This document shows positions 1 to 37,180 of a stretch of 37,180 nucleotides of DNA, one piece after another. The position numbers were made by a program, and so were the translations under genes. The DNA lies in IMG/VR virus record IMGVR_UViG_3300030106_006868, positions 1 through 37,180 of that record; one strand, given 5' to 3'. The stretch is from a virus. The notes below the pieces were generated by a model. That model worked only from the letters and a program-made list of their open reading frames with translations. It was not told the origin of the DNA and did no database searches. Position 1 is the first letter of the stretch, and each line of letters begins with the position of its first letter.

Positions 1-150
1 CGTGCTGCAGAGCGTGCTGTAGAGCGGGCTGCAGAGCAGTGCTGCAGAGCGTGCTGTAGAGCGTGCTGCAGAGCGTGCTGTAGAGCGGGCTGCAGAGCAG
101 TGCTGCAGAGCGTGCTGTAGAGCGTGCTGCAGAGCAGTGCTGCAGAGCGG
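1..150. repeat. 12-13-bp tandem array (GCTGCAG-type), runs off the window edge
   Basis: About twelve units with the core GCTG(C/T)AGAGC follow one another at spacings of 12 or 13 bp. The unit starts I can place are 4, 16, 28, 41, 53, 65, 77, 89, 102, 114, 126 and 139. Three variants alternate: GAGCGTGCTGCA, GAGCGTGCTGTA and GAGCGGGCTGCA, with an extra base where AGCAG precedes TGC. The array starts before the window, so its true length is unknown. It encodes nothing plausible in any frame. Confidence 0.9.
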
Positions 151-152
151 GC

Positions 153-188
153 AATCTAGGTAATCTAGGTAATCTAGGTAATCTAGGT
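153..188. repeat. 9-bp tandem array 1 (AATCTAGGT x4)
   Basis: Four perfect AATCTAGGT units begin right after GGGC and end in AATTTTGCGG. This is the shortest of three related arrays; the others are at 1707-1805 and 3217-3333. All three begin after GGCA or GGC and all lie in the same orientation. A 6-bp inverted repeat (CGGAAA/TTTCCG) follows before the conserved tail. Confidence 0.9.
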
Positions 189-231
189 AATTTTGCGGTT
201 TCGGAAATTTTTTCCGATGAAAACCCAGCTC

Positions 232-262
232 CTTATAGGCCTTCCAGAATTTGGCCGTTTTT
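232..262. repeat. conserved cassette tail, copy 1
   Basis: The stretch reads CTTATAGGCCTTCCAGAATT followed by TGGCCGTTTTT. It matches the tails behind the other two 9-bp arrays (1847-1880 and 3375-3406), sharing TATA-GG and TCCAGAATTTGG. The spacing from array end to tail is similar in all three copies, about 41-44 bp. No function is known to me. Confidence 0.7.
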
Positions 263-264
263 GG

Positions 265-342
265 GGCGGTGCTGCAGGGCGGTGCTGCAGGGCGGTGCTG
301 CAGGGCGGTGCTGCAGGGCGGTGCTGCAGGGCGGTGCTGCAG
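265..342. repeat. 13-bp tandem array (GCTGCAGGGCGGT x5-6)
   Basis: GCTGCAG occurs at 271, 284, 297, 310, 323 and 336 with an exact 13-bp period. It is related to the array at the left edge but has a fixed period and the spacer GGCGGT. A period of 13 is not a multiple of three, so apparent repeats in translated frames are an artefact. Confidence 0.9.
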
Positions 343-365
343 AGCGGACCTGCAGAGCAGAGCGC

Positions 366-403
366 AAAAAAAAACGGCCAGTCTAAGACTGGCCGCAAAA
401 AAA
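366..403 (-). terminator. intrinsic terminator after the last gene
   Basis: Reading leftwards, an 8-bp perfect stem GGCCAGTC/GACTGGCC with a 3-nt loop (376-394) is followed by nine T. It lies about 20 bases beyond the stop of the 260-residue gene, so it closes the leftward transcript. The opposite side carries seven A, so it could also stop rightward transcription weakly. Confidence 0.85.
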
Positions 404-421
404 CGGGTTGTGAAAGCGCAT

Positions 422-1204
422 TTAAACGCCGACGAAAAATCCCCGGCTATGCTCAATCATTTTTAGCGCTTTCGCGCGCGATTTCGGAAGTTTAGTTTTC
501 AGACCAACGAAAACTCCGCGCGGATCGCGAAAACGCAAATCGTCAGAATCCCCATCAATCACCGGAATTCCATTCCAGGCACCCGGGATCGTTCCGCGCA
601 ATGAAAACCGATCGTAAAACGGAACCGCAACGTTGATCCCGGATTCTACCATCCGGCAAGCTTGCGAGACATCAATGTTTTCGCTCCAACTAAACGTCAG
701 ATGATAGTTCTTTGGCATTTCACCAGATTGGAATCGGCGCGCGTACGATCTGACCTTAGTGTAGCCATAGATGTTCCAATGCCGAAAATCATCAAACAGC
801 CAGGGCGCGATTTGTGGCCAGTCCAGATCACTAAACGTGTTAGGCCGAAACGCTACTGGAATATTGAGTCGGCGCGATTTCCGGTCGATTGCCGCGCACT
901 CAGCCCGCAGAATCTCGCCAAACAATTCTGGATCCTGAAATAGCAGCCTAGTTCGACCGATCCGAGATCGTCGAATTGTACCAGGGTCGTATTCTGCGCG
1001 CCCCCGATGCGCAACGCATGGTGCAACGCACAATCCCGCATCGGGACAAACATTGTGACCGGACGATTTCGCCGGCGACAATGACAATCCAGCATTGTAA
1101 AACCCGATCGCTTTCGCGAATTTTGAGTTGTGACCTGGCAAACTCAGGAGACGGGTGAATCCGTATTCCCGCGCGTTTTCGGCGCACTCTTTTAAACTCA
1201 ACAT
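422..1204 (-). CDS. Gp88/DUF7227-like phage protein
   Basis: The product is 260 residues. An N-terminal block has LLSLPGHNSKFAKA, then NAGLSLSPAKSSG, then a cysteine cluster (VCPDAGLCVAPC) and a basic stretch ending in RIGRTRLLF. A second block has PVAFRPNTFSDLDW and later NIYGYTKV. This order (small-residue run, CP..GLC..PC, R-I-x-R-T-x-x-F, then an N-x-x-S-D-x-x-W/YTKV region) fits a widespread phage family (Gp88/DUF7227-type) whose biochemical role is unknown to me. A metal site at the cysteines is possible. The ATG follows GAGGGGTTGAGAA, and the gene starts 3 nt after the upstream stop. It is the last gene of the leftward series and ends at a strong terminator. Family assignment is by recalled motif pattern only. 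Confidence 0.7.
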   Translation of the reverse strand: MLSLKECAENAREYGFTRLLSLPGHNSKFAKAIGFYNAGLSLSPAKSSGHNVCPDAGLCVAPCVAHRGRAEYDPGTIRRSRIGRTRLLFQDPELFGEILRAECAAIDRKSRRLNIPVAFRPNTFSDLDWPQIAPWLFDDFRHWNIYGYTKVRSYARRFQSGEMPKNYHLTFSWSENIDVSQACRMVESGINVAVPFYDRFSLRGTIPGAWNGIPVIDGDSDDLRFRDPRGVFVGLKTKLPKSRAKALKMIEHSRGFFVGV

Positions 1205-1207
1205 TTC

Positions 1208-1321
1208 TCAACCCCTCAAAAAAAACGGAATGACGATAAAAATCAGGACAAGCGCGCACTGGCCTAAAATCAGCGCGCCTATGGTGCACCAGATACAATC
1301 TAAAATCCGTTGCCGATTCAC
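1208..1321 (-). CDS. 37-residue membrane protein
   Basis: A GTG-started frame of 37 codons encodes a short basic N-terminus (MNRQRILD), then about 25 hydrophobic residues, then LRG. That is a single membrane segment. AGGAGAAG lies 4 nt upstream of the GTG. The start overlaps the stop of the upstream 70-residue gene as GTGA, and the stop lies 3 nt before the next ATG, so it fits an operon of coupled genes. Size and topology would suit a small holin or membrane regulator, but nothing shows which. Coding is supported by the ribosome site and packing, not by homology. Confidence 0.6.
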   Translation of the reverse strand: MNRQRILDCIWCTIGALILGQCALVLIFIVIPFFLRG

Positions 1322-1530
1322 TGCTCTTCTCCTGCCTGTTGAGTTAACACCGGCGCCTTATGGCAGGTAAAACGGATGGCGCCCCAGAATAAACTGACCT
1401 CAAAATCCAGTTTGGAAAACGTTTCCGTTTTGATAACGGGCGGCGCTTTCAGGCTACGGACTGGCGCAACGCGATCCTGCTTCCTGCGTTGCATTTCGGC
1501 TTCCAGCCTAGTTGGTTTCTGCTTCGGCAT
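1318..1530 (-). CDS. hypothetical 70-residue protein
   Basis: I do not recognise this protein. It begins MPKQKPTRLEAEMQRRK with a basic, helical N-terminus and ends in a more hydrophobic stretch (VSLFWGAIRFTCHKAP). I chose the ATG at 1530 because GGAG lies 8 nt upstream; a TTG start 13 codons earlier lacks such a site. Its stop overlaps the GTG of the 37-residue membrane gene, which argues that both are translated. It is the first gene after a 700-bp gap containing array 2. Confidence 0.6.
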   Translation of the reverse strand: MPKQKPTRLEAEMQRRKQDRVAPVRSLKAPPVIKTETFSKLDFEVSLFWGAIRFTCHKAPVLTQQAGEEQ

Positions 1531-1706
1531 CTCAGCGGCTCCACTTAGTAAAGAAATGAACGCCAACAAGTCTATTGAACATTACGACGCAATGGAGCGC
1601 CAATATTCAATATATTTCTACAGATAGCAGAAATCGGCATTGCGCCGGGAGGCAGTCTGCGCTAGCTTGTTTTCGTCGCGGCCGCAGACATTGTGTTAAA
1701 CTAGGC

Positions 1707-1805
1707 AGTCTGGGTAGTCTGGGTAGTCTGGGTGGACTAGGTAATCTGGGTAATCTGGGTAATCTGGGTAATCTGGGTAATCTGGGTAATCTGGGTAATC
1801 TGGGT
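1707..1805. repeat. 9-bp tandem array 2 (11 units)
   Basis: Three AGTCTGGGT units, one GGACTAGGT and seven perfect AATCTGGGT units run without gaps. The array starts after CTAGGC and runs out into AATCTACGGTTTTGGCCG. The base changes fall in blocks, as expected if units expand by slippage or unequal exchange. Confidence 0.95.
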
Positions 1806-1846
1806 AATCTACGGTTTTGGCCGTTTCCCAGGGCGGGGCGCGCGTT

Positions 1847-1880
1847 CCCTATAGGGATCCTCAGAATTTGGGGGCTTTTT
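1847..1880. repeat. conserved cassette tail, copy 2
   Basis: The sequence CCCTATAGGGATCCTCAGAA followed by TTTGGGGGCTTTTT matches copies 1 and 3, most closely copy 3 over CAGAATTTGGGGGCTTTT. It begins about 41 bp after the array, as in the other copies. A rightward terminator follows 5 bp later. Confidence 0.75.
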
Positions 1881-1885
1881 CAGGA

Positions 1886-1923
1886 CTGACCAACTGTTTG
1901 AAATGTTGGTCAGGATTTTTTTT
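1886..1923 (+). terminator. rightward intrinsic terminator after cassette 2
   Basis: A perfect 9-bp stem CTGACCAAC/GTTGGTCAG with a 10-nt loop (1886-1913) is followed by GA and eight T on the plus strand. On the minus strand no T-run follows it. All recognised genes are leftward, so this implies a rightward transcript through cassette 2, or protection of the array from reading in that direction. I could not identify a strong rightward promoter. Confidence 0.65.
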
Positions 1924-2151
1924 ATTTCCTGAAAGCAAATTGTGCGGGAACCTAATTGCAGAAAGCTCTGGCAGCCCTTCCGCCGCGATAGTGCGATTGT
2001 CCTGTCCGCCGCAGCATCTGTCTCGCAAAAGCCCGCCTGCCCGCTGCACGCTCGCACAGGTGGCTGCCATAGCCATTAATCGCGGCAAGCCCGTATCGTG
2101 CAACGTTGGCGGCCGCCTGACCACAACAGAAGGATCCTGCTCAAAAGCGCA

Positions 2152-2202
2152 CAAAAATGCCCCAGCAAACAGCCAGAAGTTCTGGAGCTAATTTGCCGGG
2201 GC
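2152..2202 (-). terminator. leftward terminator after the 3046-2236 gene cluster
   Basis: A long hairpin at 2159-2202 has outer arms GCCCC-GCAAA/TTTGC-GGGGC with one mismatch, and an inner stem CCAGAA/TTCTGG. Read leftwards it is followed by ATTTTTG. It lies shortly after the stop of the 65-residue gene, so it fits an intrinsic terminator for that operon. Confidence 0.75.
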
Positions 2203-2206
2203 GATA

Positions 2207-2226
2207 GGGGGGGGGTCTTGTTTTTC
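2207..2226 (-). repeat. GAAAAACAAGA-C9 motif, copy 1
   Basis: On the minus strand GAAAAACAAGA runs into nine C, placed between a stop codon and the terminator. The same motif (AAAACAAGA with eight C) occurs at 3735-3751, again directly behind a stop codon. The meaning is unknown. Confidence 0.6.
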
Positions 2227-2235
2227 AGGGCGGGG

Positions 2236-2433
2236 TCATTTTTTTGCCGGCGGCCGTCCCATCCCTCCCAACGCTGGGAGTTTTTTCCGCGCCGACTTCG
2301 TAAGCGCTTCCTCGAGGATCCGTACTGCCCACTGGGATTTGTTTGGATACCCAGCTTTCGCAGCCGCAGCTTCCCACGCCTGCTGCCTGGCTCCGCCGTC
2401 TGAAATGTTTATCTGCAGATTGCTGATGCTCAT
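2236..2433 (-). CDS. small ribbon-helix-helix-like protein
   Basis: The 65-residue product starts with a possible short strand (NLQINISD), followed by helix-forming segments AWEAAAAKAGY and SQWAVRILEEALTK, and a basic tail. This order resembles ribbon-helix-helix DNA-binding proteins, where a strand is followed by two helices with a turn near the GY..S residues. The similarity is in pattern only. Its ATG overlaps the stop of the upstream 100-residue gene as ATGA, so translation is likely coupled. It could be an operon autoregulator. Confidence 0.5.
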   Translation of the reverse strand: MSISNLQINISDGGARQQAWEAAAAKAGYPNKSQWAVRILEEALTKSARKKLPALGGMGRPPAKK

Positions 2434-2732
2434 TCGTACACTCCCTCCAAAGTTATGTTGTTGTAAACATAGTCACCGTTTTCGTCTTGGGGCCATCGCG
2501 GCGCGACCATTTCACAGTTCAGCTGATTCCGGCGTCGCTTCACGGCGTGATAGCTCTCAATCAAATCAGTGTACCTGCAAATCGCGACAAATTTGGCGTC
2601 TAGCTCATGATCAACTAAATCAGCTGCCAGCAAGGAGGCTGTCTCTACGAGTTTCTCCTCAGCTTCCAGGAGGAAAGTTTCATCAGCGATGATTTCTCGC
2701 TCGTTTTTCTTTCGCGGTTTTGTGTTAGTCAT
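2430..2732 (-). CDS. hypothetical 100-residue protein
   Basis: Not recognised. It has a very basic N-terminus (MTNTKPRKKNER), a central helical acidic region (LEAEEKLVETASLLAADLVDHELDAK) split here by the reader at SLL, and a tyrosine-rich end. No cysteine pairs or membrane segments are visible. I used the ATG at 2732; a TTG nine codons upstream is possible, and neither has a strong ribosome site. It overlaps the next gene by ATGA and follows the 94-residue gene after 29 nt. Confidence 0.55.
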   Translation of the reverse strand: MTNTKPRKKNEREIIADETFLLEAEEKLVETASLLAADLVDHELDAKFVAICRYTDLIESYHAVKRRRNQLNCEMVAPRWPQDENGDYVYNNITLEGVYE

Positions 2733-2761
2733 TGCTTTCGCTTTCTGGGTACGGGTCAAAT

Positions 2762-3046
2762 TTAGTGATAGGTGAAAAGGATTGAATCTGCGTCACCTTT
2801 TACCAAAAACGCTTCTGGCAACATGTCGGTCATAATTTGCCAGTAGTGTTCGGCCGCTGGAAAATCCTGATGGTCAATCCAGTTCCAGAGTCGCGTGGCG
2901 TTGATGAGCCATCTATATGACAGCTCACTGCAACCGCCGAAATCCTCGAGGGATTGCAAATAGATTGTCGCGCACAGCTTTCGCACTCGAGTCTCATTGT
3001 CTCGCTGCGTTAACAGGGCGTGAAAGTGATTTTTGAAAGCGCCCAT
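2762..3046 (-). CDS. hypothetical 94-residue protein
   Basis: Not recognised. The sequence is tryptophan- and tyrosine-rich in its second half (SYRWLINATRLWNWIDHQDF) and soluble in character, suggesting a compact helical protein. The ATG follows GAAAGGCAAAGCA, an acceptable ribosome site. It is the first gene behind the gap containing cassette 3 and heads a three-gene run ending at the terminator at 2152-2202. Confidence 0.6.
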   Translation of the reverse strand: MGAFKNHFHALLTQRDNETRVRKLCATIYLQSLEDFGGCSELSYRWLINATRLWNWIDHQDFPAAEHYWQIMTDMLPEAFLVKGDADSILFTYH

Positions 3047-3216
3047 TGCTTTGCCTTTCGTTGATGTGTTTACAGAAACCGTGTTCAGCGCTATGCTGCT
3101 TCCAGCACTGCGGCCGTAAAAGAATAACGCACAACCCCGAAATGATAATGGACTTTTTGTAATTTTATTGGATTTTCGAGGAAGTTTTCGAGGATGGCTG
3201 CGGCAGTGCTTTAGGC

Positions 3217-3333
3217 AAGCTGGGTAAGCTGGGTAAGCTGGGTAAGCTGGGCAAGCTGGGTAAGCTGGGTAAGCTGGGTAAGCTGGGTAAGCTGGGTAAG
3301 CTGGGCGGTCTGGGCGGTCTGGGCGGTCTGGGT
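3217..3333. repeat. 9-bp tandem array 3 (13 units)
   Basis: Ten AAGCTGGG(T/C) units are followed by three GGTCTGGG(C/T) units, all contiguous, then AATTTGGCG. It starts after TTAGGC, like array 2. Unit variants are again grouped. Directly behind it, GCGACTTT (3340-3347) can pair with AAAGTCGC about 20 bases downstream. Confidence 0.95.
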
Positions 3334-3374
3334 AATTTGGCGACTTTCACAAAAAAATCGCAAAGGAAAAAGTC

Positions 3375-3406
3375 GCTATATGGCCGTCCAGAATTTGGGG
3401 GCTTTT
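3375..3406. repeat. conserved cassette tail, copy 3
   Basis: GCTATATGGCCGTCCAGAAT plus TTGGGGGCTTTT matches copy 2 over CAGAATTTGGGGGCTTTT and copy 1 over GGCC-TCCAGAATTTGG. The distance to the array is again about 41 bp. Confidence 0.75.
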
Positions 3407-3535
3407 AGCGACGTGCCAAACACCCCAACATTAATGCGCGCAATAGAAACCGCGTTTCATGGCGCAAGCGGCGACTTGAGAAATCGATGCGCAGGTGTGT
3501 TTGCAGTGCAAAGCCACCCGCATTTTCCCTGACGG

Positions 3536-3715
3536 TTATTTCGGGAGAAACCTTCCGTCCGCATCAATCGTGACTGAAGTGTATGCTGGTCGATGGTCTC
3601 GTTTTTCTCGAGAGATTTTATCCCTGATTGCTGCAAGACGTTGCCGGCGATCAGCCATTTCAGACTCCAGCTTTTGGGCTTCATCCTGCAAGCGATTAAT
3701 TTCCTGTTTCTCCAT
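3536..3715 (-). CDS. 59-residue coiled-coil protein
   Basis: This short frame encodes MEKQEINRLQDEAQKLESEM and then ADRRQRLAAIRDKISREKR, a continuous charged heptad-like helix of about 40 residues. A short tail ends VTIDADGRFLPK. Leucine and isoleucine fall at regular 3-4 spacing. It was found by reading the minus strand directly. The codon pattern and helix are convincing, but the ribosome site is weak. It follows the HEXXH gene by about 35 nt. Function unknown. Confidence 0.55.
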   Translation of the reverse strand: MEKQEINRLQDEAQKLESEMADRRQRLAAIRDKISREKRDHRPAYTSVTIDADGRFLPK

Positions 3716-3734
3716 AGCCGGTTTCTATTTGCGA

Positions 3735-3751
3735 GGGGGGGGTCTTGTTTT
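3735..3751 (-). repeat. AAAACAAGA-C8 motif, copy 2
   Basis: AAAACAAGACCCCCCCC lies on the minus strand immediately behind the stop of the HEXXH gene. It is the second copy of the motif at 2207-2226. Confidence 0.6.
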
Positions 3752-4034
3752 ACGAGTCGTCTGGCATTCGGTAGCCCAATCGCCACAACAATCGAGACAA
3801 GTCGGCCCCGAGATCCTGCACAGCAGACTCGTCCCAGTGCCACGCAGCGGCATGCAGGCTTTCGTGCAGGATTGCCTCGAGCCTCGCGCGCCCAACTAAA
3901 CGCGAGTTAATGAGAATTTCTTTCCGGGGCTTTTCAGGATGATCACATCGACCGTGATCAGGCTTCTCACCCTTTACACCCCGAAACGGCGTGAACCGAA
4001 GCTTCCATTTTTTGCCAAGGATTGAAACCATCAT
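3750..4034 (-). CDS. small HEXXH zinc-peptidase-like protein
   Basis: The 94-residue product has a basic first half and then RLEAILHESLHAAAW, which contains an HEXXH motif (H57, E58, H61), followed by DES at 68-70 and an amphipathic helix. Such HE-x-x-H motifs in short phage proteins resemble ImmA/IrrE-type or SprT-type minimal metallopeptidase folds, with a downstream acidic residue as third zinc ligand. The substrate is unknown. The start at 4034 is chosen because GGAGG lies 6 nt before it; a second ATG follows directly. The upstream stop overlaps this ribosome site, so it is probably co-translated with the phosphoesterase gene. Confidence 0.6.
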   Translation of the reverse strand: MMVSILGKKWKLRFTPFRGVKGEKPDHGRCDHPEKPRKEILINSRLVGRARLEAILHESLHAAAWHWDESAVQDLGADLSRLLWRLGYRMPDDS

Positions 4035-4035
4035 C

Positions 4036-4953
4036 TCAAACCTCCGCCTCTCTAATTTCAAATTTCACAACGGCTTCAGTTTTGTTCTTAATATTCCTTT
4101 CTTCTCTCCCGACATAAAATCTCAGCCAATAAGCACCAATTGGTTTTGGAGGTTTCCCGGTGCCGATATGCCAGCCACCAACGCCGTCACGGTATTCATC
4201 CTTATACGTCGGGCATTTAACGTACACGACTGGGCGATGCACAACATTGCCCTGCTCATTAAGCCGGATCCTCATGTCTTTAGTAATCCACTGGTCATGG
4301 GTATGACCGCTGCACATAATGTCAGCATTGTCGACGTAAGCGAGTTGCCGACTGCGTTGGATCATATCTTTGGTCACCGGGCCACCGCCCCCATAGCCAT
4401 GGGTGTGCCAAAGGCGAACTGACTGACGCTGCGTTGAGCCGATCGTGAACCGAAACACACACCAGCCGGTATATCCCGTGCAAAGAAACGGTGCTCCAGT
4501 TCGATCTCTAAGGCGTGCCGCCAACCTTTCAATAAGGTTAGTCTCGTGGCGTTTTAGGATTGAGGCTTCGTGATTCCCTGCTCCCTGCATAACCCAATTG
4601 TGCGCGTATGGCTCATAGAGGTCCGCATGGGTCGACACAAGAGCATCGAGGTAATCATCAACCTGATGTTCTGGCCGCAGTTTTGATTTGCTTTTTCTGG
4701 GATCCCAAGCCCCCTGCATAGCACAGAAGATGTCCCCAAAATCGAGGATTCCTGCGTTACGTTCTTTCGCTTCATCGAGGTGTTTAATTTGCAGATCAAT
4801 GCAGCTGTCAGGGTTATCTGTATGGGCATCTGACCTTAAGAGAAACCAAGCCTCATCGCCGGCTTTTAGTGTTTGCCGAACCGTTACCACATTCGGAGTG
4901 GAAGCCTGCTCCACTGTAAATGGAAGTTTGTCTTTTCCCTTGACCTGTCCCAT
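4036..4953 (-). CDS. calcineurin-like metallophosphoesterase
   Basis: The 305-residue protein has the full metallophosphoesterase signature: D42-x-H44 (SDAHTDN), GD at 73-74, GNHE at 126-129, H183-T-H185 and SGHTHD at 215-220. These residues bind the two-metal centre in this fold. The length fits single-domain members. Phage members include DNA or nucleotide phosphoesterases; the substrate here cannot be read from sequence. The ATG has AAGGAG 6 nt upstream. It sits at the end of the lysis-like block but has no signal peptide, so a cytoplasmic nucleic-acid role is more likely than an envelope role. Confidence 0.85.
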   Translation of the reverse strand: MGQVKGKDKLPFTVEQASTPNVVTVRQTLKAGDEAWFLLRSDAHTDNPDSCIDLQIKHLDEAKERNAGILDFGDIFCAMQGAWDPRKSKSKLRPEHQVDDYLDALVSTHADLYEPYAHNWVMQGAGNHEASILKRHETNLIERLAARLRDRTGAPFLCTGYTGWCVFRFTIGSTQRQSVRLWHTHGYGGGGPVTKDMIQRSRQLAYVDNADIMCSGHTHDQWITKDMRIRLNEQGNVVHRPVVYVKCPTYKDEYRDGVGGWHIGTGKPPKPIGAYWLRFYVGREERNIKNKTEAVVKFEIREAEV

Positions 4954-4968
4954 GATCGACTCCTTCGA

Positions 4969-5328
4969 TTATGCCGCATGTGATTTTAGCACCCATTGAC
5001 GAACCAGATATTCCAGAAACGCTTGCATCGCATATCGAAACGCAAACGCTAAAACCCACGACAGCAGCCCCGCTGGCAAAATGCCATTCCGTTGCAGTTC
5101 CGTCGTGGCCCATTTTGTGCGACGTTGGACCAGTTCATCCTCTGACACGCATTGGCTAGTGGACTGTTCCTGTACCCCTACCCATCCTGATGCCCATAGA
5201 TAGGCTGCGCATCGATCTGCAGTGTCCGCGTATTTTTTTGGCAACCTTGAATGGCGGCGGGCATCACGGACTGCTCTACGCAAAGCTGACGACCGCAACA
5301 ATATGATGTTTGCAGAAGCAGTGTTCAT
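4969..5328 (-). CDS. hypothetical protein with C-terminal hydrophobic helix
   Basis: The 119-residue product has an arginine-rich N-terminal half (LRRAVRDARRHSRLPKK) and a hydrophobic, aromatic stretch near 87-113 (GLLSWVLAFAFRYAMQAFLE). This could be one membrane segment or an amphipathic helix at the membrane surface. No family was recognised. AAAGG lies upstream of the ATG. It lies between an 83-residue gene and the phosphoesterase gene, with short gaps, so it belongs to the same transcript. A lysis role is possible from position only. Confidence 0.55.
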   Translation of the reverse strand: MNTASANIILLRSSALRRAVRDARRHSRLPKKYADTADRCAAYLWASGWVGVQEQSTSQCVSEDELVQRRTKWATTELQRNGILPAGLLSWVLAFAFRYAMQAFLEYLVRQWVLKSHAA

Positions 5329-5341
5329 ATGCCTAAGCCTT

Positions 5342-5593
5342 TCAGAACTGACCTGAAACCGTCCCTACTGGCGTCACAACTCTCCAGCTACTTCTACCAA
5401 TCTCAGCGTAGCACAGGTCTGGATTCCACGGCCCCGGAATGTCGATCTCCGGTGGTGGATCCCAATCGATTCGAAGGCAATCCTGCTGCCGAGTCAGGGC
5501 CAGTGTGAGACGCGGGCCGATCGTCACATCTGCCGCGCGGCTAAGTTCTAACCGCCCGTCGATCAGTCCATTGATCAATTCTCTGGCATTCAT
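5342..5593 (-). CDS. hypothetical 83-residue protein
   Basis: Not recognised. The protein is acidic, with helical MNARELINGLIDGRLELSR first and a beta-like second half rich in proline (DPPPEIDIPGPWNPDLC). The start is set by an ATGA overlap with the stop of the preceding lipoprotein-like gene. No signal peptide, membrane segment or metal motif is visible. Confidence 0.55.
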   Translation of the reverse strand: MNARELINGLIDGRLELSRAADVTIGPRLTLALTRQQDCLRIDWDPPPEIDIPGPWNPDLCYAEIGRSSWRVVTPVGTVSGQF

Positions 5594-6138
5594 CGGCGAC
5601 GCCTCACCCGACACTTTCCGCCCGGACAATTTAGGACAGATCGCGAAAACTTGGATGGCGTCGACTGTTTCGTTGCCGACTTCCCTGAGGTGTGAGCGTG
5701 GCCGTGAAGTCGTCGCAGATCTTGCCACGCCAGTCCAGACAGTTCGTCTTCGTTCAGCCCATGCTCATCAACCAGATGTGATCGCAGCAATTCTGCAGAC
5801 TGTTGCCCTCGTCCGTTTTTGTATTGCCAAGCTGCACCAGTGTACGTTTGCAGCACCCGCTGGATTTCCGATTCCTCCGGTGCGATTTTTCGCACTGGCT
5901 CTTCTGGCTCGCCTTCCGGTTCCTCTGGTGTCGCTGCAGCTTCCAGGCATTGGCACGCACTCGACTGCATCGCTTCAATTCTGGCAGTCAGTGCGGCCAC
6001 CTCGGCACGTAGCTCATCCAGTTCGGAAGTTGCCACGTCCACTGGTGTAGCTTCAGCGATTGGCCCTGTAAACTGGCCAATTAAGCAGCATCCTCCCGCC
6101 AGAATTAAACTAATCGCCCCGATTCCTCGCATGTTCAT
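5590..6138 (-). CDS. lipoprotein-like coiled-coil protein with Cys-Arg tail
   Basis: The 182-residue protein starts MNMRGIGAISLILAGGCC, a short signal-like hydrophobic helix ending in LAGGC, which resembles a lipobox. A coiled-coil stretch (LDELRAEVAALTARIEAM) follows, then CQC, an acidic proline/glutamate linker (about 70-90) and a helical domain. The end is unusual: NCPGGKCRVRRRR, two cysteines around PGG and then four arginines. The lipoprotein start plus coiled coil recalls outer-membrane spanins, but the size and tail differ. GAAAGG lies 6 nt before the ATG. Its stop overlaps the next start. An envelope location is inferred; the role is unknown. Confidence 0.6.
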   Translation of the reverse strand: MNMRGIGAISLILAGGCCLIGQFTGPIAEATPVDVATSELDELRAEVAALTARIEAMQSSACQCLEAAATPEEPEGEPEEPVRKIAPEESEIQRVLQTYTGAAWQYKNGRGQQSAELLRSHLVDEHGLNEDELSGLAWQDLRRLHGHAHTSGKSATKQSTPSKFSRSVLNCPGGKCRVRRRR

Positions 6139-6148
6139 TTTTTGCCTT

Positions 6149-6979
6149 TCAACAAACCTTTAGTTCGTTTTTCCAATCGTCCAGATTAAAACTGCGCGGC
6201 GTCACGCCGGGCATATCGCTTAAGCCAATGGCCACCGTAAATCGGTGGCGAAACATTTGTTCGATTGCTTTCGGTGCCCACTCGGACCAGCCGCGGTTGC
6301 CCCACTTCGCGCCCCAGCTATTCATCATCCAGACATATGGCCGCCCGCTGCTGTCCTTGCGTTCACTGAGCGAAAACAGCCCGACGGCATGGCCACCACC
6401 ACCGCCTCTGAAAGACTCCACGACCGGTCTTGACATCTTGGAACTCCAGCTGATTCCAATCGAGATGCCCCCCTGACCGCTGCCGAGAAACGCCCGGACG
6501 GCCCCGTAAGACTCTAGTCGACAGCTCGATTGGATTTTGTACTGTGCAGCGTTTGTGGTGATCTCTGACCAGCCCATCGGCCGCTGGCTCCGGTAGGCTG
6601 CCGGATACGGCCAAAGGCGCTCTTCGCAGATCCCGGTGGTTGTGGCGAGCTTGACCCCTCCGCTGATCGTCGAGCCTCGATCGCCCCGGATCCCGTCGAT
6701 CCGCTGGGTTTCGTAGTAACCCATCGCTCGAGACAGTTGCAAATCTTTGTCGCCTGACTGGAGGATGTACGACCACTCGCAGGCACTGGTCAGCGCGTGC
6801 CCCTGGCACGCCCCCTGATTGCGTTGGTTTTCAACCTTCAGCACATCACGTGGATCGATCGTGACTTCGCTGTAAGACCCCACCAAGCCCATCACGGCAG
6901 AGTCGTCATTCAGAGTCGAGAGAAACTGCTGGTCTTCGTCGTCAACGAGCCAGCCGCCTATGTATCCGTCTTCACTCAC
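6149..6979 (-). CDS. papain-like (C1 family) cysteine peptidase
   Basis: The 276-residue protein has the papain active-site set in order: Q52 (oxyanion hole) and C58 in ENQRNQGACQGHA, H197 in GGGGGHAVGLF, and N220 in MNSWGAKWGNRGW. The spacing Q to C of six residues matches papain. LWPY near 122 is common in bacterial C1-type peptidases. There is no signal peptide or propeptide-like extension beyond about 45 residues. It starts with GTG overlapping the upstream stop (GTGA). It follows two small membrane-protein genes, where an endolysin would usually be, and no classical endolysin is found elsewhere. It may therefore act in lysis or in processing of a phage or host protein. Confidence 0.85.
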   Translation of the reverse strand: MSEDGYIGGWLVDDEDQQFLSTLNDDSAVMGLVGSYSEVTIDPRDVLKVENQRNQGACQGHALTSACEWSYILQSGDKDLQLSRAMGYYETQRIDGIRGDRGSTISGGVKLATTTGICEERLWPYPAAYRSQRPMGWSEITTNAAQYKIQSSCRLESYGAVRAFLGSGQGGISIGISWSSKMSRPVVESFRGGGGGHAVGLFSLSERKDSSGRPYVWMMNSWGAKWGNRGWSEWAPKAIEQMFRHRFTVAIGLSDMPGVTPRSFNLDDWKNELKVC

Positions 6980-7293
6980 CGTGCCAGCCTTTCGGCCAGC
7001 TCGGCCTCAGTGGCAGTATGCATCGCCGTCGCGGCGGCTTCGAGGTATGGGGCAAATGACTCAGTAATGATCCGCCGCGACTGCTCGTTGTGCCATTCCG
7101 CCTGTTCCGCATCGTTGGCGAACTTTTTGCTCGCCATTTCCCGGAGCATGGCAACACGGGCAGTCCGGTCCGCCGCGTACGACTCCGACAAACAGTCGTC
7201 GGTGACTGGCTCGGATCCAGTCGGCAGATACGGCCAGAGCAACACAGCAGCCCCCAGCAGCATGGCAATTCCGCCTGCTTCGAACGACTTCAT
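6976..7293 (-). CDS. small membrane-anchored protein with helical tail
   Basis: The 105-residue product has one N-terminal membrane segment (GGIAMLLGAAVLLWPYLP), then a charged helical region rich in alanine and glutamate (AERTARVAMLREMASKKF-like and AATAMHTATEAELAERL). The topology, a single anchor plus a coiled coil, resembles inner-membrane spanin subunits or small holin-associated proteins. It overlaps both neighbours (ATGA upstream, GTGA downstream), so the three genes are translationally coupled. No family recognised. Confidence 0.6.
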   Translation of the reverse strand: MKSFEAGGIAMLLGAAVLLWPYLPTGSEPVTDDCLSESYAADRTARVAMLREMASKKFANDAEQAEWHNEQSRRIITESFAPYLEAAATAMHTATEAELAERLAR

Positions 7294-7613
7294 TCTGCGT
7301 CCTCTTCAAGGCGGTCCAACTCAGCCTCCATCACCTCAGCACGAGTTAGTTGATGGGCTGCGTATGTCCACCGAATCTGCGGCGAACAATTTGCAACAAC
7401 TGTGTCAGAAATCATCTTCAGGTAGGCATTCACCCGCTGTGGCGCAGGTGTATCAGACCCAAATTCCACATCTCGTTCGTGACGATTATCTGGGCGAAAC
7501 CAACCAACAGCCTGCCGCGCCAGCTTAAGCACAAACGAGCCACCGAGCATCGTTGCACCGCTGACCAGCAGCATCAGGCCGGCAATTAAGTTCCAATTCA
7601 ATTCGAAGCTCAC
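7290..7613 (-). CDS. small membrane protein, possible holin
   Basis: The 107-residue protein has a strong membrane segment at about 9-30 (LIAGLMLLVSGATMLGGSFV), followed by a basic stretch and a soluble, helical second half ending in EAELDRLEEDAE. One segment directly in front of a peptidase gene is compatible with a single-span holin or antiholin, but this is positional. It starts with GTG, overlapping the upstream stop as GTGA. Confidence 0.55.
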   Translation of the reverse strand: MSFELNWNLIAGLMLLVSGATMLGGSFVLKLARQAVGWFRPDNRHERDVEFGSDTPAPQRVNAYLKMISDTVVANCSPQIRWTYAAHQLTRAEVMEAELDRLEEDAE

Positions 7614-7984
7614 GAGTCGAGTCCAATGTTTGCCCCGGATTGCGCAAACTCAAGCACAATCCTGACCAGCGGTTCAAACGCATCATGGATTTGATTCGAA
7701 ATGTACACCTGCACAAAAGACGGCAGGGGAGCAACGGCAACGCGAGCAATGTTGTTCAGGATGACCTGCAGGGTTGCCTCCAGTTCAGCATCAGTCAGGC
7801 CATCTGCGGCAGTAAGCAGAAACGGCCAGATCGATGCGGGAATTGCAGGGATGATAAGCTCCAGTGCTGAGCGAATTTTCATCGCTTCCTGCTCTTCGTC
7901 CCAGATGCCCGGAATATTGATCCTGGCGTTTAAGACAGAGACAAGGTCTTCGATGATTTTTTCTGGGTCTGGTGTTTCGCTCAT
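7610..7984 (-). CDS. hypothetical 124-residue helical protein
   Basis: It begins MSETPDPEKIIEDLVSVLNAR and contains several amphipathic helices, with one more hydrophobic stretch (IIPAIPASIWPFLLTAADG at about 49-67). That stretch could be membrane-associated but is interrupted by prolines. I chose the ATG at 7984, with GAGG upstream, over an upstream start that would run into the repeat region. It is the first gene of the coupled block that includes the papain-like peptidase. Function unknown. Confidence 0.6.
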   Translation of the reverse strand: MSETPDPEKIIEDLVSVLNARINIPGIWDEEQEAMKIRSALELIIPAIPASIWPFLLTAADGLTDAELEATLQVILNNIARVAVAPLPSFVQVYISNQIHDAFEPLVRIVLEFAQSGANIGLDS

Positions 7985-8088
7985 AGGAGCCTCGCTTTTC
8001 TGGTTTGGAGGAAGCTCAATGTACCGGCGTACACACCATTTCGTCAACGCGGGTTGCTTTTCACCTACTCACGCAGGAACTGGCAAAC

Positions 8089-8140
8089 CGTCATGAATGA
8101 CCGTCATGAATGACCGTCATGAATGACCGTCATGAATGAC
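8089..8140. repeat. 13-bp direct repeats CGTCATGAATGAC x4
   Basis: Four perfect copies lie head to tail, followed by a partial CGTCAC. Each unit is itself an inverted repeat, GTCAT-GA-ATGAC, as expected for a dimeric DNA-binding protein. A frame through them is not coding. Confidence 0.95.
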
Positions 8141-8169
8141 CGTCACCGTTTTGGGGCATCGGTGACGGT
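8139..8169. other. 10-bp perfect inverted repeat
   Basis: ACCGTCACCG (8139-8148) pairs with CGGTGACGGT (8160-8169) across an 11-nt loop. No T-run follows on either strand, so it is not an ordinary terminator. It overlaps the last 13-bp repeat. Confidence 0.85.
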
Positions 8170-8183
8170 TTCCCGCAGACCTT

Positions 8184-8218
8184 GGGAATTTTGCGGGAAA
8201 TTCCCGGCGGAGTTCCCG
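8184..8218. repeat. 35-bp block, copy 1
   Basis: The block contains GCGGGAAATTCCCGGCGGAG and ends in TTCCCG. It is repeated at 8267-8301 with one base change. The centre GGGAAATTCCC is palindromic around its middle base, and further CGGGAA hexamers lie between the copies. Confidence 0.9.
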
Positions 8219-8266
8219 AACTTCCCGGAAAGCCCCCAAACAGCAGGTAACCACCGGGAATCTTAC

Positions 8267-8301
8267 GGGAATTCTGCGGGAAATTCCCGGCGGAGTTCCC
8301 G
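8267..8301. repeat. 35-bp block, copy 2
   Basis: This is the second copy, 83 bp from the first, differing by one base (ATTCTG instead of ATTTTG). Such spacing is close to eight helical turns, so both could be bound on the same face. Confidence 0.9.
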
Positions 8302-8420
8302 CAAGAAGATTCATCAAGAAATACATCACCCCCCCCTCACTCTATAAAACATGGGTGAGAAATACCTATAAAAGCCGAGAAGTTGATTTCTCGACAGGAA
8401 GGGGAGACCCCATTGATGTA

Positions 8421-8462
8421 TTTGAAGAATATAATATATATTAACATATATATGTATATACC
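8421..8462. other. AT-rich stretch
   Basis: About 42 bases are nearly all A and T with alternating TATA runs (ATAATATATATTAACATATA). It could be a DNA unwinding element or hold -10 hexamers. On the minus strand TGGTATATA resembles an extended -10. Confidence 0.6.
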
Positions 8463-8647
8463 ATGTAAAACACTGTGTTTCCGCCACTCATCTCGCGCGA
8501 GATCTGTCAAAAAAGACCTTGAGGCAATGACGCACGATTTGACGTTTCTTTTCAGAAAGATCAGATCTGTCAAGAAATGTCAAAGCCGGCTTTGCGGTTC
8601 GCTGACACAGGCATGCAACGGTTGCGGAATTCGTTGCAGCCACAAAC

Positions 8648-10834
8648 TCAGGAGGCCGGTTCAAGCCACATTGTTGGCTTAGTTTTGCCCGGTACTGTGG
8701 TGCAAACAATCAGCCCCGCCTCAGACAGTTCCCTGATAATGTCCCTGCGTTCCTTTTCGCGCAGGTACTGAGTTTTTCGCGTAAACGCTGTAAGCTCGAT
8801 CTTCCTGTCAATCTTCGAAAGAGCTTTCTTCTTCAGTCGCTCCCACGGGCTGTCTGAGACGTTCTTTTCGATTTTCTGGATAAGCTTTCGGGTCAAGTGG
8901 TTCTGGACCTCGATCGCCCACTCTGCGTCGTCCATGTTAACCTCAAACGACTGTCGGGAGGCGGCAGCGAGCATGGCCAGCTTGTTGGCTTTCTCGCTGG
9001 ATCGTGACCAAATCGCAGCATGCACCGAATCCTCGCCGATCCGCTTGTTGGAAATTCTTCGCATGTGATCAAGAAGCCGTTTCTCCACTTCAGGCGTCCA
9101 GCCCATCTCTCGCGGGCGAGGATACGATCCAGCGAGGTTTCCTCCAGACGGCTCATAATCGATCCAGAATTTCGCCTTCTCGACCAATTCAGCAGGTGGC
9201 TCCAGCTTATCGACTCCCAACGGCAGATTTTCTTTCAATGGAGCGTATTCAGGTGACTCGAAAATATGCAGCCGGTTTAAAAAGCCGGCATGCACTGATC
9301 CCATCGAGATAGACTCCCAGAGAGTAGATGGGGTGCAGGATCCCAATATCACGCAATGTGGCTGATCGATTCTCGGCGTCTTTTCCACATCTGCCAACGC
9401 TCGGCCCATGTACACTGTGTTGCTCGAGGTGTAAATCTTCAGCAACTCAGACTCAAGAGTCTTCAAGTACGGCTGCGCTTTGTCTGACAATATTTGCTCG
9501 AGGAAGTGCCCAAACTCATCAATCTGGAACAATGTCGCTGGGTGCTGCTCCAGCCTTGCGATCATGCCGGCCGCAGACCCCATATCTTCGGGTGCGATTA
9601 ACTCCGGATGTCCACATGCCTCAAACAATCTTTTAGCACACTTGCGGCCATGGTCTTTGCCTGATCCTGTTAGCCCCATTGCCAAAATGAACAGATTTGA
9701 CCGGCCGTTAAACCTGTCGCAAACTTTCCGGCCGGTCAGCAAAGACATGATTGCAAGCGCGGACGCCAAAAACAGTTCCGGCAGCTGGTACAGACAAGTG
9801 GCATCGATCCACCGCACAATTTCCCCGAGCATACCGGGGGCTTCATAAATCAAGCCTCGACGCAATGATTTGCTTTTAGGAGCGGGCGAAGAGCCGGTCA
9901 TAAAGTTGCTAAAGTCGACCTCGGCCGGAATTGCCGGGATCTCCGGTTCGCGGTCCTCTTTGACCTGGCGAGGCGTCCCGTTCTTTAACCCTGACCGAAC
10001 AGCCTTTAGGAACTCGTCTTCTTCCAGCGGTTCTATCAGAGACTGATTATACGCCCGACAGTGCTGCTCAACCATTTCGTCAGTTGCGCCTGGGAACGCT
10101 TTAAGGTTTCCAGACAGCCGAAAGATTGAGTTGTTGCGGTTCCCCGGAGCCTCAGCGTCGACCTGCTGCACATACGCTTCCATGCGTGCGTCCAGCGCCA
10201 TTTCGTCAGACGTAACAACTCGCGATAGGGCAGGGACAGGCTGCGTTGAAGGGGCGAGACATCTGTCAGCGGAGGAAAGCAAAAACTCCGTGCAGATCCA
10301 GTCAACTGCAGCCTGTCCCTTTTGACTCGATTCCCGAGTGCTCAGGTTTTGCGTGCAAGACAATTCCGGGAATTCGTCCGGCCGGTAAGGCTCTTCTGTA
10401 ATTACCCAAAACCGCTTACTGTCGTAAACCTCACACTGTTGCTTTAGGTCTTTATTGACAACATGTACGCAGCGAGAGCCTTCCAGCTTTTTCGCTTGTA
10501 CAACAAATTTAACACCGCGACCACTGGGCGAAACCTCGCAATAAGCACAACCGGACAGCTTTTCGAAAAAAGGTTTGGCCCAATCAAGAAGGTTCTGGTC
10601 TTCGTCAAGGCAGTTATCCAGATCAACGCCGCAGAACGGATCTTCTTCGCTAAATACAAACGCAATTCCGGAAAACTTGCTTTTGACTCGCACGGCAGAC
10701 TGATACGTCGACCATGTTGCAGGGTCGTTCGATTTACCCGGCGCGCCGGCTTTTGTCACTGGGATCTTATTACCATTGACAAGTTTCCAGTTTAGCCACT
10801 GCGCACGCTCTCGCAGGCATTTGGGTGCTTTCAT
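8648..10834 (-). CDS. PrimPol-DUF3987 primase-helicase
   Basis: The 728-residue protein joins two replication modules. The first 160 residues resemble archaeo-eukaryotic primase-polymerase domains of phage type: GVDLDN gives a D71-x-D73 metal pair and SPSGRGVKF lies at 102-110. Residues about 325-700 form a DUF3987-like helicase with Walker A GLTGSGKD (387-394) and Walker B FQIDEFG (D439, E440). Together these would synthesise primers and unwind the fork, as in NrS-1-type phage enzymes. AAGGA lies 8 nt before the ATG. The candidate origin lies immediately downstream. Domain names are from motif recognition; polymerase activity is inferred. Confidence 0.85.
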   Translation of the reverse strand: MKAPKCLRERAQWLNWKLVNGNKIPVTKAGAPGKSNDPATWSTYQSAVRVKSKFSGIAFVFSEEDPFCGVDLDNCLDEDQNLLDWAKPFFEKLSGCAYCEVSPSGRGVKFVVQAKKLEGSRCVHVVNKDLKQQCEVYDSKRFWVITEEPYRPDEFPELSCTQNLSTRESSQKGQAAVDWICTEFLLSSADRCLAPSTQPVPALSRVVTSDEMALDARMEAYVQQVDAEAPGNRNNSIFRLSGNLKAFPGATDEMVEQHCRAYNQSLIEPLEEDEFLKAVRSGLKNGTPRQVKEDREPEIPAIPAEVDFSNFMTGSSPAPKSKSLRRGLIYEAPGMLGEIVRWIDATCLYQLPELFLASALAIMSLLTGRKVCDRFNGRSNLFILAMGLTGSGKDHGRKCAKRLFEACGHPELIAPEDMGSAAGMIARLEQHPATLFQIDEFGHFLEQILSDKAQPYLKTLESELLKIYTSSNTVYMGRALADVEKTPRIDQPHCVILGSCTPSTLWESISMGSVHAGFLNRLHIFESPEYAPLKENLPLGVDKLEPPAELVEKAKFWIDYEPSGGNLAGSYPRPREMGWTPEVEKRLLDHMRRISNKRIGEDSVHAAIWSRSSEKANKLAMLAAASRQSFEVNMDDAEWAIEVQNHLTRKLIQKIEKNVSDSPWERLKKKALSKIDRKIELTAFTRKTQYLREKERRDIIRELSEAGLIVCTTVPGKTKPTMWLEPAS

Positions 10835-10870
10835 GCTTTCAATCCTTTTTAAGTTGGCTTGCCGTAACGA

Positions 10871-11386
10871 CTAGGCTTCTTCTCTTTGGTGCAGTGTGTG
10901 CAGGGTTTGCAACAAGCCTAAACAAGCGAACTGAGCGGTCGTATATTCCCGGTATGTTTTTTCGTCAGAAAAATCAGCCGCAATAACCGGGATGATGTTC
11001 TCAACAAAAAAGTCGGTCAGGAAGTCCTCACCAACTTCCTGCGCAAACTCAACGGCATTTGCGAGCCTTTGATCCAACTCGTGAGATACAATCGCCTGGA
11101 ACATATCCACTGTGTAATACTCTCGTTTGTTATTGATGCATTCCTTGTAATAAGAGTAGAGGCTAATCTCTTGATTGCTACTGCCTGTGCGTAAGCGGCC
11201 TTTAGGGGGCCGGTTTTTAGGAGGTCGCGTTCTCGGCAGCTTTATGTTGCACCATGGGCAATTGTTTAATTTGCACCCGTGGCTGCACACTGCCTCCTCA
11301 GTGCAGTCATGGCACCACACAGCATCTTCGACAGTCACCTCCTCTCCACTTTCAATCCGCTGTCCGCATCGCTCGCAAAATGGCAT
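10871..11386 (-). CDS. zinc-ribbon protein, hypothetical
   Basis: The 171-residue product has cysteine pairs CERC (4-7), CHDC (25-28) and CPWC (43-46), with single cysteine and histidine residues between (CSHGCKLNNC). That is two probable zinc sites in the first 50 residues. A basic proline-rich linker follows, then a helical domain (120-171) with no recognised motif. AGGAGG lies 6 nt before the ATG. It lies between the helicase pair and could bind DNA or a partner protein in replication, but nothing shows this directly. Confidence 0.65.
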   Translation of the reverse strand: MPFCERCGQRIESGEEVTVEDAVWCHDCTEEAVCSHGCKLNNCPWCNIKLPRTRPPKNRPPKGRLRTGSSNQEISLYSYYKECINNKREYYTVDMFQAIVSHELDQRLANAVEFAQEVGEDFLTDFFVENIIPVIAADFSDEKTYREYTTAQFACLGLLQTLHTLHQREEA

Positions 11387-11406
11387 CCAATTCCTCCTTT
11401 TAGAAT

Positions 11407-11616
11407 TTACAATTCCCGAATAGGAATTGATGTGTTGTGATCATCTAGCTGTCTGTTTGTTGGGTGGTTTGGGTTGTCATGCACCTTCCAATCCTCGCCG
11501 GGCTTAATGTCGCTGGAAAGCATTAGTCCAATCATCCACACCAAAACCAGCAGCAGGGCCGCATAAGTAATCAGCCCAAACGCTAACTGAGTTATTGATG
11601 TTTCAGAACGGGACAT
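11407..11616 (-). CDS. small single-span membrane protein
   Basis: I start this 69-residue product at MSRSETSITQL, where GGAG lies 8 nt upstream. One long hydrophobic stretch (LAFGLITYAALLLVLVWMIG) gives a single membrane span, followed by a polar tail of about 35 residues. The start lies 14 nt inside the end of the helicase gene. Its place among replication genes might hint at membrane tethering, but this is speculative. Confidence 0.6.
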   Translation of the reverse strand: MSRSETSITQLAFGLITYAALLLVLVWMIGLMLSSDIKPGEDWKVHDNPNHPTNRQLDDHNTSIPIREL

Positions 11617-13315
11617 GATCGTCACTCCAGCCGGCACCCTCCGGGATAACTTCGGCTGAATGCAGGATTTCGATTTCGGGGCGCTTGTCTTTGAAGTTAA
11701 CTGTTTCGACCCGTCGCCACTGGCCTTCTTTGCGTGTTATGATTTTATAAGGTGCGCGAACTGCGTGACGTGAGATCATATCAATTGCCTCATCCACGCT
11801 CTCTGGCATGGGGTGGTCACTACGAAGCCGCCACCACTGGATTGCCTTTTGAAAGGCAAACCCGTTATGCTCAAAGCAGACCCACTCTCTTACAAGGTCA
11901 CTGCGCAGATTGCCTTCGCCTGCCCCCATTCGGCGAACATGGTAAGTAACACGCAACGTTGGTGGCTTTATATCGTCGCCTTTGCGCTTGGTGTGCTTGT
12001 TGTAAGAAACCTCCTCGACTTCCCAGTCCACTTCTGATTCAACAGGCTCCAGATCCGCTTGTGCTAAATGATTTGATTCCGGCCGGGGAGTCCCGACTGG
12101 TTCAAACAAACAGTGCGGGCAAACAATTGTTCCGGGAGGAATGTCACCTTCGCAATTCGCGCAGATCCGGCCTCGCGTATTTGACTCCGGCACTTTGTGG
12201 CCGTCGTCTTGATCCCCATCCTCAACGAGGTATCCATAGTCGTCGCGGTCTGGTTCTCCGTGCCGTTTTCGGTTTCCCCCAAAATCCAAAAGCAGGCAAT
12301 CGTCTTTGCCTTCATGCACCCTGAATCCACGGCCGACCATTTGCATAAACAACCCTGGCGACATTGTGCTGCGCAACACTGCCACGCAGTCTATGCGAGG
12401 GCTATCAAAGCCGGTGGTGAGAACGTCGCAGTTGACCATGAAACGCGTAATCCCCTGCTGAAACCGACGCAGTTGAGTCTGGCGTTCGAGTGGCCCGGTG
12501 TCCCCGGTAACACAGCCAACATCCTCTCTCGTTAATTTTTCCAGCTTGTCCTGAACGTTGTGGCAATGCGCAACACCACAACAAAAAACCAGCACGCTTT
12601 TTCGATCTGGCGTCAGGCTGACAATTTCCTCACAGGCGGACTGCACTGTCTGGTCATCATTAAAAGCCGCCTCCATTTGGCCGGCGATAAATTCTCCACC
12701 CCTAACCCTGACTCGGCTGACATCGACCGTCGAGGTTGGCGTTCGGGTCAAAGGTGATAAGTACCCGTCATTGATCAGGTCAGACACTTTCGCCTCATAT
12801 GTGATATGATCGAACGTCCTCCCTTTCCCGTAGATCGGCCCTTCTCCTGTCCGGTACGGCGTGGCTGTCAGGCCGATAACTCGAGCTTCGGGGTAAGCTT
12901 GCAGCAACTTCTGATACATTGACTGCGACGAAGCGTTGTTATTAATTAAGTGTGCCTCGTCGATAATGATCAGGTTTCGCACTCCCATCTTTCCGGGGTC
13001 GCGATGAATTGACTGAATGCCGGCGACAACAAAATCTGAATCTGTGTCCCACGACCGCAGGCCGGCTGAGTAGTAGCCCACATTCTCCCCAATAAGCGTG
13101 GAGATCTTTTCTGCATTTTGCTGCAGCAGTTCTTTTCGGTGCGCGACAATCAGCACCCGGCCACCATGTTCTGCCGCCTTCTGGCAAAGCATGGCGATTT
13201 CCCAGCTTTTACCAGCCCCAGTCGGCCAAACGATGACTGGCCGGCCGCTGGGACTCTGCTTCAGGTAGTCCCACGTTTTTTCTAATGTCTCTGCTTGGTA
13301 CGCTCGAGGTTTCAT
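11603..13315 (-). CDS. DEAD/DEAH-box SF2 helicase with zinc ribbon
   Basis: The 570-residue protein carries the SF2 motif set: RAYQAE at the start (Q-motif position), Walker A WPTGAGKS (30-37), Ia VAHRKELL, DEAH (119-122), GLTATPYR near 155, then the second RecA domain with VLVFC, TTGFDSPRID and QMVGRGFR. A C-terminal CANC...CPHC zinc ribbon lies near 388-405, followed by about 150 residues without known motifs. It resembles phage helicases of the type III restriction/UvsW-like class that remodel forks or recombination intermediates. The ATG is preceded by only a weak ribosome site, just behind the T-run of a folded element. Confidence 0.85.
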   Translation of the reverse strand: MKPRAYQAETLEKTWDYLKQSPSGRPVIVWPTGAGKSWEIAMLCQKAAEHGGRVLIVAHRKELLQQNAEKISTLIGENVGYYSAGLRSWDTDSDFVVAGIQSIHRDPGKMGVRNLIIIDEAHLINNNASSQSMYQKLLQAYPEARVIGLTATPYRTGEGPIYGKGRTFDHITYEAKVSDLINDGYLSPLTRTPTSTVDVSRVRVRGGEFIAGQMEAAFNDDQTVQSACEEIVSLTPDRKSVLVFCCGVAHCHNVQDKLEKLTREDVGCVTGDTGPLERQTQLRRFQQGITRFMVNCDVLTTGFDSPRIDCVAVLRSTMSPGLFMQMVGRGFRVHEGKDDCLLLDFGGNRKRHGEPDRDDYGYLVEDGDQDDGHKVPESNTRGRICANCEGDIPPGTIVCPHCLFEPVGTPRPESNHLAQADLEPVESEVDWEVEEVSYNKHTKRKGDDIKPPTLRVTYHVRRMGAGEGNLRSDLVREWVCFEHNGFAFQKAIQWWRLRSDHPMPESVDEAIDMISRHAVRAPYKIITRKEGQWRRVETVNFKDKRPEIEILHSAEVIPEGAGWSDDHVPF

Positions 13316-13326
13316 GGCAGGCTTTC

Positions 13327-13429
13327 AAAAAAAACTCCCCCGACCCGGCACTAGCATGTTACTACCCGGCGAGAAATAGCACATGCTTTTCCCGTGTGCC
13401 GCTTTCGCGTCCGATCGTAGCCGGGGGAG
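13327..13429 (-). ncRNA. folded leader or small RNA candidate
   Basis: Read leftwards, CTCCCCCG (13429-13422) pairs with CGGGGGAG (13342-13335) to close a 95-nt domain, directly followed by eight T. Inside are CGC-GAAA-GCG (a GNRA-type hairpin), GCAC/GTGC and AGCATG/CATGCT. The T-run ends 11 bases before the helicase ATG. The element could be a leader terminator controlling the helicase gene, or a small RNA ending at its own terminator. It is not a tRNA, because D- and T-arm signatures are missing. The pairings were found by eye only. Confidence 0.45.
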
Positions 13430-13439
13430 CGCGCATCAA

Positions 13440-13742
13440 TCATGTCCCAAATGCTTCGCAGTAAATGACCTCTATGTCGCCAAACCATGGCAATCCATCA
13501 GGTCGAAGATTGCAGCTTTGAGCAAACTTTTTAATGGCGTTATGTTCGGCCGAAAGCTCTTCGCTAAGCTCTAGATAAAGTTTGTGTCGTGGATCAAAGC
13601 TTTTTTCGATTTGCGAAATTTCCCCGCCAAATCGCTCACACAAACACGCAATAAAAACATCCCTTGCCATAAACGTGTACTCACACCAGCCCATTAATCG
13701 CCGGCAAAATTCAGGAGTCATGTTCTCGTTTGGTTCGCTCAT
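13440..13742 (-). CDS. hypothetical 100-residue protein
   Basis: Not recognised. It begins MSEPNENMTPEFCRRLMGWC, contains five cysteines (three of them between residues 13 and 35) and ends with a mixed segment (WFGDIEVIYCEAF). It is mostly helical and soluble in appearance. The ribosome site is weak, and an intrinsic terminator lies only 30 bases upstream of its start. It is therefore probably expressed by read-through or from a promoter that I cannot see. Confidence 0.55.
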   Translation of the reverse strand: MSEPNENMTPEFCRRLMGWCEYTFMARDVFIACLCERFGGEISQIEKSFDPRHKLYLELSEELSAEHNAIKKFAQSCNLRPDGLPWFGDIEVIYCEAFGT

Positions 13743-13771
13743 TGTTTGCTTTCTTTTTTCCTGACTTCGTT

Positions 13772-13804
13772 AAAAACGCCCTTACCCCTTTTGAGGCAAG
13801 GGCG
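13772..13804 (-). terminator. leftward terminator between 13861 and 13742 genes
   Basis: The minus strand reads CGCCCTTGCC, a loop CTCAAAA, GGGGTAAGGGCG and then TTTTT. The stem is about nine pairs with one bulge (13777-13804). It sits between the 74-residue gene and the 100-residue gene, so it should end or weaken transcription coming from the recombination genes. Confidence 0.7.
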
Positions 13805-13860
13805 GCATTGACCGCTGGACACGGTCGTGGCATCCATCCCAATGCATCCTTGTAGCAAAT

Positions 13861-14085
13861 CTAAAACGGAACAGACGCTCCCACGCCGATCCCGGTCAAA
13901 GCATTCCTGATGAATTGCTTCGAGCGATGAGGCATGCGAATCGCGATGTCGTAGATCAATGCCCCGCCGGCTGACAACCGGCGAATCTCTTTAACATCAC
14001 GGATCGCGGCTGGAATCTCATTCCGTGGCCACATACTTTCCGGCTTCGCGTTCACGCGGCCTTTGTTTCCAGTTTCATTTGTCAT
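13861..14085 (-). CDS. hypothetical 74-residue basic protein
   Basis: Not recognised. It starts MTNETGNKGRVNAKP, with the ATG overlapping the stop of the preceding secreted-protein gene as ATGA. The centre AIRDVKEIRRLSAGGALIYDIAIRM looks helical; here it is cited only as AIRDVKEIRRLSAGG and IYDIAIRM. It ends in a glycine-rich hydrophobic stretch. No domain assigned. Confidence 0.5.
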   Translation of the reverse strand: MTNETGNKGRVNAKPESMWPRNEIPAAIRDVKEIRRLSAGGALIYDIAIRMPHRSKQFIRNALTGIGVGASVPF

Positions 14086-14423
14086 CGCCACAGCCTCACT
14101 CGAGCGGACATCCGGCCGTTGGTCGCGTAAGCATCGCCGACCAATTTCATCCGCCAGCGGGGTAGGCAGGTGCCCATCCGCCTGTGCGCCAAGCCCGCGC
14201 GGCCCCAACCTACGCCCTCAAACCGACAGTGCTTAAACACTCGCCCCACAGAAAACGGCGGGTGCCAGCGATGGCTGTGCCGGACCATCCAATCCGCCCG
14301 CATCTGAGCCACCTGCTGTGCCGTCAATGGCTGTGCTTTAGCCGGCTTCACTGCTGCCGGCCGGACCGGTGGAGCCGCTGCTGCTGTTGCTGTCGCTAAG
14401 ATCAGAAGCAATATCGCTCGCAT
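14082..14423 (-). CDS. secreted hypothetical protein
   Basis: The 113-residue protein has a clear signal peptide (MRAILLLILATATAAAAPP) with probable cleavage after AAAA or AAP. An alanine/proline/lysine-rich linker follows, then a basic aromatic domain with HRWHPPF, CRFEGVGWGRAGLAHR and CLPRWRMKLVGDA, including two cysteines that could pair outside the cytoplasm. I do not know the family. GGGAG lies 8-9 nt before the ATG. It is preceded by a 31-residue membrane protein gene, so the pair may act in the envelope. Confidence 0.6.
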   Translation of the reverse strand: MRAILLLILATATAAAAPPVRPAAVKPAKAQPLTAQQVAQMRADWMVRHSHRWHPPFSVGRVFKHCRFEGVGWGRAGLAHRRMGTCLPRWRMKLVGDAYATNGRMSARVRLWR

Positions 14424-14438
14424 GTTGTAACTCCCGAG

Positions 14439-14534
14439 TTATCTGTCAGTCCTGCCGAATGCAACCTGTGTTAAAACGAGCACGCTCACCAAAACCGTGA
14501 TCGCCAGTGCCTGTAATGTGTTCAAATCGCTCAT
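14439..14534 (-). CDS. 31-residue membrane protein
   Basis: A 31-codon frame encodes MSDLNTLQALA, then a hydrophobic run ITVLVSVLVLTQVAF, then GRTDR. GGAG is placed about 10 nt upstream (GGAGTGACGGCT). Its stop lies 16 nt before the start of the secreted protein gene, and a ribosome site for that gene lies in between. A single short membrane helix with a polar N-terminus and basic C-terminus is plausible. Too short for homology; accepted from the start signal, hydrophobic core and tight packing. Confidence 0.55.
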   Translation of the reverse strand: MSDLNTLQALAITVLVSVLVLTQVAFGRTDR

Positions 14535-14559
14535 AGCCGTCACTCCTTCTCCAGCCCCC

Positions 14560-14583
14560 CAGCCCGCAACGAATCACGGGCTG
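14560..14583 (-). other. hairpin in the leader of the 31-residue gene
   Basis: CAGCCCG and CGGGCTG (7 bp) flank a 10-nt loop, between the DUF669 stop and the ribosome site of the 31-residue gene. Downstream is GGGGGG rather than T, so it is not an intrinsic terminator. It may be an mRNA processing or stability hairpin. Confidence 0.5.
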
Positions 14584-14610
14584 AGGCGACTTGACCATTA
14601 AAAAAAAGAA

Positions 14611-15060
14611 CTACCAAGGCGCTTCCGAATCATCAGCCGGCGGATTTACCACCCCGCCCTTTGCGGGCGAGTACGCCCTGACCTCGTTCGTCAGTTCACC
14701 ATTGTCCTTTCGCTTGCGAATGCCAACCGTTGCAATTAGCGGCCGGTTGTGCAGTTCCGCTGTGTCGTTTGGTCTTGGCACATCCACGGCCAAACAGACC
14801 GAAGCAAACTGCGACTTGCCGATTTCCATCGCTTTTGGGTTGTCGTGCTGATAAGTCAGCTGATCCCACAGGATCCGGCCTTGTTTAGGGCCGTCGATAA
14901 CCTCCATCTGAAGCCAGATGTAATTTCCGGTTTTTGCCTTGTTGTCCCTCAAAGCAGAGTCGGTGATTGCAACCTTGTAATCGCCCTTCGGCAATGGTTC
15001 AAAATTCGACTCAACCTGCTCGACCTTCGTGGCATCAAATCCTGACAATTTACCACTCAT
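14611..15060 (-). CDS. DUF669 family protein (single-strand DNA-binding partner)
   Basis: The 149-residue protein has the pattern of phage DUF669 proteins: FEPLPKGDYKVAITDS near the start, YIWLQMEVIDGPKQGR in the middle and later RPLIATVGIRKR. These proteins occur next to RecA/Sak4-like ATPases and are thought to act as single-strand DNA-binding or annealing partners. The C-terminus ADDSEAPW resembles the acidic tip of SSB proteins, which docks other repair proteins. The ATG overlaps the upstream ATPase stop by one base (TGATG), so both should be made together. Confidence 0.75.
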   Translation of the reverse strand: MSGKLSGFDATKVEQVESNFEPLPKGDYKVAITDSALRDNKAKTGNYIWLQMEVIDGPKQGRILWDQLTYQHDNPKAMEIGKSQFASVCLAVDVPRPNDTAELHNRPLIATVGIRKRKDNGELTNEVRAYSPAKGGVVNPPADDSEAPW

Positions 15061-15821
15061 CACTTTCCCTTTCGGTTTTTGTTGTGAGATTGCTTAATTG
15101 CGTCTTCGTACACCTGCCAGTCGCAGGGAATTTCAGGCGGTAAGCTCAGCCGAGACTTCGCAGTCACGCCTGGAGATTCCTGCGTACGGATGTATCGCTC
15201 GCTCTGGCCAAAGGCGATTGTTCGGCTTTGGTCGAACCCAGTCTTTTCTGATTTAGTGTAGACTCGGTAGTTCAAGTGCAGCACTTCGTCGCACCATTCC
15301 TGCCACAACAGTGACGCCAGATTGTGCAAGGCCGGCTGAAACCGGTCATAGCTGTCACTGCCGGGTGGCTCGTACCGTTTCACCTCAGCGTGACACAGCG
15401 CGATGATGCCACAATTGTGGACTTTCATCACAGATTCGAGCGTGCGAAGGATCTTTTCCCATTTTGACAGAGCTTGTTTGTAGCCCTTGCCAAAACCGAT
15501 GTCTACGATCGACTCATGGTCACCGCGTACATCGTCATGGATTAGATTTTCCAGCCAGTCGAGAGTGTCGAAAACCAGCCAGTCCAGCTTATGCTCCACC
15601 GAATCAGGTGACGACAGTTCCATCAGGATCGTTCTTAGCTCGTGCAATGCGCCGATCCTTTCAGTTCGGACGCAGTCGATGTCGTTCAAACCATCTTCAA
15701 AATTCAAGAAAATGTGATTCGGCGAATGTGCTGCAAACGTTGACTTCCCTGTCCCGTGGGGGCCGTAGAGAAGCACCTTCCTCGGTGCAATCGTCTTTCC
15801 TTTGTGTAGCTTAATAACCAT
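15060..15821 (-). CDS. RecA/Sak4-like recombination ATPase
   Basis: The 253-residue protein has Walker A YGPHGTGKST (19-28) and a Walker B-like segment LDWLVFDTLDWLE near residue 80-90, then IIALCH at a sensor position. Size and context (DUF669 next, resolvase upstream) match phage AAA/Sak4-type ATPases of single-strand annealing recombination. Its role would be to load on single-stranded DNA and promote strand pairing or replication restart. GAGG lies about 8 nt before the ATG. The exact subfamily is not certain. Confidence 0.75.
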   Translation of the reverse strand: MVIKLHKGKTIAPRKVLLYGPHGTGKSTFAAHSPNHIFLNFEDGLNDIDCVRTERIGALHELRTILMELSSPDSVEHKLDWLVFDTLDWLENLIHDDVRGDHESIVDIGFGKGYKQALSKWEKILRTLESVMKVHNCGIIALCHAEVKRYEPPGSDSYDRFQPALHNLASLLWQEWCDEVLHLNYRVYTKSEKTGFDQSRTIAFGQSERYIRTQESPGVTAKSRLSLPPEIPCDWQVYEDAIKQSHNKNRKGK

Positions 15822-15839
15822 TGCTTTCCTCTTTCGTCG

Positions 15840-16352
15840 TTAGTCTTTAAGAAGTGTTTGAAGTAACAGCGGTTTCTTTCCTGCCCAACCCACCTCCGTT
15901 CCATAGCAATAACAGTCTTCGCGTGTAATGCGGCGAACTTCTGCCGCCTGAAAGTCACGCCAAAAGGGCATGGCCTCGCTCACTGGAAACCAGAACGTAA
16001 CTGCCGGCTCGACTTTCGTTTTTAGCTCGCGTCGATTCCAGTGTATCAGGAACGCACAACTCGCCCCGAAGCGGCTGCGATCCAGCATGTGCTGCAGCTG
16101 CCGTTTCTTTTTGTCACGATACGGACCCAGATCAAATGAAGCCTGACTGCAAACCTTGCAATCCCAGATGTACTGGCGAGTCGATCCGGTCAGAATGCCT
16201 TCGAAGTCGGGCAGTGACTTAATAGCCACGATTCCCCGATCTCCACCGGTGTGAACCGCCTGCACCCCATAGCGACCGACAGACCCGTTAACACCAAGGG
16301 ATCTCGCCCAACGAGCAATCACGTCTTCAAATTGCTTGCCCGTGTAATTCAC
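15840..16352 (-). CDS. RecU-like Holliday junction resolvase
   Basis: The 170-residue protein has GKQFED near the start and a PD-(D/E)-x-K nuclease core: LPDFEGI (D49, E51) and IWDCKVCS (D64, K66). It continues with a basic helix (DKKKRQLQHML) and a strand CAFLIHWN, in the order seen in RecU/VRR-NUC-type resolvases. It would cut four-way junctions formed during recombination or before packaging. It starts with GTG, overlapping the csrA stop as GTGA, with GGGAGG upstream. It belongs to the csrA-resolvase-ATPase-DUF669 operon. Confidence 0.7.
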   Translation of the reverse strand: MNYTGKQFEDVIARWARSLGVNGSVGRYGVQAVHTGGDRGIVAIKSLPDFEGILTGSTRQYIWDCKVCSQASFDLGPYRDKKKRQLQHMLDRSRFGASCAFLIHWNRRELKTKVEPAVTFWFPVSEAMPFWRDFQAAEVRRITREDCYCYGTEVGWAGKKPLLLQTLLKD

Positions 16353-16534
16353 TTCCCCTCCCGCTGCTTAGAAAGGGCCGGCTCAACTAGTTCTTCCCTG
16401 AGGATCGTCAGGTTTTCCGGGGCCTCAATCGCCAACCGAACCTTTTTACCTGTCGCACTAGCTTTCGTGATTGTAATTCTAATGTTGCGACCAATAAGAA
16501 TTGATTGGCCAACACGTCGCCCGAGGCACAGCAT
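16349..16534 (-). CDS. csrA: CsrA/RsmA family RNA-binding regulator
   Basis: The 61-residue product matches CsrA throughout: MLCLGRRVGQSILIG at the start (L4, R6, G9, I14, G15), then the strand region NIRITI, VRLAIEAP and ILREEL. R46 is the equivalent of the RNA-contacting R44 of Escherichia coli CsrA, with two extra residues in the loop before it. CsrA dimers bind GGA motifs in mRNA leaders and change translation or stability. GGAG lies 6 nt before the ATG. A promoter, an operator-like palindrome and a terminator-like hairpin precede it. As a phage gene it could regulate phage messages or reset host carbon and motility control. Confidence 0.9.
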   Translation of the reverse strand: MLCLGRRVGQSILIGRNIRITITKASATGKKVRLAIEAPENLTILREELVEPALSKQREGK

Positions 16535-16550
16535 GATGCACTCCTTTGCA

Positions 16551-16626
16551 AAAAAGAGTCGGCGGCAGATGCCTGCCAGCAAACCTCTGAAGGAACCGCT
16601 CCGTCAGTATCATGTCTGCCGCCGAC
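16551..16626 (-). promoter_or_regulatory. csrA leader hairpin with T-run (attenuator or small RNA)
   Basis: GTCGGCGGCAGA (16626-16615) is perfectly complementary to TCTGCCGCCGAC (16569-16558), with 45 nt between, followed by TCTTTTTTG and then the csrA ribosome site. The predicted transcript start from the promoter at 16633-16661 is about 16626, so the 5' arm would begin the RNA. Either a small RNA ends at the T-run, or csrA is controlled by attenuation. The loop contains ACGGAGC, a possible CsrA GGA site, and AAAGGAG is the ribosome site itself. Confidence 0.65.
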
Positions 16627-16632
16627 CGGGGG

Positions 16633-16661
16633 ACCATAACGCTTCCGTTACGAGTGGTCAA
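16633..16661 (-). promoter_or_regulatory. promoter of the csrA operon
   Basis: TTGACC (16661-16656) and TATGGT (16638-16633) are separated by exactly 17 bp on the minus strand, matching the sigma-70 consensus at five and four of six bases. It overlaps the stop of the XRE gene and points at csrA. Confidence 0.55.
16637..16650 (-). promoter_or_regulatory. operator-like palindrome between -35 and -10
   Basis: TAACG-GAAG-CGTTA is a perfect 5-bp inverted repeat spaced by four bases and lies wholly within the 17-bp promoter spacer, reaching into the -10. A dimeric repressor bound here would block polymerase. The adjacent XRE gene is the obvious candidate. Confidence 0.5.
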
Positions 16662-16876
16662 CCCATAAAGTCAGACACTTCGCGTTTCAGCACTCGAGCG
16701 ATTTTGTGCAGGGAAATTGCGGACGGCATGTATTCGCCACTGAGAATGCGAGAAACCTGCATTGCAGATTCCCCGCTTTGCCTGGCAAGTTCTGCCTGAG
16801 TGATCGGGTGTTGCCGCATTGCAGTTTTGATGCGACGCGCCATTTTGGCGTGAGGGAGTTGCTCAATTCCTGGCAT
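16658..16876 (-). CDS. XRE-family helix-turn-helix regulator
   Basis: The 72-residue protein is a Cro/C1-type helix-turn-helix: MARRIKTAMRQHPITQAELA, then RQSGESAMQVSRILSGEYMP, then a third part with LHKIARVLKREVSDFM. The pattern T-Q-x-x-L-A...S-x-x-Q-V-S-R-I-L-x-G fits the family well and covers nearly the whole protein. I used the ATG at 16876; a start 11 codons later is equally possible, and neither has a strong ribosome site. Located directly in front of the csrA promoter and its palindrome, it probably represses that operon or times early versus late expression. Confidence 0.8.
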   Translation of the reverse strand: MPGIEQLPHAKMARRIKTAMRQHPITQAELARQSGESAMQVSRILSGEYMPSAISLHKIARVLKREVSDFMG

Positions 16877-17144
16877 TGCTGAGACCGCGGATTTCGGTGC
16901 GGAGTTGTGCTAACTCAGTGCGAGACTCGCTCAGTTCGTCTGTGAAATCGTCGACTACTTTACTGAGGGCCTCGTCTCGGCCACGGATGAACGTTCTCCA
17001 TTCGTGCCGTTCACTGCGATGGCGTTCTTCGATCGCTGGTATGTGGCGAACGACTAAATACCACACCAGAGCGCCGAAGCCACCCATAGTGACTAGTTTA
17101 ACTATAACATCGACCCATTCAACGGCATTAGTATCTGGGTTCAT
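16863..17144 (-). CDS. membrane protein with coiled coil, possible holin
   Basis: The 93-residue protein has one membrane segment (VIVKLVTMGGFGALVWYLVV at about 13-32), then a charged helix rich in arginine and glutamate with heptad-like spacing (DDFTDELSESRTELAQLRTE). This topology and its position right after the tail genes match a class of small phage holins and tail-associated membrane proteins. The start overlaps the upstream stop (ATGA) and the end overlaps the XRE start by 14 nt. Confidence 0.6.
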   Translation of the reverse strand: MNPDTNAVEWVDVIVKLVTMGGFGALVWYLVVRHIPAIEERHRSERHEWRTFIRGRDEALSKVVDDFTDELSESRTELAQLRTEIRGLSNARN

Positions 17145-17509
17145 GTCGATTTTACTCCCCGGACGGCAATCCGCACAGGGTCTAGCTGCACGACCGAAGG
17201 CCCGGTAAAAGTGATTTTGTATTCAATGTCATAAGCGTCAGGAGCCGGGAAAACCGTAGAAGCGACATCGTGTCGAAAGTTATATCCAGTAAGATCGGTG
17301 TCCCACCGACTATCTGTTTGTAACGTGTCAAAAATAACATCAGAAACAGTTAGTGACGTAGCTTCTGTGTGAGCGGTTGTGCTGTCGTGTGAATAAATCT
17401 GGTATTCAATAGCCTGAACATCAGACTGCACAGCTGCTGCGCCGTTGTGCTCAACGCGCAGCAAAACGCTAAAGGCTGAATCTTCGCGAACTCTTCCTGA
17501 CACATCCAT
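17141..17509 (-). CDS. hypothetical virion-associated protein
   Basis: The 122-residue product is rich in beta-forming residues (FSVLLRVEHNG, IEYQIYSHDS, YDIEYKITFTG, VRIAVRGVK), consistent with an Ig-like or jelly-roll fold used in tail tips. No family is recognised. It sits between the fibre-type proteins and the holin-like gene and overlaps the latter by 4 nt. A structural role is inferred from composition and context. Confidence 0.55.
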   Translation of the reverse strand: MDVSGRVREDSAFSVLLRVEHNGAAAVQSDVQAIEYQIYSHDSTTAHTEATSLTVSDVIFDTLQTDSRWDTDLTGYNFRHDVASTVFPAPDAYDIEYKITFTGPSVVQLDPVRIAVRGVKST

Positions 17510-17516
17510 TTAGCAC

Positions 17517-18848
17517 CTACCTCACTTGACCGGCAGCAATTTTTGACTGATAGATTTTACCAGCAACGGCTTGCGATTGACATATCTGTCCTGACAATAT
17601 CCCGTCCTGATAGACCTGCCCGGCATCAATTCGTCCAGAATGACCCGGCGGGGTGATCACAGGGGCATCGCCCAGTACGAGCCAAGCGTGAGCGTATTCC
17701 GTGCTATTGGTGTCGACCCACGTCTCAGTCAGGTTATTTGCATCTGCACTGATCGAAGCCTGCCCCACGACCGTTTGCGAATGATCGAAATTGCGCAGAC
17801 CATAATTGGAAAAGAAAGAATCAGTATTTGTGACGCTTTCCCCGTCTTGGTCTAACGCTCCGCCGCTCGCCTGGCCGTCACTTTCTGCCGCCCAAAATCC
17901 CACGCCTAATCGTGAGTGATCAGTAGAAGCGGTGCTTTCGGTTTTCATACTCAGCAAACCGAGCGCAGCTTTCGGGGCAAAACCTGCGTCGAGGCTCACC
18001 GTCGAATCTGTCGCCGGCTGCGTTGCTCGAATCACTTTTGCCGCCGGGCCTTTGATTGCGAGTATCAAAACCTCGCGCGCAGTTCCGCCGAGTGAGTATT
18101 CCCAATCGAGCGTATAGCCTGTTTCATCGAGGCTACTAACCGTCGCCGTTTCCTGTGCGCCGCCGTGATGCGCAAAAATCGATATCAATTCATCGCGCAT
18201 GAGCGATCGAGTTCCGCTCGTCGACTGATTGTTGAGCGCGGTTTGGTAGCAGCTAACGTCGGTCGTCCCGTCTGAAACTCCGAGGCCCACGTATGACCCA
18301 ATCACGCGGTACGGAAGGTTTGCGGTTGTGCTTCCAAACAAAGCAATAAGTGCATCCGGCTGAAACCCTGGTGCAGTGTATGACACTTCGCCTGTTGCCA
18401 ACGGTGTCTCAATTACATCAATCGAAATTTCTTCGATCGCATCACCGCCGAGCGCGAGGTGGCCAAATGTCCGGCCGTCGCCAGTGACTGTGCTCCAATA
18501 CAACGTCGACTCCGCCGCCGCTAACCCGGTGACCGCAGCCGCTTCCGAGATCGCCGCGCCGTCGTTTAGGTGTGAGGCAACGTATGCTGTTTGGATTCCG
18601 TACTGAGTGTCCGACTTACTGCTCTGCGCGTCCTCATTGAAAAACGCGAAAGACGCCATTTCATCAGCGTTGCCGAAGCCAAAGCTGAAGTCAGCGTGTG
18701 CAGAAATCGCGGTTCCGTCGTTTTGCGTGCCCAGGTGAAACAACAGCTTCGGCGCATCACTTCCCCAATGCCCTGCGCTGTATGAGACGGTCTGACTGCC
18801 GACGGTCGTTGGCGCTGTTTGGTGTTTGACTTCGGCCAACAACGCCAT
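17517..18848 (-). CDS. tail/receptor-binding protein with decapeptide repeats
   Basis: The 443-residue protein is serine-, threonine-, alanine- and glycine-rich with many beta segments (SFGFGNADEMASFAFF, VLILAIKGPA, HAWLVLGDAP), typical of secreted or virion-surface beta proteins. The last 39 residues form a short repeat: AGQVYQDGIL, SGQICQSQAV, AGKIYQSKIA, AGQV, a ten-residue unit that may be a beta-helix or attachment motif. It starts by TGATG overlap with the preceding gene. Position next to the long fibre suggests a tail fibre or tip adhesin. Confidence 0.6.
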   Translation of the reverse strand: MALLAEVKHQTAPTTVGSQTVSYSAGHWGSDAPKLLFHLGTQNDGTAISAHADFSFGFGNADEMASFAFFNEDAQSSKSDTQYGIQTAYVASHLNDGAAISEAAAVTGLAAAESTLYWSTVTGDGRTFGHLALGGDAIEEISIDVIETPLATGEVSYTAPGFQPDALIALFGSTTANLPYRVIGSYVGLGVSDGTTDVSCYQTALNNQSTSGTRSLMRDELISIFAHHGGAQETATVSSLDETGYTLDWEYSLGGTAREVLILAIKGPAAKVIRATQPATDSTVSLDAGFAPKAALGLLSMKTESTASTDHSRLGVGFWAAESDGQASGGALDQDGESVTNTDSFFSNYGLRNFDHSQTVVGQASISADANNLTETWVDTNSTEYAHAWLVLGDAPVITPPGHSGRIDAGQVYQDGILSGQICQSQAVAGKIYQSKIAAGQVR

Positions 18849-19198
18849 CAGCCAATCCCCAGATCTGAGTTGAATTGCTCACGGGAATCGTATCCCAACT
18901 CCGCACGCATGAGCGTTTGTGTCACGTCGTTCCTCACGACGGCTCGAGAGATCGTCGTGGCGGTTGTCTCTGCTAGCCCGACGGCCGTCAGCGAATCGCG
19001 AATCGTTTCGATTTTCTGGACGACATGCGTTTTAACTTGAGCGAATTCTTGCTGCTCGACGCTGCCCAAATTAAAACGTTCGATCGCCTGCTGATCGGTT
19101 ATCTGCCCGGACAGAATCTCTGCAACTGTCGAAATGGTTGGCCAGATTGGCAACTTTGCTGCGTCGTCTTTGCCACGGAATCGGTCGTATAGGCTCAT
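18848..19198 (-). CDS. hypothetical tail-region protein
   Basis: I start this 116-residue protein at MSLYDRFRGKDDAAK. It is helical, with ISTVAEILSGQITDQQAIER, then repeated helix-forming segments, and ends NSDLGIG. It has no membrane segment; an upstream in-frame extension would add an implausible hydrophobic stretch antiparallel to the end of the fibre gene, so I reject it. It may be a fibre chaperone or a small tip protein. Not recognised. Confidence 0.55.
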   Translation of the reverse strand: MSLYDRFRGKDDAAKLPIWPTISTVAEILSGQITDQQAIERFNLGSVEQQEFAQVKTHVVQKIETIRDSLTAVGLAETTATTISRAVVRNDVTQTLMRAELGYDSREQFNSDLGIG

Positions 19199-19241
19199 TG
19201 ATTCAGCTTTTTGATAAGCGTTAGTGAATGTCCAGATGGCA

Positions 19242-21911
19242 TTATTCAGTCCCCAGCAATTCAGGCAGGTTAAAGCTGGCAGAATCAGGCACGACAATAG
19301 AAATCTTTGAGCCTGCTGTCGCCACTGTTCCAAAGACTGCGGTGGAAGTTGCGTCAGATCGCCAGACGTTGTAAGTCGCTCCGCGAATCATATTTGCAAA
19401 CTGGACCTCGCCGCTTGAATCAGACGACACTGTCCTAACAGCGGTGTCTAAAGCCTCTCCTGCAGTCCCCGGCCCTGCTGTTAGCTGAATACTGATGTCA
19501 ACACCTTGCTCTAAAGCATAATTTTCATCGCGAACAACAAGCACTCCCGTAGAAGTGTCGCTACCTGTTGATGGAGTAATTGTGCTCTGTGCGATGTCTT
19601 TGTTTACGGTAGCGTCAGCTGTAACCGTGAGAGTTCCTGTTTCTGACGCATAACCCGCTTTAGTTATTGAGTAATTATAGGTGGCATCGTCTAAAGCAAA
19701 GACCGCGTTTCCGCTCGAGTTAGTGCTCGCGACAAACGTGTTAACACCTTCTGTTAATCGCACTTTAGCGTTTTCCAGATTTGCTGGTGTAGACTCAGTG
19801 TCTTTCACGTTTACTGTAATAGTTCTTGCACCGGAGCCAGCGACGCCATCAACATCATCGGCAATTGTCTGCAGCGTTTGCAGCGTGACGGCCGACGATA
19901 CGTCCCCATTGTCGAAGAGATTTTCCCAGTTGCCGGCTACGCGACCGCTGGACGATTCTGTGATGTTGGTGGACAGAATCGATGTCAGATTTGCATCAAC
20001 CGTTCCTGTTACTGTCGCCTGATCGACATCGTCAACGGTTTTTGTCGTCGTAGTGTCTAAGTCGTAGAACTGGCTGATATTGTCAGCAAGGTTTGACGCT
20101 GTCGTTTCTGTAAGCGGAGTTCCGAGCACTTCAGTCAGGTTTGCGTTAAGCTGGCCGGTCACAACTGCAGTTCCGATGTCAGACAAAAGCTTCGAGCTTG
20201 CTTGATCATTATTGTCATGCAGTGTTGACCAGTTTTGCGCTAACCGTCCTGATGTGGTTTCTGTAATTGCAGTTCCGAGATACTGAACTACGTTTGCGTC
20301 CACAGTACTGCCAAACGTTGCAGTTCCGATGTCGTTCTGCACTTTTGTTGAAGCTGCATCCCCGTTATCGAAAAGCGTGGAGAAGTTGGCAGCCAGCCTT
20401 CCTGCCGTCGTCTCAGTAACGTTCGATCCTTTAATTTGTGTGACGTTGGCGTCAATTGATCCACTAACCGTTGCCGACCCGATGTCATCGACGACTTTTG
20501 TGGTAGCACTGTTCGAGTTCTCGAAAAAGGTGTCAAAGTTACCAGCAATTCTGCCGCTGGTGGCTTCGGTCAGTGCAGTGCCAAGGATCGATGTGATGTT
20601 CGCATCAACGCTGCCACCGCCACTGCTGGCCGCCGCCGTGTCCAGAAGCAGATCAAGTCGCCCGCCGTTAACCCAATCCGTTTGCAGTTCGTTCGTGTCA
20701 GCGAGGATGTCATCGACGTTTCCATCAATGGCCGCAATTTCATTATCGATGGTCGTCAACGTCGCCGGGATTGTCGAATTGGTGTCGACCAAAATGTCGT
20801 CAACGTTCGAGTCGATGGTCGCCAGCGTGGCGGGCAGTGTGGTTCCGGTGTCAACCAGAATTGCATCAACGTTGGAATCCATCGCTGCAATTTCATTATC
20901 GATGGTTGTCAGCGTGGCCGGGATGGTCGTTCCGGTGTCTTCAAGAATGTCGTCAACGTTGCCATCGATCGTTGCAAGTGTCGTTGGCAGTGTGGTTCCG
21001 GTGTCTTCAAGAACCAGATCAACGTTGCCATCAATGACCGCGATCTCATTATCGATGGTTGTCAGCGTGGCTGGGATGGTCGTTCCGGTGTCTTCAAGAA
21101 TGTCGTCAACGTTGCCATCGATCGTTGCCAACGTGGCGGGGAGTGTCGTTCCGGTGTCTTCAAGAACCAGATCAACGTTGCTGTCGATCGTTGCGATTTC
21201 GTTATCGATTGTCGTGAGACTCGCTGGAATGGTCGTGCTCGTGTCTTCAAGAATGTCGTCAACGTTGCCATCGATTGTGCTGAGTTGCGTGTCGAGGTTT
21301 GCGCTTGCAAGGCCGATGGCACTTCGAACGCCGGCCGCGTCAAGTCCACCACCCGCTGCCGCTGTATCGAGCAGCAGGTCAAGCCGACCCCCATTCACCC
21401 AATCTGTCTGCAACTCATTCGTGTCACCGAGCACCAAATCAACGTTACTGTCGATCGTTGCGATTTCGTTGTCGATGGTCGTCAGCGTGGCGGGTAGTGT
21501 GGTTCCTGTGTCAACCAGAATGTCTGCAATTTCCGTTGCAATTTCTCCAAACGAGCCTGCGGTGGCGTGTGCTGCTTGTGACTCATCCCAAACCGCATCG
21601 GCCGCAGCATTGGCAATCGTCGTCTCTGTCGCTGCGGTGTAGTCAAAGGTCGACGGGTAAACGTTGATCGTATGATTGATCGCGCCGCTTAAAACCATTG
21701 TGTACGACACGTGATCGTAATTCGTTTCAGCCTGTGTCGGCACGTACGAATAGACGCCCTGACCCTCGTGTGTCTTCGTGCCAGATCCGGTTGCGAGTGT
21801 CCCTCCGTCGCCAAGGACATAGACCGTTGGCGTTCCAGTGGTGACCGCTGTTCCATCGGTCGCTGAGATGCCCTGAAAGCAGATCGTCTGGGAAGCTGTA
21901 TTCTTAAGCAT
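19242..21911 (-). CDS. long tail fibre with 51-residue repeats
   Basis: The 889-residue protein has an N-terminal beta domain (about 1-95), then residues 130-430 built from alternating 22- and 29-residue units (TTLPATLATIDGNVDDILED and TTIPATLTTIDNEIA...), a 51-residue period. The 29-residue unit equals the 22-residue unit plus one heptad. Residues 435-670 contain five further 51-residue repeats with DAN, TE-T-GR-A-N-F and DNGD motifs. A C-terminal Ig-like or carboxypeptidase-regulatory-like domain (about 697-785) and a last beta domain follow. It probably forms a trimeric coiled-coil fibre for host recognition. The DNA repeats may vary in number. Confidence 0.75.
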   Translation of the reverse strand: MLKNTASQTICFQGISATDGTAVTTGTPTVYVLGDGGTLATGSGTKTHEGQGVYSYVPTQAETNYDHVSYTMVLSGAINHTINVYPSTFDYTAATETTIANAAADAVWDESQAAHATAGSFGEIATEIADILVDTGTTLPATLTTIDNEIATIDSNVDLVLGDTNELQTDWVNGGRLDLLLDTAAAGGGLDAAGVRSAIGLASANLDTQLSTIDGNVDDILEDTSTTIPASLTTIDNEIATIDSNVDLVLEDTGTTLPATLATIDGNVDDILEDTGTTIPATLTTIDNEIAVIDGNVDLVLEDTGTTLPTTLATIDGNVDDILEDTGTTIPATLTTIDNEIAAMDSNVDAILVDTGTTLPATLATIDSNVDDILVDTNSTIPATLTTIDNEIAAIDGNVDDILADTNELQTDWVNGGRLDLLLDTAAASSGGGSVDANITSILGTALTEATSGRIAGNFDTFFENSNSATTKVVDDIGSATVSGSIDANVTQIKGSNVTETTAGRLAANFSTLFDNGDAASTKVQNDIGTATFGSTVDANVVQYLGTAITETTSGRLAQNWSTLHDNNDQASSKLLSDIGTAVVTGQLNANLTEVLGTPLTETTASNLADNISQFYDLDTTTTKTVDDVDQATVTGTVDANLTSILSTNITESSSGRVAGNWENLFDNGDVSSAVTLQTLQTIADDVDGVAGSGARTITVNVKDTESTPANLENAKVRLTEGVNTFVASTNSSGNAVFALDDATYNYSITKAGYASETGTLTVTADATVNKDIAQSTITPSTGSDTSTGVLVVRDENYALEQGVDISIQLTAGPGTAGEALDTAVRTVSSDSSGEVQFANMIRGATYNVWRSDATSTAVFGTVATAGSKISIVVPDSASFNLPELLGTE
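20622..21524 (-). repeat. DNA repeats of 66/87 bp within the fibre gene
   Basis: The codons for the 22- and 29-residue units repeat nearly word for word, for example GTCGTTCCGGTGTCTTCAAG-type stretches (plus-strand sense) at intervals of 66 and 87 bp. High nucleotide identity suggests recent unequal exchange. Confidence 0.85.
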
Positions 21912-21934
21912 TTTGGTCTCCGACGCTTAGTCGT

Positions 21935-22507
21935 TTATTGATGATATCCGGTCATTGGCGGCTGTATAATGTTTTCACTTAACACGACTCGCACTGTGCC
22001 GGGAATAAAGACTGATCCGGTGCTGTATGTCACCGTCGCTTGAAGTTCGTCAACTTCAAAATCAGTGTGGTCACTGTCGTTGCTTATTGGCAACAGTTGC
22101 ATCCGATGCCCGGTCCAGCCCCCGCTGGTATTGTTCCCGGTAATCGTCATCGTTCCGGTGTAATCAGCAAACACTTCAGGCGTCCCCCCCAACGAGACTG
22201 TCACATTTGCAATCTCGGCGTTTCCGCTGGTGGTGATCTGAAACTTCATTTGCGGCAGCGGGTCGATGTTTTTGTCATCCTGAATCCGCATCCGGATATG
22301 GTACGAGACTGAATCAGCCCCATCGGCTGGGAAGTCTGATGGCAAAGACACTCCGCCAAGGATGCACGCATTCGATTCATCGTCGTCAACTGTGGTTTCG
22401 GTCCCGTCCCCACCGATTGCCATATCATCGTGTAAATCATCACCGCCCGGCGTCCAGCTTCCCGTTGATGATATGGTACTGGTTGGATCAATATCAAAAG
22501 TCGCCAC
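21935..22507 (-). CDS. hypothetical structural protein
   Basis: The 190-residue protein has a beta-sandwich composition (VSYHIRMRIQDDK, FADYTGTMTITGNN, ATVTYSTGSVFIPGTVRVVL) and an acidic, glycine-rich start. It is likely part of the tail tip or a fibre attachment protein. It starts with GTG that overlaps the TAG of the preceding gene by one base. Not recognised by family. Confidence 0.55.
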   Translation of the reverse strand: MATFDIDPTSTISSTGSWTPGGDDLHDDMAIGGDGTETTVDDDESNACILGGVSLPSDFPADGADSVSYHIRMRIQDDKNIDPLPQMKFQITTSGNAEIANVTVSLGGTPEVFADYTGTMTITGNNTSGGWTGHRMQLLPISNDSDHTDFEVDELQATVTYSTGSVFIPGTVRVVLSENIIQPPMTGYHQ

Positions 22508-23019
22508 TAGCCAGCCTCCGCAATTCGTTTTGCCGTACGGGCCGCCCGGATCTCGGCGGCCTTTGCTTGCTCTGCGATCTCTCGTTCACGCCACTCTTGC
22601 CGGCATTGCTCCAGCGCAGCCGCCTTCTGTTGCTGCCGCAATTCAAACGACGGCGATGTCAGGCCGTGCTCCTCCAGTACAGACATCACGGAACGGTCGA
22701 CGTACTGCGTATGCGTCGCGCGGTACAGATTATCTTGATAATACTGCCAGAGATGCTCAATCCATTCCGGCGAGCCAGTGACCTCGCAGCAGTAGTGCGT
22801 CAACGTGCCGGCAGCGTCGTAGCATTCGAACGGCAGACAGCAATCGGCCATCACTGACTCGTTGATCGTGCCGTGGAACTCTGCCGCATGCGCTCGCGTC
22901 GTCTCAACGGTTGCGGCCGGTGACAGCACCGACATCACGCGCGTTTCCGGCAGCGTAGCCATCAGCACGCCATTCACGGTTGTTTGCTCAAGGATGGCTT
23001 GTCGTTCGGCTTCGTTCAT
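22507..23019 (-). CDS. hypothetical 170-residue tail-region protein
   Basis: It starts MNEAERQAILEQ, has cysteine pairs in CCLPFECYDAAG and HYCCEV, then a helical, charged C-terminal half (RQQQKAAALEQCRQEWRERE) likely to be a long helix. It could be a tail-fibre assembly protein or a tip component. I preferred this start over a longer frame because the extension would overlap the preceding gene by more than 100 bases. Function unknown. Confidence 0.5.
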   Translation of the reverse strand: MNEAERQAILEQTTVNGVLMATLPETRVMSVLSPAATVETTRAHAAEFHGTINESVMADCCLPFECYDAAGTLTHYCCEVTGSPEWIEHLWQYYQDNLYRATHTQYVDRSVMSVLEEHGLTSPSFELRQQQKAAALEQCRQEWREREIAEQAKAAEIRAARTAKRIAEAG

Positions 23020-23032
23020 TAGTGCGTCGCTT

Positions 23033-24907
23033 TCAATTCTCGAGAGGCTCAACCGTAATTCGGCGCGGCGTCTGAACCCTTGGTATCGGCACAAACTGGT
23101 CGGCGCTCTGCAAGTGCTTCCCATGGATGGTGTCAGACAAGCCGCCACCTGAGCCGTTGCCGAGTTTCGGCGCTGTAATCATGTGCTCCTCAAATTGCAT
23201 TGTCTCTTGCCGCCAATGACCAACGGGGCCGAACGCATGCCACGGGTCTCCCCTGACATGGCGATAATCCGCGTGCTGCATGTACTGGGTGTAGTGCGTG
23301 CCGGCCAGTACATCGTTTTCATCAATTGTTTGCTGTGTCTCAACATGATCGTTCCCCGCTGGGAAAAACCCAGTGACAATTTGCAGCGTGTGGGGAGGCG
23401 TTGCACCGACATCGATCACTGGAAATGCCGGGTGCCCCGGGAACTCCGTCTCATACCTTATCGCCAGCCTCCCCGATAAAGGAAGTACAACGCCCTCTGT
23501 AGCTTTTGCTGATTCGCCCACCCACAACTCACTCGGAATCGAGACGGCAAAATCGTCCCGGTTCCATTCCGTAATGTCATGCTCCACATCATAGACGCAT
23601 TCAATTCGCGGCCAGTAACGATTACCAAGCCCATTGTGCCCCCAGTGCATTCCGGCCTCGCCTTTTGGGTACGGCCAGCGGCTTCCAGTGCTTCTGTTTC
23701 TGTCTTGTCGGAAATACACATCGACATCAATCTGCTCTGTGCCGGTGTACTCGTAATCTTCCGGGATGGCGATTTCCAATTCTCTCGGCACACCATACAT
23801 CGTCGATGTCCAGGCTTGCTTCGACAAATCGGGTTCGGCCGTGATTTCTACGTCACCAAGATAAACTCTGTACTTAAACAATCGCGCACCAGATCCAGGC
23901 TGTTTTGTGTCAGCCTGGTGTATGCCGCTTAACCTTCGACCATAACGCCCGAAACCCCAGTTTATCGCGCTCACTCTCTCACGGCCCGGCCACGGGCTTA
24001 CCGTCATTGACGGCCAGTTCATTAATTCATGCCAGTTGTCCCAATCAGTAATGGATGGATTTTCCTCTATTGACCCCCAGTCTGTTGTTTGTAATGCCCA
24101 GTATTCCTCTCCCGGGGGCGTCACGTCGCCGTAATAAAAATCACTCGTTGCTTCTGTCCAAATGCGAATCTTTTTGATTCCTTTCGGACGTGTCCAATGA
24201 TTTAATGGCAGCACGCCGACGAGAAAGTCGCCCGGAATCGCTTCTTTATAGCCACAGTGTTGAACTGTTGCCGCTTTTAGCTGTGCCCCCCAACTAGCTT
24301 CTCGCGGAGTCACTCCAGCAAGCTGAACGTTATCTCGATATCGCGAACCGCCCGGCCTCCCGTAAAACTGTGAGCCATAGAAGCTATATTCGACCCAGTT
24401 AATTCCGCCGCTGGCCGGGTTGTGGTTATGCCACGACTCTGTTCGTGAATACACTGGCCGACCGTAATGAACCGTCAGAAAAGAGAACGTGTTGTGCTTG
24501 AATGCCTGCGTCGTTAATCCGTTGATCCCCGTTTGCTGACCTTTGCCAAACCCGACCCCATTGAAATCGAGTGGCTTGACGAGCCGCGTTGTAAAACGAA
24601 CTGGTGGAGTTAGCTCAAGCGGATCATTTTGGTTTTCTTGGGACCAACCGTAATAATTCCACGAAAACCCGTAGCCGACGTGCTCCGCCATGTACTTTGC
24701 GGTATCGCGCCAAATTCTGGGATAGCTCTGGTGGCCGATATAGCTCCACGGATTAAAAAACCTGTCTTGTTTATGGCCCCATTGGAGTCGTTTACGGTTT
24801 AGCCTCCAGTATGCCGTATCCGTAATTGACGGATCGAAGTTCGTGACCGACGCGATCCATGTTTCAACCGGCTCTTTGCAGTGGCAACAGTGTCCGACAA
24901 GAGTCAT
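23033..24907 (-). CDS. large tail-tip or minor tail protein
   Basis: The 624-residue protein begins MTLVGHCCHCKEPVETW, with a CHC pair near the start, and is rich in tryptophan, tyrosine, glycine and histidine (for example WRLNRKRLQWGHKQ and GYGFSWNYYGWSQ). It has many short beta segments. Such aromatic composition is common in tail-tip and receptor-contact proteins. The start overlaps the upstream stop by ATGA. No enzymatic motif is visible. The position between tape measure and fibre supports a minor tail or hub role. Confidence 0.6.
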   Translation of the reverse strand: MTLVGHCCHCKEPVETWIASVTNFDPSITDTAYWRLNRKRLQWGHKQDRFFNPWSYIGHQSYPRIWRDTAKYMAEHVGYGFSWNYYGWSQENQNDPLELTPPVRFTTRLVKPLDFNGVGFGKGQQTGINGLTTQAFKHNTFSFLTVHYGRPVYSRTESWHNHNPASGGINWVEYSFYGSQFYGRPGGSRYRDNVQLAGVTPREASWGAQLKAATVQHCGYKEAIPGDFLVGVLPLNHWTRPKGIKKIRIWTEATSDFYYGDVTPPGEEYWALQTTDWGSIEENPSITDWDNWHELMNWPSMTVSPWPGRERVSAINWGFGRYGRRLSGIHQADTKQPGSGARLFKYRVYLGDVEITAEPDLSKQAWTSTMYGVPRELEIAIPEDYEYTGTEQIDVDVYFRQDRNRSTGSRWPYPKGEAGMHWGHNGLGNRYWPRIECVYDVEHDITEWNRDDFAVSIPSELWVGESAKATEGVVLPLSGRLAIRYETEFPGHPAFPVIDVGATPPHTLQIVTGFFPAGNDHVETQQTIDENDVLAGTHYTQYMQHADYRHVRGDPWHAFGPVGHWRQETMQFEEHMITAPKLGNGSGGGLSDTIHGKHLQSADQFVPIPRVQTPRRITVEPLEN

Positions 24908-25281
24908 GCTGGCGGGTTCCCCAGTGAATCGCAATCCGCCGCCTCCAGCATCCACTCGCCTTGGGCATACTTAATTCTGATTAAGCTGTATGCTGGAATT
25001 TCAATGTTTTCATACCGATGCGTTAAGGTGTGAGTAATGCCTGATCGCTCTAAATTTCCAGTGCTGTTGTTTTTGTTTAAGATCTCAACGGTTGCCAATC
25101 TGGGATCAGTAATTCCGTCTGTAGCCGCCGCGATATTCGTGTTTGAAATGGCGTAATGAGACCGAGTTGGCTTGCCGTTCCACTTGCCGCTCGGCAGATT
25201 GCCTCCCTTTGATCGACGAAGATAATCCTGTACCGTCTTTACAATTAATGCCATTAAGTCATCTGTAGGCACTGATGGCAT
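24904..25281 (-). CDS. small tail-region protein
   Basis: The 125-residue product starts with a helix (DDLMALIVKTVQDYLRRSKGG), followed by beta segments (YAISNTNIAAA, TVEILNKNNS, IEIPAYSLIRIKYAQ). It is linked by TAATG to the preceding gene and by ATGA to the next. It may be a tail-tip adaptor. Not recognised. Confidence 0.55.
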   Translation of the reverse strand: MPSVPTDDLMALIVKTVQDYLRRSKGGNLPSGKWNGKPTRSHYAISNTNIAAATDGITDPRLATVEILNKNNSTGNLERSGITHTLTHRYENIEIPAYSLIRIKYAQGEWMLEAADCDSLGNPPA

Positions 25282-26132
25282 TAGAAAACTCCCGGCAATT
25301 GAGTCAGATCACCTTCTGGGTAAATTTGAAACTCTAAAAACTCAGCATCTGATGGTGCCGGGTTTACCAGTTTTTTGCCCTCTCCATCTAATGGAACTGG
25401 AGAAGTCACGTCTTCGCCTTCGTCGTCTTGGATGTGCTTTCTTTTTGTGTCATCGTCGGGGTCAATCTCCCTTAAACCTGCATCAAGAATCTCAGGACGC
25501 CAGCCTTCTTTTTTAATATGAATCTCAAATGAAACCGTGTAATACTTGTAGTTTCCCCGTTTCTTCCAGTCTGACACTTCAACTCGCGTCATTCTTGCCA
25601 ACCGCTCATCAATTGACAGCCCGCCAATAGTTATTGCAGAGTCGTTAACTGTGTTTTGCAGGCTAAGAATAACATTTGGAATCGTAGTGTAATTTTTTTT
25701 GATTTTTGCAATAAGCTGGACTGCATCTCGCTGGACAGGAGGATCAACGAAATAATCCCCCGCTGAATTCATAACGCCATCTCCATCGGCGTCTTTAAAA
25801 ACCGGCTCCTGATAAATCTCTGAAGACCATGACAGCTTATAAGAGTCGTCTCCGGGGTCTTCTTTTGATTGTTCAGCAACTTTATACCCTGCCGTAACGG
25901 TCCACTGCTTCCATCCGGCAACGCACTGCACTTCCAAGGATTGGCAAAACGCTTCGGCGTCTCGCGGATATGCGTCGCCAATTTTTGGCAAATACGCATG
26001 ACTACCAACATCAAAGACATCTTCAGTCTTTAGCGTTGTCTCAAGCTTAAACACACGGGTGTAGCTCCGAGACCCAAGCTCGTTTTTGCCTTTTCTCGCT
26101 TCGTGATCTTCTCCGTGGAAAATAACAGTCAT
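25281..26132 (-). CDS. distal-tail-like protein with a calcium-type loop
   Basis: The 283-residue protein lies directly after the tape measure, where distal tail proteins usually are. It has a beta-rich first half with SRSYTRVFKLETTL and then FKDADGDGVMNSAGDY, whose D-x-D-x-D-G spacing matches the calcium loop of EF-hand or dockerin-type motifs. The C-terminal 70 residues are acidic and look flexible. Function is inferred from gene order only. Confidence 0.55.
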   Translation of the reverse strand: MTVIFHGEDHEARKGKNELGSRSYTRVFKLETTLKTEDVFDVGSHAYLPKIGDAYPRDAEAFCQSLEVQCVAGWKQWTVTAGYKVAEQSKEDPGDDSYKLSWSSEIYQEPVFKDADGDGVMNSAGDYFVDPPVQRDAVQLIAKIKKNYTTIPNVILSLQNTVNDSAITIGGLSIDERLARMTRVEVSDWKKRGNYKYYTVSFEIHIKKEGWRPEILDAGLREIDPDDDTKRKHIQDDEGEDVTSPVPLDGEGKKLVNPAPSDAEFLEFQIYPEGDLTQLPGVF

Positions 26133-28135
26133 GGTGCGTCTACCACATTTATTTCAACAGGTGTTTTCTGAGCCATCTTTCTTGCGTGTTTAGCCGCCTC
26201 TCTTGCCTCTTTAAGCTGCTTCTTCTGAACGGCCAATTGCATTTCCTGAGTCCTTGCTCCTGTGGCTCGAAGGAATGTCATCACGGCCTCTGCAGAGCCT
26301 CGCATTTGAGCGCCAGCAGGTGCTGTGCCCACTTCGCCGCCCGGACCCGACCCCGAACCTTCTTCATCACCGTCGCCACCGCCAGTCGGGTCTGCTGGCT
26401 TTGTGTCATCTAGTTTTTTCGCGGCAGCTTCATCCTGCATTCTTCGCAGTTCAGTAACTCTGTCTTTAATTTTATCGTCCAGACTGCCCTGCAGGGTTGC
26501 CTCTAGATTTCCTACGGTAGATTCAAGTTCTTTTTCCAGCGTTCCTTTTATTCGATCCGGAACCTCAAACGCTTCGTTATCAATTAAGGTTCTTTTAAAC
26601 CCATCTCCAAAACCTTTTAAGTCTGGTTCGAATTTGCCGGTTTTAATCCACTCAAGTAATGAATCCCAAAGAGCTTTCATATTGTCAATCATATTGCTAA
26701 ACCCATTAGCAATATACATAAACGCATCAATTAAGAGAGTCGTTGAGTTTCTGCCAAAATACTCAATCGCATACGGAATTACTTCGAGGAAAAAATAGAC
26801 GACTTTATTGGCAAAGCTCACAATGCCTAAAGCTGCTTTCACAGCAAAGAGGTTAAAAATGCTGCCAGCATTGTCCCAAGTCCATTCCCAAGTAGTTCCT
26901 ATAATTAAAAGCCATTCGGCTATTTTATTACTTAGCGCGGTCCAATTTTCCTTAACCCAGTCACTCCATCCATTGAAAGATTCCCGCATTGTGTCTAGCG
27001 CAATCGTAGCTCCCGGAACAAGTTTATCTCCGAACGTTAACGCTAATCCTTCAAGTGCGGACTTAAACTTTCTCCATGTACCACCAAAGCCGGCATCCAT
27101 TTTTTTGGCAGTTGCGTCGGCTTCGCCTTCTACTCCACGCAAAGCAGCAACAAGCGCGTCCGTGTCTACGATGTTGTCAGCAAGCCCTGATGTCGCCGTT
27201 ACTCCACGAAGACCAAAAGCCTCGAAGAACTTCGTCATGCGGTCAGCACTGCCAAGCTCAGATGTTGCCTGAGAGATGTCTCGCATTACTTCAATTAGCG
27301 GCCGGGCATTCCCAGCGGCATCTTTAAATGCAATCCCAAAGTTCTTTTCAAGTTTTCTCGCCTGAGTAGCAGAGACAGTGGCCAGCCGGCGAATTGCAGT
27401 ACCCGCAATAGATCCTTTAAGGCCCATCTGTGCCAAAGTTCCCATCATGGCTGCGGTTTCTTCCAGATCCATCCCCAGATCTCTTGCCGGCTTAGCCGCA
27501 AACTTCCACCCTTCAGCCAAATCTTCCACACTGGTCAAGGTTCGATTTGCTACGCCAGTAAACACGTCAGCAACTCTGCCGGCATTTGCAGCCTCAATGC
27601 CGAATATTCTCATTGTTGTTGACATTAGCTCTGCAGACAGAGCAGCATCAGTTCCTGTGGCTCGAGCCAGATTCATCACGTCGCTGGTCATCTTGTTGAT
27701 TTCAGGAACGCTAAACCCGCCTTGCCCCAGCTTTTCCATTAAGTTGGCAACTTCAGTAGCTGTAAAAGAAGTTGTGCGGCCAAGTGTTCTTGCACGCTCA
27801 CTTAAAGCTGCCAACTCTGCTTCAGTTGCCCTTGCTCTTGCTCCAGCTGCTCTGATGGCGTCATCAAAACCTATTAACTTTGAAAGCGACATGCCGGCAG
27901 CAACGACCAGAACCTGACCCATGATCATTCCGGTCGACGCTAAAACACCAGCCATTTTTTTAGCTGCTGTTCCAACCGCGCCAAAGACCGCAGTGGCACG
28001 CGAGCCAAATCGCGAAAGCGCAGCTGTGCTTTGTGTGCCAAAAGCCTTGACCATCGTCGTGCCCTTAGCCATTGATTTAGCTAAGTGCATCGTGTTTCCC
28101 ATCAAGTTAATAACAAGGTTTCCGGCTGTAGCCAT
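26129..28135 (-). CDS. tail tape measure protein
   Basis: The 668-residue protein resembles TP901-type tape measure proteins: helices with ALSERARTLGRTTSFTATEV, then EDLAEGWKFAAKPARDLGM and ETAAMMGTLAQMGLKGSIAG. Hydrophobic segments at about 35-60 and 400-450 may insert in the host membrane during DNA entry. A glycine-, serine- and aspartate-rich linker lies near 595-620. Its length, at roughly 1.5 angstrom per residue, suggests a tail of about 100 nm. It starts by TAATG overlap with the frameshifted chaperone gene. Confidence 0.9.
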   Translation of the reverse strand: MATAGNLVINLMGNTMHLAKSMAKGTTMVKAFGTQSTAALSRFGSRATAVFGAVGTAAKKMAGVLASTGMIMGQVLVVAAGMSLSKLIGFDDAIRAAGARARATEAELAALSERARTLGRTTSFTATEVANLMEKLGQGGFSVPEINKMTSDVMNLARATGTDAALSAELMSTTMRIFGIEAANAGRVADVFTGVANRTLTSVEDLAEGWKFAAKPARDLGMDLEETAAMMGTLAQMGLKGSIAGTAIRRLATVSATQARKLEKNFGIAFKDAAGNARPLIEVMRDISQATSELGSADRMTKFFEAFGLRGVTATSGLADNIVDTDALVAALRGVEGEADATAKKMDAGFGGTWRKFKSALEGLALTFGDKLVPGATIALDTMRESFNGWSDWVKENWTALSNKIAEWLLIIGTTWEWTWDNAGSIFNLFAVKAALGIVSFANKVVYFFLEVIPYAIEYFGRNSTTLLIDAFMYIANGFSNMIDNMKALWDSLLEWIKTGKFEPDLKGFGDGFKRTLIDNEAFEVPDRIKGTLEKELESTVGNLEATLQGSLDDKIKDRVTELRRMQDEAAAKKLDDTKPADPTGGGDGDEEGSGSGPGGEVGTAPAGAQMRGSAEAVMTFLRATGARTQEMQLAVQKKQLKEAREAAKHARKMAQKTPVEINVVDAP

Positions 28136-28461
28136 TACTCTGACCTAACTTGAGGCGCGATTGCCGAAAGAGACGCGATTGCCTCTTTACCGGAGTTCTT
28201 TTTTGGTGGAAGCCACGGCATGCAAATTTTTTCTAAGGCTTCGTCGCTTCCAAAATCCATTTCAAGATACTTTGCAATCATGTACGCGATTAGTCCCAGC
28301 ATTCGCGGAGTGTGATCAAGGGGCATGACCATGTCGTAAGCTTCCAGTTCCGAAAACTCATCGTGAGTCATGCCTTTCATTACGTCATGCGGAAGCATGC
28401 TTCCCACAGATCTGGCTATTTCATGCGCTAGCTGTCCTCTGCGGTCTCTTCGGAGTTTCCC
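28135..28461 (-). CDS. gpT-like part of the tail assembly chaperone, made by -1 frameshift
   Basis: The frame is open from the slippery site at 28461 and continues GKLRRDRRGQLAHEIARSVG into MLPHDVMKGMTHDEFSELEA, ending just before the tape measure gene. A separate start inside it (GTG at 28407) is possible but has no good ribosome site. In lambda-type phages the equivalent gpGT fusion is made by a -1 shift and holds the tape measure during tail assembly. Translation as a fusion to the 126-residue protein is therefore likely. Confidence 0.75.
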   Translation of the reverse strand, partial: GKLRRDRRGQLAHEIARSVGSMLPHDVMKGMTHDEFSELEAYDMVMPLDHTPRMLGLIAYMIAKYLEMDFGSDEALEKICMPWLPPKKNSGKEAIASLSAIAPQVRSE

Positions 28462-28808
28462 GCCAGCTGCTCTACGTCTTCACTCGACATCCCGCAAAGC
28501 TTCTGTGCGACATTGACAATCCGTTCAATAATTTGAATTGACTGTTTACCCAATGCCTCAACGTCTTTCACGGTAAGTATTGGCGCTCCTTCTTCATTAC
28601 AGACACAAGCAATGACAAGCCTCTCGCGGATTTGCGACAGTTTTCTTTTGCTGCTTTGACCTGAAGAAGTCTGGAACTCTTTTTCAAACCGCGAACGGTC
28701 GGCCGCAGACATTCCTTTTACCCAGACTGTTCCTCCAATCTCAGGGATATAAATCTCCTGCTTTGGAATCTCGACTGGCTTAAGAATTTGCTCCCGTGTT
28801 AATGACAT
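28428..28808 (-). CDS. gpG-like tail assembly chaperone
   Basis: The 126-residue protein begins MSLTREQILKPVEIPKQEIY and contains VWVKGMSAADRSRFEKEF and RERLVIACVCNEEGAPIL, the pattern of gpG-type tail chaperones in siphoviruses (strand, helix with RxxFE, then the C-x-x-x-G-x-P segment). It coats the tape measure before tube assembly. The GGGAAAC site lies ten codons before its stop, so a fraction of ribosomes yields the longer gpGT form. Confidence 0.8.
   Translation of the reverse strand: MSLTREQILKPVEIPKQEIYIPEIGGTVWVKGMSAADRSRFEKEFQTSSGQSSKRKLSQIRERLVIACVCNEEGAPILTVKDVEALGKQSIQIIERIVNVAQKLCGMSSEDVEQLAGNSEETAEDS
28455..28461 (-). other. programmed -1 frameshift site GGGAAAC
   Basis: In the zero frame the codons are GCG GGA AAC, giving X-XXY-YYZ (G GGA AAC). 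Slipping back one base gives GGG AAA CTC, which opens the downstream frame. Lambda uses GGGAAAG in the same genes. Confidence 0.85.
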
Positions 28809-28849
28809 TGAACAGTCTTTCAGGGTGAAATCGCTGGCAGGCTATTCAC

Positions 28850-28883
28850 GAAAGTAAATCCCTGTGAAAAATAGTCACAGGGA
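28850..28883 (-). terminator. hairpin between tail tube and chaperone genes
   Basis: TCCCTGTGA and TCACAGGGA form a perfect 9-bp stem with a 7-nt loop (28859-28883). Leftwards it is followed by TTTACTTTC, a weak T-rich tail. It could be a partial terminator that makes tube protein mRNA more abundant than tape measure mRNA. Confidence 0.5.
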
Positions 28884-28890
28884 CTCACGG

Positions 28891-29199
28891 CTATTCATCT
28901 TCAAGCTCGTCCTCGTCCTCGTCCTCGTCCTCAAGCTCGTCAATAAAGTCAAGCTGCTCTTTCATAATCCGATCGTGGACTTTGCGAAGAGCGCCACGTT
29001 GATCTGGGTTCATTGATGCAACTCGATCTTCACACTCTTTGTCAGCACACTCTGCATGCCCGCCATGAGCAAGCTTGTATGCGTCTGGATGTTCGATCAC
29101 CGTCCCTTCTTTGATCATACGCCGGCCGTTTTCCGTAAAACAGATTTCATCAGGTGCGGTCGGACCAGCTTCCATAGTGTAAAGCAGTTTGCACTTCAT
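28891..29199 (-). CDS. hypothetical protein with acidic tail
   Basis: The 102-residue protein has an N-terminal part with ENGRRMIKEGTVIEHPDAY and two cysteines (CADKEC), and an extremely acidic end of about 15 glutamate and aspartate residues, encoded by a GAG/GAC triplet run. AAGGA lies about 10 nt before the ATG. Between the tube protein and the chaperone it may be a small tail component or assembly factor. Not recognised. Confidence 0.6.
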   Translation of the reverse strand: MKCKLLYTMEAGPTAPDEICFTENGRRMIKEGTVIEHPDAYKLAHGGHAECADKECEDRVASMNPDQRGALRKVHDRIMKEQLDFIDELEDEDEDEDELEDE

Positions 29200-29212
29200 T
29201 TTTTACTTATCC

Positions 29213-29626
29213 TTATGTTGGGTAAGTAGGCAAGCCGTCAACTTTCAAGGTTGAAGAGAACTTCAGCCCGTCAGACATTGCAGCTGTCACCTCCCACGAC
29301 ACGCCGGCAGACGTAAATGGCATTTCAGTAGTTGCTGTATCAGCAAAAATAACTTTCCAGTTTTGATCAGCAGGCGCAGCAACCAAATCGCTAATTGCCT
29401 GATGTCCTGCAAGGGCTGGGTCATAAAACCCACTGATAGATACTTCACCACCTTCGGAATATCCCGTCTGCCCAAGCAGTTTGCCGACCCCAGAGTCAAG
29501 TGTGGTGCAGTCGTATGTTTCTACTTCTCCACCTGAATAGCCGACTTCTGTCAGCTGTGCCACGGCAGTGAAAACACTTGAAAGTTCTTGCTGGAGCACC
29601 GTGCCCTTTGAAGCGACTTTTGCCAT
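29213..29626 (-). CDS. major tail tube protein
   Basis: The 137-residue protein begins MAKVASKGTVLQQELSSVF and contains GGEVETYDCTTLDSGVG and GGEVSISGFYDPALAGHQ, the arrangement of tail tube proteins of the gpV/TTP type: a beta-barrel with a Y-x-x-T-x-L-D segment and a C-terminal strand LKFSSTLKVDG. It polymerises in hexameric rings into the tube. AAAGGA is placed 8 nt before the ATG. The gene lies between connector proteins and the chaperone pair, as expected. Confidence 0.85.
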   Translation of the reverse strand: MAKVASKGTVLQQELSSVFTAVAQLTEVGYSGGEVETYDCTTLDSGVGKLLGQTGYSEGGEVSISGFYDPALAGHQAISDLVAAPADQNWKVIFADTATTEMPFTSAGVSWEVTAAMSDGLKFSSTLKVDGLPTYPT

Positions 29627-29664
29627 TAGATCAATCCTTTCGAAATTAAATCGCTGTCATTAAC

Positions 29665-29683
29665 AGCAAGCAAGATGCTTGCT
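29665..29683 (-). other. hairpin in the tail tube leader
   Basis: AGCAAGC and GCTTGCT form a 7-bp stem with a 5-nt loop in the leader of the tail tube gene. No T-run follows leftwards, so an mRNA-stabilising role is more likely than termination. Confidence 0.4.
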
Positions 29684-29706
29684 ATTACCAAGTGGTCGTG
29701 ACGGTT

Positions 29707-30246
29707 TTACCCCATGACCTTTGTACGAATCTTTTTGGTAATTCTCTCTTTTGTTTTCTTAATGAAAACCTTTGACATGTGACTTTTCATTACGGAAATA
29801 GCCGCGCCTCGAGAGCTTGCGTAGCCTCTTTTGACCGGCTCTGGCCTTGCCTTGTTTGTCCACATCCGGCCAGTTTCACGGCCTGTTGTGTATTGAACAC
29901 GATTCATTGTTTTTGTCATTCCGATCCCATACCAGTGGATGTTTCGGTTTGACATGCCGGCTCCGCCGCTTTTGTTGAAGCGTCCGGGGCGGCGCTTTCC
30001 GACTCCAAGCCCGACCTTTGCGTAAATCCGAGTGTTTTTCTTTTTTCCTCGAGTAAACCGAGAGGCAACCGTTGCTGCCACGCTGGGGTGGTCACATTCT
30101 CTCTTTATAGCCTTTCGAATAACGGCCAGCCCTTTTCTCATGCCTTGAGCAACTGCAGGTCGAGCGCAAGCGCCGTTGATGCGATGCATGTTTTTAATCG
30201 TCTCGTCAACACCCCTAATGTTGAAGTATTCTGCTCCTTTAGGCAT
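29707..30246 (-). CDS. HK97 gp10-like tail completion protein
   Basis: The 179-residue protein starts with IRGVDETIKNMHRING, followed by GMRKGLAVIRKAIKREC, a basic helix pattern seen in the HK97 gp10 family, where a mean-of-residues helix region precedes a beta part. It is strongly basic (GKKKNTRIYAKVGLGVGKRR). It probably joins the head-tail interface. Its start overlaps the end of the preceding gene by eight bases. Confidence 0.65.
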   Translation of the reverse strand: MPKGAEYFNIRGVDETIKNMHRINGACARPAVAQGMRKGLAVIRKAIKRECDHPSVAATVASRFTRGKKKNTRIYAKVGLGVGKRRPGRFNKSGGAGMSNRNIHWYGIGMTKTMNRVQYTTGRETGRMWTNKARPEPVKRGYASSRGAAISVMKSHMSKVFIKKTKERITKKIRTKVMG

Positions 30247-30676
30247 GTTTTAGTTCGTCTCCTGCCAAATCAAATCCGGACGGTTCAGACACTTCATAAG
30301 CATCTGCACCATCTTTGCGAGTTCGTATGCGATAAAAAGTTCTGGCAGTATCCGACCAGTCCCAGGGCGACTCGCCTATTGATAGCGTCTCCACCGTCCA
30401 TGTGTATGTTTGTCCTTCCACAGTGCGGACGATGATGTCGCCTTTTTGTGGAGGAGCAAGATTTCCAAGGTCTATGACCTTGATTATGAAATCTGCTGCT
30501 TCCACGACTTGCTCTTTTTCTCCCACGTCGATTGTAGTTTTAAAAGTGCGGCCCTGAATCGCTCGAGATACAGTTAAAGTGGTCGAATCTCGTGAGTAGG
30601 TTATGGGAGCACCATGAATCCTTCTCACGGCATTCATTCCAGCCTTAACTGCATTCTCAAGCGATGTCGTGGGCAT
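30239..30676 (-). CDS. head-tail connector (stopper) protein candidate
   Basis: The 145-residue protein has a beta-rich part with SRDSTTLTVSRAIQGRTF, FIIKVIDLG and QTYTWTVETLSIGESPW, a barrel-type pattern found in head-closure or stopper proteins. It lies between the capsid gene and the gp10-like gene, where connectors are located. Family assignment is by context and secondary-structure impression. Confidence 0.55.
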   Translation of the reverse strand: MPTTSLENAVKAGMNAVRRIHGAPITYSRDSTTLTVSRAIQGRTFKTTIDVGEKEQVVEAADFIIKVIDLGNLAPPQKGDIIVRTVEGQTYTWTVETLSIGESPWDWSDTARTFYRIRTRKDGADAYEVSEPSGFDLAGDELKHA

Positions 30677-30682
30677 TAGCTA

Positions 30683-31618
30683 TTAAGCTTCTACAGCTTC
30701 AGTCTGCACAATGGCATCCGTTGTAAAGATCGGCACGCCAAAAGCATCTGATGGGAATGGAGCGGGAGCACCAGTCGTGTTCGTTGCAGTCCTGCTTTGC
30801 TGCAAGTCTTTCAACGAAGTGCGATTGCAGACCATAAAGTCTGGTCCTCCTCCAGAAGGAAATTCTGCCAAAAGATCTGAAATCAGATCGTCTGTCAGCG
30901 GCTTGCTGTCAGTCGCATTATTTAGATTTGCGATTCGGCCAGCGCTGTACTTACCACCCATCTGGAGTCCGATGTACATGGACGCAGGTGTATAATATAC
31001 TGGATGGTTAGAGTCATTCGCTTCAGTAACGATAGTGTCGCCAAGTGTAATTCCCCGAGTAAACGGAGTTACAAGACGAACATCGTTAAAGCCGGTTTTG
31101 AACGCCCACACAGACGACTGAACGCTGGCTGTTGAGCCGGCAGCGTTGATGACCATGTCATCAGCCAGTGCGTCGTAATCTGTGTTGTCCAGGAATCCGT
31201 TAAACCCGGAAGAATCTCCAGGCGACGTTGTTCCGTAGATCACCTGCTGCTCAACCGCAAACAAAGCTGCCGCAAGATGGCGAACCCCTTCGCGAGCAAT
31301 TAGGTCTTCCGGCCCCTGTCGCCATGCGTTCGCAATGGCATAGTCAACCCTGTAGCTAAAGTCTAATATGGTACAGGTAGCGGTGACTACAGTGTCAGTT
31401 GAGTGGTCATAGTCTCGGCCGGCATTTGCCGAACGAAAACCAACGGTTGGAGCACCAGTATATTTGTTATACTTGTGCGTTTCTGATCCGTCTGCGGTGT
31501 CACCAATTGGCAGCCGAGCTACCAAAGGTGATCCGTTCAGGACTTCACTCGTCATCGTCTTGTCAACATCAAGAGCGTCAGCGATGAAGTCAGATACGGT
31601 GAGCAGGTCATTAGCCAC
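30683..31618 (-). CDS. major capsid protein
   Basis: The 311-residue protein is an HK97-fold type capsid protein by pattern: an N-terminal helix (LLTVSDFIADALDVDK), the central DFSYRVDYAIANAWRQG and RHLAAALFAVEQQVIYG, then PDFMVCNRTSLKDL and a final FGVPIFTTDAIV strand. It starts with GTG and has AAGGAG 8 nt upstream, a strong ribosome site, as expected for an abundant product. No delta domain is obvious at the N-terminus; scaffolding is probably supplied by the adjacent protease-scaffold gene. Confidence 0.85.
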   Translation of the reverse strand: MANDLLTVSDFIADALDVDKTMTSEVLNGSPLVARLPIGDTADGSETHKYNKYTGAPTVGFRSANAGRDYDHSTDTVVTATCTILDFSYRVDYAIANAWRQGPEDLIAREGVRHLAAALFAVEQQVIYGTTSPGDSSGFNGFLDNTDYDALADDMVINAAGSTASVQSSVWAFKTGFNDVRLVTPFTRGITLGDTIVTEANDSNHPVYYTPASMYIGLQMGGKYSAGRIANLNNATDSKPLTDDLISDLLAEFPSGGGPDFMVCNRTSLKDLQQSRTATNTTGAPAPFPSDAFGVPIFTTDAIVQTEAVEA

Positions 31619-31657
31619 TGTTTAAACTCCTTGGTTTAAGTATGAAAGTCGGGAAAG

Positions 31658-32005
31658 TTAGTTATTAACTGCTTTGCCCTGAATTCGAATTCGGTTTCGC
31701 AAGCTTCTTTCCTGCTGAGGTGGTTGTTCATCATCCTCAGAGAATTCAGCACCTTCTTCATCGCCTCGATCAAGAGATTGAATAACCTCTTCAAGCTCAG
31801 CGATTTTTTCGTTCAGGCTTTTGATCTGGGCCTGAAGACTGTCAGCCTGCAACTCCAGCGCTTCCTGGTAGGAAACACCATCGTTAAACCACTTCCAGCC
31901 ATCTTCAGCACCAAACCGGTCGATGTACCGGTTGGCTTCAGCAGTGAAATCTTCCCGAGTGGGGATCGCCTCATCTGCTGGTGGAGTGTCTGTCGATTCA
32001 GACAT
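31658..32005 (-). CDS. nested scaffold protein (internal start)
   Basis: The same frame as the protease gene has an internal ATG preceded by AAAGGGG with five bases between. This would make a separate 115-residue protein beginning MSESTDTPPADE. It contains the coiled-coil EALELQADSLQAQIKSLNEK and acidic tail only. The arrangement equals lambda C/Nu3, where the scaffold is the C-terminal part of the protease. It is accepted from the ribosome site and domain boundary, not from expression data. Confidence 0.6.
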   Translation of the reverse strand: MSESTDTPPADEAIPTREDFTAEANRYIDRFGAEDGWKWFNDGVSYQEALELQADSLQAQIKSLNEKIAELEEVIQSLDRGDEEGAEFSEDDEQPPQQERSLRNRIRIQGKAVNN

Positions 32006-32794
32006 TTGATCCCCTTTCTCTATTGAGGAGATTGACAAGTTGTGACGCTCAAGAAATCGCGTGACAAAGATCGCAGCGCGATCCGGATCAACGCTAAAAC
32101 AGGATGCGCAAGGCTTGGCGTCAGAAAGACCTAGCACATATTCCAAAAGCTGCTCACCTTCCTGTGCCGCCTTCTGGCCTCGCTGAAACAACCCTTCCGG
32201 GTTTGCAGCAGGAGAATCCACGACATCGCCGGACCTGAGAAATCCAAGCTGAGCATGCAAATAATTGTTTTTGTTATCTTCGTCTGGTGAGACGTAACGG
32301 TTGTTGTGAGTGTTCTCCAGCTGATGCAACTCAGCCGCCTCAACATTGTGCTCAAACACAATTGACAGCCCGAAGTCTTCGGGAGTCTCTTCTGCCAGAG
32401 TCATCACGTAATCAGCCAGATTGCCGTCTGGAGTGCGGGTTGCGGCTTCTTGAAAATGCAGGTCAGCAATAACCTGCTCGCCAACAACTTTAGCATTGCG
32501 AAATCGGCCAAGCTTTTGACCAACTCCATCGCTAGACAAGCCGGGGTGCGTAAATCGAGCTTTGACTCCTCCTGTTTCGGGAGAGTCAATGACAGCCGCG
32601 TTAATTGAACCGGCAACATCGCTAAGAAAATCAGCATCAACCCACAGATCGTGGCCTAAAGCTTCTCCTCGAGTAATTACTGACACATCAGTAATTAGGC
32701 CGGCACTAAAAACTCCACCTTCGCGAAAGACTCCGGGTTCTCCATGAGAGACGGTTCCCCGAAAATAAATTGGACTCTTGTCAATTCCGTTCAT
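31658..32794 (-). CDS. prohead protease-scaffold protein
   Basis: The 378-residue protein starts MNGIDKSPIYFRG, with GAGGAGG 5-6 nt upstream. Residues about 1-160 show a protease-like core with KARFTHPGLSSDGVGQKLGR and TPEDFGLSIVFEH, where H and S residues could form a serine-protease site. The C-terminal 115 residues form an acidic coiled coil of scaffold type. It lies between portal and capsid genes, the usual place for a maturation protease. The exact protease family is not certain. Confidence 0.65.
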   Translation of the reverse strand: MNGIDKSPIYFRGTVSHGEPGVFREGGVFSAGLITDVSVITRGEALGHDLWVDADFLSDVAGSINAAVIDSPETGGVKARFTHPGLSSDGVGQKLGRFRNAKVVGEQVIADLHFQEAATRTPDGNLADYVMTLAEETPEDFGLSIVFEHNVEAAELHQLENTHNNRYVSPDEDNKNNYLHAQLGFLRSGDVVDSPAANPEGLFQRGQKAAQEGEQLLEYVLGLSDAKPCASCFSVDPDRAAIFVTRFLERHNLSISSIEKGDQMSESTDTPPADEAIPTREDFTAEANRYIDRFGAEDGWKWFNDGVSYQEALELQADSLQAQIKSLNEKIAELEEVIQSLDRGDEEGAEFSEDDEQPPQQERSLRNRIRIQGKAVNN

Positions 32795-34253
32795 CCGTGC
32801 CCTCCTCGTTGTCTTCTTCGGGAGCCTCTTCGGCCTGGTCATCCGGTTCTTCGTCGGGTGCATCGCCCGCGTCATCCGGTTCTGCTGCGACAGGGTCTGC
32901 TTTAAATGAAATGTCTACTCCCATTTCGGCAGCAAACTCTTTAGCCCTGGCAATCTGTTTTACGTTGTCTTCAAACTCGCCTCGTCCTCGTTCTTTGCAG
33001 ACCCGGTAGGGATTATCGAGGCCAGCTCCGATAGCCATCAGGTCTCCCTTAATTTCCTTGGCTGGATCCCACCATGGCATTCCCAGTGCGACCCATTCAA
33101 ACGGAACGTCGTTAAGGGTCATGCCAGCAGGCAGTCTTAGCTCACCATCTTGTATCCACAGCTGCATTCGCCAAATTGTTATTTTGCGAAGCATCTCACG
33201 AACATCATCCCGCTTTGCTCGGCAAGACCGCTCGTACTGCATAAAGGCAGCTTTTGACCCAAAGAAGTTTGTAAAGTCTTCTTTGTAAAACGAAAACGGG
33301 ATGTCGAGTGCTTTAAGAGCCATCCCTAAGACAAGGTGTAAAAAGTCTTGTGTCGAATGACCCGGATTGTCTGTCGACAAAAATTTTGCGTCATCTCCTG
33401 GATCTAACTCGAGCTTTACTGGTCCCTTGCCGAAATCGACATCGTATCCTTCAGAGGTTTTTGTGTGCGTGCCGATTCCGTCCGACGAGCTATCGGTAAT
33501 GACCATCGCAAAAAGCTGCTCGACTTTTAATTTTGCGAGTGCAAAATCAACTCCTTCGTATATATCCCTAAAAGAATTAAACGCTGCAGCAAGAGGCGAG
33601 ATGCCACGAACTTGATCAAATCGATCAAAGAACGCATGGTGAATAGCAGCCCCTGCTCGCAAAGTCTTTTGGAACTCGTACTGGCCGGCAGTCGATCGCG
33701 TATACAGGCCGTAGGCTAAAGGACGGCCGTCCTTGTTAACTTTAACCCCGTTAAACCAGCGATTGCTTCCCGGCTGGTCATTGTCCATTTGTGGAGGGTT
33801 TTGAATTAGATCGCTCTCAACGGCTTGCAGCCTGCCGTTTGCCCTTTTGATTAGCAGGACATCGCCGTCGACTGTACGTCGGCGTTCCGCCATTCGAATT
33901 AGCCGGCTAAACGAGTGCCGGCCTGCTGCATCGCAGTTAAAAGGCCGTGACCACTCTTGCATCAACCGCTCAAGCTGCTCATCAAATTCTGCGACTCCAG
34001 TTCGGCTCTGGAATTCAAACTGGCTGACGTAATCCAAATGCTTACGCACAGCCCAGGCAACTGTAGAGTAATTTCTGTGCAGGTCGCGGCCGGTGCCAAT
34101 CAGCGCTTTTCGATCGCGATGCCGCAGGTGGTCCTCTTCGTGCTTGAGGACAGCAGGCGCAGCCTTGCGTTTGCCAGTCGTCTTAATCGCGTCGTAGCCA
34201 GTCGCGAAAGACGTTTTAACGCGGTTGGTAAAAGAAGCAAATGCCGCGAGCAT
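32781..34253 (-). CDS. portal protein, lambda type
   Basis: The 490-residue protein resembles lambda-type portals: HRDRKALIGTGRDLHRNYST, then WAVRKHLDYVSQFEFQSRTG, RRRTVDGDVLLIKRANG, FDRFDQVRGISPLAAA and DIPFSFYKEDFTNFFG. It forms the dodecameric ring through which DNA passes. The C-terminus is acidic (EEAPEEDNEEG). I used the ATG at 34253, which overlaps the upstream stop as TGATG. The stop lies inside the beginning of the protease gene. Confidence 0.85.
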   Translation of the reverse strand: MLAAFASFTNRVKTSFATGYDAIKTTGKRKAAPAVLKHEEDHLRHRDRKALIGTGRDLHRNYSTVAWAVRKHLDYVSQFEFQSRTGVAEFDEQLERLMQEWSRPFNCDAAGRHSFSRLIRMAERRRTVDGDVLLIKRANGRLQAVESDLIQNPPQMDNDQPGSNRWFNGVKVNKDGRPLAYGLYTRSTAGQYEFQKTLRAGAAIHHAFFDRFDQVRGISPLAAAFNSFRDIYEGVDFALAKLKVEQLFAMVITDSSSDGIGTHTKTSEGYDVDFGKGPVKLELDPGDDAKFLSTDNPGHSTQDFLHLVLGMALKALDIPFSFYKEDFTNFFGSKAAFMQYERSCRAKRDDVREMLRKITIWRMQLWIQDGELRLPAGMTLNDVPFEWVALGMPWWDPAKEIKGDLMAIGAGLDNPYRVCKERGRGEFEDNVKQIARAKEFAAEMGVDISFKADPVAAEPDDAGDAPDEEPDDQAEEAPEEDNEEGTDERN

Positions 34254-34477
34254 CACATGCTTCCCGACATATTAAAGTTAGACCAAGTAGGCTTTGACTG
34301 AGCCTGTTCTTGGGCAATTGCAATCTGCCGGCGTAAGTCTGCAAGCTGAGACCGCAAGTCGCGCATGTGACCGAATGTCGTCGACATCCCATCAGTCGCT
34401 GACTGCATTACACCAGCGTTTACAATTTCCTCGAGGCTGTCCGCCGCCTCGATCATTTGCTCTAAAGTCTGTGGCAT
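34253..34477 (-). CDS. gpW-like head-tail joining protein candidate
   Basis: The 74-residue protein is mainly helical (MIEAADSLEEIVNAG, LRSQLADLRRQIAIAQEQAQ) and lies between terminase and portal, as lambda gpW does. Size and place match; sequence similarity to gpW is not obvious. A 15-bp palindrome CCCTAAT-C-ATTAGGG lies directly upstream of the ATG. Confidence 0.55.
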   Translation of the reverse strand: MPQTLEQMIEAADSLEEIVNAGVMQSATDGMSTTFGHMRDLRSQLADLRRQIAIAQEQAQSKPTWSNFNMSGSM

Positions 34478-34515
34478 GCCCTAATCATTAGGGTCGCCTA
34501 CAGCCTTGCAATATG

Positions 34516-34761
34516 TCACGTCTCGCACTTGCGAGATGTAGGCTTTAAAAAGGTTGTATATCTGTATCTGTATCCACACTCTTTGCAGTTGCAGTAGTTC
34601 CACTGCACCATTGTGTATGGAACTCCATCTATCGATCCGTTGATTTCACGTTTTATTACTGAAGAAGTTTTTGTTCGGTCGGTGCAATGGCACTTCGGGC
34701 ACCATGGCGGTCGCGTCGTAATACACTCGATCCCTGTGGTTTTCTTTTTGCGTCGTGGCAT
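34516..34761 (-). CDS. zinc-ribbon protein next to terminase
   Basis: The 81-residue protein has CPKCHC near residue 21 and CNCKECGYRYRY near 57, a two-pair zinc ribbon, with a basic N-terminus (MPRRKKK). It starts by TAATG overlap with the terminase stop. It might bind DNA ends or the terminase, but this is an inference from position. Confidence 0.6.
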   Translation of the reverse strand: MPRRKKKTTGIECITTRPPWCPKCHCTDRTKTSSVIKREINGSIDGVPYTMVQWNYCNCKECGYRYRYTTFLKPTSRKCET

Positions 34762-36824
34762 TAAAGGTACTCCACCTTTTTCCGTTTAGGTCTTGCTGGC
34801 TCAATTGGCTGCTGTGCTGTCAGCGTGCATCCGAGCATTGATGCTGCTGCATGACATCCCACTAGGCAGTCAAAGTAATGGTTATCCAGCTGACGACTGT
34901 TCGCCCACTCGATGACCCGGTTACCACTGGCTACGTCTTCCACTTCTGTCGGCTTTTCTGCTGTCACCTGATCAGCAAACATTTGGTGATGCCGGGGGGT
35001 GGCTTTGTACAAGTCTACTGACCCCGAATCATCTGAGGGTGCTTCCAGCCGACGCATCGCAAACGTCTTCCAGTAATTTACGTCCACATGCACAGATCTG
35101 GTGTTGTCTCGATTCCGTACAATCTTCCAGTAGGTTCCAAACCTTTCGTTTTGTCTTTGCTTCCCAGAGCACAGCGGTGAGTTGCTTGCTCGAATCCCTC
35201 GCCCTTTCGAAGGGATCAGCACCGCCGAAAAGTCCGACCGACGACAAAAAGAACGCACAATTTGAGTGTGTTCACCGTCACCTTCGTCCACGAGCAGCCG
35301 CTCAACCTGAAACTCACCGCCGGTTTCACCCTTCCAGTTCTGCATCATGTGTCCAGTGCATTCTTCCATTCCTCGAAGAATAGCCGCCTCCAGGCCATTG
35401 CCGGGATAGCGCCTTTGCAGAGTCCGCTTGATTGACGACAAGCGAGAATACCTCGTGCCCTGATCTGGCCAAATCCCATAGTCGATGACCGTGCCGGCAA
35501 ATCCTTTCCCGAAGGCCATCACCGTCCACCAGAGGCACTTCTGCGAGATGTCGATAAACCCCACCAACCGATCAAACTCTACTGGGACAATCCCCCGCTT
35601 CACTTTTGAGGCCTTTGCGCTCAAGTCGTCTGCAGTAATCGAGATGGGGTTTGTTAACGATTCAATGTCTGCCGGCTGGTTCTGGTACTCTGAATTAAAC
35701 GCTTCTTCGCCAATCTTGAGCTTTAGATTAAACGCATGCTGAATAGCTGAGATCTCATTGTCCTGAAACCTTTCCGGCCATCCAACCTTTGCCCCTTCGT
35801 CCATCTGCGTTTGGTTGTTTCGGTAAAACTCATTGGCTGCACTGCCGTCCCCGTCATTCCTTAGCTCGGCTGACCAGATATCTGCGTATTCGTCCCAGAG
35901 TTTCGTACACTTTGGCCATTCATACACCAACTGCGTTCGCTCTCCTCTCCACTCTGGGTGTCGCTGCCGATCTAAAATCCTGTCGGCCATGTCGCCGTGG
36001 CGAATAACCGTACAGGGCATCACAGCTGCAATCGGCTCTCCTGGCCCCGCCAGCCCCAGCACAGCACCAGACAAAAGCCTTTCTCGGTAATCGTTCTGGC
36101 TTACAGACCTTGCGCTGTCGTCGGTCTGAGGGTCGTCTACGACAACAAGGTCTGGGCGAATTGAGTGGCCATCAGGAGTCTTAGACTGCATCCCACGAAG
36201 ACGACCTGTAAGGCCAACAACCCGCAATGTTGCACCACTTGCTTTACTGCCGTTAACGGTAGGCAGCACGACGCGATCTGATGTCCAACTCATCTGAGTT
36301 CGCTCGCCGTTACATGTCTGCCCGTTACACCGGTGTGCAATCCCCTCAAGCTGCCGAATCGGGAAGATTACTTCGGGAAAGTCTTCCAAAAGAGACTCAT
36401 TGTTTTCCATGTCAGTGCGAACAGCGTCCAGCAACTCAAGTGCTGCCGTTGCCTCCGCACCTACAAGAACAACAAATGATCGGTGAGCATAAAGCAACGC
36501 CCATTCGCAGGCGATGTAGCACATGGTGGTCTTGCCAGAGCCTCGAGGCATTGCGAGTGCAAACTGCCCTCCCTCGAGGATTGCCGCTTCCAGCTTTGCA
36601 ATTGCCTTCAGGTGATCTTCAGACCACTTACGATGAAACAAGTCTGGGTGATATTGCTCAAAGAAAAGCCGCAAGTTCTTCTGGCATTTCTCTCGGCGAT
36701 CGTTGTTGACGACATCGGGTATGTCCCCGATGTCGCGTCCGGCCGCAGACATTCTCCGAGACTTTTCAGCCCGGAGAAGATTGTCTGCTGTGTATTGTGT
36801 TCCTTCTGCGACCGTTCCTGCCAT
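34761..36824 (-). CDS. terL: terminase large subunit
   Basis: The 687-residue protein has Walker A MPRGSGKTT (92-100), Walker B LVVVDDPQTDD and a C-terminal nuclease-type segment beginning VGFIDISQKCLWW, with further acidic residues (LLVDEGDGEHTQIV). This is the ATPase-nuclease that packages DNA into the prohead. Its ATG directly follows the stop of a 53-codon gene. The length is above the usual 450-600 residues; the extra part lies mostly in the C-terminal half. Confidence 0.9.
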   Translation of the reverse strand: MAGTVAEGTQYTADNLLRAEKSRRMSAAGRDIGDIPDVVNNDRREKCQKNLRLFFEQYHPDLFHRKWSEDHLKAIAKLEAAILEGGQFALAMPRGSGKTTMCYIACEWALLYAHRSFVVLVGAEATAALELLDAVRTDMENNESLLEDFPEVIFPIRQLEGIAHRCNGQTCNGERTQMSWTSDRVVLPTVNGSKASGATLRVVGLTGRLRGMQSKTPDGHSIRPDLVVVDDPQTDDSARSVSQNDYRERLLSGAVLGLAGPGEPIAAVMPCTVIRHGDMADRILDRQRHPEWRGERTQLVYEWPKCTKLWDEYADIWSAELRNDGDGSAANEFYRNNQTQMDEGAKVGWPERFQDNEISAIQHAFNLKLKIGEEAFNSEYQNQPADIESLTNPISITADDLSAKASKVKRGIVPVEFDRLVGFIDISQKCLWWTVMAFGKGFAGTVIDYGIWPDQGTRYSRLSSIKRTLQRRYPGNGLEAAILRGMEECTGHMMQNWKGETGGEFQVERLLVDEGDGEHTQIVRSFCRRSDFSAVLIPSKGRGIRASNSPLCSGKQRQNERFGTYWKIVRNRDNTRSVHVDVNYWKTFAMRRLEAPSDDSGSVDLYKATPRHHQMFADQVTAEKPTEVEDVASGNRVIEWANSRQLDNHYFDCLVGCHAAASMLGCTLTAQQPIEPARPKRKKVEYL

Positions 36825-36986
36825 TTAATCTCCAGCCGTTTCCTTTGGAGCGGCAATCTTCGCAGGCCGTGGCGCAACAGCCGCCGGCTCGAGTACCGCA
36901 AGAGCTTCCTTGATTATCGCACGGTTGTGAGGTTTGCGCCGCGTGGCGACATCAGTCATCACAATGATTGCGTCAGCTTTGGTCAT
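36825..36986 (-). CDS. 53-residue protein in the terS position
   Basis: The short frame encodes MTKADAIIVMTDVATRRKPH, then IIKEALAVLEPAA and a proline/alanine/lysine-rich end. GGAG lies 9 nt upstream, and its stop (TAA) is directly followed by the terminase ATG. Small terminase subunits usually occupy this place but are longer, so this may be a truncated or unusually small DNA-recognition protein, or an unrelated leader peptide. Function unknown. Confidence 0.55.
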   Translation of the reverse strand: MTKADAIIVMTDVATRRKPHNRAIIKEALAVLEPAAVAPRPAKIAAPKETAGD

Positions 36987-37056
36987 TTCTGTGCTCCGAG
37001 GTTTGAAGTAAAGGCAGGTCGAAAAGCATCGGTCAGTCTAACCCATTTCAGGTGTT

Positions 37057-37070
37057 TTACCCAGATTACC
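37057..37070 (-). repeat. solitary inverted copy of the 9-bp array unit
   Basis: On the minus strand GGTAATCTGGGTAA reproduces one and a half units of array 2. It lies inside the arms TTCAGGT/ACCTGAA (37047-37053 and 37068-37074), so it can form the loop of a 7-bp hairpin. It sits in the leader of the packaging operon, opposite in orientation to the arrays. Confidence 0.6.
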
Positions 37071-37117
37071 TGAATCATCCAAGCTGCCAGCAAATGCAGA
37101 TGGCGAAGGTTAAATAT

Positions 37118-37146
37118 ATTAGACAACCTAACCCCTTATAGTGCAA
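37118..37146 (-). promoter_or_regulatory. promoter for the packaging operon
   Basis: TTGCAC (37146-37141) and TCTAAT (37123-37118) are spaced by 17 bp on the minus strand and match the sigma-70 consensus at three and five of six bases. An inverted repeat AGGTT/AACCT (37107-37111 and 37125-37129) is centred on the -10 and may be an operator. Confidence 0.4.
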
Positions 37147-37180
37147 CAATTTGTGACTATACTTTTTCAAAACAGAAAGG

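Follow-up and report, generated by a model that had tools for sequence, protein, structure and literature searches.

What is the function of a composite element that recurs three times in the intergenic gaps of a phage genome? The window, by which we mean the whole 37,180-base stretch analysed (an IMG/VR virus record), belongs to a siphophage and encodes a lambda-type portal, a gpA-type terminase, a tape measure protein, a primase and a helicase. Nearly all of its genes run leftward, and a gene set chosen by eye from the list of open reading frames covers about 90% of it. The largest uncovered gaps are 3047-3749, 1570-2235, 8048-8647 and 1-421. Three of the four contain a cassette, with cassettes 1, 2 and 3 occupying gaps 1-421, 1570-2235 and 3047-3749, respectively. 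Each cassette is composed of an array, a spacer and a tail; the three copies are present as the sequence-only reading had described them, and its claim of a single shared orientation holds as well, all three tails being on the + strand. The cassettes and their neighbouring elements are as follows.

1-152, strand not applicable: 12-bp minisatellite CGTGCTGCAGAG, found by TRF, reaching the contig end and lying left of cassette 1
153-191, + strand: cassette 1 array, AATCTAGGT x4.3, found by TRF
192-233, + strand: cassette 1 spacer, 42 bp from array end to TATA, with the box GCGGTTT and the hairpin CGGAAA/TTTCCG
234-262, + strand: cassette 1 tail, TATAGG..CAGAATTTGG..TTTTT, with a terminator-like stem GGCC/GGCC
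264-355, strand not applicable: 13-bp minisatellite GGGCGGTGCTGCA, right of cassette 1
1704-1810, + strand: cassette 2 array, 12 nine-bp units (AGTCTGGGT, GGACTAGGT, AATCTGGGT)
1811-1849, + strand: cassette 2 spacer, 39 bp from array end to TATA, with the box ACGGTTTT
1850-1880, + strand: cassette 2 tail, terminator-like
1886-1922, + strand: second strong rightward intrinsic terminator, stem CTGACCAAC/GTTGGTCAG followed by T8
3155-3177, no strand assigned: block TTGTAATTTTATTGGATTT, conserved with relative G004 next to cassette 3, a promoter-side element
3214-3335, + strand: cassette 3 array, 14 nine-bp units (AAGCTGGGT/C, then GGTCTGGGC)
3336-3376, + strand: cassette 3 spacer, 41 bp from array end to TATA, with the box GGCGACTTT and the stem GCGACTTT/AAAGTCGC
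3377-3406, + strand: cassette 3 tail, terminator-like

One diverged unit precedes each of the arrays of cassettes 2 and 3 (AAACTAGGC and GCTTTAGGC, respectively), and the tails are about 270-330 bp away from the next leftward start codon. A strong leftward intrinsic terminator (10-bp stem, T9) is located at 374-396, after a GP88-family gene.

The close relatives of the terminase are other IMG/VR contigs; named phages include none that is close, the best terminase matches being below 30% identity. The terminase is 84% identical to that of a contig in a Fuerstiella MAG and 70% identical to that of a contig in a Planctomycetaceae MAG. Because of these relatives of the terminase, the one protein used for the assignment, the host is probably a planctomycete. 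Six contigs begin at one homologous base (window position 37180 on the - strand, L008, L010, L011, L012 and L034), one of them from a Fuerstiella MAG. The shared start is 12 bp before [CG]AAAAARTRTAG, upstream of the terminase, and looks like a physical genome end (cos, with a 12-nt cohesive end). The sequences of relatives G001, G002 and G004 continue across the putative cos end. The phage is a probable cos siphophage of a planctomycete. Elsewhere in the window, long direct repeats with a 153/306-bp period at 20712-21275, within an 889-aa open reading frame (19242-21911), are possibly a tail-fibre-like repeat.

The tail motif is far beyond chance. The pattern TATAT?GG-N4-6-CAGAATTTGG-N4-TTTT has exactly three matches in the window, which are the tails, and none on the - strand; the possibility that the tails match at chance level is countered by the absence of this spaced pattern from 60 simulated windows (second-order Markov). 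An independent repeat search regained the tail pairs, at 77% over 35 nt and 79% over 34 nt. When the strict form was searched across the whole of IMG/VR, a single contig matched, the relative G004. Blastn against phages and plasmids gave no match, and 170 host-family genomes contained no tail, no array and no homologue of the protein of gene 2236-2433. Two IMG/VR matches to the exact tail CCAGAATTTGGGGGCTTTT (L004 and L005) are inside coding sequence and were judged to be chance. None of the Rfam 15 covariance models reached the gathering score in the window, L029 or L030. A covariance model of our own, built from the five full copies, recovered the G001 copy, which was unused in building it, at E = 1.6e-5; in 376 kb from related phages and prophages it gave no other convincing match. 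The modules were not found described in the literature searched.

For this phage end the comparison set is three genomes, the window, G004 (35,885 b) and G001 (37,862 b), both relatives containing the same genome end as the window. In G004 a single tail (L029 7583-7611, - strand) is located beside the homologue of gene 2762-3046, which is the place of cassette 3, and a 45-bp tandem run with five tail copies adjoins the homologue of gene 2236-2433. The G004 tails are each preceded by arrays with units of 15 bp and 24 bp, unrelated to those of the window, and the order of array, spacer and tail is retained. In the alignment of the cassette 3 gap with G004, conservation is clear in two blocks, namely the tail and, near the promoter side, TTGTAAWTTTATTGGAWTT. 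The one tail of G001 (L030 1785-1812) has no array and is found about 20 bp past the stop of a rightward 34-aa membrane-protein-like open reading frame with a strong Shine-Dalgarno site, AGGAGAGG. The cassette-3-position copies of both relatives border homologues of gene 2762-3046. In place of the array, G001 has a rightward series of very small membrane-protein-like open reading frames (L030 1414-1768), possibly lysis or moron genes, and this run truncates the 2762-3046 homologue at its start.

Which part of the cassette is kept? Measured up to CAGAATTTGG from where the array ends, or from the CG..TTT box, the three window copies give 53, 51 and 53 bp and the two G004 copies 53 and 50 bp; all five full copies keep 50-53 bp, although the intervening sequence is hardly alignable. 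Because the spacing is constant, the G004 arrays are unrelated and the G001 tail is without an array, the conserved unit is a module of about 70 bp rather than the array. Its layout is the CG..TTT box, 39-42 bp, TATA(T)GG, 5-6 bp, CAGAATTTGG, 4 bp and T4-8. The earlier suggestion that something acts on the whole layout gains from the order and spacing kept in G004. The same reading had been prepared to give way if related phages carried the arrays as unrelated microsatellites; those of G004 are indeed unrelated, but the cassette layout survives.

The arrays themselves change. Their units are of 9 bp in the window and of 15 bp and 24 bp in G004, and the arrays near the genome terminus have 9-bp units in G001 and G002 and 24-bp units in G004. 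Within one genome arrays tend to be alike; between genomes they need not be. They behave as fast-turnover minisatellites with no fixed sequence requirement, a neutrality we infer from these comparisons, and a binding role for them is poorly supported, as no conserved unit backs one. The degenerate GGYARTCTG array of G001 and G002, beside the genome terminus (L006 145-229, L032), lies on the opposite strand from the window cassettes, and each of its units reads G-x-[LIF] when translated. The 9-bp array pattern matched 22 IMG/VR contigs, G001 and G002 among them; most of the others are chance repeats, often within possible reading frames, and the intergenic look-alikes in L258 and in L242/L254 have no tail. 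The L258 region (4060-4460), on an unrelated phage contig, has numerous GTCTGGGTAA sites as well as an A-rich hairpin region with two inverted arrays of three units each around it, and looks like an origin or operator region. The L242 (1000-1250, - strand) and L254 arrays are degenerate, 9-bp and GG-rich and have the 20-mer GGGCAAGATAGGTAATCTGG in common with G001, the contig being an unrelated phage. At least four GGG tracts per array, as a mark of a G-quadruplex, were found in arrays 2 and 3, array 1 having none, so this property is not general. A Rho rut site in the C-rich leftward strand was dropped, since C-richness is a feature neither of the G004 arrays nor of the terminus array in G001.

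We consider with moderate confidence that the cassettes are intergenic transcription boundaries whose module of about 70 bp ends in a rightward intrinsic terminator. The 3' end of the module would form a stem of 3-7 pairs with an A-rich loop, followed by the T-run. When the core was held fixed, the real flanks formed stems better than shuffled ones, with a combined p = 1.3e-4 for seven copies (w1, w2, w3, g4b, g4a1, g4a5 and g1) that are not fully independent, two being from one tandem run and w3 and g4b corresponding to each other. The T-run is one-sided: the 12 nt following the core contain 4-8 T on the + strand and only 2-3 on the - strand. Also counted for a terminator are the rightward open reading frame before the G001 tail and the strong second terminator directly behind tail 2 (-14.5 kcal/mol, z -4.6). 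Such a terminator would stop rightward transcripts opposing the leftward genes, so that no antisense transcript would run across the next leftward gene. In G001 the rightward unit would carry the small membrane-protein open reading frame; the window and G004 have non-coding repeats at that place, from which a short non-coding RNA could arise. Rightward transcription and termination in the window are what we infer from the sequence. Among the three options of the sequence-only reading (iterons, a rightward RNA or a mobile repeat unit), the rightward RNA is the best fit, given the tail's resemblance to a rightward terminator; the RNA itself is putative.

Several results temper the terminator reading. 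The tail-only folding energies are ordinary (z +0.2 to -1.0), and free energy alone gives the description of the spacer as often hairpin-forming little support (spacer plus tail z = -1.5, +0.6 and -1.7). Fixed-register pair counts gave no covariation beyond shuffles, and a search upstream of the arrays gave no rightward promoter. Loop conservation in the tails exceeds what an ordinary terminator needs. In the internal copies of the G004 45-bp tandem array the core is kept and the stem is lost (g4a2, p = 0.67), which suggests a constraint on sequence, not structure. Since a core kept without its stem is the pattern of a protein site, a leftward operator/promoter is retained as the main rival, one that is possible but to our judgement rather unlikely.

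According to this rival, the tail is a leftward regulatory DNA site made of an A-tract, the near-palindromic operator CCAAATTCTGG, 6-8 bp and a -10-like TATAGG; a phage regulator would bind the tail, and the spacer hairpin and array would serve as leader to a leftward transcript, in an arrangement that to some degree resembles a Q-controlled late promoter preceding cos and the terminase. Read leftward, every tail does precede a leftward gene start or the cos/terminase end, TATAGG-like boxes recur 6-8 bp from the core, the tandem G004 copies keep the core even without the stem, and the 50-53 bp between the boxes is close to five helical turns. The site has no -35 consensus, however, a separate leftward sigma70-like promoter is seen by eye downstream of the array, before gene 2762 and its G004 homologue, and stem-forming flanks with a one-sided T-run are not needed by an operator. 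The lambda PR'/Q late promoter has a leader ahead of cos; the modules share with it a palindrome between promoter-like boxes and a leader-like stretch near the cos end, but no Q homologue, -35 or pause element was identified. A T7-like promoter reading of CTATAGGG was dropped since no single-subunit RNA polymerase was recognised among the larger proteins scanned.

A novel rightward RNA family of planctomycete cos phages is a joint claim that we regard as unlikely: such RNAs would combine a changing repeat leader with a fixed structured module of about 70 nt and a terminator of their own, occur several times in each genome, and act in trans or antisense at operon boundaries. Lambda oop-type RNA is a short antisense transcript with an intrinsic terminator at its end. 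The proposed module transcript is alike in being opposite to the surrounding genes and terminator-ended, and differs in its several copies and in that no promoter was identified.

It is improbable that the arrays are iterons or centromere-like sites for a phage replication or partition protein. Their nine-bp units stand head-to-tail in a gap, as in phage or plasmid iteron or parS arrays, a conserved small protein gene (2236-2433) is found between cassettes 2 and 3, and L258 offers a parallel with its many sites and inverted arrays. The units, however, differ among the gaps and are unrelated in G004, though the small protein keeps its N-terminal ISNLQIN segment, and the G001 tail has no array at all, so this option of the sequence-only reading fits poorly. 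No unit is common to the arrays and those of the relatives. The 65-aa protein is ribbon-helix-helix-like by eye, has no Pfam, PHROG or PDB match and gave an AlphaFold pTM of 0.38, too uncertain to use; the proteins scanned included no recognisable partition ATPase. A better origin candidate is gap 8048-8647. It is large and non-coding, adjoins the primase gene and contains 13-bp repeats (ACCGTCATGAATG x4.5), GGGAAATTCCCG in inverted repeats and an AT-rich TATATA stretch.

A mobile or transposing repeat unit is very improbable: three cassette copies in one genome and an identical 23-nt spacer segment shared by two G004 copies, which suggests within-genome copying, would suit it, but this option of the sequence-only reading also fits poorly with copies at corresponding positions in three phages, none elsewhere in the genomes searched and none beyond these phages in IMG/VR or the 170 host-family genomes. 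Least probable of all is that the arrays code on the + strand for (Gly-X-Leu)n, for although the translated units all keep x-[LIFM]-G, the G001/G002 terminus array varies mostly codon-like and a weak Collagen match is seen (E = 0.005, below the cut-off), a 9-bp unit is enough to keep one frame of the arrays free of stops, the tails are in differing frames, the translation is not conserved and no start codon is near save a weak, distant TTG at 1575 for cassette 2, which makes the earlier description of the cassettes as having no coding sense a fair one.

The preferred reading, a rightward terminator at a transcription boundary, is close to known systems and identical to none. Like Rho-independent terminators, the modules have a hairpin and then a T-run on one strand, in G001 directly behind a rightward open reading frame; they are unlike ordinary ones in the conserved core/loop CAGAATTTGG, the fixed upstream stretch of about 50 bp, the short stems (3-7 pairs) and the tandem array in front. 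The SAS/ESAS elements of cluster K mycobacteriophages, which sit immediately upstream of start codons, are alike in being tied to corresponding genes across relatives (PMC3203893), whereas the modules, with their tandem arrays and terminal T-run, are about 270-330 bp away from the next start.

Most likely, the cassettes are an unusual transcription-boundary module with a known principle underneath. They represent a phage intergenic module in which layout and spacing are kept while the tandem repeats are replaced wholesale between relatives, and in phages with a link to Fuerstiella-like planctomycetes they are concrete candidates for transcription boundaries. Should the rightward RNA indeed be produced, it would count as a new phage RNA with multiple copies.
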